Origin: Treponema sp. | GTDB taxonomy: Bacteria > Spirochaetota > Spirochaetia > Treponematales > Treponemataceae | Assembly (NCBI GenBank): GCA_014804005.1 | Contig: JAAVAP010000013.1 | Location: 200,302-264,301 of the forward strand | DNA length: 64,000 nt | Reading direction: 5' to 3' | In this document: positions 1-64,000 of the stretch, one piece after another | Position numbering within the stretch: position 1 is the stretch's first letter | Layout of the letters: each line of letters starts with the position of its first letter | Position numbers and translations under genes: made by a program | Notes under the pieces: generated by a model | What the model was told of the DNA's origin: nothing | Databases searched by the model: none | The model's input: the letters and a program-made list of their open reading frames with translations, nothing else

Positions 1-963
1 TACAAGCGCGTTTTGCCGAACGAACTCAAAGGCTTCAACAAGCAGCCGCGCGATGAGGCTCTCCCGATAATGGATTTGCCTCCCGTGCAAAAAAATGAGC
101 TTGATTTTTTCCCCGAAGGGCTTTACATTCAGGTTTCTTCGGTCGAGGACGTTTTCCTTGCGCAATCCGCACATCCCGTGCGCATCATCATCGAAGTGAA
201 TTCCGAGACGCTCGGCGACTTGCTCGTAAAAAAGACGGTTCTGCCTTTTTCTAAAGCGCAGGTGATTTTTTCGCTTGATCCGTTTTGTCCGCAGGGAATC
301 GAAGAAAGTCTTTCCGCGCAGATTGACGAACTCGTCGGCATTGGATACAAGACTTTCGTCGCGAACAATTTGGCGCACATTTCGATGCTTCGAAAAAAAG
401 GCGCGGCCTATATAGCGGGCCCGTACCTTTACACGTTCAACAGGTGGGCGGTCTCGTGGCTTGAGAATCGCGGCGTTTCCGCGTTCGTTTCGCCTTACGA
501 GAATTCGCGAAAAAACCTTGAGGCGGTTTTCGAGGAAAGCTTCCGCGCGCGCGTATTGATTCCGGTCTTCGCGTATCCCGCGCTTTTCCGCCTGCGATTC
601 CGCCTTCCCGAACACTACGACTTCACTTATTTTTCCGACAAGTCCGAGATGAATTTCAAAGTGAATTCCACGGACGACGGCTCATTCGTCATGCCAGAAA
701 TTCCTTTTTCGATCGCCGACAAAACCTCGACCCTTGAAGGCGCGGGCTTCAAAAGATTCCTGCTGGACTTTTCGAAGACACGCCTCAAAAAAGCCGAGTT
801 CCGTCAAGTCATGCAGTCATATTTGAAAAAAATCCCGCTCGAAGGCGCGTCGCTTTTCAACTGGAAAGAAGGCTTCTACAGCATTTCGCCGGAAGAATAC
901 AAGGCGAAATTCGGCGAGAAAACCAAAAATGCTCGTGGCAAAAGGCCTTCCCGCCGAAAATAA
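1..963 (+). CDS. Peptidase U32 family protein, C-terminal part (5' end outside window)
   Basis: The reading frame is open from base 1, so the gene begins upstream and only the last 320 codons are visible. The segments VGIGYKTFVANNLAHISMLR, GPYLYTFNRWAV and RVLIPVFAYPALFRLR resemble the second half of the TIM-barrel of U32 (YegQ/RlhA-like) proteins, where a glycine- and proline-rich strand precedes an R-rich stretch. The catalytic or metal-binding signature of U32 lies in the missing N-terminal part, so activity cannot be judged. The tail is very basic (KNARGKRPSRRK). U32 proteins include collagenase-like proteases and RNA-hydroxylation factors, and which type this is cannot be told here. Confidence 0.7.
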   Translation, partial: YKRVLPNELKGFNKQPRDEALPIMDLPPVQKNELDFFPEGLYIQVSSVEDVFLAQSAHPVRIIIEVNSETLGDLLVKKTVLPFSKAQVIFSLDPFCPQGIEESLSAQIDELVGIGYKTFVANNLAHISMLRKKGAAYIAGPYLYTFNRWAVSWLENRGVSAFVSPYENSRKNLEAVFEESFRARVLIPVFAYPALFRLRFRLPEHYDFTYFSDKSEMNFKVNSTDDGSFVMPEIPFSIADKTSTLEGAGFKRFLLDFSKTRLKKAEFRQVMQSYLKKIPLEGASLFNWKEGFYSISPEEYKAKFGEKTKNARGKRPSRRK

Positions 964-983
964 TTTCGCGCCTTTCGGAATGA

Positions 984-1445
984 CTAGAAGGCAAAATCCT
1001 CGCTCAAATCCGCTTCCGCCGTTTGTGCGGAGAGCGCGAGCGCGATTTCATCTTGTGCTGCGCTTTCGCTTTCGGCGGCGCGTTCTTCGTTTTCGCTTGC
1101 ATCGGACTTTGCGAAGTGTTGCTTGAATTCAACCTTTTCCGCGATGATCGTTACGCGGCTCGCGTTTCTTCCTTCCTCGGTTTTCCAGCGGTTTTGCTTG
1201 ATTCGTCCGATCACGCTCATTCCGCGCCCCTTGTGGCTGTGCTTCGCGCAGATTTCCGCGAGCTTTCCGAACGTCTCGACGTCGAAATACGAGACTTCCT
1301 TTTCGTATTCGCCGCTCGCGCTTTTCTTGTAGAAATGATTCACCGCGATGGGGATTTTGCACACGGGAAATCCGTGCGGCGTGGTGCGGAATTCCGGCTG
1401 GCGCGTAATGTTCCCTTCGACGATGAGGCAGTTGATGTTGTTCAT
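984..1445 (-). CDS. ssb: Single-stranded DNA-binding protein
   Basis: The 153-residue product binds ssDNA during replication, repair and recombination. The first ~105 residues (MNNINCLIVEGNITRQPEF...) form the SSB OB-fold with the family features VEGNITRQPE, FDVETFGKLAE and MSVIGRIKQNRW. A low-complexity acidic linker (SDASENEERAAESES) follows. The tail ends DLSEDFAF, matching the acidic-hydrophobic SSB tip that recruits partner proteins. The start at 1445 is chosen because AGGAG lies just upstream; the same frame stays open for 348 more bases, but that part has no SSB similarity. The gene converges with the U32 gene. Confidence 0.95.
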   Translation of the reverse strand: MNNINCLIVEGNITRQPEFRTTPHGFPVCKIPIAVNHFYKKSASGEYEKEVSYFDVETFGKLAEICAKHSHKGRGMSVIGRIKQNRWKTEEGRNASRVTIIAEKVEFKQHFAKSDASENEERAAESESAAQDEIALALSAQTAEADLSEDFAF

Positions 1446-1895
1446 AAAGACTCCTGTAAAAGCCACGCGCGATTTTGACAAGAAACTTCGTTGCCGGCAA
1501 AAAAAATCGCGTCCGACTTTTTGACGCGCGCTTTCGTTGAAATGAAAGTGCGCGATAAATTGATTACGAGCTTTCGCAAAAAAAACTCGGCTTGAAAATC
1601 CTCGAATTGCTTCGATTCGAATTTTCATAAGTTTGCAACGCAAACGCGGAAGAGACCCGCACTTATAATGTAGGAATTTTTCGAACGAATTCCGCGCGAA
1701 AACTAAAAATTTTTGATTTTTTTTCAAGGAAAAAATTCGCGAACTTTGGCGGAAATTTTCGCGGTCGTGGCGAAACGCTTTTGTTTCGCGCAAATGAAAA
1801 TCTCTCGCGTCGCGCGGTTTTCGGCTGCGCGAATGATCGCGTCAGTTGAGCGAGGGGCGAAAATCCAATTTAAATTTCTTATGCCGAATTTGCGC
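1446..1895. other. Gene-free stretch between ssb and the 634-residue protein gene
   Basis: These 450 bases hold no supported gene. They include the ssb ribosome-binding site and several short GC-rich inverted repeats built on CGCGAAA/TTTCGCG, for example around 1765-1785, which could serve as a terminator region for the upstream minus-strand gene. Open frames here are extensions of neighbouring genes without family similarity. Confidence 0.5.
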
Positions 1896-3800
1896 TCACA
1901 TGTTTTTCACGAGGTGGACCATATAGAGCTGCACGTACATATAAAGCGAGCTTTGGTCGTGGATTTGCTGCATGTTCGGCGACTTGCAGAACGTTTCGGC
2001 GAGATTTTGAATCCTGTCAATAGTGAAGCTTTTCGAGTTGATGGAGCGCACGATTTTTCTCGTGTAGTCGCGTATGAGCGAATTCACGTCGTTCGTGAGG
2101 TTGAGCGAGGCTTCCTTCGTTATCATTATGTTCCACTGCTTTCGGTACAGGTTCAGTTCGCGCTCGATTGTCGAGCCTTCGGGTACGAGGCTTGCCTCGA
2201 GTTTCGCGGCGGCCGAAATCAGATCCGCCTTTTTGGACTTTGACTTTGATTTGGAGGATGATTCTTCCTGCGCTTCGGATTCCTCGGCGGCATCGTTATT
2301 CGACTTTTTGTCCGCCTTCTTTTTTTTGCCGAACAATTTCGCAATCCAGCTAAAAAACGGAATCGTGTACCAGAAAGGCAGCAGGATTTTCGCGTCGTAG
2401 AGAATTGTCCGCCGGCTGAGCATAAGGAGCGTGGCGTACGGAAGAAGTTCGTCGCCGTAGAAAATGTTGGCGTGCGAGTTCTCGTTCTGCTGCGCGCTCG
2501 TCATTTCCATGTTCAGCACGCTGAGGAACGTCGCGTTCAAAAGCGAGTAAAGTATCGGAGAGAGTTTTTCCACTTCCTTTTCCAGCCGCGCGTTGAACGC
2601 CATGTCGTCGTTCATTTCGGGAAGCGTCTCGTATTTCTTGAGAATGTCGTGCCATTCCTGTTTGAGCTCGTCGTGAATCGTGTCGTGAAGCTCGTCGCAC
2701 ATTCGGAGCACAAGGGGAAAAACTTTTTCCTTGTAGATGAAGTAGCGGCTTCCGCTCGCCGTCTTGAACACGAGCAAGTTCGGAAGCCTGTTCTTGAGCG
2801 CGTCAGTAGTTTCCTTTTCCAAAAAATGCTTGAGCGCCTCGTCTGAATATTGACCTTGGAGAGGAACGCCTTTTGCGTCAGTGAATTTCAGGATCGCGTC
2901 CATTGTAAAATAGAACGGCGGCTTTTTCATCTGGCTTTGCACCGACTTTAGCGCGAGCTCCTGCTGCATTGTCTTCGCGGACTCGTTCTTGTAGAAAGTC
3001 GCGACGATTTCCGCGATGGCCACGGCCTGAAGTATGCTCACGTCTTCCTGCGTGAAATCCTGGACCTTTTCGTAGTCCTTCTTTATGAAGTAGCAGAGCT
3101 GCTCCCAAAAATAATAGCAGTCGCTCGAAGTCCGCAGCGATTGCATTGTCTCCTCGGGATTTTTTATGAACTGGTTGAAGAAATTCTTTACGGACATTTC
3201 CTTTCCCGGATTCGAAATCGAAAGCTTTTTCAAATAGTAGTCGTGCGACTCGGCCTTGGAAAGCATTATGTGTATCTTTTGAAAGCTGACATTCACGAGA
3301 ATCGAAATCGGCGTGTCGCCCGGAAACACCACCGACGGAAGCCCGGTCGGGACGACTATCGCATAGAGATTGCTGTCGCCGCCGTCCTGTTTTTTGAGCA
3401 GTTCGAAAAGCAGGTCGCTGTGTTCGGCCTTGACGAGCACGTTTTCGGGAATGCGCTTCGGCAAATCCTGAACCGTGGGAAAAGTGTTCTTTGGATTTTT
3501 CTGAAGGTCGGCGTAGCGTTTTCCGAAAAGCGAGTTGAAATAGCCGGTGACGAAAATTTCCTTTTTGGACGGATTGGAATCCAAAATCGCCACCTGCCGC
3601 GAATTTACGAGCGGCTCCAAAGCCTTTTCCATCTGCGGCACGGGATTTCCCAAATATACCGCCAAATCGGGAAGCTGCTCAAGGTTGTGCTGTGCGTAGC
3701 GTTTGAGATAGTCGGCGAAATCAGAATACAATACGAAAGGGGAGTTCTGTTTTGTGGCGTAGAACCGAAGCAGAACCCCGACATCACTTGTTGCGGCCAT
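1896..3800 (-). CDS. Conserved hypothetical protein, 634 residues
   Basis: I do not recognise a named domain. The protein is largely alpha-helical and soluble in appearance, without a signal peptide. Around residues 470-490 an aromatic hydrophobic stretch (ILLPFWYTIPFFSWIAKLFG) is followed by a K/S/E-rich low-complexity linker (KKKKADKKSNN, then SKSKSKSKK), then a helical C-terminal domain of ~110 residues. The hydrophobic stretch plus basic linker could act as a membrane-surface anchor. The start at 3800 begins MAATSDVGVLLRF. It has no Shine-Dalgarno site and lies exactly six bases after a TATAAT box, so the mRNA is predicted to be leaderless. It is transcribed divergently from hisC. Possibly a spirochaete-specific family. 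Confidence 0.75.
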   Translation of the reverse strand: MAATSDVGVLLRFYATKQNSPFVLYSDFADYLKRYAQHNLEQLPDLAVYLGNPVPQMEKALEPLVNSRQVAILDSNPSKKEIFVTGYFNSLFGKRYADLQKNPKNTFPTVQDLPKRIPENVLVKAEHSDLLFELLKKQDGGDSNLYAIVVPTGLPSVVFPGDTPISILVNVSFQKIHIMLSKAESHDYYLKKLSISNPGKEMSVKNFFNQFIKNPEETMQSLRTSSDCYYFWEQLCYFIKKDYEKVQDFTQEDVSILQAVAIAEIVATFYKNESAKTMQQELALKSVQSQMKKPPFYFTMDAILKFTDAKGVPLQGQYSDEALKHFLEKETTDALKNRLPNLLVFKTASGSRYFIYKEKVFPLVLRMCDELHDTIHDELKQEWHDILKKYETLPEMNDDMAFNARLEKEVEKLSPILYSLLNATFLSVLNMEMTSAQQNENSHANIFYGDELLPYATLLMLSRRTILYDAKILLPFWYTIPFFSWIAKLFGKKKKADKKSNNDAAEESEAQEESSSKSKSKSKKADLISAAAKLEASLVPEGSTIERELNLYRKQWNIMITKEASLNLTNDVNSLIRDYTRKIVRSINSKSFTIDRIQNLAETFCKSPNMQQIHDQSSLYMYVQLYMVHLVKNM

Positions 3801-3806
3801 TTTTTT

Positions 3807-3835
3807 ATTATAGTACGAAACGCTCAAATAATCAA
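3807..3835 (-). promoter_or_regulatory. Promoter TTGATT-17-TATAAT for the 634-residue protein
   Basis: On the minus strand, -35 TTGATT is at 3835-3830, the spacer is 17 bases, and -10 TATAAT is at 3812-3807. The ATG follows after six A residues, so the expected +1 falls on the A of the ATG. Confidence 0.8.
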
Positions 3836-3843
3836 GTGTTATC

Positions 3844-3872
3844 TTGCAAAGGATGCGTTTTTTTGCTAAAAT
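3844..3872 (+). promoter_or_regulatory. Promoter TTGCAA-17-TAAAAT for hisC
   Basis: The -35 TTGCAA is at 3844-3849 and the -10 TAAAAT at 3867-3872, with a 17-base spacer. The boxes lie 28 bases upstream of the hisC ATG, which has its own GGAGG. Confidence 0.7.
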
Positions 3873-3899
3873 AAAAATCGGAATTTCTTGGGAGGAAAA

Positions 3900-5054
3900 A
3901 TGCTTTCGTCGAGAATGGAAAACCTTCATCCCTATGTGCCTGGCGAACAGCCGCGCGACAGGGAATACATAAAGCTTAACGCAAACGAAAATCCGTATCC
4001 GCCGAGTCCCGCTGCCTTGGAACGCGCGCTTGAATGGGCAAAATCTTCGCCGCAAAGCCTCGCGCTTTATGCCGACCCCGATTCGCTTTCGCTGCGAGAA
4101 AAAATCGCCGCGATGCTGAACGCAACTGGCGGAGTTCTTTCGCGCGCTCAAATTTCGGGAGAAAAAATTTCGCCTTGCGAACGCGACAGGATTGGATTTG
4201 AAATCACTAGCGAAATGATTTACGCCGGAAACGGAAGCGACGAGGTGCTCTCTTTTCTTTTTTACGCGTTTTTCGATTCGGCGGAAAAATTGATTTCGCC
4301 GGAATTTTCGTACAGCTTTTATCCTGTGTACTGCGAATTTCATTCGATTCAAATGGAAAAAGTTACGCTTTTGAAGGACTGGCAAATCGATGTGGACGAA
4401 ATGATTTCGCGCGCGAAGAAATTCCACGCGCCGACAATTCTCGCGAATCCGAACGCGCCCACTTCCCTTTGCCTTTCGCGCGCGCAAGTTCGCCGAATGC
4501 TCGAAGAATGTCCGCGCGATAGGGCGTTCGTGGTGGACGAGGCTTATGTGGATTTCGACGGCGAATCGTGCCTTCCGCTTTTGCGCGATTTTGAAAATCT
4601 CGTTATTGTCCGGACGTTCAGCAAAAGCCTTTGCGCGGCGGGAATGCGCCTCGGATATTTGGTCGCGAATCCGAAAATGGTGAACGCCGTTCTCACAGTG
4701 AAAAATTCGGTGAATCATTTCCCGATTGACGCTTTTGCGCAAGCTTTCGGAAGCGCGGTTTGCGAGAACATTCCGTATTATGCCGAATGCGCGAAAAAAA
4801 TTGTTGTGCAGCGAGATGGTTTTTCGGACTTCTTGCGCTCGCGCGGATTTTTCGTTCTTCCTTCGAGCACGAATTTCCTTTTTACGAAAAAAGACGGACG
4901 CTCTGGAAAGGCGATGTACGAGTCGCTCAAAAAAGAAGGAATTTTGGTGCGAAGATTCGACACCGAAGGAATTGAGGAATTTCTTCGGATCACGGTCGGC
5001 ACGGAAGGGCAGATGTCGGCATTGAAACGCACAATGGAAAAATTGGATTTTTGA
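3900..5054 (+). CDS. hisC: Histidinol-phosphate aminotransferase-like PLP enzyme
   Basis: The 384-residue fold-type I aminotransferase is expected to interconvert histidinol phosphate and imidazole acetol phosphate with glutamate. Family features are IKLNANENPYPPSPAA, IYAGNGSDEVLSF, ILANPNAPTS, VVDEAYVDF and the PLP lysine in RTFSKSLCAAGMRLG. The start at 3900 has GGAGG five bases upstream. A ~25-residue stretch between MLNATGG and ITSEMIYAGNGSDE is longer than in typical HisC. No other his gene is nearby, so it could also serve aromatic amino acid transamination. The stop overlaps a possible ATG of the next frame. Confidence 0.88.
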   Translation: MLSSRMENLHPYVPGEQPRDREYIKLNANENPYPPSPAALERALEWAKSSPQSLALYADPDSLSLREKIAAMLNATGGVLSRAQISGEKISPCERDRIGFEITSEMIYAGNGSDEVLSFLFYAFFDSAEKLISPEFSYSFYPVYCEFHSIQMEKVTLLKDWQIDVDEMISRAKKFHAPTILANPNAPTSLCLSRAQVRRMLEECPRDRAFVVDEAYVDFDGESCLPLLRDFENLVIVRTFSKSLCAAGMRLGYLVANPKMVNAVLTVKNSVNHFPIDAFAQAFGSAVCENIPYYAECAKKIVVQRDGFSDFLRSRGFFVLPSSTNFLFTKKDGRSGKAMYESLKKEGILVRRFDTEGIEEFLRITVGTEGQMSALKRTMEKLDF

Positions 5055-5107
5055 TGAAAAATGAAAATCGCCGCGCGGCTTTTTTCAATCGCGAATTTGA
5101 ATCTAAA

Positions 5108-5641
5108 ATGAAAATGCGAAAGTTTGCAAAAATTTTTTTTATTCTCACCGCGCTTGTTTTTGCTGTGCGAAATTACGTTGCTTTTGCGGAAGGCCTTCAC
5201 GACAAACTGCCCGACAATTTTCTTGAGGTGAAAATAATTTCACCCGAAGAAGAAATGCGATATGAAATCAATTTTTCAATTTCGTCAATTTTGTTCGAGG
5301 AGCGGAACGCCATTCGGGAACGCTGCGCGGAAACGAAATTCGTCGAATATTTCGGAACGATTTGCCTGAACGAGCGGAAGTTGTTTCGCGAGCCGTATTC
5401 GGTTTGCAAAAATTTTTGCTCCGGAGAAATGTATCTTGTTACGCTGGATTCCGTCTCATTGCCGGAATGCAAGATTGCGCATATTGACGGGCGCGAAACA
5501 GTAAACTTTGACAGCGAGCGCGTCTACAGCGGAGAAAGCTTCGTCGATGTGCGCTGCTGGAAAATAGATCCCGCGGAGGACAAGAAATTTGTCTGGAAAG
5601 TGGAATCGGAAAACGAAACATATATTTTGGAGATTGAATGA
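5108..5641 (+). CDS. Hypothetical exported protein
   Basis: The ~177-residue product is unrecognised. Its N-terminus MKMRKFAKIFFILTALVFAV is a good signal peptide (basic start, hydrophobic core), with likely cleavage after VAFA. The mature part contains scattered cysteines (TICLNERK, VCKNFCSGE, PECKIAH, VRCWKIDP) that could form disulfides in the periplasm. A longer reading from the ATG at 5054, overlapping the hisC stop, is possible, but it would bury the signal peptide 18 residues inside. It is probably co-transcribed with hisC. Confidence 0.6.
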   Translation: MKMRKFAKIFFILTALVFAVRNYVAFAEGLHDKLPDNFLEVKIISPEEEMRYEINFSISSILFEERNAIRERCAETKFVEYFGTICLNERKLFREPYSVCKNFCSGEMYLVTLDSVSLPECKIAHIDGRETVNFDSERVYSGESFVDVRCWKIDPAEDKKFVWKVESENETYILEIE

Positions 5642-5740
5642 GCGTAATTCTGAACATTTTATGACGATGAAAATCGCCGCGCGAATTTTTTCAAGAAGAA
5701 AAATCAGAAAGTCCGCACAAATGGCGCGAACTTTCTGCTT

Positions 5741-5803
5741 GACAAGTTTCCGTTGGAAACTTGCATATTCAAATTGTGCGTTTTCATTTCATTGCAAACG
5801 CAC
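5741..5803 (+). repeat. Dispersed double-hairpin repeat, copy 1
   Basis: A perfect inverted repeat CAAGTTTCC-GTT-GGAAACTTG (5743-5763) is followed by GCATATTCAA. A second hairpin comes next: GTGCGTTT (5776-5783) with AAACGCAC (5796-5803) around the loop TCATTTCATTGC. The first hairpin and the second loop recur almost exactly at 63948-64000. This copy sits in the leader of the metallophosphoesterase gene. Downstream, A-rich and T-rich runs (5805-5845) form an AATTG/CAATT hairpin before the GGAGG. Confidence 0.75.
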
Positions 5804-5854
5804 GAAAAAAAAATTGCAAAATTGATATTTTACAATTTTTTTTTTGGAGGAAAA

Positions 5855-6544
5855 ATGAGATTGCTTTTGATTTCTGACTTGCACGGAAAAATTGAAAATT
5901 TGGAAAAGCTTCGAAATGAATTCGAATCTTCGGATGCCGTTGTTTTCGCGGGCGACTTCACCGAATTCGAAAAATACGATGCTTCGCTTCCCGCCGTGAA
6001 AAAACTCCGCGAGATGCACGAGGACATTTTTTGCGTCCTCGGAAACTGCGACAAGCCCGAATTGCTCGAGGCTCTCGAAAAGCAGGACATGTGTTGCGAG
6101 CGCGGCATCGTCTATTTTGAAGGACTTGCTTTTGCGGGAAGCGGCGGCGGCTCGAAATTCACCGGCACGACTCCGAACGAGCGCGCGGAAGAAGATTTGC
6201 TTTCGGATTTCGACGTTGTGAAAAACGCCGCGCTGGACGCGCAAGGGCAGTGGGGAAATTTGATTTTGATTTCGCACAATCCGCCCAAAGGAATTCTTTG
6301 CGACGAATGCGCCCCGAATGTCCACGTTGGCTCTGCGCTGCTTTATGATTTCATCGTGGCAACAAAGCCTCTCGCGCTCGTTTGCGGGCACATTCACGAA
6401 GGACGCGCCATCGACAAAATCGGCGAAACCGTGGTCGTAAATCCCGGCTCGCTCGCCGAAGGCCACTACGCGATTTTGGAAGCGGAAAAAGTCGGAGAAG
6501 AATGGAAAGTCGCGAACGTCGAGCTGAAAAATCTATTCGCCTGA
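5855..6544 (+). CDS. YfcE/MJ0936-type metallophosphoesterase
   Basis: The 229-residue calcineurin-like phosphodiesterase is cytoplasmic. Metal-ligand motifs appear in order: LISDLHG (D and H near residues 7-9), FAGDFTE, LGNCDKPE, ISHNPPKG and CGHIHEG, followed by VVNPGSLAEGHYAILE as in YfcE proteins. The family hydrolyses phosphodiesters with Mn2+; the natural substrate is unknown. The start at 5855 has TTGGAGG eight bases upstream. Its stop overlaps the end of the convergent FGE-like gene by 12 bases. Confidence 0.85.
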   Translation: MRLLLISDLHGKIENLEKLRNEFESSDAVVFAGDFTEFEKYDASLPAVKKLREMHEDIFCVLGNCDKPELLEALEKQDMCCERGIVYFEGLAFAGSGGGSKFTGTTPNERAEEDLLSDFDVVKNAALDAQGQWGNLILISHNPPKGILCDECAPNVHVGSALLYDFIVATKPLALVCGHIHEGRAIDKIGETVVVNPGSLAEGHYAILEAEKVGEEWKVANVELKNLFA

Positions 6545-7516
6545 CGAGCAGCAAATCCTGAATCCCAAAAAGTTGTACGCTTCGTTTGGGTCGTAGGAAT
6601 AGCGATCGCCCGCATAGATGAAGCCCGTGTACGGCGACCATGAGCCGCCCCGGCACACCCGCGTGTTTCCGAGCGCAGGACCTGTCGAGCGCGCGCCGAC
6701 TTCCGTTTCCTCGTAGTCCGCAAACCAATCCCAGCAGAATTCCATCGCGTTTCCGCTCATGTCGAAAATGCCTGCGGCGTTGGCGTTGCCGCTTCCTGGC
6801 GCGGGCGGAGCATCGTTTTCCCAAATCGTGCCTGCCGTGCCGACTGTTTTTGTGGAAGCGCAATTCGCGTCGAACCAAGCAACGTCGCCTTCTTTCATTT
6901 CGTCGTTGTATTGTCCCGAAGCGAGTGCGCCGCTTTGGAAGAACGGGGGCTTTTTGCTTTTCAAAACTCTCGCGGCGTATTCCCATTCTGATTCGCTTGG
7001 CAGCCTGAATCCGTCGGCGTTCCAGTCGCATTCGCATTTGTCGAGCGCCGCGGTGTCTGTGGAATTGCGAATCGGCTTTCCTTTGTAAGTGTAGCATGGC
7101 GTTCTCTGCCGCATCTCGCTGAGAGCGTTGCACCAAACCACAGCGTCGTACCAGCTTATCATCGTGACAGGCTCGAACGCTGAAATTGATTTTGAGGACG
7201 AAGTGGGGGGCGCGCCGCGTTTTCCGGCCGAGCCTTCCTGCCCTGGATTCGCGAATACATATCCGTTTTGCTCTGCGTAGACGCGGACGATGTACCACAA
7301 ATTGTAAGTGGTTTCGTATGCGTTCATATAAAATGGCGCGACGAATCTTCGTGCCGTGTACGACTGCGCGTTTTCCCCGATTATGAAAGTGTCGAATTCC
7401 GCGTCGGGCTGGGCGGGACCGAGCCTTATCAAATCGATGTCGGAAAATTGTTTTGGGACGCAAAAAATATTTTGGGCGAGGCAAAAAAACGCTGCCACGA
7501 TTAAAAACCTTTTCAT
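6533..7516 (-). CDS. Secreted SUMF1/FGE-fold protein, probably not a true formylglycine generator
   Basis: The 327-residue product has the signal peptide MKRFLIVAAFFCLAQNIFC. Its FGE-sulfatase (SUMF1) domain is shown by PFYMNAYETTYNLWY, ISWYDAVVWCNALSE, FRLPSESEWEYAARV, DMSGNAMEFCWDW, RVCRGGSWSPYTG and a C-terminal LGFRIC. True formylglycine-generating enzymes carry two copper-binding cysteines shortly before the LGFR motif. Here that stretch reads DRYSYDPNEAYNFLGFR without them, so catalysis as FGE is unlikely and a sugar- or ligand-binding role is possible. The start overlaps the corA stop as ATGA, with GGAG upstream. Confidence 0.82.
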   Translation of the reverse strand: MKRFLIVAAFFCLAQNIFCVPKQFSDIDLIRLGPAQPDAEFDTFIIGENAQSYTARRFVAPFYMNAYETTYNLWYIVRVYAEQNGYVFANPGQEGSAGKRGAPPTSSSKSISAFEPVTMISWYDAVVWCNALSEMRQRTPCYTYKGKPIRNSTDTAALDKCECDWNADGFRLPSESEWEYAARVLKSKKPPFFQSGALASGQYNDEMKEGDVAWFDANCASTKTVGTAGTIWENDAPPAPGSGNANAAGIFDMSGNAMEFCWDWFADYEETEVGARSTGPALGNTRVCRGGSWSPYTGFIYAGDRYSYDPNEAYNFLGFRICCSSGE

Positions 7517-8562
7517 TCCATTTTCTCCAAATTCAATTCCTGCGCTTCGATCACTTTCTTTAGCCTTCGCACTTCCGAACGCTTCGCGCGGTTTTTCTTC
7601 TTTTTTTCGCGGTCCGTGCCGCGCGGCTTTTTTCTGTTCACCAAAATCCAGACGACCGCCGCCGCCGTTATGCAAATTGCGGAAATTATTCCGCAGCCTA
7701 TTATTCCGTAGCCGACAAATGGAAGATCCACGTTCATTCCGAAAAAGCTCGTTATGAATGTCGGCATGCTGACTACGACTGTAAAAACCGTGAGGGTTTT
7801 CATTATGCCGTTCATGTTGTTTGAGATGATTGAGCCGAACGATTCGCTCATCCGCGAAAAAGTTTGGCTGTACGTGTCCGCCATTTCCAAGGCCTGGCGG
7901 TTGTCGATTTCCACGTCGTCAAGCCAGTCGATGTCGTCCGCGTCGAATTTGAGAAGCTTCGTTTTGCGGAGTTTTTCAAGCAAAAGCTGGTTTGACTTGA
8001 TTGACGTGGTGAAGAACACCGTGGACTTTTCCAAATTCAAAAGCTGGAGGATTTCCTTGTTTTCCACGGAATATTGAAGCTCGTCCTGGATTCCCAAGGC
8101 GCGACGGTTGATTTCTTTCAAGTAGCGCAAATATGTGATGTCCGCGCGGCTGAGTATCCGTATCAAAAACGCGGGAAAATCCGAAAGGCTGATGTTCTTC
8201 ACGCGGTTCGCGGAAAAATCTTTCAGGACTTCGCAGTCCGTCCAGCAAATCGTTATTATGAAATTTTTTTGCAAAATTACGCCGAGCGGAATCGAAAAAT
8301 ATGAGACTTCGGCGGAAGAAGAAAAAATCGGAAGACGAATGATTGTAAGAATGTAGCCGTCCGCGTCCTCGATTCGCGAAAGTTCGTCCGGGTCGAGAAT
8401 GTCGATTATGTGTTCCTGTTCGATTTGAAATTCGTTTTCAAGGACGGTGATGTCCTCGCGGGTAACGTTTCGCGCGTCCACCCAGGCGTGTGCGTCGGCG
8501 TTGAGGCTTTCCTTTTCCATGCTGACGAATTTTCCGTCAATTTGCTGCCAGTAGGTTATCAT
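7513..8562 (-). CDS. corA: CorA-family magnesium/cobalt transport protein
   Basis: The 349-residue product has a long cytoplasmic N-terminal domain, the stalk helix, and two C-terminal membrane helices (near 275-297 and 303-325). Between them lies the signature SFFGMNVDLP with the selectivity motif GMN. A basic tail (NRKKPRGTDREKKKKNRAKR) follows. The family forms pentameric Mg2+ channels in the inner membrane. The start at 8562 is preceded by AAGGGGGG. It overlaps the FGE-like gene by four bases, so the two are co-translated. Confidence 0.92.
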   Translation of the reverse strand: MITYWQQIDGKFVSMEKESLNADAHAWVDARNVTREDITVLENEFQIEQEHIIDILDPDELSRIEDADGYILTIIRLPIFSSSAEVSYFSIPLGVILQKNFIITICWTDCEVLKDFSANRVKNISLSDFPAFLIRILSRADITYLRYLKEINRRALGIQDELQYSVENKEILQLLNLEKSTVFFTTSIKSNQLLLEKLRKTKLLKFDADDIDWLDDVEIDNRQALEMADTYSQTFSRMSESFGSIISNNMNGIMKTLTVFTVVVSMPTFITSFFGMNVDLPFVGYGIIGCGIISAICITAAAVVWILVNRKKPRGTDREKKKKNRAKRSEVRRLKKVIEAQELNLEKME

Positions 8563-8598
8563 CGCCGACCCCCCTTCGCGTGGAATTTCAGACAGATG

Positions 8599-8627
8599 AT
8601 TTTACCACGAAAAACTTTTTTGTTCAA
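8599..8627 (-). promoter_or_regulatory. Promoter TTGAAC-17-TAAAAT for corA
   Basis: On the minus strand, TTGAAC is at 8627-8622 and TAAAAT at 8604-8599, with a 17-base spacer. The corA ATG is at 8562 and carries its own G-rich ribosome-binding site. Confidence 0.7.
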
Positions 8628-8822
8628 GTGCTCTTGGCGGGCTGCCGTTGCGCTCACATTCCGAATGAATTTCGTCGCGATTCATTTTCAAAGAAATTGT
8701 TTTTGTTTCTAAGGCAAAATCGGCGAAAAAAAAATTCTTTTGGCGAGGAAAAATTCGAAAAAAAGCCTATGTTATATTTGGGATTGGGAATTTGCGATTT
8801 GTTTTTCACAGGAGTTTTTATT

Positions 8823-9056
8823 ATGGAAAAATCGGATTTTGAACTTTTGCCTGAACGCAGGGCATCGAATTGCGGGCGTGTTTCGCCTCCGCGCCGCGTC
8901 CGAAAAAAGACAGGCTCTCTTTTTGTCGTAAAGCCCTTTAGTGGCGGAGCGCATTTTCGGACACTGCATGAATTTTCGTCGTACGGGCGGATGAAAACTC
9001 TTTTTGCGCGGCAGGCGGCGTTTGAAAGGTGGGGGTCGAAAAATGAGCGAGATTGA
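8823..9056 (+). CDS. Possible small basic protein, 77 residues
   Basis: An AGGAG at 8810-8814, eight bases before the ATG, and a 14-base overlap into the following lipoprotein gene argue for translation. The product is basic (RRVRKKTGSLFVVKPF) and matches no family I know. Codon use does not clearly support or reject it. It may be a coupling ORF for the lipoprotein gene. Confidence 0.4.
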   Translation: MEKSDFELLPERRASNCGRVSPPRRVRKKTGSLFVVKPFSGGAHFRTLHEFSSYGRMKTLFARQAAFERWGSKNERD

Positions 9057-9525
9057 AAAAAAAGTCCTTGTTTTTTGCAGGACGCTTGCCTTGGCGTTGG
9101 GCGCGTTTTTGTGCGTTTTCTGCGCTTGCGCGATTTTTTCGTGCGCTTCAATTGAAAAAATGCTTTCAGGATTGGCCGCGCCTTATGCGATTTTCGATTC
9201 GCAGATTGCAGAGCGCGATGAAACTGGAATTGAATTCACGTTTTCGAATTTGGGCGAAAGAACGATCGCCCGCGTGGAATTTTTTGCGCGCGTTCAGGAA
9301 ACGGGCGATTCCGAAGATGATTTTTCTGACGATTCGATGGAAAAGGAATTCATCCTTGACGCGGAATTTGCGCCCGGCGATTCCGAGAGAATTTTCATTC
9401 CGCTTGGAGAATTCGAATTTGACGGCGAAATCGAAAATTATTTTGTGGAAACGCTTTTCGCTTCGGAAATAATTTTTTCCGACGGCGAAGTTTGGCGCGA
9501 CAAGGACGGGGTGTCGGTGCTGTGA
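9043..9525 (+). CDS. Hypothetical lipoprotein
   Basis: The 160-residue product has an N-terminal hydrophobic segment (LALALGAFLCVFCACAIFSC) ending in a lipobox-like IFSC-AS. The mature part is acidic and beta-rich (GIEFTFSNLGERTIARVEFF, then FIPLGEFEFDGEI), resembling an immunoglobulin-like or FxLYD-type fold of about 110 residues. No specific function can be assigned. The start at 9043 has GGTGGGGG upstream. It converges with the suf operon, 23 bases from the sufU stop. Confidence 0.65.
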   Translation: MSEIEKKVLVFCRTLALALGAFLCVFCACAIFSCASIEKMLSGLAAPYAIFDSQIAERDETGIEFTFSNLGERTIARVEFFARVQETGDSEDDFSDDSMEKEFILDAEFAPGDSERIFIPLGEFEFDGEIENYFVETLFASEIIFSDGEVWRDKDGVSVL

Positions 9526-9548
9526 TTACAGTGCGAAATTTGCTTTTT

Positions 9549-10022
9549 CTAGCAATGCGAATTGTTCGTGCCCGAACTTGTCGCGTCTCTGTCCGCGCCG
9601 CTTTTTTCGAGAATTGTTTTCATCGTCTTCCAGCCGAGTTCCGCGCATTTTACGCGAGCCGGCATTCTCGCAATGTCCTGCAATGCGGCGGCTTCGTCGA
9701 GCGATTCGAGTTCCTCTTGCGACACTTCGCCTGTGATCATTTTCATGAACGTGCCGCAAAGTTTTTTCGCCTCGTCTTCGGTTTTTCCGAGCACGAGGTC
9801 GATCATCATGTCGCACGAAGCCTGGCTTATCGCGCAGCCGCTTCCTGTAAAGCTCGCGTCGGAAATTTTTCCGTCCGAAATTTTCAGGTTGAGCGTGATG
9901 TTGTCGCCGCAACTTGGATTGATTCCGTCGTGAGAATGCGTAGCGCCTTCGAGCGGCTTTTTGTGAAGCGGGTTGATGTTGTGCTCGTTCAATATTTCTC
10001 GATAAAGTTCTTTAGTTTCCAT
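9549..10022 (-). CDS. sufU: SufU-type Fe-S assembly protein / sulfur acceptor
   Basis: The 157-residue NifU N-terminal-like protein accepts persulfide sulfur from SufS, usually through a zinc site. Ligands are visible as NPSCGDN, GSGCAISQ and VKCAELGW, with the SufU-type insertion (GKTEDEAKKLCGTF...) between the second and third. It is the last gene of the suf operon and overlaps the SufD-SufS gene by 11 bases. Confidence 0.93.
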   Translation of the reverse strand: METKELYREILNEHNINPLHKKPLEGATHSHDGINPSCGDNITLNLKISDGKISDASFTGSGCAISQASCDMMIDLVLGKTEDEAKKLCGTFMKMITGEVSQEELESLDEAAALQDIARMPARVKCAELGWKTMKTILEKSGADRDATSSGTNNSHC

Positions 10023-12183
10023 AGCCCATCCATTTTCGAATGTTTTTTATTTTCTCGCAGAAAAATTCCACTTCGCGCTCGTCGTTGTAAAAATAAAGGC
10101 TTGCCCGCGCCGTGGACTGAACGCCCAAAAATTCGCCCAAAGGCTGGGCGCAGTGATGCCCCGCGCGGATTGCGATTTTTTCGGTGTCCAATATTGTCGC
10201 GATGTCATGCGGATGAACTCCGTCAATCGTGAACGTCACGATTCCGCATCGCTTCGAGCCGTCCTTGTTTCCGATGATGTTGACGTGCGGAATTTCAAGC
10301 ATCTTTTGCGTGAGAAGTTTTCCGAGCGCGGCATCGTGTTCGGCGATTTTTTCAAGCCCGATTTTTTCGATGTACTTTGCCGCAGCCGCCATTCCCACCG
10401 CGCTCGCCGCGTTCACCGTGCCCGCTTCGAATTTTGCTGGAACTTCTGCCCAAGTTGCGCCAGTTCTCGTGACATATTCGATCATTTCGCCGCCGCGCAA
10501 AAAGGGCGGCATGGCTTCGAGAAGTTCGCGCCTCGCATAAAGCGCGCCGCAGCCGGTCGGCCCGCAAAATTTGTGTCCTGAAATTGCGAAAAAATCCGCG
10601 CCCATTTTCTGCACGTCGATTTTTTTGTGCGGCGCGGACTGCGCTCCGTCCACCACGACGACGGCTCCGAATTTATGCGCGCGCTCTGCAATTTCTTTTA
10701 TGGGATTTTCCGTGCCCAAGACATTGCTCACTTGCGAGATGGCGACGATTTTTGTTTTTTCGCCGATTTTCGTATCGTATTCGCTTTGCGGAATTTCTCC
10801 CGAATCCTTTTCGCATTCAAGCCAAACCAATTTCGCTCCGGTTTTTTGAGCCGCCATTTGCCAAGGAAGAATGTTCGAATGGTGCTCCATTATCGAAAGC
10901 GCGATTTCGTCGCCTTCGCGCAAATTTTCGAGCGCGTAGGAATATGCCACGAGATTCAATGCTTCGGTTGCGTTGCGCATGAAAATTATTTCCGCACTCT
11001 GCGCCGCGCCGAGAAAACACGCGATTGTCGCCCGCGCGTCCTCGTATGCCGCAGTCGCGCGAACGCTCAAATCGTAAAGGCCGCGCATCGGATTCGCGTT
11101 GTTAATTTTGTAGAATTCGTCCATCGCGTCGAGCACGCATTGCGGGCGTTGTGTCGTCGCCGCGTTGTCGAAGTAGACGATGCCGCGATTTTTTTCCGCC
11201 GAGAAAATCGGAAAGTCCTTTTTGTATTCGTTCTGCTCGCTCACGGATTTTCCTCCGCGTTTTTTTCCTGAAAAAATTTTGTCAAGAAATTTTTCGATTT
11301 TTTCCACGCAAGATTCGTTCGGAATCAACGCCGCCGTGCGCATGACTTTTGCCCGCGCCATCAATTCTTCTGCGGCGGCTTTTTTTATTCCGCGCGAATT
11401 AAGGTAGAAAAATATTTCGTCCGAAACGCTTCCGATTGTCGCGCCGTGGTCGCCCGAAACATCTTCTTCGCCGCACAAAATCAGCGGAATTGATTTGTTC
11501 ACGACATTTTCGGAAAGCAAAAGCACTTCTTCCAGTTCGCTTCCGCTCGATGCCGAAGAGCCGCGCTTGAAGTCGATCGTGCCGCGGAAAGTTTTTTTCG
11601 CGCCGCCCGCCAATGAGCCGAACGAATTCATAAGGCTTCGAGATTTCTTTCCGCGCTGGTTCGCGACGAAATTGATGTCGAGTTCTTGACCGTCCGCGCA
11701 ATAGTACGAAATGTCGCTTTTCAAATGCGAGTTTTCGCCGTCCAAATCCGAAATCATCTCGACGAAATTTTTCGCGCCGCCGAGTTCGATTTGCGTGAAG
11801 CGGAATTCCGCGCCGTCGGAAATTTCTGCGAAAGTTTGGTCGTGCCGCGTGAAATTTTTTCCGAGCATTTGAAGTTTCACGAGATGGACGCGCGAGCCTT
11901 TTTCCAAAATGACGCGCGTTTTTATTCTGAAAAATCCCGCCGCGCTTTCGTCCGCGTCCTGCGAAGTGTAGTCCATTATGATTGTCTTTTCTTCGCCTTC
12001 GCGCGCGTGGATTTCGTTTTCAAAAAAAACGTTTTCGCCCGGGCGCACGGAAAAATGCAGAACGCCGTCTTTCGCTTCGCCCTCGATTTTTTTGAGCTGC
12101 TCCGGAACGGAAATTTCCGCCGCGTTCATCTTGAGCCAATTCCAAGTGGGGGCAGGAAGTTTGTTTACGATTTTTTCTGTCAT
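10012..12183 (-). CDS. SufD-SufS fusion: scaffold subunit joined to cysteine desulfurase
   Basis: One uninterrupted 723-codon frame encodes two suf proteins. Residues ~1-305 are SufD: beta-helix core, ending with the conserved histidine in GDHGATIGSVSDE and the ISRGI-like FYLNSRGIKKAAAEEL. A lysine- and serine-rich linker (KKRGGKSVSEQNEYKK) leads into SufS at about residue 330: GIVYFDNAATTQRP, the PLP lysine in ISGHKFCGPTG, and the catalytic cysteine in AGHHCAQPLGEF. In most bacteria these are separate proteins. The fusion would hold the sulfur source on the SufBC-D scaffold. The start overlaps the sufB stop by four bases. Confidence 0.93.
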   Translation of the reverse strand: MTEKIVNKLPAPTWNWLKMNAAEISVPEQLKKIEGEAKDGVLHFSVRPGENVFFENEIHAREGEEKTIIMDYTSQDADESAAGFFRIKTRVILEKGSRVHLVKLQMLGKNFTRHDQTFAEISDGAEFRFTQIELGGAKNFVEMISDLDGENSHLKSDISYYCADGQELDINFVANQRGKKSRSLMNSFGSLAGGAKKTFRGTIDFKRGSSASSGSELEEVLLLSENVVNKSIPLILCGEEDVSGDHGATIGSVSDEIFFYLNSRGIKKAAAEELMARAKVMRTAALIPNESCVEKIEKFLDKIFSGKKRGGKSVSEQNEYKKDFPIFSAEKNRGIVYFDNAATTQRPQCVLDAMDEFYKINNANPMRGLYDLSVRATAAYEDARATIACFLGAAQSAEIIFMRNATEALNLVAYSYALENLREGDEIALSIMEHHSNILPWQMAAQKTGAKLVWLECEKDSGEIPQSEYDTKIGEKTKIVAISQVSNVLGTENPIKEIAERAHKFGAVVVVDGAQSAPHKKIDVQKMGADFFAISGHKFCGPTGCGALYARRELLEAMPPFLRGGEMIEYVTRTGATWAEVPAKFEAGTVNAASAVGMAAAAKYIEKIGLEKIAEHDAALGKLLTQKMLEIPHVNIIGNKDGSKRCGIVTFTIDGVHPHDIATILDTEKIAIRAGHHCAQPLGEFLGVQSTARASLYFYNDEREVEFFCEKIKNIRKWMGYGN

Positions 12184-13586
12184 AGGCTTCCCTTCATTTC
12201 AAGGCGAATCAGGTTGTTCATTTCCACGGCGTATTCCAGCGGAAGTTCTTTGCTCACGGGATTTGCGAAGCCCGAAACGATCATCGCTCGCGCTTCGTCC
12301 TCCGCGATTCCTCGGCTCATCAAATAGAAAATCGCGTCGGAACTGATTCGCCCGATTTTGGCTTCGTGCCCGATGTCGGCTTTGTCCGTGAGGACTGTCA
12401 TCGCGGGAATCGTGTCGCTGCGCGATTCGCTGTCAAGCATCAGGCTTTGGCACGAGACGCTCGCCTTGCTGCCCTTGGCGTTTTTCGAAATGTAGACCGC
12501 GCTTCGGTAAGTGGAAATGCCGCCGCCTTTCGAGATTGATTTCGTGTTTATGACGCTCGAAGTGTTTTCCGCAAGGTGAATCATTTTCGCGCCCGTGTCA
12601 AGATTTTGTCCCGAGCCTGCGAAAGTCACTCCCGTGAATTCAGCGCGGGAATTTTTCCCGACCAAATCGCTTTCGGGATAAAGGTATGAAACATTGCTTC
12701 CGAAACTTCCCGAAATCCATTCGATGCTCGCGTATTCTTCAACACGCGCGCGCTTTGTGTTGAGATTGTACATGTTTTTCGACCAGTTTTCAATCGTGGA
12801 ATATCGCAAGTGCGCGCCGCGCTTTACGAAAAGTTCGACGCAGCCCGCGTGCAAATTAGCGACGTTGTATTTCGGAGCCGAGCATCCTTCGATAAAATGT
12901 AGGCTCGCGCCTTCGTCCACGATGATGAGCGTGTGCTCGAACTGCCCCGCGCCCTTCGCGTTCAGCCGGAAATACGATTGCAGCGGAAAAGAAAGTTGCA
13001 CGCCTTTCGGAACGTAGACGAAACTTCCGCCGCTCCACGCCGCTCCGTGCAACGCCGCGAATTTATGGTCGGAAGGCTTTACGAGCGTCATAAAATATTC
13101 GCGCACCATTCCGCCCCATTCTTCGCTTTTCAACGCCGATTCGAAATCCGTGTAAATCACGCCTTCTTTCAAAACTTCGTTTTTGACATTGTGGTAAACC
13201 AATTCGGAATCGTATTGCGCGCCCACTCCGGCAAGGCTTTCGCGCTCCGCCTTCGGAATGCCGAGCTTTTCGAACGTGTCCTTGATGTCGTCCGGAACGT
13301 CCTTCCATTCGCCGCTCATTTTTGTCTTTGGACGAACGTAGGACGAAATGTTCGCCATGTCAAGCCCTGAAATGTCCGGTCCCCAATTCGGCACGCGCAA
13401 CTTGTTGTATGTCTCGAGCGACTTGAGGCGGAATTCGCGCATCCATTCGGGATCGCCTTTTTCCTCTGAAATTTTCCGCACGATTTCTTCGGAAAGTCCG
13501 CTTTCGATTCGGAAAAATTTTTCGTCGGTTTCCTCGTAGCGGAAGTCGTACATCGAGCGGTCTATGTCGTTTATTTCACGTTCCAT
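12180..13586 (-). CDS. sufB: Fe-S cluster assembly scaffold SufB
   Basis: The 468-residue product forms the scaffold with SufC and the SufD part of the next protein. Family features are WMREFRLKSLETY, VPNWGPDISGLD, ASLHFIEGCSAP, the essential cysteine region SVSCQSLMLDSES, DIGHEAKIGRISSDAIFYL and MSRGI. The start at 13586 (MEREINDIDRS) has GGAG eight bases upstream; an in-frame TTG two codons earlier is less likely. It overlaps the 80-residue ORF before it and the fusion gene after it. Confidence 0.95.
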   Translation of the reverse strand: MEREINDIDRSMYDFRYEETDEKFFRIESGLSEEIVRKISEEKGDPEWMREFRLKSLETYNKLRVPNWGPDISGLDMANISSYVRPKTKMSGEWKDVPDDIKDTFEKLGIPKAERESLAGVGAQYDSELVYHNVKNEVLKEGVIYTDFESALKSEEWGGMVREYFMTLVKPSDHKFAALHGAAWSGGSFVYVPKGVQLSFPLQSYFRLNAKGAGQFEHTLIIVDEGASLHFIEGCSAPKYNVANLHAGCVELFVKRGAHLRYSTIENWSKNMYNLNTKRARVEEYASIEWISGSFGSNVSYLYPESDLVGKNSRAEFTGVTFAGSGQNLDTGAKMIHLAENTSSVINTKSISKGGGISTYRSAVYISKNAKGSKASVSCQSLMLDSESRSDTIPAMTVLTDKADIGHEAKIGRISSDAIFYLMSRGIAEDEARAMIVSGFANPVSKELPLEYAVEMNNLIRLEMKGSL

Positions 13587-13818
13587 TCGCAAATCTCCGC
13601 AATCTTTCTTTTCTGCAACGTTCCAAAATCGGAAGAAAATCCTCGCGCAAAAAAAGTGCCTTCATCTGATATTTCATAAAAACTTTAGGCGTGAATTTGA
13701 TTTTCGTCCCGCGCATGATTTGGCAAAGAAAAACGCCCTCCGCCTTCGACAAATCCGCCAAGTCGATTTCGTCTTTTTGAGAAAAATATTTTTCCAAAAT
13801 CGCCTTCATTTCTTCCAT
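13576..13818 (-). CDS. Hypothetical 80-residue protein inside the suf operon
   Basis: The small basic protein starts MEEMKAILEKYFSQ and ends RRFANGT. It is not a known Suf component (not SufA, SufE, SufT or SufR by eye). It lies between sufC (20 bases after its stop) and sufB (11-base overlap), so it is co-transcribed with the pathway. A helical LxxYF pattern and one internal cysteine are the only visible features. The start has no clear ribosome-binding site, which suggests coupling to sufC. Confidence 0.6.
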   Translation of the reverse strand: MEEMKAILEKYFSQKDEIDLADLSKAEGVFLCQIMRGTKIKFTPKVFMKYQMKALFLREDFLPILERCRKERLRRFANGT

Positions 13819-13838
13819 AATTTCAAGTTCGCTTTTTG

Positions 13839-14573
13839 CTAATTTATTGAAGCGAATCCGTTCCTTGCGATTTCATCGACAAGTTCCGCGCCGCCAGTCC
13901 GCACGATTTTTCCCTTCGCGAGAATGTGCGTGTAGTCCACTTTGAGGCTTTCGAGAATTTTCGCCGAATGCGTTATTATCAAAAGCGCGCCATTGTTCGC
14001 CTTTTTGTATTCTTCGATTCCGCGCGAGACAGTGCGCACGGCGTCCACGTCCAGTCCTGAATCCGTCTCGTCCAAAATCGCGAGCCGAGGCTTGAGCATG
14101 AGAAGCTGGAGAATCTCGCTTTTTTTGCGTTCGCCGCCCGAAAATCCCACGTTCAAATCGCGCGCGGCGTAAGACGAATCCATCGCCAAAAATTCCATCT
14201 GCGCCTTGAGTTCCTTTTGGAATTGGAAAAGCTTGACGCGCTCGCCGGTTTTCTGCGCGATCGCGCTTCGGATGAAATTCTCGAGCGAGATTCCCGGAAC
14301 TTCGAGCGGATTTTGGAACGACATGAAAATGCCTTTTTTCGCGCGCGCCGCCGCGTCGTCGCCCGTTATGTCCTCGCCGTCGAAAAATATTTTTCCGCCC
14401 GAAAGAGTGTAGAGCGGATTTCCCATTATCGCGTTTCCGAGCGTGGATTTTCCCGCGCCGTTCGGCCCCATTATGACATGAGTTTCGCCCGCGCCCACGC
14501 TGAGGCTCAAGCCTTCGAGGACTTGCTTTTCATCTATTTTTACGCCGATGTTGTTTACTTCGAGTAACGCCAT
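13839..14573 (-). CDS. sufC: Fe-S assembly ATPase SufC
   Basis: The 244-residue ABC-type ATPase drives the SufBCD scaffold. Walker A is GPNGAGKST, the Q-loop is MSFQNPLEVPGI, the signature is FSGGERKKSEI, Walker B is LAILDETDSGLD, and the switch histidine is in IITHSAKIL. The start is MALLEVNNIGVK at 14573; an upstream in-frame extension has no similarity. There is no Shine-Dalgarno site, and a TATACT box lies exactly six bases before the ATG, so the whole operon is predicted to begin with a leaderless message. Confidence 0.95.
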   Translation of the reverse strand: MALLEVNNIGVKIDEKQVLEGLSLSVGAGETHVIMGPNGAGKSTLGNAIMGNPLYTLSGGKIFFDGEDITGDDAAARAKKGIFMSFQNPLEVPGISLENFIRSAIAQKTGERVKLFQFQKELKAQMEFLAMDSSYAARDLNVGFSGGERKKSEILQLLMLKPRLAILDETDSGLDVDAVRTVSRGIEEYKKANNGALLIITHSAKILESLKVDYTHILAKGKIVRTGGAELVDEIARNGFASIN

Positions 14574-14579
14574 ACTTTT

Positions 14580-14608
14580 AGTATAATGAAAATCCGCAAT
14601 AAAGGCAA
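14580..14608 (-). promoter_or_regulatory. Promoter TTGCCT-17-TATACT of the suf operon
   Basis: On the minus strand, TTGCCT is at 14608-14603 and TATACT at 14585-14580, with a 17-base spacer. The sufC ATG follows after six bases, so +1 coincides with the start codon. I see no operator for an Fe-S regulator. Confidence 0.75.
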
Positions 14609-14732
14609 GGGCGCAGCGAGATTTTGCGGAGCCTGACTTTTTTTCGCCTGTCCAGTATATTTTGACAGACAGCCGCGTCCATTTAAGGTTTTCGCCCTGT
14701 AACAAACCCTGCGGCGTTTTTCCCTTATGTCC

Positions 14733-14762
14733 TTGACACTTCGCGGCATTTCATGCTAGTAT
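14733..14762 (+). promoter_or_regulatory. Promoter TTGACA-18-TAGTAT of cassette A
   Basis: TTGACA is at 14733-14738 and TAGTAT at 14757-14762. The ATG of the leader ORF comes six bases later. It drives the leader, attenuator and DUF6261-like gene in cassette A. Confidence 0.7.
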
Positions 14763-14768
14763 ATTTTT

Positions 14769-14846
14769 ATGATGCATATATCCCCACAACTTGAATACAA
14801 AGAACTGCTCGCTAGAAAAAGTATGGGGGGGGGTGTAACAGCCTAG
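14769..14846 (+). CDS. Cassette A leader peptide with in-frame G9 tract
   Basis: The predicted leaderless 25-codon ORF starts MMHISPQLEYKELLARKS and ends MGGGVTA-stop. Nine G residues at 14825-14833 encode the glycines. Inserting one G would move the frame into an open reading frame that continues without a stop through the hairpin and repeats to 15346 (about 192 codons), overlapping the DUF6261-like start. Removing one G gives an immediate TAA. The peptide ending GGG-V-T is shared with the cassette B leader (GGG-I-T). No homologue is known to me. Confidence 0.6.
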   Translation: MMHISPQLEYKELLARKSMGGGVTA

Positions 14847-14875
14847 GTTTTTTCGGAAAAGCACAGTTCGCATAT

Positions 14876-14925
14876 AAAAAGACGCGCAATGAGGACAAAA
14901 TGTCTAATTGCGCGTCTTTTTTATT
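14876..14925 (+). terminator. Intrinsic terminator / attenuator in the cassette A leader
   Basis: A 15-bp perfect stem (14876-14890 pairing with 14907-14921), with an inner GACA/TGTC hairpin, runs straight into a T-rich tail. It lies 29 bases after the stop of the leader peptide and 370 bases before the DUF6261-like gene, so it would end most transcripts unless read through. Confidence 0.8.
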
Positions 14926-14934
14926 TCGCTTTGC

Positions 14935-15184
14935 TTCTCACATTGTGTCGCTTGGCGCATTTTCAAGCAAAATTTATTCTCACATTACTCCACTTGGCGT
15001 GTTTTCAGGCAAAATTTGTTCTCATGTAGTCTCGTTTGGGTTGTTTTCGACCAAATTCATTCTCATATTGTTTCGCATGGCGTGTTTCTGGGCAGAATTT
15101 GTGCTCGCATGCTCCGCATGGAGCGTTTCCATGCAAAATTTCTTCTCACATTGCGTCGCGGGGCGCGTTTTGTCGCAGGGCTTC
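14935..15184 (+). repeat. Tandem array of six 41-42 bp units, cassette A
   Basis: Units begin with TTCTCA or a variant at 14935, 14977, 15019, 15060, 15102 and 15143. They share TTCTCACATT, TGGCG and CAAAATTT. Within several units short arms pair: CTTG/CAAG in unit 1, TTTGG/CCAAA in unit 3, ATGGA/TCCAT in unit 5. The pairing is kept although the bases differ. Confidence 0.75.
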
Positions 15185-15260
15185 GCCCTGCTTCCGAGTT
15201 TTCGTTTGCTCGCGAGGCTCGCATTTTTGTCGCTTCGCGGCAAAAAGCACGAAAACTCGC
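15176..15260 (+). repeat. CGAGTTT multi-hairpin element, copy 1
   Basis: The hairpin CAGGGC-TTC-GCCCTG (15176-15190) is followed by outer arms CGAGTTTTCG/CGAAAACTCG (15195-15259). These enclose a CTCGCGAG palindrome and TTTTTGTCGC-TTC-GCGGCAAAAA. The whole resembles a branched, REP-like structure. The same arrangement recurs at 45339-45437 and 46482-46547, with smaller relatives at 31920 and 54188. Confidence 0.75.
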
Positions 15261-15296
15261 TCAAATTTAGCAAAAAACATAAATCAGGAGGGTTTT

Positions 15297-16013
15297 ATGG
15301 CAAAAGTTGCAAAGGTAAACGCAAGGGTTTTCGTGACGGAGCTTGACGCGCTCTCGGACGCGCTGGAGCGCGAGTATGCGGCGGCTTGCGCGGGCGGCGA
15401 GACGGCGGTGGCGAAGGACGCTGTGCTTAAGGCGCAGTTCGGGCAGCTTAAGGACTTGAGCGCGCGGAACACCACGGCAATCAAGCAGTCGCCTGTGACG
15501 TCCACTCTGGACGAGGCGGATTCGGCGCGGGATTCCGTGACGCGCGACCTCTTCACGCTCGCTGGCGGCTACACGGCAAGCCCTTTCGCGGAGGTAAAGG
15601 CCGCGGCTCAGGTTGTGTGCGCGGTGCTCGAAAAATACGGGCGCGGCATGACTGGCAAGGGCTACGCGGAGCAGACCGCGCTCACCGAGTCGCTTCTGGA
15701 GGATTTGGCGGCATCTTCGGTTTCGGAGGGCGTGAAGGCTCTTTCGGGAGTGGCGGAACTCTTGGCACAGTTGCGCTCGGCGCAGGACGGATTCGCCTCC
15801 GCGCACGACGGCTACATCAAGGCGAAGCTCGGAAAGGGCGAGTCGGCAACGTCGCTCAAAAAGCCGATTGTCTCGCTGATTAACGACGGCATCGTGCCGT
15901 ACCTGAACATCGTGGCGGCGATGGACGGCTACGCGGACTTCGCGGACGCGGTGGCGGAGAACATCAAGAAGATGAACAACACCGTGGCGCGCCGCCTGGC
16001 GACGGAAAAGTGA
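15297..16013 (+). CDS. DUF6261-like protein, cassette A
   Basis: The 238-residue, Ala-rich, entirely helical product has no signal peptide. It aligns along its whole length with the cassette B protein: LSARNTTAIK, LDEADSARDSV, TESLLEDL, LRSAQDGF, KGESATSLKK and IVPYLNIV have direct counterparts. The third copy (cassette C) has the sequence pattern I associate with DUF6261, a family of unknown function frequent in Bacteroidetes. The start at 15297 has AGGAGGG upstream. Base composition is clearly GC-richer than the gene that follows. The function is unknown; four-helix-bundle-like pairing of long helices is likely. Confidence 0.75.
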   Translation: MAKVAKVNARVFVTELDALSDALEREYAAACAGGETAVAKDAVLKAQFGQLKDLSARNTTAIKQSPVTSTLDEADSARDSVTRDLFTLAGGYTASPFAEVKAAAQVVCAVLEKYGRGMTGKGYAEQTALTESLLEDLAASSVSEGVKALSGVAELLAQLRSAQDGFASAHDGYIKAKLGKGESATSLKKPIVSLINDGIVPYLNIVAAMDGYADFADAVAENIKKMNNTVARRLATEK

Positions 16014-16056
16014 GCAAATATTGTCATCGGCGGATATAAAACGCAAGGAGTCTTTT

Positions 16057-16887
16057 ATGAAGAGAAAACGGATTGAAGTTGTGTTTATGGCGGCGCTTTT
16101 CGCGGCGGCGTTGGCGTTTGTGGCATGCAAGAATATTGAAGATGGCGGCGAAATCCAGCAGCCTCCTGCGCCCGAGCAGGGTGCGAGTGGCGGAAGCCAA
16201 GGCGAAGGACAGCCCAGCGGCGGCGATAACACAGGCAATGAAGGCGAGAATCCCGATGAAGGCGGAGATGAAGGTGATGAACAAAATCCTCCGCAACCAT
16301 CTGGTAAAACTGTTGTTGAGCTGATGAAAGAAATCATCGGAGAAAACAAGTACGACGCGATTTCGGAGGAAGTGGCGGCCGGAAACATGACATTGACGGA
16401 AGAAAAGATAAAAGCGGTGGGCGACATTTTCCCCGCCCTTGAAAAGGACGCGGAAAGCGGCAAGGAAGCAAAAGACGTGGAGAACGCTGAAATAATTCGG
16501 CAAAACAAGGAAGCATTCGTCGCGCAGGCGCGGGGCGAAATGGAAGACGTGTTCAAGACTATATATCCTGAAGGGTATGAAGAGTATCCTTTTCTCTTTG
16601 ACGAAGATGACTTTGAAAGGAAATATGTCGTCACATACAAAAAGAATTTTACATTCGAAGGCGAGTTCAACCTCGACGAAATTGACATAATAAAAGCGGA
16701 TGGCGCGCAAGGAGATTTCTCAAATGCAACATTAACGGGTAATAATATAACTATTGATAATCTTAATAGTATAAGAGGTGAGTATTTACCAACAATATCA
16801 TCTACAAATATATCATCAAGTTCATCTCCAAAAGCTATCTATAATTTATATAAAGCATATTCAAGTAATTTAAATAAACTTACTTGA
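16057..16887 (+). pseudogene. Lipoprotein gene of cassette A, N-terminal part; truncated by a stop
   Basis: The product starts MKRKRIEVVFMAALFAAALA with the lipobox FVAC, then a Pro/Gly/Glu-rich linker (EIQQPPAPEQGASGG...). AAGGAG lies upstream of the ATG at 16057. The first ~630 bases have the composition of the neighbours; from about 16690 the sequence becomes strongly AT-rich with AAA, TTA, ATA and AAT codons. The frame ends at TGA 16885-16887, but similar AT-rich coding sequence continues in another frame to 17797, so this is probably a broken surface lipoprotein. It lies 43 bases after the DUF6261-like stop. The translated 276 residues could still be made. Confidence 0.65.
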
Positions 16888-16912
16888 AAGGGTGATTTAT
16901 ATAAGAAAACAA

Positions 16913-17797
16913 TAGTATGGTAAAGAAATAAGTGGTAATAACAGTGATTACACTTTATTCACAGATGATAATAAAGCTAAATTATCAACAAATACTTCAA
17001 TCACATCACTTTCCGCTGATGCATTGGCTCAAATGACAAATCAATTAACTATTTATGATATTCGTAATATGATAATATCTGGTAATGCAAAAACAAATAC
17101 AGTAAATTGGCAACTTACAAATATAATATTTGAAGGTGATATGAGTAATCTTAAAAATGATTTTACAAATCCAGATAATGAGTCAGCTTTACGTTTGTAT
17201 GGTATTGTATATTTTAAGAATAAACCTTATAATAATAGCAGACAAGATGGACAAAGTGTTGTAGGAATGTTAAAATTAGATAAATTAGAAGGGGTATCTA
17301 GTAACAATTTTAAAGTTGGTTTTGGTTCTACTTCTTATAGTGTTTTGGATGTTAGTGGGATTGACGCAAGTGTTTTAAGTAACTATAATCCAACTAATAA
17401 AGAAATAATTTCAAGAGGAGAAAGCACTCATGCGATTTATTTCAGTAATCTTAAAAATAAGACAGAAGATATCAATAAACTTTGTTATAAGTTTGTATCT
17501 AAAAGTTCACCAGGCATCGTAAATGTTTACTTAGGAGATAATAGAGATAAGGGAAATCATTATGATCGTTATCCTGACGATACAGCAGCTTCAAGAATTC
17601 CTAGAACATTAAAAGAATTTGAATATTTTGGAAATTATGACAAATTTGAAAAGTCTGCATACTCATCTTATTCATCTACCGATTTGGAAGAGTTACCACA
17701 AAAAGAGAAAAAACAGCTTGAAGGTGATAAGGACACAAAACAGATTGCTCAAAACAACAGAAAGTGCTTTTCCTGCGTAGCGAAAAGTTTTGTTTAG
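16913..17797 (+). pseudogene. AT-rich remainder of the cassette A surface protein, out of frame
   Basis: The frame runs from just after TAG 16910-16912 (YGKEISGNNSDYTLFTDD...) to 17797 with no good start or ribosome-binding site. It reads as the continuation of the upstream lipoprotein: polar, Asn/Ser/Lys-rich, with beta-type segments such as WQLTNIIFEGDMSNLKNDF. At least two lesions separate the parts (a frameshift near 16882 and a nonsense codon). The very low GC compared with flanking DNA suggests the C-terminal part came from an AT-rich donor. The last ~20 codons return to host-like composition. Confidence 0.6.
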
Positions 17798-17830
17798 CAC
17801 AAGCGCATTGCAAAGCATTCCTTGTCAGAA

Positions 17831-17864
17831 AATCCGCGCGGCATTCTTGCGCGGATTGTTTTTG
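17831..17864 (+). terminator. Intrinsic terminator of cassette A
   Basis: The stem AATCCGCGC (17831-17839) with GCGCGGATT (17849-17857) is followed by a GTTTTTG tail. Confidence 0.7.
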
Positions 17865-17879
17865 TGTGAAAAATCATGC

Positions 17880-17966
17880 TTGACATTTCCTCATTCGTCA
17901 TGTTAAAATGATATTGTTACTTAAAAATTAATTCGTAAAAAACATTTGTTTTTTGCGAATTAATTT
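17880..17966 (+). promoter_or_regulatory. Promoter and long leader hairpin upstream of the 83/189-residue gene pair
   Basis: TTGACA (17880-17885), an 18-base spacer and TAAAAT (17904-17909) form a good promoter. The leader contains a nearly perfect ~18-bp hairpin: 17925-17935 pairs with 17956-17966, and AAAAAAC pairs with GTTTTTT inside. There is no T-run after it, so it is more likely a stability or regulatory element than a terminator. Confidence 0.65.
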
Positions 17967-18031
17967 CGTCCGTGTTGGCAACTTGTTGTGGCGCGGGCAA
18001 TGCAATAAGCGCGTTTCGTTTAGGAGGAAAA

Positions 18032-18283
18032 ATGGCTTTTTCAACTGCAAAGAATGTTGTAGAAGGCAAGATTTCAAAAATGACAGGGCTTTCTATTCCT
18101 GAAATCAAAATGTATTCTCCCGAAAGATTGCGCGAGTATCTTGAGCGTCGTGCTGAAAAAAAATTCTCGTTTGTGTCAGAATTCCCAAGCATTGGCAGGG
18201 GCAATGTTCTTCGCGATAACATTGCATCGACAGAACGCATCAACAAAGAAATTGACAAAATCCTCGGAGTTCGATGTGGTTGA
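18032..18283 (+). CDS. Hypothetical 83-residue protein
   Basis: The product starts MAFSTAKNVVEGKISKMTGL; TAGGAGG lies upstream of the ATG. It is helical and mixed-charge (SPERLREYLERRAEKKFSF), without a signal peptide. No family is recognised. The stop overlaps the GTG start of the next gene by eight bases, so the two proteins are translationally coupled and probably act together. A long hairpin lies in the mRNA leader. Confidence 0.65.
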   Translation: MAFSTAKNVVEGKISKMTGLSIPEIKMYSPERLREYLERRAEKKFSFVSEFPSIGRGNVLRDNIASTERINKEIDKILGVRCG

Positions 18284-18845
18284 GGCCGATGTCTATCGAT
18301 TCTACAACGACTATGTAAAAACGAGTTACAGCGAGATTGAGGCAAAAGGAAACGCGCTTCCCGTTGAGTTGCTTTTTGAAATCAATTCTGCTTTTGACCA
18401 TCTTAAACGATTTCACCTCGGCGAAGAGGACGAATTGTTGTCCTGCGAAAAAGCCTATTCGCATTTAAAGCGAGGGCTTTTGGATGTGTTCAAACTGAAA
18501 CTAAAATATTTCAACAATGACTGCTCCAAGTTGCTGGGGAAAAAGGCCGACTTGCGCATAATTGACAGCGGCACTTTTCTTCCCCGTCTTTTGGAAGATA
18601 AGAAGCGCATTGTCGTCAAGGCAACCGAAGCGAGGTTGCATGAAGGAAAAAAAGAACTTGAAGCGGCATTTGACGCATGGTATGAGGTTTCAAGATTGAT
18701 AAATCAGTTTGAGGAAGAATACCTAGATTCTGCGAAAGTGGACTGGGCGTGCAAGCAGTCGTTTTTCCGTTTTTCTGCGAACTTTTTGCTTGGCGTTCTG
18801 ACGGGCATCGTGAGCAGCGTCATTGTCGCATTGTTTTTGCATTAA
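18276..18845 (+). CDS. Hypothetical tail-anchored membrane protein, 189 residues
   Basis: The GTG at 18276 with GGAG six bases upstream is chosen; the frame is open further upstream, but only inside the preceding gene. The product is a helical cytoplasmic domain (VEADVYRFYNDYVKTSYSEI...) of ~160 residues with acidic and Leu/Lys-rich helices. One C-terminal membrane segment (FLLGVLTGIVSSVIVALFL) ends two residues before the stop, an arrangement typical of tail-anchored proteins. Function unknown. It is paired with the 83-residue protein upstream. Confidence 0.65.
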   Translation: MVEADVYRFYNDYVKTSYSEIEAKGNALPVELLFEINSAFDHLKRFHLGEEDELLSCEKAYSHLKRGLLDVFKLKLKYFNNDCSKLLGKKADLRIIDSGTFLPRLLEDKKRIVVKATEARLHEGKKELEAAFDAWYEVSRLINQFEEEYLDSAKVDWACKQSFFRFSANFLLGVLTGIVSSVIVALFLH

Positions 18846-18852
18846 AAGATTT

Positions 18853-19062
18853 ATAAAAAATCCAAATTTTTTTATCCAAATAGTTGATGCCCATGTGCGC
18901 GAGCACAGAGTGAAATAATTTCCACTTACGCAACAAGTGCCAAAAAACTCAAATTTTTTTTAAAGTGCTTGATTCGCCCTGCGCGCAAGCGCAGATTTAA
19001 ATAATTTCCTACCAGAAACAACTATTTGGATAAAAAATCCAAATTTTTTATCCAAATAGTTG
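18853..19062 (+). repeat. About 88-90 bp tandem repeats and a 44-base perfect palindrome before rplU
   Basis: The motif AAAAAATCCAAATTTTTTTA at 18855-18874 recurs in altered form near 18943 and at 19032-19050. Small hairpins in between keep their pairing with different bases: GTGC-GCGA-GCAC and TGCGC-GCAA-GCGCA. The last copy is part of a perfect 20-bp stem (19019-19038 with 19043-19062, loop CCAA). Its end overlaps the -35 box of rplU. Confidence 0.75.
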
Positions 19063-19089
19063 ACAAACTTTCGCCTTTTCTGCTAAAAT
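19060..19089 (+). promoter_or_regulatory. Promoter TTGACA-18-TAAAAT of rplU-prp-rpmA
   Basis: TTGACA is at 19060-19065 and TAAAAT at 19084-19089. The -35 box overlaps the right arm of the 44-base palindrome, so a palindrome-binding protein would block it. Confidence 0.7.
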
Positions 19090-19127
19090 ATTTTCTACGA
19101 TTGTATAAAAAATAGCGAGGTTTAATT

Positions 19128-19442
19128 ATGTACGTTCTTTTCGAATATAAGGGCAGGCAGTACAAGGCCGAAAAAGGCGCGCTTCTCCAGTTCGATAAAT
19201 TGGAAGAAGAAAAGGGCGCGAAAATCGCCATCGACAAGGTTCTGCTCGTGAGCGACGGCGAAAAAATCAGCGTGGGAACGCCTTATGTCAGCGGCGCGAA
19301 AGTCAATGTCACTGTGGAAGATTCTTTCCGCGACAAAAAAGTTCTTGTTTTCAAATACAAGAGCAAGAAGGACTATCACCGCCTTCACGGACATCGCCAG
19401 CACTATACGAACGTCCGCGTTGACGAAATCATCACCGCGTAA
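19128..19442 (+). CDS. rplU: 50S ribosomal protein bL21
   Basis: The 104-residue L21 has the usual pattern: MYVLFEYKGRQYKAEKGALL at the start, VLVSDGEKISVGTPYV, and the C-terminal KKDYHRLHGHRQHYTNVRV that contacts 23S rRNA. First gene of rplU-prp-rpmA; its stop abuts the next ATG. Confidence 0.97.
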   Translation: MYVLFEYKGRQYKAEKGALLQFDKLEEEKGAKIAIDKVLLVSDGEKISVGTPYVSGAKVNVTVEDSFRDKKVLVFKYKSKKDYHRLHGHRQHYTNVRVDEIITA

Positions 19443-19814
19443 ATGACGAAAATCCTTCTCGTAAAAAAAGAAGGCGAATTGCGTTGCTCGGCGAGCGGAC
19501 ACGCGGGCTTTGCGGAAAAAGGCTCGGACATCGCTTGCGCGGCGGTCACGATTCTGTTGCGCACCGCGATGCAGGTTCTTTGCGGCGACGCTCAAATTGA
19601 GTTCGAAAGTTCTGTTCCCGCGCGTTCGGAGCCGGATTCAAAAGATGCTCCCCGCGGCGAACTTGCGTTTTCGGCGCGTGTGAAAGACGGCTTGGCTTTG
19701 GACGAAAAATCCTCTGCCAAAATAAAAATCGAATCTTTGGCGGAATACCTTTCGCTTGGCTTTGAAAGCCTTCGCAAGGAATTTCCGCAGAATATAAAAT
19801 ATTGGGAGAAATAA
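19443..19814 (+). CDS. prp: Ribosomal-processing cysteine protease Prp-like
   Basis: The 123-residue YsxB/Prp family protein has the family's catalytic histidine in [12 protein letters not shown] and cysteine in [10 protein letters not shown]. In Firmicutes, Prp trims an N-terminal extension of L27. Here it has the classical position between L21 and L27. The start abuts the rplU stop with no gap. The L27 encoded downstream shows no obvious Prp extension. Confidence 0.88.
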
Positions 19815-19815
19815 A

Positions 19816-20067
19816 ATGGGAAGAAGCAAAGGCGGAAGCGGCGCGAAAAACGGCCGCGACTCGAATCCGAAGAATTTGGGAATCAAGAAATTCGGCGGTG
19901 AATTTGTGACTGCCGGCTCAATCATCGTAAAGCAGCGCGGCACGAAATTTCATCCGGGAAAAAACACAAAACGCGCCGGCGACGACAGCATTTTCGCTGT
20001 GGCGGACGGAAACGTGCTTTTTCACGAGCGCAAGAACAGAAAGTATATTTCTGTCGTGGAAGCGTAG
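19816..20067 (+). CDS. rpmA: 50S ribosomal protein bL27
   Basis: The 83-residue L27 shows [40 protein letters not shown] and [16 protein letters not shown]. The N-terminus is [13 protein letters not shown], starting almost at the mature end, without the FF-A-x cleavage motif seen in organisms where Prp processes L27. The start is one base after the prp stop region. Confidence 0.97.
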
Positions 20068-20089
20068 TCTCGTTTTTCAAAGTTTTGAT

Positions 20090-20119
20090 GCCCGGTAAAT
20101 TCTGCCGGGCGTTTTTTTT
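20090..20119 (+). terminator. Intrinsic terminator after rpmA
   Basis: The stem GCCCGG (20090-20095) with CCGGGC (20105-20110) is followed by GTTTTTTTT. It ends only nine bases before the obg ATG, so obg transcription must come from read-through or a promoter not visible to me. Confidence 0.8.
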
Positions 20120-20128
20120 GAAGCGGAT

Positions 20129-21229
20129 ATGATTCAGTTTGCGGACGAAGCGTTGATCGAAGTTTCCTCGGGCAAAGGCGGAAACGGCTGCATTTCGTTC
20201 AGGCGCGAAAAATACATTCCTCTCGGCGGGCCTTCCGGCGGCGACGGCGGCAAGGGCGGCGATGTCGTGTTCGCTGTGAAGCGGAACATGCGCACCCTTT
20301 TCAAATTGCGCCGCAATCCCATTTCACGCGCGAAAAACGGCTCGGACGGAATGAGCTGGAACAAGCACGGCAAGAACGGCGAGGATTTGGTCGTTTTTGT
20401 GCCGCCCGGGACGAAAATCCGCGACGCGGAGACCGAAGAGCTTATTTTTGAATTCACTACGCAGGCGGAAGACGAACGCTTCGTTTTTTTGAAGGGTGGA
20501 AACGGCGGCTGGGGCAACATGCATTTCAAGACCCCGACGAATCAAGCGCCTAGAATCGCGAATCGCGGTGCGCCTGGCGAAACGCGAAGGCTTCGCGTCG
20601 AACTGAGCATCATGGCGGATGTCGGCTTGGTCGGTTTTCCGAACGCCGGAAAATCTTCGCTTTTGACTGCGTTCACGAACGCGCGCCCGAAAATCGCGCC
20701 GTATCCTTTTACGACGAAAATCCCGAATCTCGGAGTGCTGCGCGTGGACGACGAGCGCGACATAATAATCGCCGACATTCCGGGCATCATCGAGGGCGCG
20801 AGCGAAGGCGTGGGGCTTGGCACGAAATTCCTCAAACACATTTCGCGCACACAGTGCCTTCTTTTTATGATTGACGCTTCGGACGAAAATTCCATCAATG
20901 CATACGATACGCTCGTAAACGAAGTTTCCGCGTATTCCGAGGAACTTGCGAAAAAGCCGCGTCTCGTCCTTTGCAACAAAATCGATGTGGAAGGCGCAAA
21001 GGCTCGCGCCGATGAAATCGCGAAAAAGCTTCGCGCGGCAGACAGCGAAATCCAAGTGATTCCTGTTTCCGTGCAGGAAAATTATGGAATGAAAAGCGCG
21101 AAAGACGCGATCATTGCCCTCGCGGACAGGGGAGAAACTCCTTCCGCGAAAAAGGCGAGCACGTTTTTGGCGGAGCGCGAGTCAATTGACGATGATGCGG
21201 ATGTTCAATATCCGGGGAGCGAAAATTGA
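20129..21229 (+). CDS. obg: GTPase Obg/CgtA
   Basis: The 366-residue GTPase is involved in 50S ribosome maturation and stress control. It has the glycine-rich Obg domain (VSSGKGGNGCISFRREKYIP, GGPSGGDGGKGGDV), then the G domain: G1 GFPNAGKSS, G3 DIPGIIEGASEGVGLG, G4 NKID. A short acidic tail ends the protein. The ribosome-binding site is weak (AAGCGG). The stop overlaps the TTG start of nadD. Confidence 0.96.
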   Translation: MIQFADEALIEVSSGKGGNGCISFRREKYIPLGGPSGGDGGKGGDVVFAVKRNMRTLFKLRRNPISRAKNGSDGMSWNKHGKNGEDLVVFVPPGTKIRDAETEELIFEFTTQAEDERFVFLKGGNGGWGNMHFKTPTNQAPRIANRGAPGETRRLRVELSIMADVGLVGFPNAGKSSLLTAFTNARPKIAPYPFTTKIPNLGVLRVDDERDIIIADIPGIIEGASEGVGLGTKFLKHISRTQCLLFMIDASDENSINAYDTLVNEVSAYSEELAKKPRLVLCNKIDVEGAKARADEIAKKLRAADSEIQVIPVSVQENYGMKSAKDAIIALADRGETPSAKKASTFLAERESIDDDADVQYPGSEN

Positions 21230-21906
21230 GAATAGCGATTTATGGCGGAAGTTTCAATCCGATTCACGTTGGGCATTTGTCTTTGGCGGATGACGTCGCT
21301 ACGACTTTGAACTACGACAAAATCCTTTTCGTGCCGACTTTTATCCCGCCGCACAAGCAGCTTTCGGCTTCCGTTTCTCCTATGAGCCGCATGGCGATGC
21401 TGGAGTCCGCGATCGCGGGCAACGACAAATTCGAAATCGAGCCATGTGAATTTCAGCGCGGAGGAATTTCGTATACGATCGACACCGTGAAATTCCTGAT
21501 GAAAAAATACAAGGGAAAACTGGAAGGAAAATTCGGCTTGATTTTGGGACAGGAAATCGCGGCGGAATTCGAAAAATGGAAAGATCCGGACGGCGTGGCG
21601 GAACTCTGCGACATAATCATCGCCAAGCGCAGGATTCTCGGAGAACGCCGCTCGATCGATTTCAACATGCCTCGCGGAGAATATGTCGGTGGAGTGAACG
21701 CCCGAGGAAATTTTATGGATGTCGGCGATTCGTTCAAATGGCCGCACGTTTTGTTTGACAATTTCATAGTTCCGGTTTCTTCAAGCGAAGTGCGCGCGCG
21801 AATCGCTTCGGGAAAAGGCTGGAGGTATTTGGTGCCTCTCGCCGTCTACGAATACATCGTCTCGAACAGGCTTTATGGATACAAGCAAGAAAAGCGATTT
21901 GACTGA
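21226..21906 (+). CDS. nadD: Nicotinate-nucleotide adenylyltransferase
   Basis: The 226-residue enzyme makes nicotinate adenine dinucleotide in NAD synthesis. The nucleotidyltransferase motifs are GGSFNPIHVGHLSLAD (HxGH-type) and the C-terminal SSSEVRARIASG (ISSTxIR-type). It starts with TTG overlapping the obg TGA by four bases. yqeK follows with a 32-base overlap, the common nadD-yqeK pairing. Confidence 0.95.
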   Translation: MRIAIYGGSFNPIHVGHLSLADDVATTLNYDKILFVPTFIPPHKQLSASVSPMSRMAMLESAIAGNDKFEIEPCEFQRGGISYTIDTVKFLMKKYKGKLEGKFGLILGQEIAAEFEKWKDPDGVAELCDIIIAKRRILGERRSIDFNMPRGEYVGGVNARGNFMDVGDSFKWPHVLFDNFIVPVSSSEVRARIASGKGWRYLVPLAVYEYIVSNRLYGYKQEKRFD

Positions 21907-22483
21907 AATCACAGAAAGTGTCAGGAAGTACGCTTTGGCCGCCGTTAGCGAAAGCCGCTACAGGCACAGCATCCGTGTCGCAGAGACTTGCGCGAAAATT
22001 TGCCGACGCCATGGCATTGACGAGAGCCTCGGCTATTTTTGCGGGATCGCGCACGACATTTGCAAGAATATGGAAGGCGACGTTCTTTTGAAAATCGCTT
22101 CGCGCGACGGATGCGAAATCGATGCGTTTGAAATGGAAAGACCCGCGCTTTTGCATGGACGCGCCGCCGCCGTTAAGTTGCGCGAAGATTGGGGCGTAAC
22201 CGACGAAAGCGTGCTTGAGGCCGTTGCGAACCATACGTTCGGAAAAGCCGGAATGTGCGACTTGGCGAAAATCCTCTATGTGTCCGACAAGATCGAGCCT
22301 GGGCGCGAGCACATGACCGAAGAATACACGAAGCGGCTTTTGAAAATGGACATTGATTCGATGACGCGCGCCGTGGTCAAGGAAAGCATGGAATACCTCA
22401 AGGGCAGGGGAAAGGAAGCGAGCGCACAGACAAAGGCGTTTTACAAAAGCCTCAAGAAAAAAGGGAAGAGAAATGCGACTTAG
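21875..22483 (+). CDS. yqeK: YqeK-like HD-domain Ap4A hydrolase
   Basis: The 202-residue HD-superfamily phosphohydrolase of the YqeK family cleaves diadenosine tetraphosphate symmetrically. Metal ligands are visible in RYRHSIRVAETC, CGIAHDICKNM, LLHGRAAAV and the conserved ANHTFG and YVSDKIEPGR motifs. The overlap with nadD upstream and the LCP gene downstream indicates one operon. Confidence 0.9.
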   Translation: MDTSKKSDLTEITESVRKYALAAVSESRYRHSIRVAETCAKICRRHGIDESLGYFCGIAHDICKNMEGDVLLKIASRDGCEIDAFEMERPALLHGRAAAVKLREDWGVTDESVLEAVANHTFGKAGMCDLAKILYVSDKIEPGREHMTEEYTKRLLKMDIDSMTRAVVKESMEYLKGRGKEASAQTKAFYKSLKKKGKRNAT

Positions 22484-23699
22484 ACTTAGACGCGAACAAA
22501 AAGGAATGATTTTCCTCGCTTTGATAATCTTGATCGTCCTTTCGCTCATAGGGACGTTCTATTTTTATATGCGCGCAGATTCAATCCATGACAGGCTCAA
22601 GGTTGACCCGGTGGTGAAATCGCTCGTCATGGTGGAGGACGAAGGGCGGCTGCTTTTTTCCGGACTGTTCCTTTGCTATCCCGAATCGGGGCGTGGGGCT
22701 TTTGTCACGATTCCTGAAAACACGGGCGGCATCTACGCCTCGCTGAAAGACGAGGACGGCTCGCGCGGTCGCGTGGACAGGATCGATGAAGTTTATGCGG
22801 AAAATGGTCTCGCTTCGTTCAAGGCGGAAGTCGAAAAGCTCGTTGACCAAAAAATCAGTTTTGTGCTGGAAATTTCCCTTTCGAATATGGAACGGCTCGC
22901 GGACCTTTTGGGCGGGCTTTCCGTTTTCATTCCGTCTCCGATCGACGAGCGCGGCGAGAATGGCGAGGCGTGGCTTTTGCCGAGCGGCTCTGTGCGGCTT
23001 TTGGGCGACAAGACGCGCGTCTATATGACATATCGACTTCCCGACGAGAACGATTCATCCGTGCGCGAGCGTCGGCAGACGATGGTCGTCGCGCTGCTTT
23101 CCGCGCTCAAGGATAACAAGTCCGTGGTTCTTGACAGAAGGAATTTCGCGGAATTTTCCACTTGCCTTTCCACGAACCTGAATCGAAAGGATTTCGCGGA
23201 ATTCTTCGACATAATCACCGCGATTGACTACGAGCGAATCACACAGCTTGAAGTTACGGGACTGAACCAGAATGTTGACGGAAAAATCCTTCTTTATCCG
23301 TTTCGGAACGGCGACTTCATAAAGGAAGTCGTGCGCCGCGCGGCGACTTCGATAATCTCGTCAACGGACAGGTCGAACGATCGTTCTTATGCCATCGAAA
23401 TCCAGAACGGAACGCGCGTGCGCGGGCTTGCCCACAACACCCAGATTTTGCTGCAGGGCGCGGGCTTCGACGTGATCAACACGGCCAACGCTCCGCGCGA
23501 CGATTACGAGCAGACGGAAATTTTGGATTTGGTCGGAAACCACGACGCGGCAAAAGCCATCGGCGATTTCATCCGCTGCACGAAAATCACAGAGATTTCC
23601 GTTTCGCAAGAAGAGAATGAAGTCGATGTTCCCAATTACGATTTCATACTGATTTTGGGAAACGACTTCGACGGCCGATGGGTGCACGGCAAGAATTGA
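22473..23699 (+). CDS. LytR-CpsA-Psr (LCP) family protein with LytR_C domain
   Basis: The 408-residue protein has one N-terminal membrane helix (MIFLALIILIVLSLIGTFYF after a basic start), then an extracytoplasmic LCP domain. LCP core features are PENTGGIYASLKDEDGSRGR, RVYMTYRLPDENDSSVRERR and the following helix. The C-terminal ~100 residues (SYAIEIQNGTRVRGLAHNTQ...FILILGNDFDG) match LytR_C. LCP enzymes transfer polymers to peptidoglycan in Gram-positives; the substrate in spirochaetes is unclear. It overlaps yqeK by 11 bases and is followed by a repeat array. Confidence 0.85.
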   Translation: MRLRLRREQKGMIFLALIILIVLSLIGTFYFYMRADSIHDRLKVDPVVKSLVMVEDEGRLLFSGLFLCYPESGRGAFVTIPENTGGIYASLKDEDGSRGRVDRIDEVYAENGLASFKAEVEKLVDQKISFVLEISLSNMERLADLLGGLSVFIPSPIDERGENGEAWLLPSGSVRLLGDKTRVYMTYRLPDENDSSVRERRQTMVVALLSALKDNKSVVLDRRNFAEFSTCLSTNLNRKDFAEFFDIITAIDYERITQLEVTGLNQNVDGKILLYPFRNGDFIKEVVRRAATSIISSTDRSNDRSYAIEIQNGTRVRGLAHNTQILLQGAGFDVINTANAPRDDYEQTEILDLVGNHDAAKAIGDFIRCTKITEISVSQEENEVDVPNYDFILILGNDFDGRWVHGKN

Positions 23700-23735
23700 A
23701 TTATTTTTCAGGCGAATTGATTTCGAAAATTTTCT

Positions 23736-23983
23736 CCAACGCCAAGGGAAGCAATTTCAAAACTGAAAAAGTCGTCCGAATGCGAAAGAAGGGCATTACA
23801 AAACTGAAATTTGCCGCCCTGACGCGAAAGAAAGGCGTTTCAAAACCGAAATCGCTTCCCCAACGCCAAGGGAAGCCGTTGCAAAACTGAAAAAGTCGTC
23901 CGAATGCAAAAGGAAGGCGTTACAAAACTGGAATTTGCCGCCCTGACGCGAAAGAAAGGCGTTTCAAAACTGAATTTGCTGTC
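23736..23983 (+). repeat. Array of 41-42 bp hairpin repeats between the LCP gene and rsfS
   Basis: Units begin AAAACTG or AAAACCG at 23759, 23800, 23842, 23883, 23924 and 23966. Every three units form a 124-base higher-order repeat (23736 and 23860). Each unit can form a hairpin around AAAGAAAG or AAGGGAA, with arms that change together: AATGC/GCATT, CAACG/CGTTG, GACGC/GCGTT. The array lies in a convergent intergenic region and runs into the last codons of rsfS. Confidence 0.8.
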
Positions 23984-24311
23984 CCGCCTTCCAAAGCTTT
24001 TCCAAATCGTAGAAATCGCGCGCTTCTTTTGACATAAGGTGCACGACAATCGGTCCCAAGTCAATCAAATTCCAGTCGTCGCCCGAGGGCATCTTTTTGT
24101 TCGACTGGCGTGTCTCAAGCCCGTTTTCCTTTGCGAACTCATTCACCTGCCTGAAAATTCCCTGCCAATGCGCGCTTGAGTTCACCGTCGCAATCACAAA
24201 ATAATCCGTCCAGCTGTTAAGTTCCGAAACGTCCAAGAGCACGGTGTCCGCGCCCTTTCCGTCCTGCACGAGTCGCGCGATTTTCCTCGCCAATTCTTCC
24301 GTGTTTTCCAT
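23964..24311 (-). CDS. rsfS: Ribosomal silencing factor RsfS
   Basis: The 115-residue Iojap/RsfS family protein binds L14 and blocks subunit joining. Family features are DVSELNSWTDYFVIAT, SSAHWQGIFRQV, DDWNLIDLGPIVVHLMS and FYDLEKLW. The start has GGAGG upstream. Its last codons lie in the final repeat unit of the adjacent array. Confidence 0.95.
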   Translation of the reverse strand: MENTEELARKIARLVQDGKGADTVLLDVSELNSWTDYFVIATVNSSAHWQGIFRQVNEFAKENGLETRQSNKKMPSGDDWNLIDLGPIVVHLMSKEARDFYDLEKLWKAGQQIQF

Positions 24312-24320
24312 AAATCCTCC

Positions 24321-24446
24321 CTAGTCCTCCGCGTCGATGTTGATTTCAAAATCCGAGAAACTTTCGACGCTTTCGTCGTCCTCGAAGTCTGTGAAAATGT
24401 CGCCCACCAAGTCCGCCTCGTCGGTAAAAATTTTCGGAGTGTCCAT
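24321..24446 (-). CDS. Small acidic protein, 41 residues, upstream of rsfS
   Basis: The ORF starts MDTPKIFTDEADLVGDIF and ends INIDAED; about a third of its residues are Asp or Glu. It is supported by a promoter TTGACC-17-TAATAT placed six bases before its ATG (a leaderless start). It is separated by nine bases from rsfS, whose ribosome-binding site follows the stop. No homologue is known to me. It could be a coupling ORF or a small acidic binding partner. Confidence 0.6.
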   Translation of the reverse strand: MDTPKIFTDEADLVGDIFTDFEDDESVESFSDFEINIDAED

Positions 24447-24452
24447 GCGTCC

Positions 24453-24481
24453 ATATTAAGGAAAACTCGCGTTTTGGTCAA
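24453..24481 (-). promoter_or_regulatory. Promoter TTGACC-17-TAATAT of the small acidic ORF-rsfS operon
   Basis: On the minus strand, TTGACC is at 24481-24476 and TAATAT at 24458-24453. The ATG at 24446 follows after six bases. Confidence 0.75.
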
Positions 24482-24571
24482 GTGCCGAAAATCCGCTTTC
24501 GTTTCATTGCGATGCCGATTTGCAATTTTCCGCGAGTCGGCAATCTTGAGCCAAAATCTTTTTCAAACCAC

Positions 24572-24600
24572 TTGACAAAAAAAAGAAATCTACTTATAAT
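24572..24600 (+). promoter_or_regulatory. Consensus promoter TTGACA-17-TATAAT of ispE
   Basis: Both boxes match the sigma70 consensus exactly, with a 17-base spacer. The ispE ATG lies nine bases after the -10 box, leaving a leader of only about three bases and no room for a Shine-Dalgarno site. Confidence 0.85.
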
Positions 24601-24609
24601 TAAAAGAGT

Positions 24610-25470
24610 ATGTCGGATGGAATTTCTGTTGCTGCGCCGGCCAAAATCAATTTGGGCTTGCGCGTCCTTGAAAAAAGGCGCGACGGTTTCCACGGCATCC
24701 AAAGCATTTTTCAGACTGTCGGTTTGTGCGACGGGCTTTTCGTAACGCCGCTTTCTGAAAAAAACGTCTGCCGCATAAGTTGCGCGCAGATGGCGCTTCC
24801 AAAGAAAAATACCTTGAGCGCGGCTTATGCGGCTTGCGCGGAAATTTTGGGCGAGGACATTCCCGGCGTGGAAGTGACGCTTGAAAAGCGCATTCCGTCT
24901 GGCGGCGGATTGGGAGGCGGCTCTTCGGACGCGGCTGCTTTGATTTTCGCGCTGAAAAAGTTCGGCGTGAAAATTTCAAAAGATGCGGCGTACAGAATTG
25001 CGGCGAAAGTCGGAAGCGACGTGTTTTTTTTCTTGGAATGCGAAGGGCGCGAAAATTTCGCGGCTTTGGTTCAGGGCAGGGGAGAAGTCGTAAATCCGAT
25101 TTTGCCCCGCGATGATTTGCATTGGGTTTTGGTTTTTCCGGGAGTTTTTTCTTCGACGCCTCGAGCCTACGCTCGAATCGATGAAAAACGTGCCCGCGAA
25201 AAAAATGCGATAAAATTTGCGGCTTGTGATTTAGAAAAAAATTATAGGAGGCCTATCAAAGACTGGAATTTTACAAATGATTTTACTTCTGTAGTGGCCG
25301 AAGAATGTCAGGAAATAAGGCGGGCGTTGGACGACGTTAGGTCTACGGGTGCTTTGTTTTGTGATATGTCAGGCTCGGGCTCCACGGTTTTTGGCGTGTA
25401 CGAAGATGCGTCGTGTCTTGAGGCGGCAAATCGGCGGTTGTCCGACAAATGGAAAGCAGTATCTTTGTAG
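24610..25470 (+). CDS. ispE: 4-diphosphocytidyl-2-C-methyl-D-erythritol kinase
   Basis: The 286-residue GHMP kinase of the MEP isoprenoid pathway shows AAPAKINLGLRVLEKRRDGF, the ATP-binding glycine loop IPSGGGLGGGSSDAAA, and the C-terminal MSGSGSTVFGVY. Transcription starts about three bases before the ATG. spoVG follows ten bases after the stop. Confidence 0.95.
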   Translation: MSDGISVAAPAKINLGLRVLEKRRDGFHGIQSIFQTVGLCDGLFVTPLSEKNVCRISCAQMALPKKNTLSAAYAACAEILGEDIPGVEVTLEKRIPSGGGLGGGSSDAAALIFALKKFGVKISKDAAYRIAAKVGSDVFFFLECEGRENFAALVQGRGEVVNPILPRDDLHWVLVFPGVFSSTPRAYARIDEKRAREKNAIKFAACDLEKNYRRPIKDWNFTNDFTSVVAEECQEIRRALDDVRSTGALFCDMSGSGSTVFGVYEDASCLEAANRRLSDKWKAVSL

Positions 25471-25480
25471 GAAAAAGCTT

Positions 25481-25765
25481 ATGCAAATTACGGAGTTGCG
25501 TATACGAAAGGTCATGGGCGAGGAAAAACTTCGCGCCTATGTAACAATCACATTCGATAACTGCTTTGTCGTGCATAATGTAAAAATTATCGAAGGAAAG
25601 GACGGGCTGTTTGTGGCGATGCCAAGCAAAAAAACTGCGAATGGCGAATACAAAGATGTCGCGCACCCGATCAATCCCGAATTCCGCGCTGAAATCCAAA
25701 GAAGAATTTTGGATGAATTCAACGCGGGGCATGTAATGGATTCCGCTCCTTCTTCTGCGGAATGA
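25481..25765 (+). CDS. spoVG: SpoVG-family RNA/DNA-binding regulator
   Basis: The 94-residue SpoVG (MQITELRIRKVMGEEKLRAY, FVVHNVKIIEGKDGLFVAMP, HPINPEFRAEIQRR) has the full length of the family. In spirochaetes and Firmicutes it is a site-specific nucleic-acid-binding regulator. AGGA precedes the ATG. The ispE-spoVG order resembles that in Firmicutes and Borrelia. Confidence 0.95.
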   Translation: MQITELRIRKVMGEEKLRAYVTITFDNCFVVHNVKIIEGKDGLFVAMPSKKTANGEYKDVAHPINPEFRAEIQRRILDEFNAGHVMDSAPSSAE

Positions 25766-25774
25766 GCGTTTCCA

Positions 25775-25804
25775 TTGCGGATCGATTTTCGGTCACATTA
25801 AAAT
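25775..25804 (+). promoter_or_regulatory. Promoter TTGCGG-18-TAAAAT of tRNA-Gln
   Basis: TTGCGG is at 25775-25780 and TAAAAT at 25799-25804; the tRNA begins ten bases after the -10 box. Confidence 0.6.
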
Positions 25805-25814
25805 TGTAATTCTT

Positions 25815-25887
25815 TGGGACATCGGCAAGTGGTAAGCCAACGGCTTTTGGTGCCGTCATTCCCCAGGTTCGAATCCTGGTGTCCCAG
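25815..25887 (+). tRNA. tRNA-Gln (TTG anticodon)
   Basis: The acceptor stem TGGGACA pairs with TGTCCCA, discriminator G at 25887. The anticodon stem CGGC/GCCG encloses the loop TTTTGGT with anticodon TTG. The T-arm is CCAGG-TTCGAAT-CCTGG. CCA is not encoded. rplY follows. Confidence 0.95.
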
Positions 25888-25963
25888 TTTTGCCGTTTTT
25901 TACCAAGACGGCGGATAAAGTAGTTTAAAGTTATTCTACGAATCTTTTTTAGAGGAGCCTAAA

Positions 25964-26515
25964 ATGGAACAGCTTGTGATTAACGCGAAAGCCCGCACGA
26001 CGACGGGAAAGGCGGAGGCGAAAAGGATGCGCAAACAGGGTATTTTGCCCGCTGTTTTGTACAATTCTGAAGGAAAATCGTTCATGGTTCAAGTGAACGA
26101 AGTCGAATTCAACAAAGTGTGGCGAAGCATCACTTCTTCCACGCTCGTCACGTTGAATTTGGACGGCACAAACCATGACGTGTTCATCAAAGACACTGAA
26201 TACAATATCCGCAATGACAAGGTTTTGCACGCGGACTTCTACGAGCCGGCGGCGGACAAGGCTGTCGTGTTCAGGCTGCCCGTGCATTGCGTGGGAACTC
26301 CTGCGGGCGTTCTCAAAGGCGGCTTCCTTTTGAAGAGGCTTCCGCAAATTACGGTGAAGGCCGTCGCAAAAAAAATCCCCGCGCGTGTCGAGGCGGACAT
26401 TTCCGCAATCAATATCGGCGAAAGTTTCTGCGTAAAAGACTTGAAATTGGGCGAGGGTGTTGCGATTATCGAAAGCCCCGACTCAAAACTTGCGAGCGTC
26501 GTTCCTTCAAGATAA
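25964..26515 (+). CDS. rplY: 50S ribosomal protein bL25, CTC form
   Basis: The 183-residue L25/TL5/CTC protein has an N-terminal 5S rRNA-binding domain (INAKARTTTGKAEAKRMRKQ, GILPAVLYN) and the C-terminal TL5 domain (VFRLPVHCVGTPAGVLKGG, RVEADISAINIGESFCVKDL). AGAGGAG precedes the ATG. A stem TGCCGCGC/GCGCGGCA (26529-26570) lies after the stop. Confidence 0.95.
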   Translation: MEQLVINAKARTTTGKAEAKRMRKQGILPAVLYNSEGKSFMVQVNEVEFNKVWRSITSSTLVTLNLDGTNHDVFIKDTEYNIRNDKVLHADFYEPAADKAVVFRLPVHCVGTPAGVLKGGFLLKRLPQITVKAVAKKIPARVEADISAINIGESFCVKDLKLGEGVAIIESPDSKLASVVPSR

Positions 26516-26581
26516 TCGCTGATATAAGTGCCGCGCGTTTTGCAAAATTTATTTTTGGAATGCGCGGCATAAATTTGTTTG

Positions 26582-28009
26582 ATGAATTTCGACGTAGCGG
26601 CGTTTGAAAAATCCGTTTGCGATTCTTTAAAAAATCTTCTCATGCAATGCGCGCGAAGTCTTGACGATGTAAAATGCATCGGCGTGGCGGTTTCTGGTGG
26701 CGCGGATTCGATTTGTCTTTTGAGCGCGCTCGCAAGCGGCTTTGAAAATTCCTGCGACATTTCCAAAAAATTTGTCTGCATCACGGTGGATCATTCGATT
26801 CGACCGAATGACGAAGGAGCCGCCGACGCTGATTTCGTGAAAGATTTCTGCGAAAAAATCGGCGTTCGCTGCGTGGCAAAAAAAATTCCCGAGGGCGAAG
26901 TTTTCAAGGCGGCGGCGGCGCGCGCGCGCGGAATCGAGGAAGCGGCGCGTTTTTTGCGCTACGAGGCGTTCGAGGAAGCGGCGGCGCACTCTGGCGCGGA
27001 ATTCGTCTGCCTTGCGCACAATAAAAACGACGCGCTTGAAACGCTTTTGATGCGATTTTTGCAAGGCTCGGCGGCGGCAGGAATTTCGCCTGTTCGGGGA
27101 AAATATTTGCGCCCGCTTTTGCAAACCGAGCGCGAAAAAATAGAAGAATATTTGCGCGAAAAAAAAATCGCATGGCGCACGGATTCTACAAACGCCTGCG
27201 AAAAATATCTGCGCAATAAAATCCGTTTGAAACTGATTCCGTTTTTAAAAGAAAATTTCGCGGGCTTTGAAAACGCGGTTTTGCGTGGCGGTGAAAAGCT
27301 TTCTTTGCAAAATGCCGCAATCGAAGATTTCGCTTTGAAATGCAAGGACGATTTTTTTCCTGCCGAAATTTCGAAAGTTCTTCAAAAAGAAATTTGTTTT
27401 TCCGCCGAAAAATTTTCAGGGCTTCCGCTCGCGATTCGACAGGAATTGATTTTCGAAGCGATGGCGCGTTTGGGCGCGGAAGGGCGCGTGCCTTACGGCT
27501 TTGTGCGGACCGTGAGCCTTTGGCCTGAAATTGATTTCAAGAAAATCTCGTTTTCGAAAATTTCTGCGCGGACAGAAGGCGAAAAACTTTTTTTTAAAAT
27601 CTGCGAAAAACAGGCGACTGAATCGGGTTTTTTTGCTATAATAAATGAAGAAGGCGTTTTCGATTTTGACGGATTTTCGATTGAAGTTCGGAAAATGGAA
27701 AATCGCGCGGATTCCGCTTCGCGTGAAATTTTTGTGCGCGGGAAAAATTCCGCGCGCATGGAAATGACGCTTCCGTTCGTGGTGCGAAAGAGCGAGATTG
27801 GCGATGCGGTTTTGAATGCGGCGGGCTTGGAAAAATCCGTGGCGGACATTTTTTCGGATTGGAAAATTCCCGAGCGCGAGCGTTGGAAAATTCCCGTTTT
27901 GGAATGCGGATTTCCTGCGAAAATCTTTGCGGTTTTGGGCTGCGTTTTGGGATATGAAAATTGGATTGTGGCGCAAAATCAGGTTACCTCTAAAAACTTC
28001 AGTATTTAG
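26582..28009 (+). CDS. tilS: tRNA(Ile)-lysidine synthase
   Basis: The 475-residue N-type ATP pyrophosphatase makes lysidine at C34 of tRNA-Ile(CAU). The PP-loop is AVSGGADSICLLSAL; CITVDHSIRPN, FVCLAHNKNDALETLLMRFL and the C-terminal TilS-type segment support it. The start at 26582 (MNFDV) has no Shine-Dalgarno site; a TAAATT box lies six bases upstream, but no -35 box is clear. A 14-bp hairpin covers the stop codon. Confidence 0.92.
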   Translation: MNFDVAAFEKSVCDSLKNLLMQCARSLDDVKCIGVAVSGGADSICLLSALASGFENSCDISKKFVCITVDHSIRPNDEGAADADFVKDFCEKIGVRCVAKKIPEGEVFKAAAARARGIEEAARFLRYEAFEEAAAHSGAEFVCLAHNKNDALETLLMRFLQGSAAAGISPVRGKYLRPLLQTEREKIEEYLREKKIAWRTDSTNACEKYLRNKIRLKLIPFLKENFAGFENAVLRGGEKLSLQNAAIEDFALKCKDDFFPAEISKVLQKEICFSAEKFSGLPLAIRQELIFEAMARLGAEGRVPYGFVRTVSLWPEIDFKKISFSKISARTEGEKLFFKICEKQATESGFFAIINEEGVFDFDGFSIEVRKMENRADSASREIFVRGKNSARMEMTLPFVVRKSEIGDAVLNAAGLEKSVADIFSDWKIPERERWKIPVLECGFPAKIFAVLGCVLGYENWIVAQNQVTSKNFSI

Positions 28010-28018
28010 AGGTAACCT
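27981..28018 (+). other. Perfect 14-bp hairpin over the tilS stop codon
   Basis: AGGTTACCTCTAAA (27981-27994) pairs with TTTAGAGGTAACCT (28005-28018) around a ten-base loop. There is no T-run, so it may be an mRNA-processing or stability element between tilS and the next gene rather than a terminator. Confidence 0.7.
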
Positions 28019-28045
28019 TAATAGCGGCGTTTTAGGAGGCTTCGG

Positions 28046-30208
28046 GTGAAAGTTCGATTTTTTGTTCTTTTGGCGATTTTCGTTTTTTCGCTGAATTTGT
28101 TTTCCCAAGGAAATTCCGCAGGCGGAAAAAATTTCAGCGCGCAAGGCGCAAGCCGAAGGACTGCCTTGCGATACCTTAAGCTTGCGAAAAGTTCCGCGCT
28201 TTCTGCGGATTGGGAAAAATGCGCCGCCTTTGCGAAATCAGGAAATGAATATGACGATAGCGTCGCGGATTTGTGGTATTTGATTGCGTTGGGAAAATAC
28301 AACTGCGGCGCGAGCAGGAAGGATGTCTTGCCTTTGCTTGAAAAATCGCTTTCCGGCGCGGAATGGGTGGACTACAACAAAAGCGGCGCGCGGATTTTTC
28401 TTGCCGACTTGCTTTGCGCAATGGGCAAGCCTTCCGCCGCGCTTGAGATTTTGGACGAAGCGCCTTTCATTTATTCTGCGGACGCGGAATGCGTTCGCGT
28501 GAAATCTTACTATACAATTGGAGATGCGGAAAATGTCGCGCGCGCGCGTGAAAAAGTGAACGTGAGCCGCCGCATTTATCCGAACGATCCGCGTTTTGCG
28601 CATTTGTTTTTTGCATACGAATACAAAATTATGTACGCGAAAAATCCTGCGGCGGCGGTTTTCGACTATATGCCGCTTTCGGGAGAGGCGCGGAAAATTG
28701 CCGACTATTTCATCGCGAAAGTTCCCGAATATGATTCAAACGACGTGGAACTTGAAATTTACGCCGCGATTTTCGCCGAGGGCGAGCAGAAGACGAGACT
28801 TTTGCAGGCGTTCGATGCGCGCGGATTTAAAAGTCCGCTTTTCGCGGCGGCGGCGGTGGAAGACGGAATAATTTCCGAAGATGCCGCCTTGGAATATTTT
28901 TTGGATTTCATGGAAAAAAGCGGCGCGGAGCAGGATTCGTTTCAAAATGTTTCGGTTTTCGAACTTGAGCGTTTCGCTTCGGTTTTGAAAAATCCCGAGA
29001 CGAAAAAAAATCTCGCGACGTTTTTGAACGCATATACAGGAACGCTTTTTTGCGACACGAACAATTCTTTGGAAGCGAATCTCGCCGTGAGTTACAGCCG
29101 AGGTCGCCCGCAGAAAATCGAATTTGACGCGGACAACGACGGAGGCGCGGACTGGATTTGCGAATGCGATTTTGGCGTTCCGAGGACGGCGCGTTTTTTG
29201 GACAAAAAAATCAGCGTGCAATACGGAACTTATCCAAGCCCAGTGCGCGTGGTTTTTGAGGAAGTGCCCGGTGAGCAAGGCGCGACAATTTTCAATTTGG
29301 CGGACGAAACTGTGGACGCGCAGATATTCAGAATTCGCGCGGACGAGTTCATTTCGCGCGCGAATGTTTCGGATGAATTTTTCATTGTGGACGAAAAAAC
29401 TTTGTGGAGCGGAGATCGGATTTTCGACGTGGATGCGCTCATCGCTTCGGTGAACAGCGTGGAGCGGCCGAGCAAGGAGCGCGACGGAGCTACGATTCGC
29501 TTTTCAATGTTGAACGGTGTTTACTATGCCGCGGATTATTTGCTGGGCGGAAAATTGTACGCGCACACGCAATTCGCTTCTCCTTTGGTGCGGAATGTTG
29601 ACCGCGACGGCGACGGCATTTTCGAGACGACGGAAATCTACGCGACGCTTGAAAAAGGAATGGTGATTTCAAAAGAAGATTTGGACGCTGCGACGCAGAA
29701 CATTTGGGGAAGCCCAGTTCCGAATCCTTCGGTTTTCTTGCGGATGATTCAGATTGACAGAAACGGCGACACGCGCGCGGATTTTTCCGAAGAATATTTT
29801 TCGAATGGCGGGCGCATTTCCACTTGGGATTTGGACTACGATGGCGAATGGGACAGCCGCCACACGATTTTTTCGAAAGGCGAAGGCGATTTCGACGAAC
29901 GCAGCGAAATTTTTGTGATGAATTCAAGCGGCGAGCGAAAACTCGTCTCGCTGAATTTTTTTGGCGGCGAGCCTCGCGAAATTTTGTTCGACGGAAATTT
30001 AGTTCCTGTTACGAAAGGCGCGGAAAATTGTTTTTATTGGATAGACGAGACTGGAACGCGAAGCCAGGAGCGCAATGTGAAAGGTCGAATGAAGTTCGCG
30101 CAAATGGGCGTGGTGGAACAGTTCGAAGATGACGGATGCTACATTCAGGCGATTTTAATTGACAAAAATATTTTCGCGCGAATCATTCGGCTCGATTCTG
30201 AAAATTGA
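28046..30208 (+). CDS. Exported repeat protein with DxDxDG calcium-loop-like motifs
   Basis: The 720-residue product starts at GTG 28046 after TTTAGGAGG. The signal peptide (KVRFFVLLAIFVFSLNLFSQ) is cleaved near SQG. The first ~300 residues are helical TPR-like repeats (ADLWYLIALGKYNCG, AALEILDEAPFIYSADAE). The second half contains four loops of the form D-x-D-x-D-G: DADNDGGADW, DRDGDGIFE, DRNGDTRADF, DLDYDGEWD, as in thrombospondin-3 or dockerin-like calcium sites. It is probably a periplasmic or outer-membrane-associated structural protein. The next gene, for an HtrA-like protease, lies 25 bases downstream. Confidence 0.75.
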   Translation: MKVRFFVLLAIFVFSLNLFSQGNSAGGKNFSAQGASRRTALRYLKLAKSSALSADWEKCAAFAKSGNEYDDSVADLWYLIALGKYNCGASRKDVLPLLEKSLSGAEWVDYNKSGARIFLADLLCAMGKPSAALEILDEAPFIYSADAECVRVKSYYTIGDAENVARAREKVNVSRRIYPNDPRFAHLFFAYEYKIMYAKNPAAAVFDYMPLSGEARKIADYFIAKVPEYDSNDVELEIYAAIFAEGEQKTRLLQAFDARGFKSPLFAAAAVEDGIISEDAALEYFLDFMEKSGAEQDSFQNVSVFELERFASVLKNPETKKNLATFLNAYTGTLFCDTNNSLEANLAVSYSRGRPQKIEFDADNDGGADWICECDFGVPRTARFLDKKISVQYGTYPSPVRVVFEEVPGEQGATIFNLADETVDAQIFRIRADEFISRANVSDEFFIVDEKTLWSGDRIFDVDALIASVNSVERPSKERDGATIRFSMLNGVYYAADYLLGGKLYAHTQFASPLVRNVDRDGDGIFETTEIYATLEKGMVISKEDLDAATQNIWGSPVPNPSVFLRMIQIDRNGDTRADFSEEYFSNGGRISTWDLDYDGEWDSRHTIFSKGEGDFDERSEIFVMNSSGERKLVSLNFFGGEPREILFDGNLVPVTKGAENCFYWIDETGTRSQERNVKGRMKFAQMGVVEQFEDDGCYIQAILIDKNIFARIIRLDSEN

Positions 30209-30221
30209 AATTAAATAAAAA

Positions 30222-30227
30222 TAAAAT
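30222..30227 (+). promoter_or_regulatory. Putative -10 box six bases before the HtrA-like gene
   Basis: TAAAAT at 30222-30227 is followed by six bases and then ATG. A weak -35 CTGAAA lies 18 bases upstream, overlapping the previous gene. The ATG has no Shine-Dalgarno site. Confidence 0.45.
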
Positions 30228-30233
30228 TTTAAA

Positions 30234-31862
30234 ATGATGAAATTGGTTTTGAAAAATTTGATTTTCCTCGCGCTTTTTCTCGCAACTTTTGCGGCATGTT
30301 CTTCCGCAAAAAAATTGCCCGAAGAGGGAACTGCGGAACTCGACTATACCGACAAGGACGTTCACGATGCCGAAGTCAAGCGCATTTACGAAATGCTCGA
30401 AAAAAATCCCGTGCAGGCATTGTGGCGCGCGAAAGTTTTGGGCGACGAAGATTTGAGCCGAGAATGCGCGGAATATGTGCGCGATGTCTGCGCGGCGCAT
30501 GTCGAGCAGGACGACAGGCTTGAAGCGTACACGATGTACAATTCGCTTTTTGCGGCGGGCTACGGAGATTTGGCGCAAGGAATTATGGACGCGAAGAAAA
30601 TGAGCGCGTTTTATTTTGAAAGCGTTCCGGGAATTTCCACCGCGCCGCAGCCGAGGCTTGCCCGCATTTCCGATTATATTCAGGGAACTGTCACGGTTTG
30701 GGTTGACTTGGGAATCAAGGTGAAGCGCGGAATGGGCTATGCCGACCGAGTGATTGGCTCGGGATTTTTCATCGATCCGCGCGGCTACATTGTCACGAAT
30801 CATCATGTGATAGAAGAAATCGTCAGCCCGAAAAATCCGGGATACGGAAAAGTTTTCATAAAAATGGCGGAAGATTCCGACCAGCGAATTCCCGCTCGCG
30901 TCGTGGGCTACGACAAAGTTCACGACCTAGCGCTTTTGAAAACCGAGGCGGAAGTTCCGTACACGTTCAATTTGGGAAGTTCGAGCGAACTTCACGTGGG
31001 CGACAAAATCTACGCGATCGGCTCGCCTTTGGGTTTGGAACGCACTTTGACGAGCGGCGTTGTTTCCGCGACCGACCGAAAGCTTTTTTCCACTGGAAGC
31101 GTGATTCAAATTGACGCTGCGATCAATTCGGGAAATTCGGGCGGACCTTTCATCGACGAAGGCGGGCGCGTGCAGGGAATCGTTTTCGCGGGAATCTTGC
31201 AATACAGCGGACTGAACTTCGCGATTCCTGTCGAATATCTCAAGCAGGATTTGCCGATTTTGTTCCAAGGCGGAAAAAGGCGTTTTCCATGGATTGGCGC
31301 GTATGGCAAGACCGCGCGCGCTGGGCGTTCTTCATACGGGCTTGAAGTGCAATATTTTCTTCCGGGAAGTCCAATGGCTCGCGTCGGAATGCGCGCAGGC
31401 GATGTGATCGTTTCGCTCGACGGAAAAAAGATTTCCACGCTTGAAGAAATGCAGGACGTTTTGCGCGATCATGTTCCCGACAAAATCATCGGCTGCGAAT
31501 ATCTTCGCGACGGCGAGAAAAAAAATTGCCTGCTTTATCTTTCGGAACGTCCTGAAAATCCCGGCTACGCGATTTATCAGAGCGACACGATTCAGCGTTC
31601 GTTCGTTCCGCTTTTCGGAATGGAACTCACGCCTTCTTCCACCACGAACAGCCGCACGTTCACGATAACGAAAGTCATTCCGGGAAGCGCGGCCGACGAA
31701 AACGGATTTTCGGAAAACGATCCTGTCACAATCGGGCGAATTCAATTTAATGACGAGAATACAATGATGCTCGTGCCGCTTGTGACGAAAAATCGGCGCA
31801 AGGGATATTTGGACATGAGCGTGGCTCTTCAAACTTATTTGGACAGTCCGTATTATTTTTAG
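30234..31862 (+). CDS. HtrA/DegP-like trypsin-type serine protease lipoprotein with PDZ domain
   Basis: The 542-residue product has the lipobox FAAC after a hydrophobic N-terminus, a helical N-terminal region of ~110 residues, and then a chymotrypsin-fold protease. The triad is complete: His in YIVTNHHVIEE, Asp in KVHDLALLK, Ser in NSGNSGGPFIDEGG. PDZ domains follow (FLPGSPMARVGMRAGDVIVS, and VIPGSAADENGFSENDPV). It would degrade or refold misfolded proteins in the periplasm while anchored to a membrane. It is similar in plan to the treponemal HtrA. Likely a leaderless or near-leaderless start. Confidence 0.88.
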   Translation: MMKLVLKNLIFLALFLATFAACSSAKKLPEEGTAELDYTDKDVHDAEVKRIYEMLEKNPVQALWRAKVLGDEDLSRECAEYVRDVCAAHVEQDDRLEAYTMYNSLFAAGYGDLAQGIMDAKKMSAFYFESVPGISTAPQPRLARISDYIQGTVTVWVDLGIKVKRGMGYADRVIGSGFFIDPRGYIVTNHHVIEEIVSPKNPGYGKVFIKMAEDSDQRIPARVVGYDKVHDLALLKTEAEVPYTFNLGSSSELHVGDKIYAIGSPLGLERTLTSGVVSATDRKLFSTGSVIQIDAAINSGNSGGPFIDEGGRVQGIVFAGILQYSGLNFAIPVEYLKQDLPILFQGGKRRFPWIGAYGKTARAGRSSYGLEVQYFLPGSPMARVGMRAGDVIVSLDGKKISTLEEMQDVLRDHVPDKIIGCEYLRDGEKKNCLLYLSERPENPGYAIYQSDTIQRSFVPLFGMELTPSSTTNSRTFTITKVIPGSAADENGFSENDPVTIGRIQFNDENTMMLVPLVTKNRRKGYLDMSVALQTYLDSPYYF

Positions 31863-31880
31863 GATTTTAGGAGAAAATAA

Positions 31881-32022
31881 TTAAAATTGACGACTAATTA
31901 AGCGTCGTCAATTTTAATGCCGAGTTTCTTTCAGAAACTCGCTTATTTGACTGCGATTCTTCGCTTCGCTACAGAATCGCTTTTTTAACAGCGAAAAAAG
32001 TTGAAACTTTTTCCGCTGTTAA
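31881..32022 (+). terminator. Cluster of four hairpins including an intrinsic terminator, before lepA
   Basis: Hairpin 1 is a perfect 14-bp stem (31881-31894 with 31904-31917). Hairpin 2 is CGAGTTTCT/AGAAACTCG (31921-31941), a relative of the CGAGTTT element. Hairpin 3, GCGATTCT/AGAATCGC (31953-31980), is followed by six T residues and is a terminator. Hairpin 4 is TTAACAGCG/CGCTGTTAA (31985-32022) with an inner A/T stem. lepA starts 18 bases later. Confidence 0.8.
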
Positions 32023-32039
32023 AAATTTGGGAGAAGTTT

Positions 32040-33845
32040 ATGGAAATGAAATACAAGCGCAATTTTTGCATCGTCGCGCACATTGACCACGGAAAATCCA
32101 CGCTGGCAGACCGCCTCATCCAAAAGGCCAAAATCATCGACGACCGCCAGATGAAAAACAAAATCCTCGACAATATGGACATCGAGCGCGAGCGCGGAAT
32201 CACGATAAAAAGCCAGGCTGTGACAATTCCTTACCGCGCGAATGACGGGCACGACTATGAGCTGAACTTTGTGGACACTCCAGGTCATGTCGATTTTTCG
32301 TATGAAGTGAGCCGCGCGATTGCATCGTGCGAAGGCGCGCTCCTTTTGATCGACGCTTCGCAAGGCGTGGAAAGCCAAACCGTGAGCAATATGTACATGG
32401 CGTTGGAGCACGACCTTGCGATTGTTCCCGTGATAAACAAGATTGACTTGCCGAGCGCGGACATCGAAGGCGTGAAGCGGCAGATCGACCATGACCTCGG
32501 ACTTTTGCTGGAAGAGGTGCAGCTTGTTTCCGCGAAGACAGGGGAGGGTATTGATTCGCTTTTCGAGGCCATCGTGAAATTCTTCCCCCCGCCGCATGGC
32601 GATGCGGACGCTCCGCTTCAGGCTTTGATTTTCGATTGCCATTACGATGCGTATCGAGGAGTCGTCGTCCACATCCGCGTTATGCAAGGACGGATAAAGT
32701 CGGGCGACACGCTTCGGATGATGAGCAGCGGCGCGCAGTACAAAGTGGAAAATGTCGGCGTGTTCAAGGTAAAGTACGAGGACACCGGCGCGCTTGAAGC
32801 GGGCGACGTGGGCTACGTGATTGCCGGAATAAAAACCGTGAGCGATGTTCGCGTGGGCGACACAATCACTCTTTCCGAAAATCCTGCCGCTGAAGCACTG
32901 CCAGGTTTCAAGGAAGTGAAGCCCGTCGTGTTTTCGTCGATTTATCCGCTTGATTCCAACGACTACGAGGAACTCAAGGACGCGATGGAAAAGCTCAAAC
33001 TCAACGACGCGAGTTTGGTTTATGAAAAGGATAATTCGCTTGCGCTTGGAAACGGCTTCCGCTCGGGATTTTTGGGCTTGCTTCACCTTGAAATCGTGGA
33101 GGAGCGGCTCGATCGCGATTTTGGCCAAGCCGTGATTTTTACGTCTCCGAGCGTGCGCTACAAAATCATGCTTTCGAACGGCGAGGAAATCTTCATCGAC
33201 AATCCCACCGAATATCCCGAAGGCAGGATAAAAAGCGCGGAAGAGCCTTACATCAAGGCTTCGATAATCACGCCCGGCGAATACATTGGGCAGATTATGG
33301 CGTTGTGCAACGAAAAGCGCGGCGTTCAGACGAACATGCAGTATCTTGACGAAAAACGCGCGGAACTCACTTACGAAATGCCGCTTTCCGAAGTGCTTTT
33401 CGATTTTTACGATCGGCTAAAAAGTTACAGCCGCGGCTACGCTTCGTTCGACTACGATGTGATTGGCTACAAGCCCACCGATTTGGTTCGGCTGGACATC
33501 TTGATAAACGGAAAAGCCGTGGACGCGTTGAGCCAACTCGTTTTCAGGCAAGGCGCGGTGGTTCAGGCGCGGAAAGTCTGCCATCGTCTCAAAGGCGAAA
33601 TCGCGCGCCAGCAATTCAAAGTGGCGATTCAAGGCGCGATCGGAAGCCAAATCATCGCGCGTGAAACCGTGAATCCCGTCCGCAAGGATGTGCTAGCAAA
33701 ATGCTACGGCGGCGACATCACGCGAAAACGCAAGCTTTTGGAAAAACAGAAAGAAGGAAAAAAGCGGATGAAGATGATTGGCGACGTGGAACTTCCGCAG
33801 TCGGCGTTCTTGGCGGTGCTGAAAGCGGGCGAAGACGAAGAGTAG
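32040..33845 (+). CDS. lepA: Elongation factor 4 (back-translocase)
   Basis: The 601-residue GTPase is the full family length. G1 is AHIDHGKST, then RERGITIKSQAV, G3 DTPGHVDF, G4 NKIDLP. The LepA-specific C-terminal domain (SSRGYASFDYD-like SYSRGYASFDYDVIGY, ITRKRKLLEKQKEGKKRMK) is intact. GGGAG lies upstream of the ATG at 32040. Four hairpins separate it from the protease gene. Confidence 0.97.
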   Translation: MEMKYKRNFCIVAHIDHGKSTLADRLIQKAKIIDDRQMKNKILDNMDIERERGITIKSQAVTIPYRANDGHDYELNFVDTPGHVDFSYEVSRAIASCEGALLLIDASQGVESQTVSNMYMALEHDLAIVPVINKIDLPSADIEGVKRQIDHDLGLLLEEVQLVSAKTGEGIDSLFEAIVKFFPPPHGDADAPLQALIFDCHYDAYRGVVVHIRVMQGRIKSGDTLRMMSSGAQYKVENVGVFKVKYEDTGALEAGDVGYVIAGIKTVSDVRVGDTITLSENPAAEALPGFKEVKPVVFSSIYPLDSNDYEELKDAMEKLKLNDASLVYEKDNSLALGNGFRSGFLGLLHLEIVEERLDRDFGQAVIFTSPSVRYKIMLSNGEEIFIDNPTEYPEGRIKSAEEPYIKASIITPGEYIGQIMALCNEKRGVQTNMQYLDEKRAELTYEMPLSEVLFDFYDRLKSYSRGYASFDYDVIGYKPTDLVRLDILINGKAVDALSQLVFRQGAVVQARKVCHRLKGEIARQQFKVAIQGAIGSQIIARETVNPVRKDVLAKCYGGDITRKRKLLEKQKEGKKRMKMIGDVELPQSAFLAVLKAGEDEE

Positions 33846-33953
33846 TTATTAGTTAATGATGAATAGTGAATTGTGAGGAGTGAATAGTTGGGGCGAACTT
33901 TTTGCGCCTTCGCAATTTTTTGCATTATGGAGACGCGAAAAATTTCGCGAGTT

Positions 33954-35744
33954 TCATAGGCTTGCCGACAAGTCAATTTCCTTTAGAAAAAAATCGATTT
34001 GCGCGCGCACTCTGTTCAAGAAATTTTTTTCGAGTTTCGGGGATTCGCCGTCCGGAAAATGCAGGTGCAAATATTCACGGCTTTCCAAAAGCCGCAAGAT
34101 TTGCTCGCCGTAAGGAATGTCGTTGTCGCGGCTTTGCGCGTTTTCGCCATTTGAAAGAATGTCCGCCAAAGTTAAAAGCGCGCGCCTCTCATCTTGAAGA
34201 AAATCTAGCATATTTTTTTGAATCTTGATTTTTTGCGTTTCGGTTTCTTCGCTACAGAAATTCTTTCTTTCAAAGTATGGATTAAATTCTTTTTCGCAGA
34301 ATGAGATTAAATTTCCGCGCGCGATTCCCAAGTCTAAGCCTTCTTCGCCGCAATCAAAAATATTTTTTGTTTCTGAAAAAAAATTCCTGAAGAGGGCGGC
34401 GTAGCCCGAAAGATTTTTCGTAGTAAAAACGCGCTTTCCGTTTTTTTCGGAAACCATTTCCGCGCCCTGTGAAAATGCCGCCACATAATTCTCGCAAGGC
34501 TCGGTTCGGACGCTTTGCAAGAGCCTTGCCTTGTGCGCCATCGTTCCGTTCGCGTGCGTCTTTCCGCACGAAAACGAAAAGTCCAGCCCGGAAACGAAAA
34601 TCGGCACACCTTCATTTTTCCGCAAAAGTGTCGCGATGTAAGTCGCGCTCAATCCAACCGAGCCGAGCGGCGGAATCTTCCGAGGCAAGATTCCGCGCCG
34701 TTCAAGATTCGCGAGAAATCCGTTCTTGTCAAATTCGCTGAAAAAAAAGCACGGCGAAAATCCTGTGATGCGTGGAATCGTGTGGCGCGAAACAAGGTCG
34801 CAAAAAAGAATCGGCTTTTTTCGCAAAAATGTCGCCGCGCCCTTTGTTCCGATGTACGCCTTTTCGATTGCGATTTGCGCTTCGTTCGCCACGACTGCAT
34901 CGATTTTTATTCCCGCCGAAAGCAGAGGCGCGAGAGCCGCGTCCACCGCGATGATGAAAATGCCTTCGATTTTTTCGCCAAGCGCTTTCAATTTTAAAAT
35001 CGTTTTTTCAAGGCTTTCTCCCGCGCCCAAAACCAAAATCGGCATTTCGATTTTTTTCTCCAAGCGTTCAAAAAGAATTCCGCTTGAAGCGAGCGGCAGG
35101 TTTTTGAAAATGTTCTTGCAAAAAAGCCTTCCCAATTTTACGAGCGTGAGGCGGTTTTTCCAAAACTGCGCGATGGCGTTTTGCGAAAGCGCGAAAAATT
35201 GCGCGTAAAAATCCGCATGAAAAAAAACGCCGCCGCTGAAATCAAATCGAATCGCGCGCCGAAGAATTCCGGGAGGGGGAAGAGAAAGACCTGCGATTTT
35301 TTTTCTGTATGAAGATGAAAGTTCTTGCAAAAATGAATTTATTCCTCGCGCGTTTAAGGCATCGTTCGGAAAAAATTGCAGCGCGCCTTTTTGAAGCCCT
35401 TCAAGCCGTGAATTTTGTTCGAGCGAAAGTCGCCTCAATTTTTCTTCGGCTTCGACCGCTATTATGAAAACGCTTTTTCCTAATTCCTCGCCGCATTTTT
35501 TTGCGAGCGTTTCAATTCCGTAAAAAAGACACGGCGAGAAAATCATTATCAAAGTGCCCGGAAGAATCTCGGTTTTTTCGATTGCGGAAATTATGTTTTT
35601 TTCAGGATTGTATTTCGAATAAAGAAAACGATTTTTGTATTGGACAGTGTAGACCGCGCTTTCGTCGTTGCCAGCGGAAACGGCGGCCTTTGTCAAAATC
35701 GGATTTTCCGTGTGTGCGTCTTTTTGAAAATCGTTTTCTGGCAC
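33954..35744 (-). CDS. DUF115 / MptE-like domain protein
   Basis: The 596-residue product matches the DUF115 (motility-accessory-factor-like) family: PILVLGAGESLEKTILKLKA, IEGIFIIAVDAALAPLLSAG, IDAVVANEAQ, and later SVGLSATYIATLLRKNEG and IFVSGLDFSFSCGKTHANG. These resemble nucleotide-sugar or pterin-pyrophosphate-binding Rossmann folds. In other motile bacteria such proteins act in flagellin glycosylation. The start is GTG at 35744, three bases after the stop of the foldase gene, so the two form one operon. Confidence 0.78.
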   Translation of the reverse strand: MPENDFQKDAHTENPILTKAAVSAGNDESAVYTVQYKNRFLYSKYNPEKNIISAIEKTEILPGTLIMIFSPCLFYGIETLAKKCGEELGKSVFIIAVEAEEKLRRLSLEQNSRLEGLQKGALQFFPNDALNARGINSFLQELSSSYRKKIAGLSLPPPGILRRAIRFDFSGGVFFHADFYAQFFALSQNAIAQFWKNRLTLVKLGRLFCKNIFKNLPLASSGILFERLEKKIEMPILVLGAGESLEKTILKLKALGEKIEGIFIIAVDAALAPLLSAGIKIDAVVANEAQIAIEKAYIGTKGAATFLRKKPILFCDLVSRHTIPRITGFSPCFFFSEFDKNGFLANLERRGILPRKIPPLGSVGLSATYIATLLRKNEGVPIFVSGLDFSFSCGKTHANGTMAHKARLLQSVRTEPCENYVAAFSQGAEMVSEKNGKRVFTTKNLSGYAALFRNFFSETKNIFDCGEEGLDLGIARGNLISFCEKEFNPYFERKNFCSEETETQKIKIQKNMLDFLQDERRALLTLADILSNGENAQSRDNDIPYGEQILRLLESREYLHLHFPDGESPKLEKNFLNRVRAQIDFFLKEIDLSASL

Positions 35745-35747
35745 TGT

Positions 35748-37244
35748 TTAATTTCGCCCAGTGAAAACTGCCATAAATTCGCCTGAGTTGGACTTGATTT
35801 TCGGGCTAACGAGAATCGCCGAATTGACTATGGTCGCGTCCGCGTTCGTAATCTCATCGCCGATAAGCCTCGGCGCGTCTTCCGCCGAAGTTCCTCCCTG
35901 TTCGATTTCGGAACAGCGCAGGACTACGATGTTGTTCGACGAAGAAAGCACGAGCGGCGTTGAAAACTCGCCTTGCTTCAAGGCAAACGCGCTTTTCAGG
36001 AAATTCTCGTTCGTATCCGCTCCGTTGAATTCAGAAATTCCTTCAAAGGCGGAATGGCCGATGATCGACGTTTTGTTGTAGTTGAGCGCGAACGGAGCGA
36101 GAAAGCCTTTCGTCTTTTCGAATTTTCGGCAAGCCTCGTCGAAGTCCGACGTGGCTGCCGCCGCGATGAAGTCGTTCGCGATTGCCGTGTAGTAGTCTTC
36201 CACAATTCCTTTTTCATGCGAGAAAATGTAGTTGCTCACGGCGTTCAGTTCGTTCGCGTCTTCCGTGTCGCACGGAACGGCTTCTCCGTCTCGGCGGAAA
36301 ATCGCCCAGCAGTTGTTAAGTTCGACTGCTTCGCTCGCATCTCCGATGGAATTCGAAAGCACTTTTTCAAGCGCGGCATCGTCCTTGAACTGCTCCGCGA
36401 TTTGATGGCGGCGATTCTGCGTGATTTTTCCTGTCTCGTCATTTCCGAGAATTTTCGTGGAATAGCTCGTGATTGCGTCGTCGAACGTGATTTCGGAATT
36501 CGAAAGCCGCTTGAGGACATCTTTCGCTTTCGCCTCGTCGTCGAGCGTGATGACAGTCAAATCCAATTTTTCGAATTTCGCCTTGTTCGCCTCGGCGTAT
36601 TCGCGAATCTTTTCTTCGGGATAAGTGCGCATGTCGAACGTGACATAATCGAAGCCATGGAGACTCGCGCCGAGTTCGCGGAGAAATTCTATTTCGGCCG
36701 AAGAATTTTTTAGGCCGTAGAATTTCGTCTTGCCCAACGTGGCGAACGTTCCGAACAAGTCTTCGTAGCTGTTCTGCGCCTCAAGGTCGTTTTCGGTGCG
36801 CATTTGATTTTCGCGCTTTACGTTTTCGGGAGTGGCGTTGTAAATTGCCTGCGAATAATTTCCGGCCTCGTTGTAGTAGCGTTCGATGAGCGCGCGGTCG
36901 AGCAATTTTTCGCCCACGATGTAGCCGGAGCTCGCCGTCATGTCGCGCAACGCCATTTGTCCCGCCACTTGGTTGAACGCCTGCGTGAACGCGATGGAAT
37001 AATTGAACGGGGCGTAATTTTCGCTGAAATCGTAGCCCTGCTGCTGCATTCTCTGCACGGCTTGGTTCGCAAGCTGGTAGAATTCCGTGCCTTCCTCGAA
37101 TTTGATTGGAACGCCGTCATAGCTGCCGTATTCTGGCAGATTGTTCGCATCCGACTGACCCGCGAGAGCTGGAACAAGAACAAACACGAACGCCGCAAAC
37201 AACAATATGATGATTCCGCCGATGCTGTAAACGCCTTTTTTCAT
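35748..37244 (-). CDS. SurA/PpiD-like periplasmic foldase
   Basis: The 498-residue membrane-anchored protein has a single N-terminal helix (VYSIGGIIILLFAAFVFVLV) followed by a SurA_N-like helical region (FEEGTEFYQLANQAVQRM, LLDRALIERYYNEAG) and a parvulin-type segment. The parvulin core is divergent, so peptidyl-prolyl isomerase activity is uncertain and a chaperone role is more likely. AAGGTG precedes the ATG. First gene of a two-gene operon with the DUF115 protein. Confidence 0.72.
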   Translation of the reverse strand: MKKGVYSIGGIIILLFAAFVFVLVPALAGQSDANNLPEYGSYDGVPIKFEEGTEFYQLANQAVQRMQQQGYDFSENYAPFNYSIAFTQAFNQVAGQMALRDMTASSGYIVGEKLLDRALIERYYNEAGNYSQAIYNATPENVKRENQMRTENDLEAQNSYEDLFGTFATLGKTKFYGLKNSSAEIEFLRELGASLHGFDYVTFDMRTYPEEKIREYAEANKAKFEKLDLTVITLDDEAKAKDVLKRLSNSEITFDDAITSYSTKILGNDETGKITQNRRHQIAEQFKDDAALEKVLSNSIGDASEAVELNNCWAIFRRDGEAVPCDTEDANELNAVSNYIFSHEKGIVEDYYTAIANDFIAAAATSDFDEACRKFEKTKGFLAPFALNYNKTSIIGHSAFEGISEFNGADTNENFLKSAFALKQGEFSTPLVLSSSNNIVVLRCSEIEQGGTSAEDAPRLIGDEITNADATIVNSAILVSPKIKSNSGEFMAVFTGRN

Positions 37245-37313
37245 TTTAAACGCACCTTAAAAAAAATATTCATTAGAAATTAAAATCGCCGCGTGATTCT
37301 CGGCGACAAAATC

Positions 37314-37342
37314 ATTATATCCAATTTTGAAATGTTAGTCAA
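37314..37342 (-). promoter_or_regulatory. Promoter TTGACT-17-TATAAT of the foldase-DUF115 operon
   Basis: On the minus strand, TTGACT is at 37342-37337 and TATAAT at 37319-37314. A CGCCG/CGGCG hairpin lies in the ~60-base leader. Confidence 0.8.
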
Positions 37343-37429
37343 TATGAAAATTGAAATTAGGGAATCCATGGCGAAAACTGCGCTATGCAAGAACGTAAGC
37401 GGCGTGAAATCGCGCCGCTTGAATCCCAT

Positions 37430-39712
37430 CTATTTTCTATACCAGTTCCAGTTAGAATAGATATATAAATTGTCGCCATTCGGATCTGCGGGATCAACTA
37501 CATCTGTTTCATCATCTTTGTTCACACGACGCCATTCTCCAGTAACCTGAGCGTTCAAATTCTTGCATCCTACGAATGCATCCCATTCTATGGTTTTTAC
37601 ACTGTCAGGTATTTTCACGTCCGTGAGGTTAGGCTGATAAAAAAATGCGCTAGCGTCTATTTTTGTTACGGTATTGGGGATTTCGATTTTTTCCAATACT
37701 CCTGGAACTTTGCTGTTGTATGCAGCGAATGTGCCACCTGGAATTTCTGTTACGCCAGGCTCTATTACTACGGATTTTAGATTGCTGTCATAAAATGCAA
37801 ATTCATCAAAAAATTTTACGCTTCCAGGAATGGTGACGCTTTCGCCGTAATACCCAGCAAAAGCGAAATCACCTATATATTCCAACTTGCTCGGAAGTTT
37901 TCCTGCAAACCTGCATCCTCTCATGGCATTTTTTTTAATAACCTTAACGCTGTCGGGAAGTTCGATGCCGCTGTCAAAATACGCACCATAAAAAGCATAT
38001 TCTTCTATGGTTTCTACTCCGTCAGGAATTCTTATGCTTTTATATATATAAGGATCGGAGCCATTGTTATCAAAGAATTCTTTTGGAATGCGCGTCGCAC
38101 CATCACGCAATATTATGTCTATGTTGCGACAGTCGTAATAATCATCGAGATTGGGTATTTCTAATTCTGGAACTTCATCACCACCAGTACTGTGGCTATA
38201 CTTGCGAAATATTCTCAAAAACTCTACGCCAGTGTTAAGTACAGACGCTGGAAGCGATATGGTTCTGAGATTCGTTGTTATTGAAAAAGCATTATCTTCA
38301 ACAGTCGCATTGTCTGGAATTATTATTTCGGAAAGCGGCGAGTAGTAAAACGCCTTTTTTCTTATAATTTCTACGCTGTCAGGAATTGTTACTTTGGAAA
38401 GATTTTTGCAATAAGAAAACGCACCATCCTTTATTTCTGTCACTCCGTCGGGAATGACGACTTCTGTCAAGCCGCAGTCAGCAAAAACACATTCTCCAAT
38501 AATTTTCAAGTCGGAGGGAAATTTTATATCAGTGAGATTTTCACAATACGCGAACATGTAAGTCTTTATTTCATTCCAATTGTCAGGCAAAACCACTGTT
38601 TTAAGTTTTTTGCAATACCAAAATGCAAAGTCGCCTATATTTTCCACATCAACGCTGTCGGGAATTACAACGTTTTCAAAATTACAGTTATAAAAGGCAC
38701 TTTCTCCGATGAATTTTAGGGTATTAGGTAAATGCAAACTTTTGAGACCACCACCGAATGCGTTGTGTTCTATACGTTCAACGCTGTTCATCGATACGGT
38801 TGCAAGGTTTGTGCAACCTGAAAACGCATAAGGATCTATTCTTTCTACTCCGTTCATTATTACGGATTCAAGGCTCGTGCATCCTGAAAATGCATACATG
38901 CCGATACTTTTTACGCTGTCTGGCAGTTCAATGCTTTTGAGTGACGCACATTCCTCGAATGTGCATATTCCTATTTCGCTCAGTTGACCTTTTATGACGA
39001 CCTTTTCCAAATTCGTACAATACCAAAAGGCATACTCACCAATGCTCTGCACACTTGCTGGTATTGTAATGCTTTTGATGATGTCGCATCCAGATAATTC
39101 CCAGCTATCATAAAACGCCTTCCAGCCTATGGCAGTAACGCCATCGGGAATCACCACGTCGGCGGGAAGTTCGTCTTTGATATATCCCACCACCGTATTT
39201 TGATAAATTTCAAGTCCGTTTGTATATGTGGTTTCAGTCGTAATGTCAGCCCATTTCGCATACAATATATATGTGTCAGGGATATTCAATTCTGTGGGAA
39301 TCCAAATTTCTTCCCCAGGCTTATATGTATAATATATATTATAATAAGGATCCTCCCATCCAAGAAAGGAATATCCCTTGATATTAAAAATAGGCTCTTG
39401 AGGAAGCGTGTATATACTTCCCACATTGACCGTTACCGTTTTCGGCTCGAGCGTTTCCGCTTCGGGAGTGCCTTCGGGGGCGTTCGGATAAAAGTACAGC
39501 GTGCAAGTTTTTTGTTCGGGATCTAAATCAGGGTTTTGTATGTTGTCAGAATTTCCATTTTCAGAACTTCCATCGTCAGTATTTCCGTTATTTTCAAGAT
39601 TTCCGCCGATGTCGATGCCATCGCTGCTGTTGTTGCATCCCGAAATGCACAACGCCGCCAAGAGCACGGCGACCACGCATTGTTTCGTCCAATTCAAAAA
39701 ATTTCTTTTCAT
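37430..39712 (-). CDS. BspA-type leucine-rich-repeat lipoprotein, cassette B
   Basis: The 760-residue product has the lipobox ISGC, then a Gly/Asn/Asp-rich spacer and one InlB B-repeat-like domain (TLYFYPNAPEGTP...YSFLGWED...YILYAKWAD). After that come about 20 TpLRR/BspA repeats of ~23 residues such as IPDSVKSIGMYAFSGCTSLE. BspA-like proteins bind host matrix, other bacteria or polymers at the cell surface. The start at 39712 uses a GGAGG placed at the end of the preceding DUF6261-like gene, 12 bases after its stop region, so expression is coupled to it. Confidence 0.9.
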   Translation of the reverse strand: MKRNFLNWTKQCVVAVLLAALCISGCNNSSDGIDIGGNLENNGNTDDGSSENGNSDNIQNPDLDPEQKTCTLYFYPNAPEGTPEAETLEPKTVTVNVGSIYTLPQEPIFNIKGYSFLGWEDPYYNIYYTYKPGEEIWIPTELNIPDTYILYAKWADITTETTYTNGLEIYQNTVVGYIKDELPADVVIPDGVTAIGWKAFYDSWELSGCDIIKSITIPASVQSIGEYAFWYCTNLEKVVIKGQLSEIGICTFEECASLKSIELPDSVKSIGMYAFSGCTSLESVIMNGVERIDPYAFSGCTNLATVSMNSVERIEHNAFGGGLKSLHLPNTLKFIGESAFYNCNFENVVIPDSVDVENIGDFAFWYCKKLKTVVLPDNWNEIKTYMFAYCENLTDIKFPSDLKIIGECVFADCGLTEVVIPDGVTEIKDGAFSYCKNLSKVTIPDSVEIIRKKAFYYSPLSEIIIPDNATVEDNAFSITTNLRTISLPASVLNTGVEFLRIFRKYSHSTGGDEVPELEIPNLDDYYDCRNIDIILRDGATRIPKEFFDNNGSDPYIYKSIRIPDGVETIEEYAFYGAYFDSGIELPDSVKVIKKNAMRGCRFAGKLPSKLEYIGDFAFAGYYGESVTIPGSVKFFDEFAFYDSNLKSVVIEPGVTEIPGGTFAAYNSKVPGVLEKIEIPNTVTKIDASAFFYQPNLTDVKIPDSVKTIEWDAFVGCKNLNAQVTGEWRRVNKDDETDVVDPADPNGDNLYIYSNWNWYRK

Positions 39713-39723
39713 AATTTCCTCCA

Positions 39724-40440
39724 TTATTCTGCGTCCGTCAAGTCATTGTTTTCCGCGCCTTTTTTCGAGCGGCGGTCGGCCGCGTTGTTGACGCGCTTTA
39801 TTTCCGTTTCGACTTGTGACGCGAACTTCGCGTAAGGCTCGGCGAGTCTCACCGCGCCCAAATACGGCACAAGCCTTTCGTTTACGAACGCTACAAGCGT
39901 TTTCTTTATCTCGGTGGCGTTTTCGCCTTTTTCCGATTTCGCGACGGTGTACGCGTCGTTTGCGGCGTTGAATTCGTCCTGCGCGTGGCGAAGCCGCTCC
40001 ACAAGGGTTTCCACGCCTTCAAGGATTTTCATTTCAGATTTGAACGCGCCCAAGTCTTCCAAGAGGCTTTCGATGAGCGAAGATTCGGATGCGTAGCTTT
40101 CGTTTACGATTTTCTTTCCGTATTTCGAGAACGCCGCATCGAGCCGCTTCGCTGCTTCTTTTTTTTCGGGAACGGGAATTACGGCGTAGCCTTGAATCAG
40201 CGTTCCCAAATTGCGCACCGCCTCGTCGCGCGCGCCGTCGCACTCATCCAAACGTGAATTCGCCACGTCCTTTTTGATTGCGGTGGTGAGACGCGCGCTC
40301 AAGGACTCAAGTTCCTTGAACGCGCCCGAAAGGAACGAGTCGTTTTCAAGACCCGCCGCTTTGTAAAGGCGCAGCAACGCGTCGCTTGCGGAATCCGCTT
40401 CCGTTGCGCGGATTCTCGCGTAAAGTTTTGTCATCGCCAT
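39724..40440 (-). CDS. DUF6261-like protein, cassette B
   Basis: The 238-residue helical protein has the same length as the cassette A copy and aligns with it over the full length (LSARLTTAIKKD, LDECDGARDEAVRNL, ESLLEDLG, LRHAQDEFNAAND, KGENATEIKKTL, LVPYLGAV). No signal or membrane segment. AGGAGG precedes the ATG. The surface LRR gene follows directly. Function unknown; the repeated pairing of this family with exported proteins suggests a role in their production, regulation or secretion. Confidence 0.75.
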   Translation of the reverse strand: MAMTKLYARIRATEADSASDALLRLYKAAGLENDSFLSGAFKELESLSARLTTAIKKDVANSRLDECDGARDEAVRNLGTLIQGYAVIPVPEKKEAAKRLDAAFSKYGKKIVNESYASESSLIESLLEDLGAFKSEMKILEGVETLVERLRHAQDEFNAANDAYTVAKSEKGENATEIKKTLVAFVNERLVPYLGAVRLAEPYAKFASQVETEIKRVNNAADRRSKKGAENNDLTDAE

Positions 40441-40452
40441 GTATTTTCCTCC

Positions 40453-40715
40453 TGAAATTGTTTTGAAATTGTGTGGAATTTTGTTTGGAATGCCGTTGCT
40501 GCGGCGCAACGCCGCGAAATCGAGTGTCGCCGCGTTTTTTTATGATGAAAAAGGCTGAAATTTTGTGTGCGCGCAGAATTTTCTGCCGTGAAACGGCTTG
40601 AAATTCCGTTTTCCGGCTTTTTCATTGAAAAAATTGAATGAAATTTTGTTTTGATGGATTTTTCGCGCGAAAATCGTCTGAAATTCCGCATGGACGCGCA
40701 TTGCGCTATGAAATT
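40453..40715 (-). repeat. Degenerate 40-43 bp repeats, cassette B
   Basis: On the minus strand AATTTCA recurs at 40-43 base spacing (plus-strand TGAAATT at 40556, 40599, 40639, 40679; extra copies at 40453, 40464 and 40709). Between them lie palindromes that differ from unit to unit: TTTTCGCGCGAAAA, GCAGAAAATTCTGC, CTTTTTCATTGAAAAA. Confidence 0.6.
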
Positions 40716-40724
40716 TGCGTGACG

Positions 40725-40772
40725 ATAAAAAAAACGCGCGCTCTGAGGCTTTGTGCTTTCAGAGTGCGCGTT
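40725..40772 (-). terminator. Intrinsic terminator / attenuator in the cassette B leader
   Basis: On the minus strand a 14-base stem (40772-40759 with 40746-40733, one mismatch) runs into eight T residues. It lies 32 bases after the leader-peptide stop, almost the same spacing as in cassette A, and 290 bases before the DUF6261-like ATG. Confidence 0.8.
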
Positions 40773-40804
40773 CGTTAATTGCGTTGTTTGGAAATTAAAA
40801 AATG

Positions 40805-40930
40805 CTAGTCGGTTATACCCCCCCCCGTAGTCGTTTTACAAGGGGTGCATGGCATCCATAAAGCCGCATGCCGCTCGTGGAAAGAAACGGAATGTTTCGA
40901 AGAAGTTCTTGCGGCGAATTCGGCGTTCAT
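40805..40930 (-). CDS. Cassette B leader peptide with in-frame G9 tract
   Basis: The 41-codon ORF starts MNAEFAARTSSK; AAGGA lies seven bases before the ATG. It ends TTTGGGITD-stop. The glycines come from nine G residues on the minus strand (plus-strand C at 40818-40826). One extra G opens a frame that continues without a stop through the terminator and repeats to 40431, ten bases inside the DUF6261-like gene. One fewer G gives an immediate TAA. Confidence 0.6.
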   Translation of the reverse strand: MNAEFAARTSSKHSVSFHERHAALWMPCTPCKTTTGGGITD

Positions 40931-40975
40931 CTGGTTTTCCTTGTGGTGGTATAATATTGCTGTGCAATTGCAGTC

Positions 40976-41005
40976 ATTGTATTATGTTTTACGCCGTTTT
41001 GTCAA
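40976..41005 (-). promoter_or_regulatory. Promoter TTGACA-18-TACAAT of cassette B
   Basis: On the minus strand, TTGACA is at 41005-41000 and TACAAT at 40981-40976. The predicted leader before the leader-peptide ATG is about 39 bases. Confidence 0.65.
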
Positions 41006-41222
41006 GCGAGGAGCGGAATTTTTATTGCATTATTCGCAGAAATAAAAAAAATTGCGCGAATGGGCGCAGGGCAGGGGCGCGGAATAGTTAATAGGTAATA
41101 TTTAACAGTTGTTTAGTGAGAGTGTGGCGAATTTTTTTTGGGAGTCCCTTACGGAAGCGAAATTCGCGGTGGTTGAGCAGGTTGCTTTTGCAAACGTGTC
41201 GAAACCACCGCGCACTTTTCCA
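41006..41222. other. Intergenic region downstream of leuB with a long inverted repeat
   Basis: No gene. CGCGGTGGTT pairs with AACCACCGCG within about 41165-41216, and GCGAATTT with AAATTCGC just before it. These could end leuB transcription. A low-complexity stretch of AATAGTTAATAGGTAATA (41086-41103) resembles stretches at 33843-33893 and 62215-62242. Confidence 0.5.
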
Positions 41223-42311
41223 CTAAATCCTTTCGACTACGAGTTCGCCCATTTTTTTCGTGCCGACGATTTTTCCTTGCGCGCTCAAGGCTTCTCTTTG
41301 CGAGCCTGCGATGTCGCCAGTGCGCCAGCCTTCGTCCAGCACTTTCGCCACGGCGTTTTCAATCGCCTTTGCTTCTTCTTCGAGCTTGAAGTCGAAGCGC
41401 AAAAGCATCGCCGCGCTCAAGATTGTGGCGAGCGGATTCGCCAAGTCCTTTCCCGCGATGTCGGGCGCGCTTCCGTGAATCGGCTCGTAAAGGCCGGGGC
41501 CGCTTCCGTCTCCGATTGAAGCCGAAGCGAGCATTCCGATCGAGCCTGTTACCTGCGCCGCCTCGTCCGTGAGAATGTCGCCGAACATGTTGCTCGTGGC
41601 GATCACGTCGAACTGGCGCGGATTTTTTACCATTTGCATTGTCGCGTTGTCGATGTACATGAAGTCAAGCGTGATATCGCTGTATTCTTTGTGGACGCTT
41701 TCCGCGACGGTGCGCCAAAGCCTGCTCGAATTGAGGATGTTCGCTTTGTCCACGACCGTGAGATGCTTTTTTCGGTTTTTGGCGAATTCAAATCCCATGC
41801 GGACGATTCGCTCGATTTCCGCCCAAGTGTATTTTTCCGTGTCCCATGCGGTCTTTCCGTCCTGCGATGTTCCGCGCTCGCCGAAATAGATTCCGCCCGT
41901 AAGCTCGCGCACGACGAGAACGTCGATTCCGTCGCCCGTGATTTCGTCCTTGAGCGGGCATGCGTCCTTGAGCTGCTTCCACATTACGGCGGGGCGCAAA
42001 TTGGCGAAGACTTTCATTCCGCTGCGCAAGCCGAGCAGGGCTTTTTCAGGGCGGATTTCGGGGGCAACGTTGTCCCATTTCGGACCGCCCACCGCTCCGA
42101 GCAAAGCCGCGTCCGAATCGAGCGCGATTTTCAATTGTTCCGCTGGGAGCGGCTCGCCGAATTTGTCGATGGCGTTTCCGCCCGCGATGACGTTCGTGTA
42201 GGAAAATTCGTGGCCGAATTTTTTTGCCACGGCGTTGAGGACGTTCACGGCTTCTGCCACAACGTCAGGTCCGATTCCGTCGCCCGGAATCAAAGCGATT
42301 GTCTTTTTCAT
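41223..42311 (-). CDS. leuB: 3-isopropylmalate dehydrogenase
   Basis: The 362-residue NAD-dependent enzyme acts in leucine synthesis and probably also in the citramalate route to isoleucine. Signature features are IALIPGDGIGPDVVAEAV, RELTGGIYFGERG, VDKANILNSSRLWR, and the family motif SNMFGDILTDEAAQVTGSIG followed by PIHGSAPDIAGKD. Start MKKTIALIP at 42311 with GGAG upstream. It lies 52 bases after cimA. Confidence 0.95.
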   Translation of the reverse strand: MKKTIALIPGDGIGPDVVAEAVNVLNAVAKKFGHEFSYTNVIAGGNAIDKFGEPLPAEQLKIALDSDAALLGAVGGPKWDNVAPEIRPEKALLGLRSGMKVFANLRPAVMWKQLKDACPLKDEITGDGIDVLVVRELTGGIYFGERGTSQDGKTAWDTEKYTWAEIERIVRMGFEFAKNRKKHLTVVDKANILNSSRLWRTVAESVHKEYSDITLDFMYIDNATMQMVKNPRQFDVIATSNMFGDILTDEAAQVTGSIGMLASASIGDGSGPGLYEPIHGSAPDIAGKDLANPLATILSAAMLLRFDFKLEEEAKAIENAVAKVLDEGWRTGDIAGSQREALSAQGKIVGTKKMGELVVERI

Positions 42312-42363
42312 TTTTTTTAGCTCCTTTAAATTTATATTCGCAAGAAATTTCAATTTCCGAAAT

Positions 42364-43971
42364 TCAGATCAATTTCGTGAAATGTCTTTCGATGTCTTTT
42401 ATCAATTTGAACTCGAACGAATCCACGAGCGCTTTCCATGACGCTTCGATTACGTCAGGGCCAACGCCGATCGTCGTCCAGGAATTCGTTCCGTCGGAAC
42501 TTTCGATGAGAACGCGCACTTTCGCCGCCGTTCCGTCCTTGCCGTCGATGACGCGCACCTTGTAGTCCGTGAGGCGGATTTGGTCAACGGCAGGATAGAA
42601 TTGCGAGAGGGCTTGGTGCATCGCCTTGTCGAGCGCGTTCACAGGGCCGTCTCCTTCGCCCGCCGTGATTGCGATTTGTCCGTCAACTTCCACTTTGATT
42701 TGCGCGATTGCGTTCACGCCTTCTTCGGGACGCGGATTTATTCCGCTTGTCTGATAATAATGCAGCGTGAAAAACGGCTGATATTTTCCTATGATTTTCC
42801 GCATGAGAAGCTCGAACGAGCCTTCCGCGCCTTCAAACTGGTAGCCCTGCGCCTCAAGCTCTTTCATTCGCTCCATGATTGTCTTTACCACGGGATCGTC
42901 CTTCGTTATGGACGGAATGAACTTTTGGATTTTCTTGATCACCATCGAGCGGCCTGCAACTTCGCTCATCAAAAAGACGCGCGCGTTTCCGACTGCCTCA
43001 GGCTCGGAATGCTCGTATGCCTCGGGATTTTTGAGAACAGCGTCAATGTGCATTCCGGCTTTGTGGGCGAAAGCGTTCGCGCCGACATAAGGCATGGAAG
43101 AGCCGAGCGGAACGTTCGCGATTGAAGCGATCCGCTTGCAGATTGGCGTGAGGCTTTTCAGGTTTTCGCCGTCGATGCATTCGTAGCCCATCTTGAGCTG
43201 GAGGTCGGGAATTATCGTGGAAAGGTTCGCGTTGCCGGTGCGCTCGCCGAATCCAAGCAGAACGCCCTGCACGTGCCTCGCGCCGGCTTCCACAGCTACG
43301 AGCGAGTTCGCCACCGCAAGCCCCGAATCGTTGTGCGCGTGGATTCCGATCGTGCATTCCGCGCCGAATTCGTCCACCGCGGCTTTTACGGCCTCGCGGC
43401 ATTCGTTCAAAAGCGCGCCGCCCTTCGTCTCGCAAAGCGAAAGGACTTTCGCGCCGCCTTCCTTCGCCGCGCGGAGGGTTTCGAGCGCGTATTTGGGATT
43501 GTCCTTGAATCCCGTGAAAAAATGCTCCGCGTCGTAGAGGACCGTCATTCCGTTTTGAACGAGGAATTCCACGGAATCTTTTATCATCGCGAGATTTTCC
43601 TCAGGCGTAGTGCGAAGAATTTCCGTGACATGGAAAAGCCACGTCTTTCCGAAAATCACGGCGTGTTTTGTGCCTGCGCCCAAAATGCTCTGCAAGTTCG
43701 CGTCCTCGGAAGGCTTGATGTCTTTGCGCCTTGTCGAGCCGAACGCGCAAAGCCTTGAGTTTTTGAGCGTGATTTTTTTCATCTCTTGAAAGAATTCTAT
43801 GTCCTTGGGATTGCTTCCCGGATTTCCGGCCTCGATGAAGTCAACGCCGAGTTCGTCGAGCGCGCGCACGATGTGGATTTTGTCCTGAACGGAAAAGCTG
43901 ATTCCTTCGCCCTGCGCGCCGTCGCGCAAAGTGGAGTCGAGTATTTGGATTTTTTTCGCGTCTTTTTCCAT
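42364..43971 (-). CDS. cimA: Citramalate synthase (CimA type)
   Basis: The 535-residue DRE-TIM metallolyase condenses pyruvate and acetyl-CoA to citramalate for isoleucine synthesis. Motifs are LDSTLRDGAQGEGISFS, IEAGNPGSNPKD, LCETKGGALL, GIHAHNDSGLAVANSLVAVE and GFGERTGNANL, then a C-terminal LeuA-type dimer domain. The length and the SxxGxNPxxxD-like segment fit CimA rather than LeuA. The ATG follows a TATAAT box after five bases with no Shine-Dalgarno site. leuB follows in the same operon. Confidence 0.92.
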   Translation of the reverse strand: MEKDAKKIQILDSTLRDGAQGEGISFSVQDKIHIVRALDELGVDFIEAGNPGSNPKDIEFFQEMKKITLKNSRLCAFGSTRRKDIKPSEDANLQSILGAGTKHAVIFGKTWLFHVTEILRTTPEENLAMIKDSVEFLVQNGMTVLYDAEHFFTGFKDNPKYALETLRAAKEGGAKVLSLCETKGGALLNECREAVKAAVDEFGAECTIGIHAHNDSGLAVANSLVAVEAGARHVQGVLLGFGERTGNANLSTIIPDLQLKMGYECIDGENLKSLTPICKRIASIANVPLGSSMPYVGANAFAHKAGMHIDAVLKNPEAYEHSEPEAVGNARVFLMSEVAGRSMVIKKIQKFIPSITKDDPVVKTIMERMKELEAQGYQFEGAEGSFELLMRKIIGKYQPFFTLHYYQTSGINPRPEEGVNAIAQIKVEVDGQIAITAGEGDGPVNALDKAMHQALSQFYPAVDQIRLTDYKVRVIDGKDGTAAKVRVLIESSDGTNSWTTIGVGPDVIEASWKALVDSFEFKLIKDIERHFTKLI

Positions 43972-43976
43972 GGCAA

Positions 43977-44020
43977 ATTATAATAGCACTTCGCGCGGAA
44001 AAATGCAATGGGTAAATTTG
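43977..44020 (-). promoter_or_regulatory. Promoter region of cimA-leuB, leaderless type
   Basis: On the minus strand a TATTATAAT stretch ends five bases before the ATG. With TTGCAT as -35, a 17-base spacer leads to TATTAT, placing +1 within two bases of the start codon. Confidence 0.55.
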
Positions 44021-44075
44021 GAGGGAGACTCCGCCCTCCCCAGCAGGGGCGGACGGAGTGCGCTGTGAATTACTA

Positions 44076-45275
44076 CTACTTTTGTTTGTTGAACTCGCCG
44101 TCAGAACAGCGGACGGCATAATTGCCGCTACTGCTTTTTTCTATTGCCTCCCACTGCGCCTTTGTGCCGTCGTACTGGACGGTGAGATTGTCGCATTTAT
44201 AGAACGCATACCCGCCAATTTCCGTAACGCTCCGTGGAATCGTAACGCTCTTGAGCGACGTGCAGTCTTGGAACGCGTCATAGCCAATTTTTGTAACGCC
44301 TCTTGAAAGCGTGACGCTCTCAAGTGACTTGCAATTAATGAACGTGTATTGGCTGATATTCTTTACGCCTTTCGGAATCGTCACCGTCTTAAGACCAGAG
44401 CCTCTGAACGCGCTATCGCCGATTTTCGTTACGCTTTCGGGAATCGTTATGCTCGCAAGTGATTTGCAGCCCTTGAACGCACTATCGCCAATTTCTGTAA
44501 CGCTTTCAGGAATCGTCACGCTCGCAAGCGATGTGCAACCATTAAACACACTATTGCCAATTTCTGTAACGCTTTCAGGAATCGTCACGCTCGTAAGTGA
44601 CGTGCATCCTTCGAACTCACCTCTGCAGATTTTCGTAACGCCTTCGGAAATCGTAACGCTCTTGAGCGACGTGCAACCGCTGAACGCGTAATTACCGATT
44701 GTCTTTACGCTGCCCGGAATCGTCACGCTCTCAAGCGATGTGCAGTCTTCGAACATACTGTCGCCGATTGTCTCCACACCCTCGGAGAGCGTAACGCTCT
44801 TGAGCGATGTGCAGTCCCTGAACGCGTAATTGCCTATTTTCTTTACGTTTTCGGGAATCGTCACGCTCGTAAGCGACTTGCAGCCGCGGAAGGTGTTATT
44901 ACCGATTGTCTTTACGCTGACAGGAATCGTTATGCTCTCAAGCGATGTGCAGTCTTTGAACATACTATCGCCGATTGTCTCCACGCCCCCGGCAAGCGTA
45001 ACGCTCTTGAGCGACGTGCAACCGCTGAACGCGCTTTTGCCGATTAACTTTACGCTGCCCGGAATCACGACGCTTTCAAGGTACATACACTGACTGAATG
45101 CCCCCTCTCCTATTTCCGTCACTCCCTCGGAAATCACGAGGTTGTCGGGAATGTCGTCCTTGTCGCAGCCCGTTATCTTCGTGCCTTCCATCTTGAGATA
45201 CGATGGGAAGTCCGCCGCGAAAGCCGCCGTCGCAAGTACCATTGCCGCGAGCGCGGCATACATTTTGTTTTTCAT
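44076..45275 (-). CDS. Secreted BspA-type leucine-rich-repeat protein, cassette C
   Basis: The 399-residue product has the signal peptide MKNKMYAALAAMVLATAAFA and then about 14 nearly identical 23-residue BspA/TpLRR repeats (CTSLKSVTIPESVTEIGDSA type). A short C-terminal domain (VQYDGTKAQWEAIEKSSSGN) is common at the end of such proteins. There is no lipobox, unlike the cassette B protein. AAGGA lies upstream of the ATG at 45275. The near-identity of repeats at DNA level would favour unit gain and loss. It lies downstream of the DUF6261-like gene, separated by a multi-hairpin element. Confidence 0.9.
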   Translation of the reverse strand: MKNKMYAALAAMVLATAAFAADFPSYLKMEGTKITGCDKDDIPDNLVISEGVTEIGEGAFSQCMYLESVVIPGSVKLIGKSAFSGCTSLKSVTLAGGVETIGDSMFKDCTSLESITIPVSVKTIGNNTFRGCKSLTSVTIPENVKKIGNYAFRDCTSLKSVTLSEGVETIGDSMFEDCTSLESVTIPGSVKTIGNYAFSGCTSLKSVTISEGVTKICRGEFEGCTSLTSVTIPESVTEIGNSVFNGCTSLASVTIPESVTEIGDSAFKGCKSLASITIPESVTKIGDSAFRGSGLKTVTIPKGVKNISQYTFINCKSLESVTLSRGVTKIGYDAFQDCTSLKSVTIPRSVTEIGGYAFYKCDNLTVQYDGTKAQWEAIEKSSSGNYAVRCSDGEFNKQK

Positions 45276-45338
45276 GCTTTTTTCCTTGATGAAAAAGTTT
45301 GGATTTATTTCCACGCGGCATACGCCACGCGTTTTTAT

Positions 45339-45437
45339 CGCAGGGCAAAGCCCTGCTTACGAGTTTTGTTTGCTACGCTCACTACGTTCGCTACCGCATT
45401 TTTGTCCGCTTTGCGGACAAAAAGCACAAAAACTCGC
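45339..45437 (+). repeat. CGAGTTT multi-hairpin element, copy 2
   Basis: GCAGGGC-AAA-GCCCTGC (45340-45356) is followed by outer arms CGAGTTTTGT/ACAAAAACTCG (45360-45436). These enclose TTTTTGTCCGC-TTT-GCGGACAAAAA. It has the same order of parts as the element at 15176. It lies between the DUF6261-like gene and the LRR gene of cassette C. Confidence 0.75.
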
Positions 45438-45439
45438 GC

Positions 45440-46171
45440 TTACTCCGCAACGTTTGCGGAAGTCGTGCCCTTTTTCTTTGACCCACCCAAGACTTCCTGC
45501 TTGAAATGCTCGATTTCCGTGTTGGCATAGTCAATAAATGCCGCGTATTCCGCCTCGCCCTCAAGCAAGGCGTGTGCGTTCACGTGAAGCACGAGCATTT
45601 TGTACGACTCGTCGCTTGCCGCTCGCGCCGCCTTGAGCGCGCCCGCCGTCTTTGCCGAGCGTTCGTCCGTGCGCTGTCCCGTGAGCGCGCGCACATCCTC
45701 ATTCGCCGACTTGAGCTTTTCCACAAACGCGCCGAGCGAAAGTGCCTTCACTTGCTCCGCGAATTTGCCTTCCAAGTCCTGAATGAAATTGACAAGCAAA
45801 CCCGTTTCCTTGTCCAGCTGCGCCTGCACGTCGATTTTGTAGTCCTTGATGTGCTGATTCAGCACTTTCGCGGCATCCGCCATGCTTTCCATGGGAAAAT
45901 TCACGTAGCCCGCGACGGCTTTCTTGTAGCCGGCATAAAGCTGGTCGCGCAAGCGATCCGCCGCCGCGATTTTGTCCGTGGTCAGGCTTTTTGCCGAGGT
46001 CTGCAAGTTCTCGTCCTCCGCCCGTACTGCGTCCCGCAGTGCCTTCACCTGCGCCGCGCATTTTTCAGCGACGGCCGCGTCCTTCTCCGCCCTGTCCGCC
46101 ATGTTGGACACGAACATGAAATGCGCCGCATTGTTCATGTTCCCCAAGAAAATCGACTGGATTTCCTTCAT
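45440..46171 (-). CDS. DUF6261 protein, cassette C
   Basis: The 243-residue helical protein has the full DUF6261 pattern known from Bacteroidetes: AAHFMFVSNMADRAEK, an ExENLQTSAKSL segment, RDQLYAGYKKAVAGY, LDKETGLLVNFIQDLEGKFA, RTDERSAKTAGALKAAR and ALLEGEAEYAAFIDYANTEI. It is more distant from the A and B copies than they are from each other. AGGAGG precedes the ATG. No export signal. Its 5' end is overlapped for 107 bases by the long leader ORF in another frame. Confidence 0.82.
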   Translation of the reverse strand: MKEIQSIFLGNMNNAAHFMFVSNMADRAEKDAAVAEKCAAQVKALRDAVRAEDENLQTSAKSLTTDKIAAADRLRDQLYAGYKKAVAGYVNFPMESMADAAKVLNQHIKDYKIDVQAQLDKETGLLVNFIQDLEGKFAEQVKALSLGAFVEKLKSANEDVRALTGQRTDERSAKTAGALKAARAASDESYKMLVLHVNAHALLEGEAEYAAFIDYANTEIEHFKQEVLGGSKKKGTTSANVAE

Positions 46172-46679
46172 ACAAACCTCCTAATGATTTCAGAAATGAC
46201 TTCAAGTTGCACTTGAAGTGTCCAAACGGTTTCGGAAGCGGCTTCAAGTGGCACTTGAAGCGTCCAAACGGTTTCGGAAATGACTTCAAGTTGCACTTGA
46301 TGTGTCCAAACAGTTTCAGAAGTGAGTTCAAGTGGCACTTGAAGTGTCCAAACGGTTTCGGAAGTGGCTTCAACTCGCAGTTGAAGTGTCCAAACGGTTT
46401 CAGAAGTGAGTTCAAGTCGCACTTGAAGTGTCCAAATAGTTTCAGAAGTGAGTTCAAGTTGCGGTTTGAGGCATGTTTGTGTCGCAGGACAAAGCCCTGC
46501 TTACCGAGTTTTGTACGCAAGCTCTTGGCTTGCTGCCAAAACTCGCCATGATTAGCATTTTGCGTGCCAAAGTCGTGATTTCTACATGCAGAAAGTGTCG
46601 CGCTGCGTAGAAATGCTATATCATTGTATAGGGGGGGGGTAGTCGTTATCGTGTTTTTAAGTTCCGCACATTTCCGCAT
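46065..46679 (-). CDS. Cassette C leader ORF, long (open) form with C9 tract and 14-residue repeats
   Basis: The 204-codon frame starts six bases after a TATAAT box (predicted leaderless) with MRKCAELKNTITTTPPLYND. Nine C residues (plus-strand G at 46631-46639) lie in codons 14-17. The frame passes through seven exact 42-base repeats, read as 14-residue units such as HLKPLPKPFGHFKC, and ends 107 bases inside the DUF6261 gene. One more or one fewer C would end the peptide within eight codons of the tract (TTPPPIQ-stop or TTPPYTMI-stop). Whether the product is functional or only its translation matters is unknown. Confidence 0.5.
   Translation of the reverse strand: MRKCAELKNTITTTPPLYNDIAFLRSATLSACRNHDFGTQNANHGEFWQQAKSLRTKLGKQGFVLRHKHASNRNLNSLLKLFGHFKCDLNSLLKPFGHFNCELKPLPKPFGHFKCHLNSLLKLFGHIKCNLKSFPKPFGRFKCHLKPLPKPFGHFKCNLKSFLKSLGGLYEGNPVDFLGEHEQCGAFHVRVQHGGQGGEGRGRR
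46201..46474 (-). repeat. Seven 42-bp palindromic tandem repeats, cassette C
   Basis: Units start with TTCAAG at 46201, 46243, 46285, 46327, 46369, 46411 and 46453, exactly 42 bases apart. Each has a palindrome such as CTTCAAGTG-G-CACTTGAAG plus a spacer TGTCCAAACGGTTTCGGAAG. Arms change together: ACTTCAAGT/ACTTGAAGT in unit 1, GCTTCAAGT/ACTTGAAGC in unit 2, CTTCAACT/AGTTGAAG in unit 5. The array ends 30 bases before the DUF6261 ATG. Confidence 0.9.
46482..46547 (+). repeat. CGAGTTT multi-hairpin element, copy 3
   Basis: GCAGGAC-AAA-GCCCTGC (46484-46500) is followed by CGAGTTTTG (46505-46513) and CAAAACTCG (46537-46545), enclosing GCAAGC-TCTTG-GCTTGC. It lies between the C9 tract and the 42-bp array of cassette C. 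Confidence 0.75.
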
Positions 46680-46685
46680 TGGAAA

Positions 46686-46714
46686 ATTATAGCACTTTGT
46701 TATTTTCTTGTCTT
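46686..46714 (-). promoter_or_regulatory. Promoter AAGACA-17-TATAAT of cassette C
   Basis: On the minus strand, AAGACA is at 46714-46709 and TATAAT at 46691-46686. The leader ORF ATG at 46679 follows after six bases. Confidence 0.65.
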
Positions 46715-46809
46715 GAGTAATTTACGCACGGTTTTAAAAGATTTTTGTATAGGGGCTGTCGCCCCAAGACTCCGCGCAGTGCGTCGGGGTATGAAAACCT
46801 ACGCACGAA

Positions 46810-47544
46810 TCAGAGGAAGTCCACGTAGTCCAAGACCGAAAATTCGAACACGTCGCACAGAAGCCCGTATTCGTTTTTGAATTCGACTTTGACCACGCCG
46901 TCCGCCTCGCACACGAACGCGCTCACCTGCCATTCGGGCAGAATCTGGTTTTTGAATTCGGCGCGGAGCGATTTCACGTCGTAGTTCTCTAGCCCGCAGA
47001 TTTCAAGGGCTTTCTCTATCAGGCGGACGTTGTTCGCGTGTCCGTTCAGGTCGAGCAGGTGCTCGCTTATCCTGAAAGTCTGCGCCAATGAAAAAGGGCT
47101 TGCCTTGGAGACGGCTATCCTTCTTCCCCGGAATTCGTGCCGGCTCTTTTCGCCGAAATCCTCGCGCGGCCAGATGCTTTCGTCCTGAATTTCCACGGTG
47201 GATTCCTCGATGTTGTAGTATGCGAGCATGTCCTCCGCGATGGCGAGGAGGTTTCCGTCCTCGTCGCACATCTTGATTTCCATATAGACGAGAGACTGCC
47301 TCACTTCGGTGATGTATGTGGAAAGCTCGACGCGCTGGGTTACGCGCGGCATTTTTATCACGTCTATCTGCCAGCTCAGGCGGAACCAAGTGCAGCCGCT
47401 TTTCGCCGTGTATTCTTCGCCGAGGTTCTTGTCGGCGACGTAGACGAAAATCAAGTCTTGGAAGAGGCGCAGGAGGCCGCCCATCGTGAGGAAGCCGGAC
47501 TTGTCCACCTCGCTGAACCTTATTCGGGTTGTGCGCTTGTACAT
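46810..47544 (-). CDS. Acyl-ACP thioesterase (FatA/FatB-like double hotdog)
   Basis: The 244-residue product has two hotdog domains: RTTRIRFSEVDKSGFLTMGG with CTWFRLSWQIDVIKMPR in the first, and the catalytic-type LNGHANNVRLIEKAL in the second, matching the N-x-H-x-N-N motif of plant and bacterial acyl-ACP thioesterases. It would release free acids from ACP. It is the last gene of the fatty-acid/polyketide-like cluster. The start at 47544 is preceded by GGAGG at a somewhat long distance. A GGGGC/GCCCC hairpin at 46755-46768 may end the transcript. Confidence 0.85.
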   Translation of the reverse strand: MYKRTTRIRFSEVDKSGFLTMGGLLRLFQDLIFVYVADKNLGEEYTAKSGCTWFRLSWQIDVIKMPRVTQRVELSTYITEVRQSLVYMEIKMCDEDGNLLAIAEDMLAYYNIEESTVEIQDESIWPREDFGEKSRHEFRGRRIAVSKASPFSLAQTFRISEHLLDLNGHANNVRLIEKALEICGLENYDVKSLRAEFKNQILPEWQVSAFVCEADGVVKVEFKNEYGLLCDVFEFSVLDYVDFL

Positions 47545-47615
47545 TTCTTTCCGTCCTCCTTGCAAATCAGGTTTTTAAAGTTCGGGATTCGGCCGCGCCG
47601 AACAGCCGCGCCGTT

Positions 47616-48383
47616 TTATTTTTCGGTTTCGGCATCGGGACTTTTTTTGCCCGCCGCGCGCTCGGTCTTCCAAAACAAGTCCATGAGCAGCTTGTAGTGC
47701 CGCTGCGAGAACGGTCCTTCGCGAAGTTTCGCGATTGTCTCTTCGGAAATCTTTTCGGTGCGGGCAAGTTCGCGTCCCGCCTCCACGAATTTTTCGAGGA
47801 ATTCTTCAAGCCGCTCGAAAAGCTGTTCGTTCGCGAAGGAGCGGCCTTGCGGACAAAAAAGCGGATAGTAGTTTTCCCTTCCGCAGATCATGTCGAACTG
47901 CGAGAGCAGCGAGTCGTAGATCAAGTCCGCCTGCGAGTATCCGCAAGTGGAAATTATGATGAATTTCTTTCCGGTGAGTCCGCCACGGATTCCGTGGAAA
48001 GGCTTTCCCACGACAGGGGCTTGGCCTTCATAAGTGCACAGCATCGAGACCATGCGGTCGGTGAAGACTTTCATCGTTCCCGGCATCCCGAAAATGTAAA
48101 GCGGAAAACTTTCGATTACGATGTCTGCCGCGCTCACTTTTTCCTTGATTCTCGGAATGTCGTCGCCCTTTATGACGCATTCGCCTTCGGTGCGCCCCCA
48201 GCATGAAAGGCAGCCTTTGCACGGCAGGATTTTGCAGTCGTCGATGTCGAGCCATTCGGTTTGGCACGGGCGGATTTCCTCGATGCCTTGGAGGAATTTT
48301 TTCGTGACACGCGAGGTGCTCGACCTTTCTTTTTGGGGGCTTCCGCTTATGACGAGGATTTTTAGTTCGCGCTCTTTTTCCAT
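47616..48383 (-). CDS. NAD(P)H-dependent flavodoxin-like oxidoreductase
   Basis: The 255-residue flavoprotein of the NADPH-dependent FMN reductase / iron-sulfur flavoprotein family has ILVISGSPQKERSSTSRVTK (FMN phosphate loop), the cysteine-rich CKGCLSCWGRTEGEC and SFPLYIFGMPGTMKVFTDR. The C-terminal extension of ~70 residues is unusual for small reductases. The substrate is unknown; its place between fabZ and the thioesterase suggests an acyl or polyene redox step. The start is two bases after the fabZ stop. Confidence 0.8.
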   Translation of the reverse strand: MEKERELKILVISGSPQKERSSTSRVTKKFLQGIEEIRPCQTEWLDIDDCKILPCKGCLSCWGRTEGECVIKGDDIPRIKEKVSAADIVIESFPLYIFGMPGTMKVFTDRMVSMLCTYEGQAPVVGKPFHGIRGGLTGKKFIIISTCGYSQADLIYDSLLSQFDMICGRENYYPLFCPQGRSFANEQLFERLEEFLEKFVEAGRELARTEKISEETIAKLREGPFSQRHYKLLMDLFWKTERAAGKKSPDAETEK

Positions 48384-48385
48384 AG

Positions 48386-48823
48386 TTATCCGATTTGCTC
48401 TTTTGGAATCTTCGTGAAAATCATCGAGCCTTTCGCCTTGACTTCGCCGTCGCATTTCAATGTCGCGTCGAAGTAGGTGAGCGTGCCGCCCGACTTGGTC
48501 TTCTTCGCTTCGATTTCGAGGACGTCGCCGGGAATCACGGGCTTGAGGAATTTGAACTCGCTCACTTTCAGCAGCATGTGGACAAAGTTTTCGTCCACGC
48601 CGTCATCGTCCACCACGAGCGAGCAGAGCTGCGCCGCGCTTTCGATGAGGAGTACCCCTGGCATTATCGGCATTCCCGGAAAATGCCCCGCAAAGTGCGG
48701 CTCGTTCACGCTCACGCATTTTATTCCGCGCGCGCTTTCGCCCGGCACTACTTCAAGAACCTTGTCGATCATTTGGAAGGGCGGACGTTGCGCGATCCGC
48801 TTTTGGATTTCATAGACGTTCAT
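48386..48823 (-). CDS. fabZ: 3-hydroxyacyl-ACP dehydratase, FabZ type
   Basis: The 145-residue single-hotdog dehydratase has RPPFQMIDKVLEVVPGE, the catalytic histidine in HFAGHFPGMPIMPGVLLIES and the following AAQLCSLV. GGAG precedes the ATG. It removes water from 3-hydroxyacyl-ACP. Flanked by fabG upstream and a flavoprotein downstream. Confidence 0.93.
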   Translation of the reverse strand: MNVYEIQKRIAQRPPFQMIDKVLEVVPGESARGIKCVSVNEPHFAGHFPGMPIMPGVLLIESAAQLCSLVVDDDGVDENFVHMLLKVSEFKFLKPVIPGDVLEIEAKKTKSGGTLTYFDATLKCDGEVKAKGSMIFTKIPKEQIG

Positions 48824-48872
48824 ATTTTCTCCATCGCAAAAAAGTCAAATTGAAATGCTGAAACGCAAATTT

Positions 48873-49607
48873 TCAAAGGCTCAATCCGCCGTCGAGCACG
48901 ATTGTCTGCCCGGTTATGTAGGAAGCGGCGTCGCTCGCCAAAAACGAAACGAGGCTTGCGACTTCCTCAACATCCGCGAAACGCTTTAGCGGAACGTTCT
49001 TCAAATATTCTTCGCGCTTTTCGGGCGGAAGCTGTTCCACCATTTCCGTGAGCACGAATCCCGGGGCGACGGCGTTCACGCGGATGTTCTTTCGCGCTAG
49101 CTCCACGGCCATTGTTTGAGTGAGCGAGTTCACCGCGCCCTTTGTCGCGCTGTAGACGCATTGACCTGCCAAAGCCATTTTGCTTGAAACCGAAGACATA
49201 TTTATTATAACACCCGATTTCTGCGAGAACATTTTGACCGCCGCCTGCTGCGCGCAGTAGAAGTAGCCCTTGACGTTGAGGTCGAGGCACTTGTCGAGCG
49301 TGTCGGGATTGAGCATCATGAGATATTCGTCGCGGACGATTCCCGCGTTGTTTACGAGGACATCCACGGTCTTGTATTTTTCGCAAATTACGCGGAACAT
49401 TTCTTTCACTTGGTTCAAGTCCGAAACGTCCGCCTTGCATGCGAAAGCATCGCCGCCTTCGCCCTTGATTTGTTCGACCACGGACATTGCCTCTTTGTCC
49501 GAGCGGCTGTAGTTTACGACGACCGTCATTCCGTCGCGAGCCAGCCGAATCGCGCAAGCGCGTCCTATTCCCTTTGAGGCTCCGGTTACCAAAGCAATTT
49601 TCGCCAT
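48873..49607 (-). CDS. fabG: 3-oxoacyl-ACP reductase
   Basis: The 244-residue short-chain dehydrogenase has the NADPH loop TGASKGIGRACA, NNAGIV, and the catalytic Ser-Tyr-Lys in NMSSVSSKM and VYSATKGAV. The C-terminal SFLASDAASYITGQTIVLDG is typical for FabG. AGGAG precedes the ATG. It reduces 3-oxoacyl-ACP in the same pathway as the neighbouring FabZ and ketosynthase. Confidence 0.94.
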   Translation of the reverse strand: MAKIALVTGASKGIGRACAIRLARDGMTVVVNYSRSDKEAMSVVEQIKGEGGDAFACKADVSDLNQVKEMFRVICEKYKTVDVLVNNAGIVRDEYLMMLNPDTLDKCLDLNVKGYFYCAQQAAVKMFSQKSGVIINMSSVSSKMALAGQCVYSATKGAVNSLTQTMAVELARKNIRVNAVAPGFVLTEMVEQLPPEKREEYLKNVPLKRFADVEEVASLVSFLASDAASYITGQTIVLDGGLSL

Positions 49608-49750
49608 GCAAATCTCCTGTAAAAATTTCGCGTTAAGATTCGTTTCATTTTAACCCGAAGGCGGATTTTAGTCAATTGCGGAACGCGAAAAAATGGGCGG
49701 GTCAAGTGCTTTGCAATTACTCGCGGACTTAATTTTTAAAGAAGGCTTTG

Positions 49751-51109
49751 CTATCGGATTTCCTTGATCGAATATCTTTTGGAAGGGCGCATGATGAGCG
49801 TCACGAGCAGAATCGCGATCGCGGTAATCGCGAGGCTTATCGGATATACCGTCATTATCGTTATGAAAGTCCGCGACTTTTGGAAGACTGTGAAAATCCA
49901 TGCGAGGCGCACTCCGCAAATTCCTGCCATCGCGCACAAAGCTGGCACGAGCGACGCTCCCCAGCCTCGCAAATATCCCGAAAGGACTTCCTGCGCGAAA
50001 CTGAATATGTATCCCGTGAAAAGGAATTTCAGCCTGATTAGCCCGATTTCAATCACGCCGCTGTCGCGGTTGAATATCGCCAAAAGTGTCCGCGAGAAAA
50101 TCAGGATGAGCGAGCATGAAATTGCCATGGCTGCCGCGCATTGCGCAAGGCAAATCTTCAGCGTGGAAAGGCAGCGTTCGTTTTTTCCCGCGCCGAAATT
50201 CTGCCCGACGAACGTGGAGCATGCCTGCCCGAACGAGTTTATGACATAGTACGAAAGGATTTCCAAATTGAACGCGGAGGCAGAGCCTGCTATTACGACC
50301 GCGCCCAGCGTGTTCATCGCGGATTGGATTATTATGTTCGCGAACGAGAATATCATGCTTTGCACGCCGGACGGCACTCCGATTCTCAGAATTTCCGAAA
50401 GGATTTTCGCGTCGAATTTAAGCTTTTTTACTGTTATCTTGATTTGCGAATCCGCGCGCAAAAGCGCCACGAAAAGGATTGTCGCGCTCACAAGGTTCGA
50501 GACCGCAGTCGCCGTCGCCACTCCGTCCACGTCCATTCCAAGCGCGCGCACGAAAAAAAGATTCAGCGCAACGTTCACCACGCCGGAAATCGTGAGTGCC
50601 GCCAAAGGCTTGCGCGTGTCGCCAGTGCTCCTGAAAATCGCGGCTTCGAAATTGTAGAGCAGAATCACGGGCATTCCGAGAAAGTATATGCGCAGGTATT
50701 TTTCCGCCGCGCCCGATATTTCGCTTGGAACGGAAAGCGCGAGGACTATCTTTCCTGCGAAAATCTCGCCGAGCGCGAGCAGCAAAAATCCGCCTGCCAA
50801 AGCAACCAGCACAGAGGAATGCACCGCCCTTGAAACGCCCTGCGCGTCCTTTTTTCCGATCAGGCGCGCCATGACAACGTTGCTTCCGAGCGAGATTCCG
50901 ACGAAGAAATTCACCATGAGGCCGATGACAGGTCCGTTCGCTCCCACGGCTGCCTGTGCGTTCGTTCCGCAATATTGGCCGACGACGGCGATGTCCGCCG
51001 CGTTGAAAAGCTGCTGCAGGATTCCCGTGGCGGCGAGGAGAAGCGCGTATTTCAATATTTTTCCGCCGAGCGGACCGCTCGTCATTTCAATTTGGCCGTT
51101 CAGTTTCAT
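49751..51109 (-). CDS. MATE-family multidrug/product exporter
   Basis: The 452-residue, 12-helix MATE protein has GKILKYALLLAATGILQQLF, ADIAVVGQYCG, the second-half counterpart IGVPSGVQSMIFSFANIIIQ and a final basic tail. It uses Na+ or H+ gradients for export. Its position inside the biosynthetic cluster suggests it could export the acyl product, but general drug efflux is equally possible. The start at 51109 has GGGGAG upstream. Confidence 0.9.
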   Translation of the reverse strand: MKLNGQIEMTSGPLGGKILKYALLLAATGILQQLFNAADIAVVGQYCGTNAQAAVGANGPVIGLMVNFFVGISLGSNVVMARLIGKKDAQGVSRAVHSSVLVALAGGFLLLALGEIFAGKIVLALSVPSEISGAAEKYLRIYFLGMPVILLYNFEAAIFRSTGDTRKPLAALTISGVVNVALNLFFVRALGMDVDGVATATAVSNLVSATILFVALLRADSQIKITVKKLKFDAKILSEILRIGVPSGVQSMIFSFANIIIQSAMNTLGAVVIAGSASAFNLEILSYYVINSFGQACSTFVGQNFGAGKNERCLSTLKICLAQCAAAMAISCSLILIFSRTLLAIFNRDSGVIEIGLIRLKFLFTGYIFSFAQEVLSGYLRGWGASLVPALCAMAGICGVRLAWIFTVFQKSRTFITIMTVYPISLAITAIAILLVTLIMRPSKRYSIKEIR

Positions 51110-51120
51110 AGCGCTCCCCA

Positions 51121-51155
51121 AAAAAGAAAACCGGACTTCAAACGAAGTCCGGTTT
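51121..51155 (-). terminator. Terminator after tRNA-Val
   Basis: A perfect 12-bp stem AAACCGGACTTC/GAAGTCCGGTTT (51128-51155) is followed on the minus strand by a T-rich tail. Confidence 0.8.
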
Positions 51156-51156
51156 G

Positions 51157-51230
51157 TGGGCGGTGAGAGGATCGAACTCCCGACATTCTGGGTGTAAACC
51201 AGACGCTCGTACCAGCTGAGCTAACCGCCC
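51157..51230 (-). tRNA. tRNA-Val (TAC anticodon)
   Basis: The acceptor GGGCGGT pairs with ACCGCCC, discriminator A. The anticodon stem CTGG/CCAG encloses TTTACAC with anticodon TAC. The T-arm contains TTCGATC. CCA is not encoded. It lies between the ketosynthase and MATE genes on the same strand. Confidence 0.95.
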
Positions 51231-51324
51231 GAAGTGTTTCCTAGAATATCAAAATCGCAAAAAAATGTCAATATGAAAAACGAAATTTTTGCATTCGCGC
51301 TCTTTCTGAAATCCGCGTTCGGAA

Positions 51325-53739
51325 CTACGCTTTTTGGACGACGACTGCCGTGTATGAGCCGCCGAAGCCGTAGGAAGTTACGAGGATGTTCCTCAAGTCC
51401 TTGGTTTCCGCAGCCTTTTTAGACACCGCGCCGCCATCGCAGAAATATGCTTTTCCGCGCAATTCGTACTTTTGTGAAAGAAGCAGAGCCGCGTGTGCGC
51501 ATGAAAGAGCCGCGCTTGCAGCCCTTCCTTCGCCCGTCGTGTCTTTCACCGAATAGAGCGGGATTGACGAAAGCCTTTCGCCGAACAGTTTTCTATACGC
51601 GTTGATTTCAAGGCTGTCCGTTGAACGGCATCCGTTTCCGAATCCGACTATCGCGTCGATTTCGTCCGCAGAAATTCCGCCGTCCTGCAACGCGCGTTCC
51701 ACCGCCTCGATGAGGGCATCGCCCGAACCTTCGATTGTGTCGAGGGGAACGCTTTTGTGCGCCATTCCATAGCCTGCGAGAACCGCGTAAGATTTCGCGC
51801 CGCGCGCCTTCGCGCTTTCTTCGGTTTCGAGGATTATGGAAGTGCTTCCGTCGCCAAGCGAAAATCCGCAGGATTTCGATTCGCCGCCGATGCCTGAATA
51901 GGGAGTCGCGTGTTTTTCCGAAATCATTCCGAGCTTTTCGTAGAGTTCGGTCATCGTGGCGGAATTCTCGTCGTTGCCCGTGGCCATTATGATTCGGCTT
52001 TTTTTCTGCCGCAATTCCTCCGCCGCGTAAGCCACGCTTTGAAGACCCGCCTGCGCTCCGTTAGTGATTGTGGCGGTGTAGCCCTTTATTCCCGAGCAGA
52101 TTGAAAGGTAGCCGCCAGCCGCGTTGTAGACTGTGTGCGGAAATTTGAACGCGCTTCCGTAGAAGTTGCCGCGCTCGACAATCGTCTGCTGGAATTCGCA
52201 GATCGTTGAAAGCGGACCGTCCGCAGTTCCCACGATGAGGCCGATGTCCACGGCGTTCTCGTCGTTGACTTCAAGCCCGGCATCCCGAAGTGCTTTCATT
52301 CCGCTCACTGCCTGGATTTGGCTGAACTTGTCTAGTTTTCTATAAAAAGCCATCTTCAGTCCAAGCTCGTCGAACTCGGGAATCTCGATTTTTGCCTGGG
52401 TGGAAACGCCTTCGGGCTGAATCTCATCGTTGAATTTCTTCACGTAGTTTTCGATTCCGTTTCCGCAGGACGAGACAATCCCAAGTCCCGTGATGTGGAT
52501 TTTTCCGGCGTCGCGTTCCGCGCGGACGTCGCCCGCCTTTTCGGAAAAGATTATGCTCGCGTTGTTTCCGCCGAACGCGAAAGAATTGCTCATTACGGTT
52601 TGGAGAGCCTTTTCCTTTGAATTGTTCGGCATGAAGTCGATTTTTCCCGCGCGTTCGGAAAGCGTCCGCAAGTCTTCCTCGGAATATCCGATTGTCGCAG
52701 GGACTTTGTTCTGCGTGAGTGCCTTTATCGAAAAGACCGCTTCGATGGAGCCAGCCGCGCCGAGGCAGTGACCGACCATCGCCTTGGTTGAACTCACGGA
52801 AAGCGAGTCGTTTTTGCCTTCGAAAATCGTGCGGACGGAAAGGAATTCCGCCATGTCGTTTTTGGCAGTGCCCGTGCCGTGTCCGTTTATGTAGCCGATC
52901 TCGCCTTCGCTCGCTCCCGATGATTTGAGGGCGCGGCGGATTGCGTTCATCTGGCCTTCGCCGTCGTCGCGAGGGGCTGTGATGTGGAACGCGTCGCTTG
53001 TGACTCCGCTTCCGAGGACTTCGCAATAGATTTTCGCGCCGCGCTCCTTCGCGTGCTCGTAGGACTCGACCACAAGGACTCCGCTACCTTCGCCGAGCGT
53101 GATTCCGTCGCAATGGTTGAAAGGCGAGCATCCGTTTTCGGAGAGCGCGTGCAGAGAGAGGAATCCCGCGTATGGAACGGACGTGAACGAATCCGAGCCG
53201 CCCGCGATTACCGCGTCCGCCTTTCCCGCGCGAATCAAGTCCGCGGCGTATGCGATGCTGATCGTTCCTGCAGCGCATGCGTTTCCTATGTTCGTGACGA
53301 TGCCGCGCGCTCCGGTGTAGGCCGCGACTTCGTTCGCGATAGGACCTATCGGCATTTTGAGGATGTCCTCTTTGGGCTTTTCGTTCCTGTAATAGTGCTC
53401 GACGCTCGCGCCGCCGCCGACGCAGCTTCCGATGATGACGGAAACTCGGCTTCCTTCTTTCTGTATTTCGTCAGGAAGGAATTTCGCGTCGTTCAGGGCC
53501 TCTTTGACGGCCTTCATGCAGAGTTTCGTGGCGCGATCCGCGTTTTCGGGCGAATCCAAATCCGCGCATTCGACTTCGGCGGCGAGTTTCGCATAGCATT
53601 TTTCCGTGTCCACTGTGGACGTAACCTTGATTCCGCTTTTTCCCTTGAGGCAGTTTTCCCAAGATTCTTCCACGCTGTTTCCGATGGCGCAAACAAGCCC
53701 CAGCCCGGTAATCACGCAACGGTTTTTGTCTTCTGTCAT
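51325..53739 (-). CDS. Ketosynthase fused to a catalytically dead ketosynthase (KS-CLF-like)
   Basis: The 804-residue product consists of two FabF-type domains. Residues ~1-405 have the full Cys-His-His set: NIGNACAAGTIS, YINGHGTGTAKND and MVGHCLGAAG. Residues ~410-804 align with them, but the cysteine position reads NGAQAGLQS (Ala, with an adjacent Gln), the first histidine region GFGNGCRSTD (Asn) and the second KDTTGEGRAA (Glu). This is the architecture of a KS-alpha/chain-length-factor pair in one chain. It should elongate acyl-ACP in the cluster with the adjacent ACP. GGGGA precedes the ATG. Confidence 0.9.
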   Translation of the reverse strand: MTEDKNRCVITGLGLVCAIGNSVEESWENCLKGKSGIKVTSTVDTEKCYAKLAAEVECADLDSPENADRATKLCMKAVKEALNDAKFLPDEIQKEGSRVSVIIGSCVGGGASVEHYYRNEKPKEDILKMPIGPIANEVAAYTGARGIVTNIGNACAAGTISIAYAADLIRAGKADAVIAGGSDSFTSVPYAGFLSLHALSENGCSPFNHCDGITLGEGSGVLVVESYEHAKERGAKIYCEVLGSGVTSDAFHITAPRDDGEGQMNAIRRALKSSGASEGEIGYINGHGTGTAKNDMAEFLSVRTIFEGKNDSLSVSSTKAMVGHCLGAAGSIEAVFSIKALTQNKVPATIGYSEEDLRTLSERAGKIDFMPNNSKEKALQTVMSNSFAFGGNNASIIFSEKAGDVRAERDAGKIHITGLGIVSSCGNGIENYVKKFNDEIQPEGVSTQAKIEIPEFDELGLKMAFYRKLDKFSQIQAVSGMKALRDAGLEVNDENAVDIGLIVGTADGPLSTICEFQQTIVERGNFYGSAFKFPHTVYNAAGGYLSICSGIKGYTATITNGAQAGLQSVAYAAEELRQKKSRIIMATGNDENSATMTELYEKLGMISEKHATPYSGIGGESKSCGFSLGDGSTSIILETEESAKARGAKSYAVLAGYGMAHKSVPLDTIEGSGDALIEAVERALQDGGISADEIDAIVGFGNGCRSTDSLEINAYRKLFGERLSSIPLYSVKDTTGEGRAASAALSCAHAALLLSQKYELRGKAYFCDGGAVSKKAAETKDLRNILVTSYGFGGSYTAVVVQKA

Positions 53740-53779
53740 AAGAGTCCCCTGTAATGTAGAATGATGTGCCTAATTTTGG

Positions 53780-54025
53780 CTATTTGAGGTGTTCCTCGAC
53801 GTACTTGGTGAGGCTCGCAACGTTGAAAAAGTGCTCCTTGCCCACGCCCGTCATCGAAACGCCGAATTCGCGGTCGATTCCCGCGATGATTTCAAGCGAG
53901 TCGATTGAATCCAGCCCGATGTCGCCGCCGAAAAGTTCGGCTTCGTCGGTGAGCATGTCCGCGTCGATTCCTAAATTCTGCGTGAGGATGTCCTTGATTT
54001 TCGCCGAAATTTCTGATTTTTCCAT
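53780..54025 (-). CDS. Acyl carrier protein of the cluster
   Basis: The 81-residue acidic protein has the phosphopantetheine-attachment serine in GGDIGLDSIDSLEIIAGI, a four-helix ACP pattern and C-terminal VASLTKYVEEHL. The GGDIG segment before LDS is more like carrier proteins of polyketide or dedicated pathways than housekeeping AcpP. AGGAG precedes the ATG. First gene of the cluster; the fused ketosynthase follows 40 bases later. Confidence 0.9.
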   Translation of the reverse strand: MEKSEISAKIKDILTQNLGIDADMLTDEAELFGGDIGLDSIDSLEIIAGIDREFGVSMTGVGKEHFFNVASLTKYVEEHLK

Positions 54026-54150
54026 AATTTTTCTCCTGATGAACGCGCTTTTCGCGCGGATTTCGATTCCATTCGGCAGCGATTCTGCCGAAAAATCGGT
54101 AACTTTTGAAATGCTACAACAATTTTCGCTTTTTGTAAAGAGGGCGCGGG
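54026..54150 (-). promoter_or_regulatory. Leader and putative promoter of the ACP-led cluster
   Basis: On the minus strand TTTACA, a 17-base spacer and TAGCAT (about 54138-54110) form a plausible promoter. The leader contains a perfect hairpin TTCGGCAG/CTGCCGAA (54072-54092) that could be an operator or RNA structure. Confidence 0.45.
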
Positions 54151-54187
54151 GAAAATTTTGAGCGCGATGCACAAGTCGCTCTGCTCA

Positions 54188-54212
54188 CCGAGTTTCGCTT
54201 TGCGGAACTCGC
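54188..54212 (+). repeat. CGAGTTT hairpin element, short copy
   Basis: CGAGTT-T-CGC-TTT-GCG-G-AACTCG forms a compact hairpin. It is preceded by GTCGC-TCTGCTCAC, which looks like a reduced form of the hairpin that precedes the longer copies. It lies just upstream of the ugd promoter. Confidence 0.55.
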
Positions 54213-54221
54213 AGTCGCGCC

Positions 54222-54250
54222 TTGATTTTTCCTGCGAACCGTGCTAGAAT
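54222..54250 (+). promoter_or_regulatory. Promoter TTGATT-17-TAGAAT of ugd
   Basis: TTGATT is at 54222-54227 and TAGAAT at 54245-54250, followed by GTTCCT and the ATG at 54257: a leaderless arrangement. Confidence 0.75.
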
Positions 54251-54256
54251 GTTCCT

Positions 54257-55444
54257 ATGAAAATCGCAGTTGCAGGAACGGGCTATGTCGGGCTTTCGCT
54301 CGCCGTGCTTTTGGCGCAGCGCAACGAAGTCGTCGCGCTCGACGTTGTTCAAAAGAAAGTTGATCTCATAAATAGCAAAAAGTCGCCGATCGAAGACAAG
54401 GAAATCAGCGAGTACCTTTCTTCGCACGAATTGAACTTGCGCGCCACCACGGAGGCTTCCGAGGCGTATTCGGGCGCGGATTTCGTCGTGGTTTGCACTC
54501 CGACGGATTACGATCCGAAGAAAAATTATTTCGACACTTCTTCAATTGAAGCGGTGCTGGACTTGGTGAAAAAACATTCCTCCGAAAAAACTACGGTCGT
54601 GATAAAGTCCACCGTTCCCGTGGGCTACACTCAGGCTTTGCGCGAAAAGACGGGCTTCGGAAAAATCCTGTTCTCGCCGGAATTTCTTCGCGAAGGGCAC
54701 GCGCTTTATGACAATCTCCACCCGAGCCGCATCGTTGTCGGGTTTCCGGCGGACGACGAAAGCCTTTTGGAGCGAGCGAAAGAGTTCGCTTCGATTTTGA
54801 AAGATGGCGCGATAAAAAAGGATGTCGCGGTCTTGCATCCGCATCTCACCGAAGCCGAGGCGATAAAGCTTTTCGCGAACACGTATCTTGCACTGCGCGT
54901 TGCGTATTTCAACGAGCTTGACACTTACGCGCTCACGCGCTCGCTCGATGCGAGCCAAATCATCGCGGGCGTTTCGCTTGATCCGAGAATCGGAGACTTC
55001 TACAACAATCCGTCGTTCGGATATGGCGGCTATTGCCTTCCGAAGGACACGAAGCAGCTTCGCGCGAACTATTCGGACGTTCCCGAAAATCTCATCAGCG
55101 CGATCGTTGAATCAAACCGCACCCGCAAGGATTTCATCGCCGAAAAAATCATCGAACGGAATCCCAAGGTCGTGGGCGTTTTCCGCCTTACTATGAAATT
55201 GAATTCCGACAATTTCCGCGCGTCTTCGATTCAAGGCGTGATGAAAAGAATCAAGGCGAAGGGAATCGAAGTTGTCGTCTACGAGCCGAATTTTATCGGC
55301 GACAATTTTTTCAATTCGCGCGTGATCCGCGACTTGGACGAATTCAAAAGAACGTGCGACATCATAATTTCGAACCGATTTTCGGATGAACTTTCCGACG
55401 TGAAGGAAAAAGTTTTCACGAGAGACATTTATTCCCGCGACTAG
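54257..55444 (+). CDS. ugd: UDP-glucose 6-dehydrogenase-like nucleotide-sugar dehydrogenase
   Basis: The 395-residue enzyme oxidises UDP-glucose (or a related sugar) to the uronate with two NAD+. Features are the NAD loop [49 protein letters not shown], and the catalytic cysteine in [15 protein letters not shown]. No Shine-Dalgarno site; the ATG sits six bases after a -10 box. It is probably the first gene of a small glycan operon with the next glycosyltransferase. Confidence 0.92.
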
Positions 55445-55482
55445 ATTTTAGGAGGAGGCGCGATGTTTGCGGAAAGTTCAAA

Positions 55483-56559
55483 ATGAAAAACAAAGTCATC
55501 GCGATAAATGGCGAAAGCTGGTGCAGGGAACTCACTGGAATTGAGCGCGTCGCGTTCGAGACCGTAAAATATCTCGACGAAAAAATTTCGCCTGGCTGCG
55601 CGGAACTCGTCGTTCCGAAAAACGCGCGAGGCTTGCCGAGCCTTTCGAACATAAAAATCGTCACGCTTCCAGTCGAGGCGAATTTTTTTCCGAAATGGAA
55701 TCAAACTCATTTCCAAAAATATGTCCTCAAAAATCGCAGGATTCCGCTCGACTTTTCGAACAGCTGTCCGTACTTCGCGCCGGGATTCGACTTCATCCAC
55801 GACATCTACGCGCATCTTTGCAAGGACGACTACGCGCAAAGCTGGCGCGACAAATTGATCCGGCTTTATTCCGAAATCATGTACAGGCGGATCGCGAAAA
55901 AATCGAAGATTGTCTTTGCGGTTTCGGAGTACACGAAAAAGACGATCGTGGAATCGTACAAGATTGACGCGGAGCGGGTGAGGGTGGTCTACGCGGGCTT
56001 GGGCGAAATCAAGGACATTCCAGCCGACGATTCGATTTTCGATTCGCTTCCAAAACTGCGCGGCAAGGAATTTTACTTTACGCTCGGAAGCCTTTCCGTG
56101 CGGAAAAATTTGAAATGGATCGCGCGTCATGCGGAACTTTTTCCGGACGAGATTTTCGTCGTGAGCGGAAAGCCGCTTCCTTCCGTCGTCGCGCCCGAAC
56201 TGAAAAATCTGGGATCGCTCGAAAACGTTGTCATGGCGGGATATTTGTCCGACGCGCAGGTGAAGGCTCTCATGCGGAAATGCAAGGCGTTCATCTTTCC
56301 GTCGTATTTCGAAGGCTTCGGGATTCCGCCGCTCGAGGCGCTTTCGGTCGGCGCGAAAGTCGTGATTTCCGAAAGGACGAGCCTTCCCGAAATCTACGGC
56401 GACTGCGCCTACTACATCGATCCCGACGAGCCGAACGTGGACTTGGACGCGCTTTTGCAAAAGCCGGTCGCGCCACCCGTCGCGATTTTGGAAAAATTCA
56501 CATTGCGGAACACTGCCGAACGAATCTACGACGCGCTTGCGCCGTTTTTGCCGTATTGA
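55483..56559 (+). CDS. Glycosyltransferase family 4 protein
   Basis: The 358-residue GT-B enzyme has a C-terminal nucleotide-sugar-binding half with TLGSLSVRKNLKWIARHAEL, VVMAGYLSDAQVKALMRKC and the EX7E-type motif FPSYFEGFGIPPLEALSVG, then SERTSLPEIYGDCAYYIDPD. Acceptor unknown; surface glycan or glycolipid synthesis is likely from the neighbours. A seven-codon mini-ORF with a GGAGGAGG (ATG at 55463) ends in an ATGA overlap with this start, so translation is probably coupled. Confidence 0.88.
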   Translation: MKNKVIAINGESWCRELTGIERVAFETVKYLDEKISPGCAELVVPKNARGLPSLSNIKIVTLPVEANFFPKWNQTHFQKYVLKNRRIPLDFSNSCPYFAPGFDFIHDIYAHLCKDDYAQSWRDKLIRLYSEIMYRRIAKKSKIVFAVSEYTKKTIVESYKIDAERVRVVYAGLGEIKDIPADDSIFDSLPKLRGKEFYFTLGSLSVRKNLKWIARHAELFPDEIFVVSGKPLPSVVAPELKNLGSLENVVMAGYLSDAQVKALMRKCKAFIFPSYFEGFGIPPLEALSVGAKVVISERTSLPEIYGDCAYYIDPDEPNVDLDALLQKPVAPPVAILEKFTLRNTAERIYDALAPFLPY

Positions 56560-56601
56560 TTCGTGCGACGTAAATCGTCACTTTTACGAAACGTGAGTCG
56601 C

Positions 56602-57720
56602 CTATCCGCGCACTTTCAGCATCGCTTCTTCGCACGCGGCTTTGAATTCTGCGCGGAATCTTTCTTCGCTGAATTTCTTTGCGTGCGATGCGATTTTTTC
56701 GCTGTCGAATTTTTTTTCGGAGTCCAATTCTTCGAAGCGCAAAATCGCTTTTCCGCAGCTTTCGGCGTTTTGCTCGTCAAAGAAAATTCCGCTTTCGCCT
56801 TCGAGCACGGTTTCCGTCGCGCCGCCTTTTTTGTACGCCACGACCGGCCTTCCGCAAGCCTGCGCTTCCACGGGAATTATTCCGAAATCTTCTTCGGCGC
56901 AGAAGATGAGCGCGCGGCATCTTTGCAAATAGTCGCGCACTTCGTCGTCCGAGATTCTTCCTGTGAATTCGACTTTCGCTTCGGGAAATTTTTCTGCAAG
57001 GCTTTTCAATTTTTTTTCTTCGTTTCCGCTTCCGATTACGACGAGATTTTTTTTGAGCGCGCCGCATGCTTCTATCGCGATGTCAATTCTCTTGTACGCG
57101 ACGAGGCGACTGAAAACGACGTAGAAATTTTCGGCGGGCTTTCCGTTCGGAAAAAGCCGCTCTGTTCCGACTGGCGGAAAAATTACTTTCGAATCGCGAT
57201 TCCAAAAACGTTTCACTCTCCGCGCGATGTAAGATGAATTGCATATAATCGAATCTATTCGCTGCGACGAGACGAAATCCCAAAGTCGGATTTTCGGCAT
57301 TTGCGCTTTCATGAAAATTCGCGTGAGCGCGCCGCTCCGCTTGTAGTAGTCGAAAAACAAATCCCAAGCGTATCGCATCGGCGTGTGGATGTACGCCACG
57401 AAAGGAGTTTCGGGCGGAACGATCACGCCTTTCGCGCAAGAAGACGAGCTTGCTATCACCAAGTCGTATTGCGAAAGGTCGAACGATTCGAACGCCTTTG
57501 GCATCAGCGAAAGGAATTTCGTGTAGAGGCGCGTGGCGAACGGAATTTTTTGGACGAAGGATGTGCGGATTTTTACGTTCGAAAAATGTCCGCGCATTTT
57601 TTTCTTGTCGTGCACCAATGTGAAAATGTCCGCGTCGGGATAGATTTTGAGAATTTCTTCCACAACGCGCTCCGCGCCGCCGTAGTTCACAAGCCAATCA
57701 TGAATGATCGCAACTTTCAT
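56602..57720 (-). CDS. Glycosyltransferase family 4 protein (WbaZ/mannosyltransferase-like)
   Basis: The 372-residue GT-B enzyme starts VAIIHDWLVNYGGAERVVEE and has PFVAYIHTPMRYAWDL, VFSRLVAYKRIDIAIEACG, FTGRISDDEVRDYLQRCRAL and the EX7E segment CAEEDFGIIPVEAQACGRPV. This resembles GDP-mannose-dependent transferases. It overlaps the next upstream gene (57698-58852) by 23 bases and lies in an operon with manC, which could supply GDP-mannose. Confidence 0.88.
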   Translation of the reverse strand: MKVAIIHDWLVNYGGAERVVEEILKIYPDADIFTLVHDKKKMRGHFSNVKIRTSFVQKIPFATRLYTKFLSLMPKAFESFDLSQYDLVIASSSSCAKGVIVPPETPFVAYIHTPMRYAWDLFFDYYKRSGALTRIFMKAQMPKIRLWDFVSSQRIDSIICNSSYIARRVKRFWNRDSKVIFPPVGTERLFPNGKPAENFYVVFSRLVAYKRIDIAIEACGALKKNLVVIGSGNEEKKLKSLAEKFPEAKVEFTGRISDDEVRDYLQRCRALIFCAEEDFGIIPVEAQACGRPVVAYKKGGATETVLEGESGIFFDEQNAESCGKAILRFEELDSEKKFDSEKIASHAKKFSEERFRAEFKAACEEAMLKVRG

Positions 57721-58852
57721 TTTTTCCGCCTTTTATTTTTTCTTGAATCGCGCGCAAAATTATTTTCGCGGACTTTTCATAGGAATATATTCGCTCGAAA
57801 TCTGGCATGGGCGAATCGTCGAAATAAGTTTCGCGCATTTTCCGCGCCAAGTCGTCCGCGTCCCCCGTATGGAAAAAAGTCACTGGCAACGTGGCGTAAA
57901 TTTCCTTGAACGCTTCGATGTCGGAAATCACGGCCTTCGTTCCGCAATACAATGCCTGAAGCGGCGGAATGCCGAAGCCTTCGTAAAGCGAGGGCTGCAC
58001 CAAAATCCGCGCCTGCTCAATCAGATTTTTGAGATCCGCGTCTGGAACGAATCCTGTAAAAACGATTCCATTTTCCTCGCCATTGGAAATCATCTTTTCG
58101 AGGGCGGTGTCCTTCGTGCGGAAATTTTCTTTCGAGCCGACGATTAAAAGCCGGGGCAGGGGAGAAAATTTTTCGCGCGAAAGTTCTCCGCGAAACTTCG
58201 AAAACGCTTCGACGAGCGTTCCAAGTCCTTTGTGCTTTTTTATGTTTCCCACGAAAATTATTGTGTCAGCCTTTTCGCTTTTTTTCGCGGGCATTTCTTT
58301 CGTCGCGTCCAGATTCGGAACGCCGTTGTATGTGACTGTGATATTTTTTTTGCAGCGCAATTTTTCTTGGATTCGCGTTTTGCTGAAATTCGAGACTGTG
58401 AAAATTTCAGCGGATTTTTTTATGGCGCGAATGTAAAACATTTTTCGTAAAAAAGTTCCGAGCCTTCCCGCGAGCGGAATGTCCAAAAAAACGATGTCGT
58501 GAATCGTGCTGAAAACAGGAATTTTTATTCCGCCAAGGATGTTTCCTGGAATGTTGCAGTATGGCGAAAAATATGCGTCGCAGGAATTTATTTTTTTCAA
58601 AATTCGAAGCGGAAAAAAAAACGTTTCCTTCAAGGAAAAATTTTTTGTCGCGCAGGAAACAAGCTCGCATTTTTCAAGGCCTGCGATTTTGCGCGCTTTG
58701 AACTCGTCGAACTTTTTTTGCGGAAGCCCGAGCAAAAGCGCGCGTCCGCCAGAATCGCGGCAAACTTCTTCGATGAGTGTTGGAAGCGTGTTGTCCAAGT
58801 ACGCACCGATTCCGCTTTTGCCGCTCATCCTGCAATCAATCGCAAGCCTCAT
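57698..58852 (-). CDS. Glycosyltransferase family 4 protein (mannosyltransferase-like)
   Basis: The 384-residue GT-B protein starts MRLAIDCRMSGKSGIGAYLD and has VFSTIHDIVFLDIP, IIFVGNIKKHKGLGTLVEAF, IVFTGFVPDADLKNLIEQAR and the EX7E motif PSLYEGFGIPPLQALYCG. The start at 58852 overlaps the manC stop as ATGA. It works with the other transferases and ManC in building a mannose-containing surface glycan (inferred). Confidence 0.88.
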   Translation of the reverse strand: MRLAIDCRMSGKSGIGAYLDNTLPTLIEEVCRDSGGRALLLGLPQKKFDEFKARKIAGLEKCELVSCATKNFSLKETFFFPLRILKKINSCDAYFSPYCNIPGNILGGIKIPVFSTIHDIVFLDIPLAGRLGTFLRKMFYIRAIKKSAEIFTVSNFSKTRIQEKLRCKKNITVTYNGVPNLDATKEMPAKKSEKADTIIFVGNIKKHKGLGTLVEAFSKFRGELSREKFSPLPRLLIVGSKENFRTKDTALEKMISNGEENGIVFTGFVPDADLKNLIEQARILVQPSLYEGFGIPPLQALYCGTKAVISDIEAFKEIYATLPVTFFHTGDADDLARKMRETYFDDSPMPDFERIYSYEKSAKIILRAIQEKIKGGKNESCDHS

Positions 58853-59940
58853 AGATATTCCGTGCGCGCGGCGTTTTTGAGCTTTTCCAGAACGCCTTTT
58901 ATTTTCCCCGCGCTTTGCTTTTGGCAAATCAAAATCGCGTCGTCCGTGTCAACGATGACCATGTCTTTCAAGCCAACGGCGGCGATGAGTTTTTTTCCGC
59001 CCTGTATTATGTTTTCGCTTGAATCCACCGTGACGACGTTTCCTTCTATCACAGAGCCGCTTTCGTCGGTTCGCTTGAGGCGTTCGAGCGCGAGCCACGA
59101 GCCAACGTCGTCCCAGCCGAACGCGCCGGGAAATGTGAACACCGCTCCGCTTTTTGCGGAAGGCTTCGTCGCCTTTTCCATCACTGCGTAGTCGATTGAT
59201 TCCGAAGTGAACGCGCTGAAAGTTTCGAAAAGAATTTTTTCGTAGTCGCCGCTTCCGATTGCGTCCTTTATTTTCATCAAGCCTGAATGCGTTTCGCACG
59301 AAAATTCTTTTATGCGAGCGAGAATCGTGCTTGCTTTCCAAATGAACATTCCGCTGTTCCAAAGATATTCGCCCGAATCGACGTATTCTTTCGCCTTTTC
59401 CAAATCAGGCTTTTCGACGAAACGCTCCACGCGGAACGCGCCGCCCGCTTTTTTCCCCGAATCGAATTTGATGTAGCCGTATCCTGTTTCGGGATGCTCG
59501 GGCGTGATTCCGATTGTGACAAGATTTTCGTCTTGTTCCGCAAGGCTCACCGCGTCCTTCAAAGTCTGCGCGAAAAGCGAATTGTTTTTTATGAGATGAT
59601 CGGACGGAAGGACGACCATCACTGCGTCGCCGTATTTTTTTTGGACGTGCGCCGCGCCAAGCCCGATGCACGGGGCTGTGTTCCTTCCGACAGGCTCGCA
59701 CAAAATATTTTCTTCGGGCAAATCGGGAAGCTGCTTTCGCACGAGCTGCCTGTAAGATTCGTTCGTGGCGACGAACACATCTTCAATCGCGACGAGCGGC
59801 GAAATTCTTTCCACCGTGAGTTGTATCATCGTGCGGGAATCTTCTGTGAGCGACAAAAATTGTTTGGGCAGATTCATTCGGCTTTTCGGCCAAAAACGCT
59901 CGCCGCGTCCGCCCGCCATAATCAGCGCGGTTGTTTTCAT
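58849..59940 (-). CDS. manC: Mannose-1-phosphate guanylyltransferase
   Basis: The 363-residue enzyme makes GDP-mannose from mannose-1-phosphate and GTP. Features are ALIMAGGRGERFWPKSR, NLPKQFLSL, VVLPSDHLIK, EHPETGYGYIKF, FVEKPDLEKAKEYV and LWNSGMFIWKAS. The length corresponds to the nucleotidyltransferase domain without the C-terminal isomerase found in bifunctional enzymes. GGAGG lies upstream of the ATG. Confidence 0.94.
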   Translation of the reverse strand: MKTTALIMAGGRGERFWPKSRMNLPKQFLSLTEDSRTMIQLTVERISPLVAIEDVFVATNESYRQLVRKQLPDLPEENILCEPVGRNTAPCIGLGAAHVQKKYGDAVMVVLPSDHLIKNNSLFAQTLKDAVSLAEQDENLVTIGITPEHPETGYGYIKFDSGKKAGGAFRVERFVEKPDLEKAKEYVDSGEYLWNSGMFIWKASTILARIKEFSCETHSGLMKIKDAIGSGDYEKILFETFSAFTSESIDYAVMEKATKPSAKSGAVFTFPGAFGWDDVGSWLALERLKRTDESGSVIEGNVVTVDSSENIIQGGKKLIAAVGLKDMVIVDTDDAILICQKQSAGKIKGVLEKLKNAARTEYL

Positions 59941-59992
59941 TATCGGCTTTTCCTCCTTGTCCGAAATTCTGTCAAAAAAAAAATGCTTGTTT

Positions 59993-60021
59993 ATTATAAA
60001 CTACAATAGGAAAAAGCGCAA
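59993..60021 (-). promoter_or_regulatory. Promoter TTGCGC-17-TATAAT of the manC-glycosyltransferase operon
   Basis: On the minus strand, TTGCGC is at 60021-60016 and TATAAT at 59998-59993, giving a leader of about 45 bases. Confidence 0.65.
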
Positions 60022-60113
60022 GTTCTTTCATTTTGAAAAAATCTGCGTAAAACAAGCCGCATTCTGCGAAATAATTTGTGTTGCAATATTGCTTTCCCTT
60101 CAAATTTCACTGC

Positions 60114-60142
60114 TTGCATTTAATGGCGGATTCTGCTATACT
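60114..60142 (+). promoter_or_regulatory. Promoter TTGCAT-17-TATACT of the EF-G gene
   Basis: TTGCAT is at 60114-60119 and TATACT at 60137-60142. The ATG at 60167 has AGGAG upstream. Confidence 0.7.
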
Positions 60143-60166
60143 GCTTTTTGTTTGCAGGAGAAAATT

Positions 60167-62215
60167 ATGGCTTTGGAAAAAATGCGCAATATCGGAATCA
60201 TGGCGCACATTGATGCTGGCAAGACCACGACCACGGAACGAATCCTTTACTATACGAAAAAAATTCACAAGATTGGCGAGATTGACGACGGGCAGGCTAC
60301 GATGGACTGGATGGCGCAGGAACAGGAACGCGGAATCACGATCCAAAGCGCGGCCACCACGACATATTGGAACAGCTTCCAAATCAACATAATCGACACG
60401 CCCGGCCACGTTGACTTTACGGCGGAAGTGGAGCGTTCGCTCCGCGTCCTCGACGGCTCGGTCTGTGTGCTTTGCGCCGTGGACGGAGTTCAGCCGCAGA
60501 CGGAAACCGTTTGGAAACAGGCGGACACTTTCGGCGTGCCTCGAATTTGCTTTGTGAACAAGATGGACAGAATCGGCGCGGACTTTTTCGGCTCGATGGA
60601 AGATGTCCACGAAAAATTCGGCGTGGAATGCGTCGCGCTTCAGATTCCGATAGGGCAGGGCGCGGAATTCGAAGGCGTGATTGACTTGATTTCGCAAAAA
60701 GAAATCCGCTGGAATGCCGAAAGCGAAGGCGAAAAATTCGAGCTTTCCGAAATCGCGCCTGAACGCAAAGCCGAGTTCGAAGAATGGCGCGAAAAAATGG
60801 TTGACGCCGTGGCCTCGAGCGACGACGATTTGGCGGAACTTTATCTTGAAGGAAAGGAAATTTCTGCGGAGCAGCTTAAGGCTGCGATAAGGCGCGGCAC
60901 GATTTCTCGCGCGTTCGTCCCTTTTGTGATGGGAAGCGCGCGGCACAATCAGGGCGTTCAGCCGCTTTTGGACGCGATCGTGGAATATTTGCCCGCGCCC
61001 GACGAAGTTCCTCCGGCGCAAGGAATTCATTCGAAAAAGGACCGCGAGGAAAAAGTCGAAATTCCGTGCAAGGAATCAGGGCAGCCGCTCGCTCTCGTGT
61101 TCAAAATTCAGTACGACCGCGAAATGGGACCTCTTTGCTACGTCAGGATGTATTCGGGAAAAATTTCTTCGGGAAGCCAGATTTCTAACATCGCCAAAAA
61201 AAAGCGCGAGCGCGTCAACAGAATCTTGAGAATGCATGCCGACAAAAGCGAGCCGATGGAAAGCGTTTCGGCGGGCGACATCGCCGTGTTCATCGGACTG
61301 AAACTTTCGCAGACCGGCGACACTTTGGGAAGCGAGGGATTTCCCGTCTTGCTCGAAAGCGTAAAATTCCCGGAGCCTGTGATTTCGGTCGCCATCGAAC
61401 CTGATTCAATTTCGGAACGAGACAAACTCGGCGAGACTTTGGAAATCCTTTCGCGCGAAGATCCCACGTTCACGCACAAGGAAGATTCGGAGACCGGGCA
61501 GCTCATCATCAGCGGAATGGGAGAACTTCACCTCGATGTTCTCGTCACAAGAATGAAAGATGATTTCGGCGTAAAGGCAAGGGTGGGCGCGCCGCAGGTC
61601 ACGTATCGCGAGGCGGTTTCGGCGACGAGCGCGGTGACCGAAAAATACAGCCGCGTGCTTGCAGGAAAGGAAAACACTGCCGGAATCACAGTGGAAGTTT
61701 CTCCGCGCGAGACGGGGCTGGGAAACAGCTACGAGTGCGCCGCGCGGACTGCGAACATTCCCGACGAAATTCTCGAAGCCGTAAAAAGCGGATTTATGAA
61801 CGCGCTCGCAAGCGGAATCGAATACGGATATCCTTGCACAGACACCGCCGTAAAAGTTACTGCGATTGAATACGACGAGCTCACGTCAACTCCGTTCGCG
61901 TTCGAAGCGTGCGCGGTTTCCGCGTTCGACAAGGCATGCAAAAACGCCGCGCCTGAAATCCTCGAGCCTGTGATGGACGTGGAAATTTCATGCCCTAAAG
62001 AATTCGTCGGCGATGCGATGAGCTGCATGACGCAGCGCGGCGGAATGATTCTCGGGCAGGATTCCAAGCAATCGGGCGAAGTGATTCACTGCGAAGCGCC
62101 TATGGCGAAGATGTTCGGATTTTCCACGACGCTCCGTTCCGCCACGCAAGGCCGCGCCTCGTTCACGATGGAATTCAGCCATTTCCAAAAAAAGCCGGGC
62201 GGGTTTTATAGTTGA
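60167..62215 (+). CDS. fusA: Elongation factor G
   Basis: The 682-residue translocase is close to the usual EF-G length. G1 is AHIDAGKTTTTERILYYT, then QEQERGITIQSAAT, G3 DTPGHVDFTAEVERS, G4 NKMDRIGADF. Domains II-V follow (LICYVRMYSG-like PLCYVRMYSG, SGMGELHLDVLVTRM, PMDVEISCP-like). Spirochaetes often have two EF-G genes, and I cannot tell from this window whether this is the sole or second copy. The start at 60167 is chosen by AGGAG; the open frame upstream is non-coding. Confidence 0.92.
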   Translation: MALEKMRNIGIMAHIDAGKTTTTERILYYTKKIHKIGEIDDGQATMDWMAQEQERGITIQSAATTTYWNSFQINIIDTPGHVDFTAEVERSLRVLDGSVCVLCAVDGVQPQTETVWKQADTFGVPRICFVNKMDRIGADFFGSMEDVHEKFGVECVALQIPIGQGAEFEGVIDLISQKEIRWNAESEGEKFELSEIAPERKAEFEEWREKMVDAVASSDDDLAELYLEGKEISAEQLKAAIRRGTISRAFVPFVMGSARHNQGVQPLLDAIVEYLPAPDEVPPAQGIHSKKDREEKVEIPCKESGQPLALVFKIQYDREMGPLCYVRMYSGKISSGSQISNIAKKKRERVNRILRMHADKSEPMESVSAGDIAVFIGLKLSQTGDTLGSEGFPVLLESVKFPEPVISVAIEPDSISERDKLGETLEILSREDPTFTHKEDSETGQLIISGMGELHLDVLVTRMKDDFGVKARVGAPQVTYREAVSATSAVTEKYSRVLAGKENTAGITVEVSPRETGLGNSYECAARTANIPDEILEAVKSGFMNALASGIEYGYPCTDTAVKVTAIEYDELTSTPFAFEACAVSAFDKACKNAAPEILEPVMDVEISCPKEFVGDAMSCMTQRGGMILGQDSKQSGEVIHCEAPMAKMFGFSTTLRSATQGRASFTMEFSHFQKKPGGFYS

Positions 62216-62359
62216 TGGTGAAGAATGAATAGTTAATATTGAGTAGGGCTGATTTTGGACGGTTTCCGATTATTCCGCACGAAGAATCGAAAAGTTTTGC
62301 ATGGATGGTTTTTGCCTTGTGCGGCGAAAAAGTTTTTCTTTATTTTTTCGCTTTTCTTC

Positions 62360-62388
62360 TTGACATTTTTTTTGATTTCTGCTAGTAT
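62360..62388 (+). promoter_or_regulatory. Promoter TTGACA-17-TAGTAT of tRNA-Leu
   Basis: TTGACA is at 62360-62365 and TAGTAT at 62383-62388, ten bases before the tRNA. Confidence 0.8.
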
Positions 62389-62398
62389 ATTTTCACTT

Positions 62399-62480
62399 GC
62401 GGGGATGGCGGAATTGGTAGACGCGCTAGCTTGAGGTGCTAGTGGTGAAAGCCGTGGCCGTTCAAGTCGGCTTCTCCGCA
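62399..62480 (+). tRNA. tRNA-Leu (GAG anticodon)
   Basis: The acceptor GCGGGGA pairs with TCTCCGC (one G-T pair), discriminator A. The anticodon stem CTAGC/GCTAG encloses TTGAGGT with anticodon GAG. A long variable arm (TGGTGAAAGCCG region) is typical of class II tRNA-Leu. CCA is not encoded. Confidence 0.93.
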
Positions 62481-62518
62481 AAAGGAAATCGTGGAAATCT
62501 GCGGTTTCCTTTTTTTTG
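62481..62518 (+). terminator. Terminator after tRNA-Leu
   Basis: AAAGGAAA pairs with TTTCCTTT, followed by a run of T. Confidence 0.7.
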
Positions 62519-62541
62519 TCCTTTCGAGCTTGAAATTTCCC

Positions 62542-62570
62542 TTGAAAAAAATCGCACCTTGTGATATAAT
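62542..62570 (+). promoter_or_regulatory. Promoter TTGAAA-17-TATAAT of pgk
   Basis: TTGAAA is at 62542-62547 and TATAAT at 62565-62570, 44 bases before the ATG. Confidence 0.85.
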
Positions 62571-62614
62571 TATTATCCAAATGAATTCAAATTCAACTTC
62601 TCAAGGAGAACGAA

Positions 62615-63886
62615 ATGATCAAGACAGTAAAAGACGTTGACCTCAAGGGTAAGCGCATCATCATGCGCGTGGATTTCAATGTGCCGATGAAAGACGGCGT
62701 AGTTCAGGACGACACGCGAATTATGGCGGCGCTTCCTACCATCAAGTACATCATCGAGCAGAAGCCGCGCAGCCTCGTGCTTATGAGCCACTTGGGTGAT
62801 CCGAAAAAGGACGTGAAAAAGGCGCAGGAAAAAGCAGAGAAGGCGGGAAAGCCGTGGACTGATGCCGATTCTGAAAAATTCATCAACGGCAAAAACCGCA
62901 TGAAGCCCGTCGTCGAATATTTCGCGCAAAAGCTCGGCTCGCCTGTAACTTTCCTTCCCGACGCTCTCGGACAGAAGGCCGCGATTGATGCGCTTCCCGA
63001 AGGGGCTGTGGCGATGCTCGAAAATGTTCGCTTCCATAAAAAAGAGACTTCCAAGGATTCTGCCGAGCGCGATGTGATGGCTAAAGAGCTCGCATCTTAC
63101 GGAGACATTTTTGTGAACGACGCTTTCGGAACGGCGCACCGCGATCAGGCTTCCACAGCGTCGATTGCGAAATTCATGCCAGTGCCGAGCGTTGGCGGAT
63201 TCCTCATGGAAAAGGAAGTGAAATACATTCAGCCGATGGTTACGAATCCTGAAAAGCCGATGATCGCGATTATCGGCGGCGCGAAAGTTTCTTCAAAAAT
63301 CGCCGTGCTCGAATCGCTTCTCAAAAACGCGAGCGCGCTCGTTATCGGCGGCGGAATGGCGTACACGTTCCTCAAGGCGCAAGGACATTCTGTCGGAAAG
63401 TCGCTTGTCGAAGATGATTTCATCGACACTGCGAAAAAATTGCTCGCCGATGCCGAGGCGAAAGGCGCGAAAATCATTCTTCCTGTTGACCATGTTGGCG
63501 CGGAAGAATTTAGCCCGGACGCGAAGCCTGTCGCCGTTGACGGAACGGACATTCCCGAAAATCTCATGGCGATGGACGTAGGGTCTAAGACAATCGAGCT
63601 TTATAAAGAAGTCATCGGCTCTGCAAAGTCGATTGTATGGAACGGACCTGTCGGCGTTTTCGAATTCGAAGCGTTCTCGAAAGGAACTGAAACTGTCGCG
63701 AAACTTGTCGCCGAGGCGACCGGCCGAGGAGCAATGACTGTCGTTGGCGGCGGCGATTCTGTTGCGGCCGTGAACAAATTCCACCTTGCGGACAAAATGA
63801 GCCATGTTTCTACGGGCGGCGGCGCTTCGCTTGAATTCCTCGAAGGAAAGACGCTTCCTGGAATCGCGGTTTTGGCGACAAAATAA
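62615..63886 (+). CDS. pgk: Phosphoglycerate kinase
   Basis: The 423-residue glycolytic enzyme makes ATP from 1,3-bisphosphoglycerate. Features are KRIIMRVDFNVPMKDGVVQD, SLVLMSHLGDPK, FVNDAFGTAHRDQASTASIA, IGGAKVSSKIAVLESLL, WNGPVGVFEFEAFSKGT and the glycine loop VGGGDSVAAV. AAGGAG precedes the ATG. A monocistronic unit with its own promoter and hairpin. Confidence 0.97.
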   Translation: MIKTVKDVDLKGKRIIMRVDFNVPMKDGVVQDDTRIMAALPTIKYIIEQKPRSLVLMSHLGDPKKDVKKAQEKAEKAGKPWTDADSEKFINGKNRMKPVVEYFAQKLGSPVTFLPDALGQKAAIDALPEGAVAMLENVRFHKKETSKDSAERDVMAKELASYGDIFVNDAFGTAHRDQASTASIAKFMPVPSVGGFLMEKEVKYIQPMVTNPEKPMIAIIGGAKVSSKIAVLESLLKNASALVIGGGMAYTFLKAQGHSVGKSLVEDDFIDTAKKLLADAEAKGAKIILPVDHVGAEEFSPDAKPVAVDGTDIPENLMAMDVGSKTIELYKEVIGSAKSIVWNGPVGVFEFEAFSKGTETVAKLVAEATGRGAMTVVGGGDSVAAVNKFHLADKMSHVSTGGGASLEFLEGKTLPGIAVLATK

Positions 63887-63906
63887 ATTTAATTTTTATA
63901 GGAGTT

Positions 63907-63945
63907 ATGAAAAAAGTTGCCTGAAATAGCGTCAACTTTTTTCAT
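63907..63945 (+). terminator. Hairpin after pgk
   Basis: A perfect 13-bp stem ATGAAAAAAGTTG/CAACTTTTTTCAT (63907-63919 with 63933-63945). An AGGAGTT and five-codon ORF (MKKVA) lie in the left arm; the U-rich right arm suggests a terminator. Confidence 0.65.
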
Positions 63946-63947
63946 GT

Positions 63948-64000
63948 CAAGTTTCCGTTGGAAACTTGCATATTCAATGCACATTCTCATTTCATTGCGA
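63948..64000 (+). repeat. Dispersed double-hairpin repeat, copy 2 (cut by window end)
   Basis: CAAGTTTCC-GTT-GGAAACTTG (63948-63968), then GCATATTCAA, and the start of a second hairpin with left arm TGCACATT and loop TCTCATTTCATTGC, as at 5741-5803. The right arm lies beyond the window. Confidence 0.75.

Follow-up and report, generated by a model that had tools for sequence, protein, structure and literature searches.

Phase variation through translation-controlled transcription attenuation has a precedent in the pil1 and pil3 loci of S. gallolyticus, in which GCAGA repeats are present within a leader peptide and the stop codon used in the OFF state precedes a terminator by 28–39 nt (Danne et al., 2014; PMC3894217). 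For pil1, this mode of control has been proven by deletion of the terminator, by mutation of the start codon and through reporter assays (PMC3894217). A literature search for further cases yielded this system as the only true match, a result that is no proof of absence elsewhere. The attenuators of amino-acid operons (trp leader type) likewise let translation of a leader decide on the formation of an intrinsic terminator. Their input is tRNA charging, whereas in the cassettes described here it would be a heritable and reversible mutation, and no alternative antiterminator stem would be needed. Within the genus Treponema, surface proteins of T. pallidum (tprE/G/J, tprL, and tp0126) are connected with poly-G tracts, nine being the commonest length, and these tracts reside in the promoter or in the protein's own ORF, without a leader ORF or a terminator (PMC7864442).

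We analyzed a 64,000-nucleotide stretch (the window) of a 2.53-Mb Treponema draft genome (labeled G000; L-numbers denote tract or DUF6261 loci). Like pil1 and pil3, its cassette A carries a repeat tract inside a leader ORF, and the OFF-state stop codon of this leader is located shortly (29 nt) in front of an intrinsic terminator that precedes the gene to be regulated. In both systems a shift in frame extends translation into or through the terminator stem; the operon downstream of the pil1 attenuator encodes a surface structure. The S. gallolyticus switch is driven by GCAGA pentamers, occurs at two loci and uses leaders preceded by a ribosome-binding site (RBS). Its mechanism was established experimentally, whereas that of the Treponema cassettes is proposed from a comparison of DNA sequences. 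While the kind of mechanism is hence known from pil1, new are the driver, a G or C homopolymer of 7–11 nucleotides, the often apparently leaderless ATG, the long 41/42-bp array that is open up to the downstream gene, and the existence of many paralogs in several species of another phylum. If our reading is correct, these cassettes would be the second instance, independent of the first, in which phase variation operates via transcription attenuation, here in spirochetes and multiplied over many loci.

Anatomy of Cassette A and the Proposed Switch

The features of cassette A and of two further cassettes of the window are compiled in Table 1. As the earlier note had stated, the leader ATG of cassette A is positioned exactly six bases after the −10 box, and it therefore probably represents a leaderless start. 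The TTGACA element and the 18-bp spacing of the promoter are retained in the paralogs L086, L099, L103, and L107. Given this leader start, which is predicted from the sequence, the tract lies within the leader ORF and downstream of the promoter. Since it begins 62 nt after the −10 box and not between the −35 and −10 boxes, a promoter-spacing switch of the tp0126 or Neisseria porA type was rejected for cassette A. An Rfam search of positions 14500–15500 gave no match at gathering score and thus no known riboswitch or cis-regulatory RNA.

Table 1. Positions of cassette features in the window.
Feature	Position	Strand	Remarks
Cassette A promoter	14733–14762	+	TTGACA 14733–14738, 18-bp spacer, TAGTAT 14757–14762
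Cassette A leader ORF at G9	14769–14846	+	Reads MMHISPQLEYKELLARKSMGGGVTA-stop; TAG ends at 14846
Cassette A G9 tract	14825–14833	+	Proposed slippage switch; a length of 9 or 8 would be OFF, 10 or 7 ON
Cassette A long frame, read at G10	14834–15346	+	170 codons; spans terminator and repeat array, ends inside DUF6261 gene
Cassette A putative intrinsic terminator	14876–14922	+	Stem 14876–14921; U-run in 3′ arm and tail
Cassette A repeat array	14935–15171	+	42-bp units (14 codons each), 5.7 copies, 68% matches
Cassette A DUF6261 gene	15297–16013	+	238 aa, own RBS, predicted all-helical
Lipoprotein gene	16057–16887	+	43 bp past DUF6261 gene; no Pfam match
Cassette B DUF6261 gene	39724–40440	−	Followed by BspA-type LRR lipoprotein gene 37430–39724
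Cassette B terminator hairpin	40730–40775	−	Stem sequence mostly unlike A, equal distance from tract
Cassette B leader ORF	40805–40930	−	41 aa, RBS-led, G9 at 40818–40826; OFF at G9, 128-codon frame at G10
Cassette B promoter	40976–41005	−	TTGACA-18-TACAAT
Cassette C DUF6261 gene	45440–46171	−	Followed by BspA-type LRR protein gene 44076–45314
Cassette C	46065–46679	−	ATG 46679 (6 nt after TATAAT), C9 46631–46639, 204-codon frame in register, array 46188–46459

We computed the reading frames by script for different tract lengths. At G9 the leader ends with GGGVTA-stop, 29 bases ahead of the terminator, and at G8 it meets a stop codon (ending at 14838) at once; both had been claimed before, as had the stop-free G10 frame, which our recomputation finds open to 15346, 50 nt inside the next gene. 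A tract of G7 opens the same frame, so that either change of the tract extends translation, by frame, through the terminator. The gene entered by this frame, previously described as DUF6261-like, is a member of DUF6261 (PF19775; 68.9 bits at a Pfam cut-off of 27 bits, 6e-19). Over its length the long frame is interrupted by no stop codon, vs. two and five in the other two frames.

The stem of the hairpin comprises 15 outer and 5 inner base pairs with a folding energy of −26.3 kcal/mol (z = −8.75); shuffled sequences reach −7.3 ± 2.2 kcal/mol, and none of 200 was equally good. The 15-bp terminator postulated in the earlier note is found at its place, except that the stem ends one base before the assigned position.

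We propose, at a probability of about 0.7, that cassette A acts as a phase-variable attenuator, controlled by translation, of an operon comprising the DUF6261 gene and the lipoprotein gene. Transcription would begin at the ATG of the leader or close to it. With a tract of nine or eight G, ribosomes would leave the leader at a stop codon 29–37 nt ahead of the strong intrinsic terminator, the free hairpin would form, and most transcription would end at about position 14922. If the tract gained one G by strand slippage, or lost two, the leader would come into register with the stop-free frame that runs through the terminator and the 42-bp array up to the start of DUF6261. The trailing ribosome would then block the hairpin and keep the array translated, and the operon would be transcribed; the long peptide made on the way would have no selected sequence, its function being the passage of the ribosome. 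The previously suggested covering of the terminator stem by a ribosome is thus retained in our proposal, with the amendment that the switch would span the entire array up to the DUF6261 start. RNA polymerase slippage on the G9 tract could allow leaky expression even without a mutation. Should the proposal hold, tract length modulo 3 would provide a simple sequence rule for predicting the ON or OFF state of each locus.

Paralogous Cassettes in the Same Genome

This genome contains ten homologous copies of the G9 cassette whose downstream side is intact (those designated A and B in the window, L016, L074, L034, L001, L035, L033, L045, and L036). Judged by frame, each of them is OFF with nine G and open with ten. 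In nine, the frame directly after the tract is open for 128–255 codons, while the other two frames stop within 14 codons; the tenth (L036) has an open frame of 162 codons in a different register. A DUF6261 gene follows nine of the ten cassettes, and the contig carrying L045 ends too soon to tell. A T-tailed hairpin begins 42–48 nt past the tract in each of the ten, and a cassette of another species (L123; G11) has one at the same distance, with a different stem. The stem sequences of cassette B, L103, and L123 have diverged from that of cassette A, and the hairpin is retained; the stem of L099, which corresponds to the L034 cassette, is shorter yet folds (−10.7 kcal/mol). In a scan for comparable hairpins, only 15 of 668 coding windows matched. 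The claim of attenuation with a mutational switch gains support from this comparison, since tract, early stop codon, hairpin distance and open frame are kept together in all ten cassettes.

Two further copies deviate from this arrangement. The L067/L073 copy is broken after the tract. A more distant copy with a tract of G10 and a related terminator (L051; G000:C20:33965) precedes a gene that does not belong to DUF6261, and the attenuator cassette may therefore have other cargo as well.

Related Loci in Other Treponema Species

Searches by blastn with the cassette DNA in 58 genomes of the genus gave no match, and relatives were recovered only via the DUF6261 protein. This family is expanded in several of the 98 genomes sampled from the genus, with 23 hits in the genome studied here, 26 in G093, 21 in G076, 10 in G067, and 5 in G055; the closest relatives with named records are Treponema MAGs. 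In the four other species, C-tract cassettes related to those described above are found ahead of DUF6261 genes. Their DUF6261 loci follow an equal plan, with tracts of C7–C11 or G9–G11 located 385–985 bp upstream. An unbiased scan over spacings of 3–13 nt places the first ATG 6–7 nt past the −10 box in all 14 loci whose −35 box agrees with TTGACA at five or six positions. Leaderless starts are therefore indicated for these loci; others possess an RBS.

When the register of the leader was compared with that of the long frame, 23 of 26 scored loci were OFF and three were ON, scores that depend on predicted leader starts and may be affected by miscalled homopolymer lengths in the draft assemblies. 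A random register predicts that one third are ON (binomial p = 0.011). L123 is OFF as well at G11 and would turn ON at G10. The ON loci (cassette C of the window, L143 in G093, and L169 in G067) amount to at most one per genome, a number too small to infer mutual exclusivity.

Nearly all DUF6261 genes have 41- or 42-bp repeat arrays upstream, whether or not a tract is present (e.g., L117, L126, L144, L167, and the array of cassette C). The period is mostly 42 in front of DUF6261 genes of the MKEIQ type and mostly 41 in front of other subfamilies; the units vary from locus to locus, and inverted repeats are frequent within them. We tentatively suggest that these arrays belong to a switch family, spread over several Treponema species, in which a frame is kept open over hundreds of codons regardless of its content, such that the 41/42-bp arrays would serve as ribosome-gated barriers, flipped by G or C homopolymers, ahead of mostly OFF DUF6261-surface protein operons, with no more than one ON, possibly in a mutually exclusive manner, per genome. 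Another 41/42-bp array, with a higher-order unit of 124 bp, is present between genes at 23732–23974 of the window; no DUF6261 gene was seen adjoining it.

An Open Frame Whose Peptide Seems Unconstrained

A sense frame without stop codons connects the tract with the DUF6261 start in 28 of 35 loci. Read in antisense, these regions contain such a frame in three of 35 loci (Fisher p = 1e-9), and dinucleotide shuffles predict 2.3; in reading these statistics it has to be considered that paralogs are not independent, that array periodicity eases open frames and that the antisense control accounts for this periodicity only in part. Five of the seven exceptional loci contain a single stop codon in their best frame, always at most 60 nt before DUF6261.

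Such frames of 128–300 codons, with in-frame 42-bp repeats, might suggest an ordinary phase-variable gene, in which leader and long frame together encode a protein of 14-residue repeats and the hairpin is incidental or adds polarity. Phase-variable ORFs with poly-G tracts are common, and the genome includes further examples within the signal peptides of lipoproteins. The pattern of substitutions speaks against this explanation. Across seven aligned locus pairs, the long frame carries 301, 294, and 308 substitutions at codon positions 1, 2, and 3, respectively (p = 0.85); for the DUF6261 genes of these pairs, the corresponding counts are 129, 90, and 439 (p = 4e-73). The excess at third positions expected from purifying selection on a protein is hence absent from the long frame of these pairs, and its dN/dS per pair is near 1, no better than in the other two frames. 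Moreover, the peptide is wholly different from one cassette to another, and the registers in which its end overlaps the following gene vary and include in-frame run-on. We therefore regard a repeat protein as an improbable product of these loci.

Because the frame is open yet free of codon constraint, it is translation itself, not the peptide, that appears to be kept, and ribosome passage seems to be under selection, as phase-variable attenuation predicts. Together with the changing stems of a persistent hairpin and the experimentally proven design of pil1, this property lends the attenuation model further support. A long reading frame would then be conserved for the act of translation and not for its product, and annotation pipelines would either misread it as a gene or miss it.

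Role of the Terminator in G-Type and C-Type Cassettes

The hairpin is constant in the G-type cassettes and mixed in the C-type, and the intrinsic terminator is therefore tied to the type represented by cassette A. Some C-type cassettes have a terminator about 73–93 nt from the tract; in many others, among them cassette C, no terminator-like hairpin was found near the tract. Over whole regions, hairpin totals are similar on the two strands (36 sense vs. 24 antisense). A terminator as a universal part of all tract cassettes is thus ruled out, and termination at a hairpin is not the universal step. In the C-type, control would accordingly have to come from coupling or from polarity that depends on translation. 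The terminator-based attenuation put forward in the earlier note would consequently apply to the G-type, and has to be amended to the extent that polarity or coupling seems to matter too.

Taken further, these observations could mean that the switch works mainly without a hairpin, in that the structured array, when untranslated, leads to Rho-dependent polarity or masks the ribosome site of DUF6261, a block that coupling relieves once the array is translated as far as the DUF6261 start or just beyond. The intrinsic terminator would then be an added lock in the G-type, an arrangement compatible with the attenuator model. In line with such a switch, C-type cassettes share the leader, the tract and the open frame, often without a nearby terminator; structure is more pronounced in the arrays than in coding sequence (mean z of −2.0 vs. 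−0.25), and the long frame ends at position +4 of DUF6261 in many loci. This end, however, arises automatically from the ATGA start once that frame is open, and coupling alone would not demand that the G-type strictly keep its hairpin and the distance to it despite altered stems. As the main mode of control, a hairpin-free switch thus appears somewhat unlikely to us, and we retain attenuation at the terminator for cassette A.

Variation in Tract Length

Runs of eight G occur six times in the window vs. 0.32 expected, and they form three tracts of exactly nine. The entire genome contains 76–77 G tracts of at least eight nucleotides (57 G9, 13 G8, 7 G10), and G7 is found as an exact tract only four times. 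They are located in promoter spacers, at the start of lipoprotein signal peptides, at operon joints and in leaders of the cassette A type. At L003 (TTGACA-TTTTAT-G9-TATAAT) and L022, the tract does lie between the −35 and −10 boxes, the position expected for a promoter-spacing switch. For a genome of 2.5 Mb, about 76 poly-G tracts represent a very large putative phase-variable set.

The uniformity of the tracts is striking: 57 of 77 read G9, among them those of all ten homologous G9 cassettes, and their flanks are biased genome-wide to AT-G9-TA, a preference that is unexplained. One might therefore consider G9 a fixed element of cassette A, at which polymerase or ribosome slippage always lets a minority of ribosomes pass in the long frame, or where the AT-G9-TA motif is a site of binding or recombination. 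We hold this to be improbable in view of the variation that does exist. Tract lengths vary from 7 to 11 among homologous cassettes of related species, and two contigs of the assembly, C1 (L004) and C26 (L065), are identical over 4009 bp save for G8 vs. G9 in one other tract. In T. pallidum tprL, nine G predominate, yet lengths of 7–11 coexist in vivo (PMC7864442). These data are consistent with the slippage proposed for the G9 tract of cassette A. The variable tract of L004 and L065 is positioned just upstream of a TATAAT-like box.

Genes Downstream of the Tracts

The DUF6261 protein of cassette A was modeled as all-helical (pLDDT 87), and a fold search with this model gave no PDB match below E 0.001; the literature search on DUF6261 returned nothing useful. 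The lipoprotein gene that follows is the probable operon partner of this DUF6261 gene. Genes for a lipoprotein, a BspA-type LRR protein or a similar exported protein are often found about 11–305 bp after DUF6261, next to other cargo, and surface proteins are therefore the likely target of the switch. The benefit to the cell would then come from turning surface lipoproteins or LRR proteins on and off, and the uncharacterized DUF6261 family would be linked to switchable surface-protein operons in Treponema. Beyond the lipoprotein ORF of cassette A, a second AT-rich ORF (257 aa) is located at 17024–17797; the two possibly represent one frameshifted gene, or AT-rich DNA of other origin.

Follow-up and report, generated by a model that had tools for sequence, protein, structure and literature searches.

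Slippage-prone leader reading frames upstream of DUF6261 operons suggest a phase-variable attenuator in Treponema

Introduction

Cassette B, a minus-strand locus of a Treponema sp. genome, places a short leader ORF containing a run of nine Gs in front of an intrinsic terminator and a DUF6261 gene, and past the run another reading frame stays open through the terminator as far as that gene. The question is whether this arrangement is accidental, belongs to an ordinary coding gene, or acts as a genetic switch. In classical trp-type attenuation, whether a terminator forms depends on how a leader is translated. From comparisons of sequence, we consider it probable (roughly 0.77) that the cassette is a phase-variable attenuator, in which slippage within the leader would decide whether ribosomes block the terminator ahead of DUF6261; it would be like trp-type attenuation in that leader translation sets the terminator, but no amino acid would be sensed and the choice would be genetic and heritable. 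Throughout, the window is the whole stretch of 64,000 nt that was analysed, and cassettes A, B and C are the three DUF6261 cassettes within it.

Results

Anatomy of the cassettes in the window

The anatomy of cassette B is confirmed as observed (Table 1). The 41-codon leader, its TTTGGGITD-stop ending and the T8-tailed terminator 32 nt beyond the stop all lie where the earlier note had placed them. Its alternative frame also proved open through the terminator and the repeats, ending ten bases past the DUF6261 ATG, and the gene that it had called DUF6261-like is indeed a DUF6261 gene, since all three such genes in the window score above the Pfam cut-off for PF19775. Past the tract, the three frames of cassette B meet stops at +2, +10 and +384, the long frame measuring 387 nt, and at nine Gs the leader enters the +10 frame, so that the assembled state is OFF. 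The hairpin was missed by our promoter-terminator scan, which had a loop limit of 8 nt, and was recovered by folding, with a dG of -21.9 to -23.8 kcal/mol and a z score of -5.7 against shuffles. The promoter-like site agrees with the consensus at 11 of 12 positions; about one such site per region also arises in shuffled sequences, and position therefore counts more than score. Taken alone, cassette B is not convincing, because an open frame of such length is unremarkable (P 0.26 by dinucleotide shuffle), and the significance of the arrangement thus rests on the whole family.

Table 1 Coordinates of features of cassettes A, B and C and of a separate repeat array in the window
Feature	Position	Strand	Details
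Cassette A promoter-like site (row L160)	14733-14762	plus	TTGACA 14733-14738, TAGTAT 14757-14762, 6 nt before leader ATG
Cassette A leader ORF	14769-14846	plus	G9 at 14825-14833
Cassette A open frame	14834-15346	plus	ends 50 nt past DUF6261 ATG
Cassette A terminator hairpin	14879-14916	plus	dG -23.1; T run from 14917
Cassette A 42-bp array	14935-15171	plus	within open frame
Cassette A DUF6261 gene	15297-16013	plus	E 6.2e-19
Cassette A lipoprotein-like gene	16057-16887	plus	downstream of DUF6261
41-bp array	23732-23979		between convergent genes
Cassette B promoter-like site TTGACA-18-TACAAT	41005-40976	minus	-35 41005-41000, -10 40981-40976
Cassette B leader ORF	40930-40805	minus	41 codons, start ATG 40930, ends TTTGGGITD-stop
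Cassette B G9 tract (putative slippage switch)	40826-40818	minus	inside leader ORF
Cassette B long open frame, post-tract	40817-40431	minus	crosses terminator and spacer; TGA 40433-40431
Cassette B leader stop TAG	40807-40805	minus	
Cassette B intrinsic terminator	40772-40727	minus	hairpin 40772-40735, then T8 40734-40727
Cassette B DUF6261 gene	40440-39724	minus	PF19775, E 2.3e-20; ATG at 40440
Cassette B lipoprotein-like gene, BspA-type LRRs	39712-37430	minus	11-nt gap after DUF6261; PF13306, E 1.9e-127; lipobox-like motif
Cassette C leader	46679-46065	minus	C9 at 46631-46639; 204 codons, past DUF6261 ATG
Cassette C 42-bp array	46188-46459	minus	within the 204-codon frame
Cassette C DUF6261 gene	46171-45440	minus	E 8.8e-45
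Cassette C BspA-type LRR protein	45275-44076	minus	downstream of DUF6261; LRR_5, E 6.6e-112

Runs of eight or more G or C occur three times in the window, each time upstream of a DUF6261 gene (six overlapping 8-mer matches against 0.32 expected). Cassette A has the same anatomy as B and is likewise OFF by its tract length; folding puts 32 nt between leader stop and hairpin in both, so that the similar spacing reported earlier stands, with 32 nt in each in place of 29 versus 32. In cassette C the leader is already in the open frame and the state is ON; neither our terminator criterion (given below) nor folding of this cassette (z +0.7) revealed an intrinsic terminator. As a side observation, AT-rich open frames extend beyond the end of the lipoprotein-like gene of cassette A (16887) within 16057-17797, possibly representing a broken or mosaic gene.

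Recurrence of the cassettes

The source genome (2.53 Mb, 31 contigs) contains 76 runs of at least eight G, counted over either strand, and each of 27 genomes of the same genus contains 1 to 60, none of them more. It has 23 DUF6261 matches. The family was present in 6 of the 77 genomes searched, the source genome included, and in none of 14 control genomes, and a scan of named genomes returned 58 DUF6261 loci in Treponema sp. MAGs and Bacteroidota. The locus was examined for 30 of the 34 matches from the genome search and for 54 of the 58 named loci (L192, L199, L206 and L211 were excluded, the gene start being absent). A G or C run of at least eight lay within 1500 nt upstream of DUF6261 at 16 of the 30 loci, namely 12 in the source genome and four in genome G040, and among the 54 named loci at 21 of 39 in Treponema versus 0 of 15 in Bacteroidota. 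After two named loci were dropped as duplicates of G040 loci (L189 and L194 repeat L131 and L137), 35 cassettes from eight Treponema genomes or MAGs were analysed, 12 of them from the source genome; many are related, and 35 cassettes are therefore not 35 independent cases. The tract-gated leader logic that had been read from this window thus recurs in related genomes. Eighteen named Treponema loci had no tract, 11 of which offered less than 800 nt of upstream sequence, and neither tract nor repeat was seen at several Treponema DUF6261 genes whose upstream sequence is complete.

Some further loci were noticed in passing. Apparently decayed switches, with a recognisable leader and a tract that is G6, C5 or absent, are found at L148 and L149 (C1:141935, C26:100208), L187 and L165. 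At L106 (C1:120030), in a stretch with Ns, a leader of the same type precedes a chemoreceptor-like gene that is in frame with the open frame, and a G10 leader with a hairpin and no open frame precedes a membrane-protein-like gene at L113/L086 (C20:33965), the identity of both genes being judged by eye.

Two frames closed and one open

In 31 of the 35 cassettes one frame extends from the tract as far as the DUF6261 ATG, that is, it falls short of the ATG by at most 20 nt or passes it, against expectations of 1.8 by dinucleotide shuffle and 1.09 under a null that preserves the internal similarity of the repeat arrays. The long frame stops short in the other four, by 36 nt (L179), 59 nt (L145), 87 nt (L164) and 185 nt (L200). 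Per 100 codons there are 0.24 stops in the open frame, and the other forward frames have 2.15; since the open frame was picked as the longest, the shuffle nulls and not this density are the fair test. In 33 of 35 cassettes the first off-frame stop comes no more than 15 nt after the tract. The earlier note would have taken disruption of the leader frame in close relatives as refuting its reading; in that form the criterion has no force, as leaders differ freely across loci and species and the pattern of two closed frames and one open frame nevertheless recurs. An ATGA stop-start overlap, present in 14 of 35 cassettes, was set aside as a sign of coupling, because tract-less loci and Bacteroidota show it too; it is largely trivial, as DUF6261 genes begin with ATGA and the +1 frame gives the +4 overlap automatically.

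Counting as a terminator any hairpin with a dG of -15 kcal/mol or lower that precedes a T run and lies within 260 nt of the tract, we found one in 16 of 35 cassettes, compared with 0 in the in-gene control and 0.1 in mononucleotide shuffles. All 16 have both off-frame stops 27-64 nt ahead of the hairpin and an open frame that traverses it, against 2.4 expected with shuffled spacers. Nine G-tract cassettes from three genomes place the T run at +83 or +84 despite differing hairpin sequences, and when these nine terminators were aligned, hairpins of different families aligned poorly. The conserved feature is the placement of the off-frame stops relative to the hairpin. The remaining 19 cassettes, C included, have no terminator by this criterion, and for that reason they are treated as alike and not as members of the Pil1 type discussed below.

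Besides the 35, four loci carry 5- or 7-nt repeats in place of the tract, namely a pentamer in 11 copies (L134), a heptamer in 7 copies at a contig edge (L135), a different heptamer in 6 copies (L172), and the latter heptamer again in 4 copies at a contig edge (L190). All four have hairpins of -29 to -37 kcal/mol after the repeat. Within 30 nt two of the frames have met a stop, and the remaining one runs 81, 275, 799 or 649 nt, reaching the gene in L172 and L190 only; no frame does so in L134 and L135. The best reason to think that the repeat serves to shift the frame is that units of 1, 5 and 7 nt, none of them a multiple of three, are found at one and the same position.

Leader starts and assembled states

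The best -10 box, often accompanied by an exact TTGACA, ends 6-7 nt before the start codon in 26 of the 34 cassettes with an identifiable start, a count that is somewhat inflated because the choice of start maximises the promoter score. This suggests that these 26 leaders are made as leaderless transcripts; cassette B is an exception. A Shine-Dalgarno-like site, as claimed earlier for B, is there, with AAGGA some 8 nt upstream of its leader ATG, but the feature is not general among the cassettes.

These upstream sites also bear on another explanation, in which the tract would form part of a promoter spacer and its length would tune transcription, as at the tpr genes and tp0126 of T. pallidum, for which poly-G promoters have been described (PMC7864442). 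A TATAAC or TATAAA sequence stands after many of the G tracts, cassette B has TTGTAA 18 nt before TATAAC (by eye), and other tracts of the source genome do sit between TTGACA and TATAAT. However, a -35-like hexamer at a suitable distance is missing from most leaders, as judged by eye, and the -10-like sequence is absent from the C-tract and 5-/7-nt cassettes, a weak TATAAC being found in some G-type cassettes only. Transcription from such a promoter would run straight into the terminator, and good promoter-like sites already lie upstream of the leader start. We regard a promoter spacer as quite improbable for these cassettes.

Elsewhere in the source genome, most of the 76 G runs lie outside DUF6261 leaders (for example L036, L055, L044, L054, L052, L082 and L098). 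Some stand between TTGACA and TATAAT-like hexamers, and several lie just past the point where a lipoprotein-like signal peptide begins, which suggests that many surface genes are phase-variable, on a genome-wide classification of tracts that is crude and serves as background only.

Among the 34 cassettes with a start (one has none), 31 are assembled OFF and three ON, the latter being cassette C (L150), L184 and L193; the calls for L184 and for L186 are ambiguous, and an N adjoins the tract of L193. An ON share of 3/34 is skewed compared with the one third or so expected of a freely drifting tract. Direct signs of length variation are few. Related leaders within one MAG carry G8 and G9 (L182, L197, L200). 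Outside the DUF6261 leaders, one tract is assembled as G8 in L037 (C1:168495) and as G9 in L095 (C26:74097) with identical 50-nt flanks; contigs C1 and C26 look partly redundant, and the difference may be strain variation or an assembly error. The predominance of OFF in the assembled consensus would also be compatible with a default short leader, from which transcriptional slippage on the RNA or ribosomal frameshifting yields the long frame at a constant low level and no heritable switching. Tract lengths of 8-11, the use of both G and C, a required shift of +1 in some cassettes and -1 in others, and the 5- and 7-nt units all fit slippage at replication better, and we find an RNA-level origin very hard to credit.

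Repeat arrays and leader peptides

The spacer between tract and gene usually contains a tandem array, with a period of 42 nt in most cassettes and 41 nt in four. A 42-nt period equals 14 codons, and the arrays are free of stops in one frame. This agrees with the idea that tract and array belong to a phase-variable gene for a repeat protein, which would affect DUF6261 through polarity or translational coupling and would make the terminator incidental; slippage of a G tract inside a real gene, with transcriptional polarity, is indeed described for the Bifidobacterium breve pilus (PMC9187656). The details speak against it. Mismatches between repeats show no preference for the third codon position (25, 23 and 24 percent across the three positions), so that the array peptide does not appear constrained; in the 41-nt arrays each repeat is in a different reading frame, and three of the four are still open to the ATG; strong terminators lie inside the supposed coding frame; and the 41-bp array between convergent genes in the window has neither leader nor DUF6261 and contains stops in all six frames. 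Arrays therefore look like genomic elements that are open only in cassettes, and they may be an independent repeat element. Altogether, we judge a repeat-protein gene to be unlikely.

Comparison of the leaders by eye found no conserved peptide among the cassettes, and the joined frame encodes no conserved protein. The conserved GGG-[VI]-T ending put forward in the earlier note is limited to one family of related leaders, in which GGG is the G tract itself and V/I-T-x-stop is a family trait; a loose DNA signature of this family has 11 matches in the source genome and six scattered in 76 relatives. Other Treponema leaders have C8-C11 tracts or 5-/7-nt repeats and unrelated peptides, so that the comparison of endings across genomes, which had been proposed as a check, showed neither a shared N-terminus nor a shared ending. 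The recurrence of the ending in related leaders of the source genome is what would be expected if the short peptide itself were functional, for example in stalling or sensing; given its tract-encoded glycines and its absence from other cassettes and species, this was rejected as scarcely credible.

Genes under the candidate switch

Downstream genes were located for 29 cassettes, and a lipobox-like motif, sought with a simple pattern, was present in 17 of them; at least one of these 17, the LRR protein of cassette C, looks more like a protein with an ordinary signal peptide. Among the 22 tested against Pfam, 13 contained BspA-type LRRs and one bacterial Ig-like domains only; the others matched MBOAT (1), DUF4062 (2), FRG (1) or no family (4). 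The AlphaFold2 model of DUF6261 is all-helical (mean pLDDT 82.9, pTM 0.51) and had no match in the PDB at E <= 0.001; the sole match of the sequence profile was 5cof_A, at E 0.046.

Discussion

The phase-variable attenuator that we propose would operate as follows. Transcription would start at a promoter ahead of a short leader ORF with a slippage-prone repeat, either 8-11 Gs or Cs or units of 5 or 7 nt. Past the repeat two frames would stop at once, at least 27 nt before the terminator where one is present, and the third would continue, mostly to the DUF6261 start. At an OFF length the ribosome on the leader would leave early, the terminator would end transcription, and DUF6261 and the downstream gene would stay silent; in the 19 cassettes in which none was detected, Rho could end transcription instead by acting on the stretch left untranslated, and Rho-dependent polarity is what we infer there. 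A slip of one unit at replication would put ribosomes into the long frame, the hairpin would be masked, and transcription would continue into the operon. Because the long frame is usually kept open to the first gene, one switch may serve both transcription and translation. The sequences establish the layout, its repeated occurrence, the frame pattern and the distance from stop to hairpin; slippage in living populations, termination in OFF cells, read-through in ON cells and any coupling to DUF6261 translation are predictions of this reading.

The closest precedent is found in Streptococcus gallolyticus. GCAGA repeats in a leader peptide shift the frame there, and a stem-loop terminator is destabilised when the leader is longer (Danne et al. 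2014, PMC3894217). This Pil1 attenuator mechanism is experimentally established, and isolates whose leader stops at least 28 nt before the terminator show heterogeneous, mostly low expression (PMC3894217). As in pil1 and pil3, short repeats lie inside the leader ORF, a change of frame would extend the leader as far as a terminator or beyond it, and surface structures would be controlled; the spacing of 28 nt or more in S. gallolyticus matches the 27-64 nt of the Treponema cassettes. Unlike pil1 and pil3, the Treponema cassettes use mostly G or C homopolymers with a minority of 5-/7-nt units, are present in many copies per genome, have a long frame that continues for hundreds of nt and usually to the next gene, and often have leaders that look leaderless. 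Phylum and cargo also differ, and the mechanism shown in S. gallolyticus is one that we infer in Treponema.

Other systems share single elements. The Bifidobacterium breve pilus switch, also from a gut bacterium, is likewise based on slippage of a G tract in an upstream ORF, and its OFF state loses downstream transcription by polarity, but there the tract links the two parts of a single pilin gene and the authors see no specific terminator (PMC9187656), whereas the joined Treponema frame holds no such conserved protein. The tpr genes and tp0126 of T. pallidum share the genus name, a poly-G of similar length and surface proteins, but the tract lies in the promoter there and in a translated leader here (PMC7864442). 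In cwpV of Clostridioides difficile, phase variation also involves an intrinsic terminator in the leader, which is formed by DNA inversion, with no leader translation described (PMC5386303). Thus, the Pil1 logic is known, and the different repeats, the large copy number, the long open frames and the apparently leaderless starts are new. In the open-access literature searched, we found no such system in Treponema.

More broadly, we lean towards the view that such attenuators form a modular family dispersed through the genomes of gut treponemes, with about a dozen in one genome, interchangeable repeats (G, C, pentamer or heptamer) and peptides free to drift, and that they would gate operons, often for a surface lipoprotein, by translation alone and reshuffle the surface make-up combinatorially. 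If this is true, a mechanism that we found described only for two pilus loci of S. gallolyticus, and tested in a close relative, would be a genome-scale strategy in gut spirochaetes, and the ON or OFF state of many surface-protein operons would be readable from tract length in sequencing reads. The cassettes would also give a first context for DUF6261, and, sharing one layout with different repeats, hairpins and peptides, they would serve as natural constructs for measuring the distance that a ribosome has to cover before a terminator fails.

Follow-up and report, generated by a model that had tools for sequence, protein, structure and literature searches.

In attenuators of the trp type, translation of a leader ORF decides whether the downstream genes are transcribed. 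Other loci are switched by homopolymer slippage. In Neisseria porA and opc this varies the promoter, and in Treponema pallidum tprL, where transcription starts at the fourth base after a poly-G tract, output differs between 8 and 10 G (PMC7864442, in the parts of that article drawn on here). The closest known system is the sortase-pilus switch of Bifidobacterium breve, in which slippage in a G tract governs whether translation continues, and polarity in the OFF state silences the downstream genes (PMC9187656, likewise in part).

Here we describe cassette C, which lies on the minus strand of a 64,000-nt stretch (the window; 200302-264301 of contig C13) in the 2.53-Mb genome of an uncultured gut Treponema. 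A leader ORF containing nine C precedes a gene of the uncharacterised family DUF6261 and a gene for a BspA-type surface protein (Table 1). We think it likely that this leader is a phase switch, phase-variable and translated, and independent of the peptide it encodes; the length of the tract would probably decide whether ribosomes reach DUF6261 and the surface gene. As in the B. breve switch, tract slippage is proposed to decide translation, with loss of transcription by polarity. In the parts of that work considered, however, the tract lies inside a structural pilin gene, whereas cassette C has a separate leader; the cassette leaders further differ in that their peptide is not conserved, they occur at many loci and some carry a terminator. 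The T. pallidum loci are genus-level relatives and, in the sections of PMC7864442 used, have length-variable tracts of at least eight G near surface protein genes. The tprL tract, as described there, acts at the promoter, immediately ahead of the point where transcription begins, whereas that of C begins 47 nt downstream of the predicted -10, inside the leader ORF, and so is neither at this -10 nor just before the presumed start of transcription. Homopolymer slippage would be shared with porA and opc as portrayed in the same sections, and spacer tracts occur elsewhere in the window genome, but the tract of C is not one. As for trp-type attenuators, leader translation would again gate the genes, and cassettes A and B of the window have a terminator after the leader; C differs in that its signal would be tract length rather than codon stalling, and in having neither conserved codons nor a terminator. 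Titles and abstracts on phase variation, leaders, termination, translational coupling, Treponema tracts and 41/42-bp repeats, surveyed for the most part outside subscription journals, describe no such leader, and the terms termination, leader, untranslated, polar, attenuation and translational coupling are all absent from a 2025 phase-variation review.

Layout of cassette C and the effect of tract length

In the direction of transcription the tract reads AACGACTA-C9-TATACAATGATATAGC. A predicted promoter, AAGACA-17-TATAAT (46714-46686), gives the leader ORF its own candidate start of transcription ahead of the operon, and 37 bases separate the ATG (46679) from C9. A sequence-only reading had called the long frame leaderless, which is fair for an ATG so close to the predicted -10, and had described it as open through the tract and the repeats, which we verified for 46065-46679; the stop lies 107 nt inside the DUF6261 gene. 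The array of seven 42-base repeats that it listed is present, with the copy number lowered to 6.5. The bulged hairpin behind the tract folds as claimed, and the reported lack of a T-tailed terminator there holds, an absence common to several C-type relatives. The DUF6261 protein belongs clearly to PF19775 (152.8 bits against a curated cut-off of 27), and the LRR_5 gene lies 164 nt downstream of it.

Table 1. Features of cassette C and the leaders of cassettes A and B, in window coordinates.
Feature	Position	Strand	Remarks
Predicted -35 AAGACA, leader promoter	46709..46714	-	promoter scan
Predicted -10 TATAAT, TG in front	46686..46691	-	ATG 6 nt on; promoter scan
Leader ORF, 204 codons, in frame at C9	46065..46679	-	ATG at 46679
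C9 tract (plus strand: G9)	46631..46639	-	
TGA (46621-46623) and TAG (46616-46618), closing both other frames	46616..46623	-	
Bulged hairpin without T tail	about 46578..46614	-	folding
Interspersed palindromic element, GCAGG..CCTGC and GAGTTTT..AAAACTC	46484..46544	-	open frame reads through
42-bp tandem repeats, 6.5 copies	46188..46459	-	TRF; consensus unit with 9-bp-arm palindrome
Shine-Dalgarno AGGAGG, DUF6261 gene	46177..46182	-	
DUF6261 gene, 243 aa	45440..46171	-	PF19775, E 8.8e-45
BspA-type LRR_5 protein, signal-peptide-like start	44076..45275	-	PF13306, E 1.6e-120
Cassette A leader	14769..15346	+	ATG 14769, G9 14825-14833
Cassette B leader	40431..40930	-	SD-led ATG 40930, G9 40818-40826

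When only the tract length of cassette C was varied in silico, nine C gave 204 codons and 7, 8, 10 or 11 C gave 18-21 codons. Tracts of 8 or 10 close the frame at most five codons after the tract, reproducing the earlier prediction that these lengths end it. Cassette C thus switches frame on a change of length and has a homopolymer of at least eight bases, beyond chance, as is required of a slipped-strand contingency locus; by chance 64 kb should contain 0.32 runs of eight G, and the window has six overlapping matches. Across the leaders, 45 of 72 off frames (two per leader) closed no later than five codons past the tract, where 14.9 were expected; counted per post-tract family, the figures are 31 of 54 and 10.4.

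In C and its relatives the ATG lies 6-7 nt past the -10, and eight C-type leaders, when compared, have few invariant columns, those of the -10 and the ATG included. The ATG is SD-led instead in B, L039, L061 and L063, and no promoter was recognisable in L066, L069 and L103. Of 23 tract-bearing loci, 13 have a promoter followed after 5-8 nt by an ATG whose frame reaches the tract without a stop; a comparable leader open as far as DUF6261 was present at 1 of 31 tractless loci, and at 2 of 31 in the reverse-strand control. The placing of promoter and ATG upstream of the tract, in C, its C-type relatives and these 13 loci, argues against a reading modelled on tprL, in which the tract is a promoter element that tunes promoter strength through its length, the long frame being a by-product. 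Such a reading has the length-dependent output of tprL as its precedent, and it gains from tracts between -35 and -10 in the same genome (L041, L046, L087) and from the TATA-like letters after many tracts; it leaves unexplained why two frames close so rapidly and the third stays open, and we consider it improbable.

Frames, states and peptides in the leader family

The leader set comprised 16 candidate cassettes of the window genome and tract-bearing loci among Treponema MAGs, with DUF6261 (PF19775) as the gene downstream; all 20 loci retrieved from the named genome collection with a DUF6261 protein of the window were from Treponema MAGs, one labelled water deer rectum. A leader was counted as open if one frame, followed from the tract, met no stop until 20 nt or less before the start of DUF6261. 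By this measure 19 of the 21 leaders with a defined DUF6261 start are open, where period-preserving shuffles expect 0.35, and the two misses fall 59 nt (L039) and 87 nt (L103) short. A further 60 DUF6261 regions were fetched and 59 used (L214 was too short); four had no gene start (L193, L200, L215, L235) and 14 were marked as repeats of loci already retrieved from the named genome collection. Among the new tract-bearing loci, from other genomes, 13 of 17 are open (all but L189, L212, L218 and L237), at tract-to-gene distances of 400-985 nt. Part of this openness belongs to the repeats and not to the tract, since the final 300 nt contain a frame without stops at 18 of 32 tractless loci as well, and for cassette C itself the shuffle probability, 0.036, is not extreme.

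The leaders are mostly separate from DUF6261 and out of frame with it (fused in L069 and L106). Their stop falls exactly at +4, on ATGA, in 8 of 21, and in 15 of 21 it lies between -16 and +13, positions that would suit translational coupling; C (+107), A (+50) and the two fused leaders lie outside this pattern. Because most DUF6261 genes here begin ATGA, stops at +4 are near the one third expected, and the significance of the overlap taken alone is weak. One locus without a tract, L150 (C27), has an ATG 7 nt past TATAAT and, by eye, is open through its repeats to the ATGA at DUF6261; it reads as a natural tract-free leader that would always be open. Stops interrupt the frame in two decayed versions, C1b/C26 (six Gs) and C21 (CCCTCCCCC). 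At L146 an insertion-sequence-like element with ends GGCTCTTGACTAG and CTAGTCAAGAGCC replaces the leader directly before one DUF6261 gene.

To score the state of each cassette, the first ATG after the -10 was taken as the start; the list was compiled by hand, with L117 counted by hand, and loci with a doubtful leader start were left out (L066, L069, L103, L091, L114/L194, L218, L231 and L237). In the window genome C is in frame and the other 12 scored cassettes are out of frame; other genomes contribute 2 in-frame cassettes of 20, giving 3 of 33 overall (P 0.001 if one third is expected). This fits the earlier suggestion that C may be the expressed locus, as the sole in-frame cassette of the 13 scored, a reading of its state that may hold subject to possibly wrong consensus homopolymer lengths. 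Such errors are central to another alternative, namely that C is a chance or decaying copy and that the assembled tract lengths are consensus or error values, making its in-frame state meaningless. The assembly does contain scattered N and copies differing by one tract G, homopolymers are error-prone, and C has lost the ATGA overlap. An excess of OFF states is, however, seen in the other assemblies too, openness is independent of tract length, and C shares its post-tract sequence and frame with L205 of another genome, which as assembled is out of frame where C, at nine, is in frame. We therefore give this alternative little credence.

The peptide encoded by the leaders is not conserved. Over nine pairs of related leaders, mismatches at codon positions 1, 2 and 3 number 317, 295 and 324, a flat distribution (P 0.48), and 12 of 25 indels are multiples of three; the DUF6261 genes behind the compared leaders have 144, 79 and 477. 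Between loci the leader repeats are unrelated, inverted or 41 bp long. Units of L056 and L115 match those of C, L066, L099 and L105 on the opposite strand only (29-32 of 42 positions, against 24 at the top 0.1% of shuffles). In several leaders with 41-bp arrays the unit is read in each of the three phases and the frame stays open nonetheless, and the 20 copies of the 41-bp unit in L239 contain no stop in any frame. The long frame of C had no match in a Pfam search. With the peptide not conserved, the leaders also lack the conserved regulatory codons of leader-peptide attenuators, and the 14-residue repeat peptide proposed earlier as the product of C finds no support. Together these data show that the leader frame is kept open without conservation of its peptide, so that translatability itself is what is retained. 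That the long frame encodes a functional 14-residue-repeat protein, phase-varied for its own sake, is very unlikely in view of the flat codon positions, the unrelated or inverted repeats, the 41-bp periods, the absent Pfam match and the arrays that also precede tractless DUF6261 genes, for all that 204 codons are open, the 42-bp repeats of C are in frame and many cassettes have 42-bp periods.

Proposed routes from leader translation to gene output

We infer the following working of a peptide-independent switch. The promoter would drive the leader, with the ATG at or beside the first transcribed base, and the C9 tract would gain or lose bases by slippage. In one phase of three, ribosomes would traverse the entire leader to the DUF6261 start; in the other two they would halt within five codons past the tract. 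Full leader translation would be required for output of DUF6261 and the LRR surface gene. In A and B, translating ribosomes would carry RNA polymerase past the terminator, and in C they would shield a C-rich stretch otherwise open to Rho; a ribosome hand-over at the gene start, suggested by the ATGA overlap in relatives, may add to this.

Cassettes A and B both have an intrinsic terminator between leader and gene, and C does not. In A (terminator hairpin about 14877-14920, DUF6261 from 15297) the G9 is out of frame with the open frame 14834-15346; B (terminator about 40731-40774, DUF6261 39724-40440) is likewise out of frame. Nearly all A-type leaders have a terminator-like hairpin behind the tract: it is strong in A, B, L039, L051, L061, L063, L064, L071 and L092, weak in L062 and doubtful in L080, with L091 outside the test. 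It is missing from C, L066, L103, L106 and L117, present in L099, L105 and L114, and weak or doubtful in L056, L069, L109 and L115. Having no terminator and a stop at +107, cassette C is served by neither the terminator nor ATGA coupling, and Rho action is our assumption there. Its leader contains a 367-nt stretch with C above G (C outnumbers G in 29 of the 35 leaders compared and in 0 of 35 genes) and rho is encoded in the window genome, so Rho-dependent loss of transcription in the OFF state of C is possible. The DUF6261 gene of C has a good Shine-Dalgarno sequence of its own, and might be translated without the leader.

If the leader works as proposed, an uncultured gut Treponema places a contingency switch outside the protein that it controls, and selection would keep the leader frame while the peptide drifts. 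We are doubtful of a fuller version, a peptide-blind, phase-variable attenuator: slippage in a leader ORF dedicated to this purpose would allow one out of many DUF6261/surface-protein cassettes to be transcribed and translated, each genome would have no more than one cassette ON, and DUF6261 itself would bind the 41/42-bp arrays of the leader.

The sequence-only reading had also set the C tract of this cassette against the G tract of B (AACGACTAC-G9-TATAACC) with matching flanks. The difference in base is real: B is one of a G-sense family, and C has its own relatives in a C-sense family. A common origin of the flanks was rejected: ACGACTAC occurs in both B and C, but it is short, a 9-mer with one mismatch is expected 7.5 times per window, and the C relatives L056, L066, L069 and L105 lack it, which makes the match a coincidence. 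Behind cassette A, the lipoprotein gene enters AT-rich sequence in which the frames are broken and which differs from the DNA around it (window 16700-17790).

Repeat arrays, downstream genes and G/C tracts in the genome

Tandem repeats of 40-42 bp lie within 500 nt upstream of 56 of 63 DUF6261 loci, including 34 of 40 tractless ones, and were found in 2 of 64 control stretches, both of which are cassettes A and C. The uncharacterised family is thereby tied to 41/42-bp arrays. Among the fetched DUF6261 genes, all 26 of the MNNAAHF type have a period of 42, and a period of 41 is found with 20 of the 23 genes of the other type; exceptions in the window genome are A, L064 and C27 with 42 and L039 with 41. 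The arrays are largely unrelated in sequence between loci and sometimes palindromic. DUF6261 of Prevotella nigrescens also has a 41-bp array (L247:3224-3372), with the palindrome TGCCGAA-n-TTCGGCA, and this together with the tractless loci argues that the array accompanies DUF6261 as such and that the tract leader has been added to it. Long palindrome arms were found in 7 of 22 repeat units at P<0.05 (B, L062, C, L066, L099, L105 and L114) and a looser symmetry test gave mixed results, so the case for palindromes as a general feature is weak. The predicted structure of DUF6261 is all-helical (pLDDT 82, pTM 0.53); it had no match in the PDB with E of 0.001 or less, so the fold gives no function, and a DNA- or RNA-binding role is a guess. 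A scan of viral_contigs for relatives found none, and the one paper found to mention DUF6261 concerns, judging by its title, another subject.

In 13 cassettes examined, the second gene was judged from printed sequences, except in B and C, which have Pfam matches. Its product is a secreted protein of LRR-like, Ig-like or lipoprotein type in A, B, C, L056, L063, L064, L066 and L069; the gene is of other kinds in L039, L051 and L061 and a fragment in L062; none was found in L092. Elsewhere in the window, a 41-bp tandem array lies at 23732-23979 between LytR-like and RsfS-like genes (named by eye), with neither tract nor adjoining DUF6261. The palindromic element GCAGGGC..GCCCTGC with GAGTTTT..AAAACTC recurs at 15168-15260, 45340-45440 and 46484-46544, between genes and also within leaders, where it leaves the leader frame unbroken.

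The window genome has 57 tracts of exactly nine G/C, 12 of eight and 7 of at least ten. The same search in 35 genomes of the genus gave 0-21 nine-tracts each, with more than ten only in G021. Many of the nine-tracts lie in lipoprotein gene starts, promoter spacers and DUF6261 leaders, and the list offers likely phase-variable surface genes in a genus whose cited poly-G loci act at promoters. A T follows 55 and precedes 40 of the 57, often as TAT-G9-TAT, a flanking explained neither by reading frame nor by promoter and not seen in relatives such as G045. One region was assembled twice (G000 C1:139-171 kb and C26:69-102 kb; L042/L078, L041/L079, L147/L148), and over 14,033 aligned columns the sole difference is G8 versus G9 in one tract, either a real variation in length or a sequencing error. 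At L041, L046, L087 and others, G/C tracts separate TTGACA from TATAAT-like hexamers, a layout that makes a promoter-spacer phase switch likely. A genome-wide rule of nine for OFF and ten for ON was rejected, as five G9 rows are ON among the SD-led starts scanned. G9 or G10 tracts occupy the first codons of the lipoprotein genes L047, L053, L081, L088, L090, L042 and L052; the G10 copies L088 and L090 are in frame, and their G9 paralogues L047, L053 and L081 out of frame.

Follow-up and report, generated by a model that had tools for sequence, protein, structure and literature searches.

A gene of a Treponema species raises the question of what a condensing enzyme does with a second ketosynthase fold, joined to it in one chain, that has lost its catalytic residues. 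Type II pairs of a ketosynthase (KS) and a chain-length factor (CLF) are textbook knowledge, and chain-length control by KS-CLF is usually studied in two-protein polyketide synthases or in giant PUFA synthases. The gene lies within the window, by which we mean the whole stretch of 64,000 nucleotides analyzed here, and all features located in it below are on the minus strand.

The open reading frame (53739..51325) starts with an ATG, with AGGGG upstream, and encodes a fused ketosynthase/chain-length-factor-like protein of 804 aa (51325..53739), annotated from Pfam, profiles, alignment, AlphaFold2, and Foldseek. Pfam detects two ketosynthase folds in this protein, and each half matches ketosynthase models along its entire length. 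Domain 1 spans about residues 1–405 (53739..52525) and domain 2 residues ~409–804 (52515..51328); the two are 24% identical. The NCBIfam fabF model TIGR03150 gives a whole-protein score of 515 bits against a cut-off of 493.75, with the best stretch in domain 1. Domain 2 alone still has fabF as its best match, at 168 bits, far under the cut-off.

Domain 1 contains an intact, FabF-like triad formed by Cys155 (NACAAG), His287 (HGTGT), and His324 (GHCLGAAG), as a preliminary description of the sequence had stated. In domain 2, Ala562, followed by Gln563, occupies the Cys site, and Glu737 the second-His site. The same description had read these positions as Ala (next to Gln), Asn, and Glu. Its first and last assignments stand, whereas Asn702 is displaced by Phe700, two residues earlier, which both an L-INS-i alignment and the FabF profile alignment place at the first-His site. 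No histidine is found at this site with either assignment.

The same pattern is observed in an alignment of 71 fused proteins. In domain 1, the Cys and the first His are present in 71/71 and the second His in 70, the remaining sequence having an X. In domain 2, no protein has Cys at the Cys site, where A, P, S, V, N, I, T, or F is found instead, and E fills position 737 in 66 proteins, D in 3, and N in 2, bearing out the claim that the second half lacks all three catalytic residues. The analysis confirms that the 804-aa protein consists of an intact FabF-like ketosynthase and a full-length, triad-less ketosynthase fold in a single chain.

A domain whose triad is gone and whose evolution outpaces that of its partner could be a decaying duplicate, or the product of a chance or assembly fusion of neighboring FabF genes. 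The search for further single-chain examples that the preliminary description had called for speaks to this point. A domain 2 profile matched 21 of 200 same-genus genomes, every match being in an open frame of about 790–850 aa. Furthermore, a scan of one genome per species yielded about 50 fused homologs at 46% identity or more, on contigs titled Treponema, Fibrobacter, Lachnospiraceae, Oscillospiraceae, Ruminococcus (including R. bromii 5AMG), Erysipelotrichaceae, Acholeplasmatales, Anaeroplasma, and Saccharofermentans. One full-length homolog, WP_041688922.1, is 56.5% identical and located on a plasmid record of [Eubacterium] eligens (Lachnospira eligens) ATCC 27750. Split halves were absent among the loci where both halves were found, one of which (L126) carries ambiguous bases. 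The single open frame in independent assemblies rules out an assembly artifact or accidental fusion. Domain 2 also has conserved motifs, and the triad pattern kept across the 71 proteins indicates that the fusion is not due to chance. This explanation is already refuted by conservation, and we give it next to no credence.

The single-chain KS-CLF is therefore a family found in gut and rumen anaerobes of several phyla and not a spirochete oddity. The earlier view of this architecture as unusual, above all in a spirochete, is right in that the usual pairs are separate proteins, but it must yield to this distribution and to the precedent of the PfaC didomain, described below. At about 30% identity, more distant fusions are present in another genome of the order to which the window belongs and on contigs titled Blautia, Clostridia, and Nocardia tenerifensis. 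The N. tenerifensis contig (L129, 592-2943) encodes such a distant KS-CLF-like single chain, and its genome is rich in type I PKS. The fusion in another family of the window's order (L025, 5874-14707; genome G053) is accompanied by KR and DH genes, a protein that joins an ACP to a GCV_T-like domain, a thioesterase, a weak match to a FeeM-like N-acyltransferase, and a malonyltransferase, and the locus possibly encodes an N-acyl amino acid pathway.

We placed both domains in a tree of 60 rows (LG+C20) that includes three Streptomyces CLFs and no PfaC sequence. In the close family, the domain 1 clade and the domain 2 clade each have support of 100/99. The preliminary description had named the grouping of domain 2 with active FabF proteins as the outcome that would overturn its reading; constraining domain 2 to this position is rejected (p-AU 0.005). 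Together with the residue survey of the 71 proteins, this test rules out that domain 2 is a misaligned active FabF. A position within the Streptomyces type II PKS CLF clade is likewise rejected (p-AU 0.008), in a comparison involving long branches and three CLF references. Domain 2 thus appears to form a clade of its own, apart from active FabF and Streptomyces CLF. We call it no more than a separate lineage because of the long branches, the few CLF references, and the composition of the tree with respect to PfaC.

An AlphaFold2 model obtained with 42 sequences (pLDDT 90.3) shows a KS-CLF-like pseudo-dimer, and its pTM of 0.94 indicates that the placement of the two domains relative to each other is predicted confidently. 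In a Foldseek search of the PDB with the whole chain, the best match is 6riw, the PfaC KS-CLF didomain (TM 0.79 on the query, 18% identity), showing that single-chain KS-CLF proteins already exist in PUFA synthases. In a match list for domain 1 only, the ishigamide KS ranks among the closest structures. The two chains of PDB 9S5H match both halves of the fused protein; a literature search gave no paper on this entry. Residues, phylogeny, and fold agree with the earlier proposal of a KS and an inactive KS-fold partner in a single chain.

A phenylalanine occupies the column of FabF V134, beside F133, in all 23 domain 2 sequences sampled, while the same column is variable in domain 1. The stretch SAFKFP around F533 of domain 2 is conserved. 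This invariant residue next to the F133 column fits a role of domain 2 in gating the acyl tunnel, a function that we infer from sequence.

Alternatively, domain 2 could be a second, unusual catalyst, such as a malonyl-ACP decarboxylase or an AmcG-like cyclization factor. Arg739 is invariant (71/71), the GExRA motif that surrounds it is conserved, and a Gln adjoins the Cys position in 44/71 fused proteins. A priming decarboxylase would be useful, since FabH is often undetected, and the KS partner in the Amc system has been named a cyclization factor (PMC10698177). Against such a function, the Cys position itself is highly variable and the Gln is not invariant. Two of the three Streptomyces CLFs have Gln at the Cys column, but in the fused proteins it lies one residue later, so that the likeness to the classic CLF Gln does not extend to its position. 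We consider a catalytic domain 2 improbable.

The fused gene is part of a cassette. Upstream is an acyl carrier protein of 81 aa, counted from an internal ATG (ACP; 53780..54025; PF00550), with the phosphopantetheine motif GLDSIDSLE; an ACP adjoins the fusion in nearly all homologous loci. Downstream are a FabG-like ketoreductase (KR; 48873..49607) that keeps the YSATK and GASKGIG motifs, and whose relatives, 66–73% identical, adjoin the fusion in most same-genus loci, and a FabZ-like 3-hydroxyacyl-ACP dehydratase (DH; 48386..48823; HFAGHFPGMPIMPGVLLIE). These are followed by a flavodoxin-fold oxidoreductase (47616..48383; PF02525/PF03358), the candidate pathway reductase, and an acyl-ACP thioesterase-like protein (46810..47565; PF01643/PF13279), the candidate for chain release. 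The CX2CX2CX7C motif of the flavodoxin-fold protein resembles that of iron-sulfur flavoproteins; several cassettes of Fibrobacter and Treponema lack this protein. A C run (taccccccccctata) is located downstream of the cassette at 46625-46645.

In the window, the cassette is interrupted by a tRNA-Val(TAC) (51156..51230), located between the fused gene and a MATE-family exporter (49751..51109), an inserted gene and putative pathway member. The MATE insertion was found only in the window and in a near-identical relative (L061/L078; the L078 contig is 97% identical). The tRNA is flanked by a promoter-like site (51271..51243) and a terminator-like hairpin (51155..51128) of its own, suggesting that the cassette is probably divided into two transcription units at this position. 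In most other same-genus loci, the order ACP-[KS-CLF]-KR-DH-(flavodoxin)-PlsC-patatin is contiguous, without tRNA and MATE.

At other loci, the genes for release or acyl transfer encode a PlsC-like acyltransferase, a patatin, PlsX, or LRAT. Often the cassette also includes FabD and AccD/AccA, as on the L. eligens plasmid; a carboxyltransferase may take the place of AccD/AccA, and PlsX may be present as well. An Anaeroplasma metagenome-assembled genome (MAG; locus L079) contains, in a row, ACP, KS-CLF, KR, DH, flavodoxin, BioY, AccB, AccC, AccD, AccA, FabD, and biotin ligase. No recognized enoyl reductase (ER) is present in the cassettes, and their annotated genes include neither a chain-activating ligase nor an ammonia lyase.

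In addition to the fusion, the window genome encodes two ordinary FabFs, one near FabG and a DH-like gene and the other close to FabV on contig C9, and an aryl-polyene-like KS pair (contig C24). The fusion is not one of the two normal FabFs, which are located on contigs C2 and C9. The C24 locus (L026, 10419-14204) contains KS, an ApeP-like DH (weak match), KR, and KS, and resembles an aryl polyene core, separate from the fusion. The presence of ordinary FabF and FabV suggests that the fusion is accessory in this organism.

In 14 genomes, by contrast with the window genome, no PF00109 ketosynthase other than the fusion was detected, although most of these are metagenome-assembled, with completeness not given, and absence is weak evidence for any one MAG and stronger for a whole genus. 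Among the 27 genomes of the genus around the Anaeroplasma MAG, 18 have the fusion alone, two the fusion and FabF, one FabF alone, one another KS alone, and five no KS, so that lipid scavenging is possible there. In some anaerobes, the fusion appears to be the only condensing enzyme of the FabB/FabF class, and hence is probably the main fatty-acid synthase. FabH (PF08541) went undetected in 10 of 13 genomes, namely the window genome and 9 of 12 others; the FabH-negative genomes include ones with ordinary FabF. None of FabI, FabK, and FabV was found in 9 of the 14 sole-KS genomes, where FabI was judged on weak matches, chiefly to the cassette KR. A reduced product would therefore need an unrecognized reductase in these nine genomes.

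The nature of the product defines the main rival explanation, in which the cassette, acting as a highly reducing type II PKS, produces a conjugated polyenoic acid, in the manner of the ishigamide or aryl-polyene pathways. MATE would export this product, or PlsC-like acyltransferases would attach it to lipids, and the flavodoxin protein would have another role. The polyene subgroup has been described as having KS-CLF, KR, and DH but no ER (PMC10698177). The window has KS-CLF, KR, DH, and ACP, the set expected of a highly reducing type II PKS, together with the flavodoxin protein as a candidate ER. The cassettes without a recognized ER and the structural match of domain 1 to the ishigamide KS also favor a polyene. 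On the other hand, in several genomes that have no other PF00109 KS, the fusion is grouped with genes for acetyl-CoA carboxylase, for biotin uptake and biotin ligase, or for PlsX, which fits a supply of membrane lipids better than a pigment. A polyene is also disfavored by the lack of both a chain-activating ligase and an ammonia lyase among the annotated genes of the cassettes. Whether the product is saturated or a polyene depends on enoyl reduction by the flavodoxin-like protein or an unrecognized enzyme. The sole-KS genomes favor a fatty acid, and the missing known ER keeps the polyene as a contender, if an unlikely one.

We therefore favor, with a probability of roughly 60%, the reading of the fused protein as a single-chain KS-CLF that carries out the condensations in a fatty-acid-synthase-like pathway. 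The protein would act as an intramolecular pseudo-heterodimer with domain 1 as the sole active site. The acyl chain would move from the dedicated ACP to Cys155 and then be condensed with malonyl-ACP. Domain 2, a catalytically dead FabF fold, would stand in for the second subunit of the FabF dimer, shape the acyl tunnel at the shared interface and so set the chain length, and perhaps aid priming. With ACP, KR, DH, and, where present, the Fe-S flavodoxin-like reductase, KS-CLF may constitute a self-contained, FabH-independent type II acyl-ACP assembly line; the FabH-independent priming, the identity of the ER, and the product are our inferences. Product would be released by the thioesterase in the window and handed over to PlsX/PlsC-type acyltransferases in the relatives. 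In this Treponema, the fusion may work beside FabF/FabV, with a specialized acyl chain as product.

More tentatively, and at less than even odds, these systems may represent a distinct fatty-acid synthesis, in which free-standing type II enzymes are arranged around a single-chain KS-CLF, with FabH-free priming and an Fe-S flavodoxin-like ER. It would be the sole housekeeping synthase in an Acholeplasmatales-like lineage and some Clostridia, and would have reached Treponema and Fibrobacter by horizontal transfer, serving there as an accessory lipid pathway.

Literature searches, with subscription journals largely outside their coverage, returned no description of a fused KS-CLF in gut bacteria or in lipid synthesis of Acholeplasma/Anaeroplasma. 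As far as these searches reach, the new elements are a family of free-standing, FabF-like KS-CLF proteins in a single chain, its occurrence across gut phyla, and its position as apparently the only KS of some bacteria. The single-chain KS-CLF architecture is not new, given PfaC. A compact protein of this kind, apparently the only elongating enzyme in some bacteria, would make the role of a dead subunit testable within 800 residues. It would also be relevant to the puzzling gut bacteria that show no detected FabH and, often, no known enoyl reductase. The fusion may underlie a kind of bacterial fatty-acid synthesis not described so far, and, if so, common gut and rumen organisms, including Lachnospira eligens, have an unrecognized lipid pathway.

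Compared with known systems, the fused protein shares with PfaC (6RIW) the order of an active KS and then a degenerate KS fold within a single chain. The PfaC KS-CLF performs the last elongations in PUFA synthases (PMC12895367). PfaC belongs to a large type I system with more domains, in which dehydratase domains follow KS-CLF in a pfa locus, whereas the fused protein ends after two FabF-like domains and has single-domain, free-standing type II enzymes as neighbors.

The KS-alpha/CLF pairs of type II PKS (actinorhodin, 1TQY; ishigamide, 6KXD) similarly combine a catalytic KS with a triad-less KS-fold partner, with ACP, KR, and DH nearby, but they are two separate proteins, and domain 2 differs from the Streptomyces CLFs in its clade and in the offset of its Gln. 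The aryl polyene ApeO/ApeC system also has a KS with a dead partner, KR, DH, ACP, and a PlsC-like acyltransferase. ApeC of E. coli CFT073, however, is separate and short (240 aa); domain 2 is not an ApeC, being fused, full length (about 390 aa), and not accompanied by aryl-polyene genes. The comparison with KS/CLF systems made in the preliminary description is thus apt for the dead KS-fold partner and fails for membership of the Streptomyces CLF clade and for likeness to E. coli ApeC.

AmcF-AmcG of the cispentacin pathway is likewise a heterodimeric KS with a motif-less partner, and the fused protein scores 302 bits with the AmcF model, against a cut-off of 325. AmcF and AmcG are separate proteins that perform one elongation and a cyclization from a 2-oxoglutaryl starter, and AmcG is without some of the CLF secondary structure (PMC10698177). 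FabF is the closest sequence family of both halves, but it is a homodimer with two active sites, whereas in the fused protein one site has been lost and the two subunits are joined.
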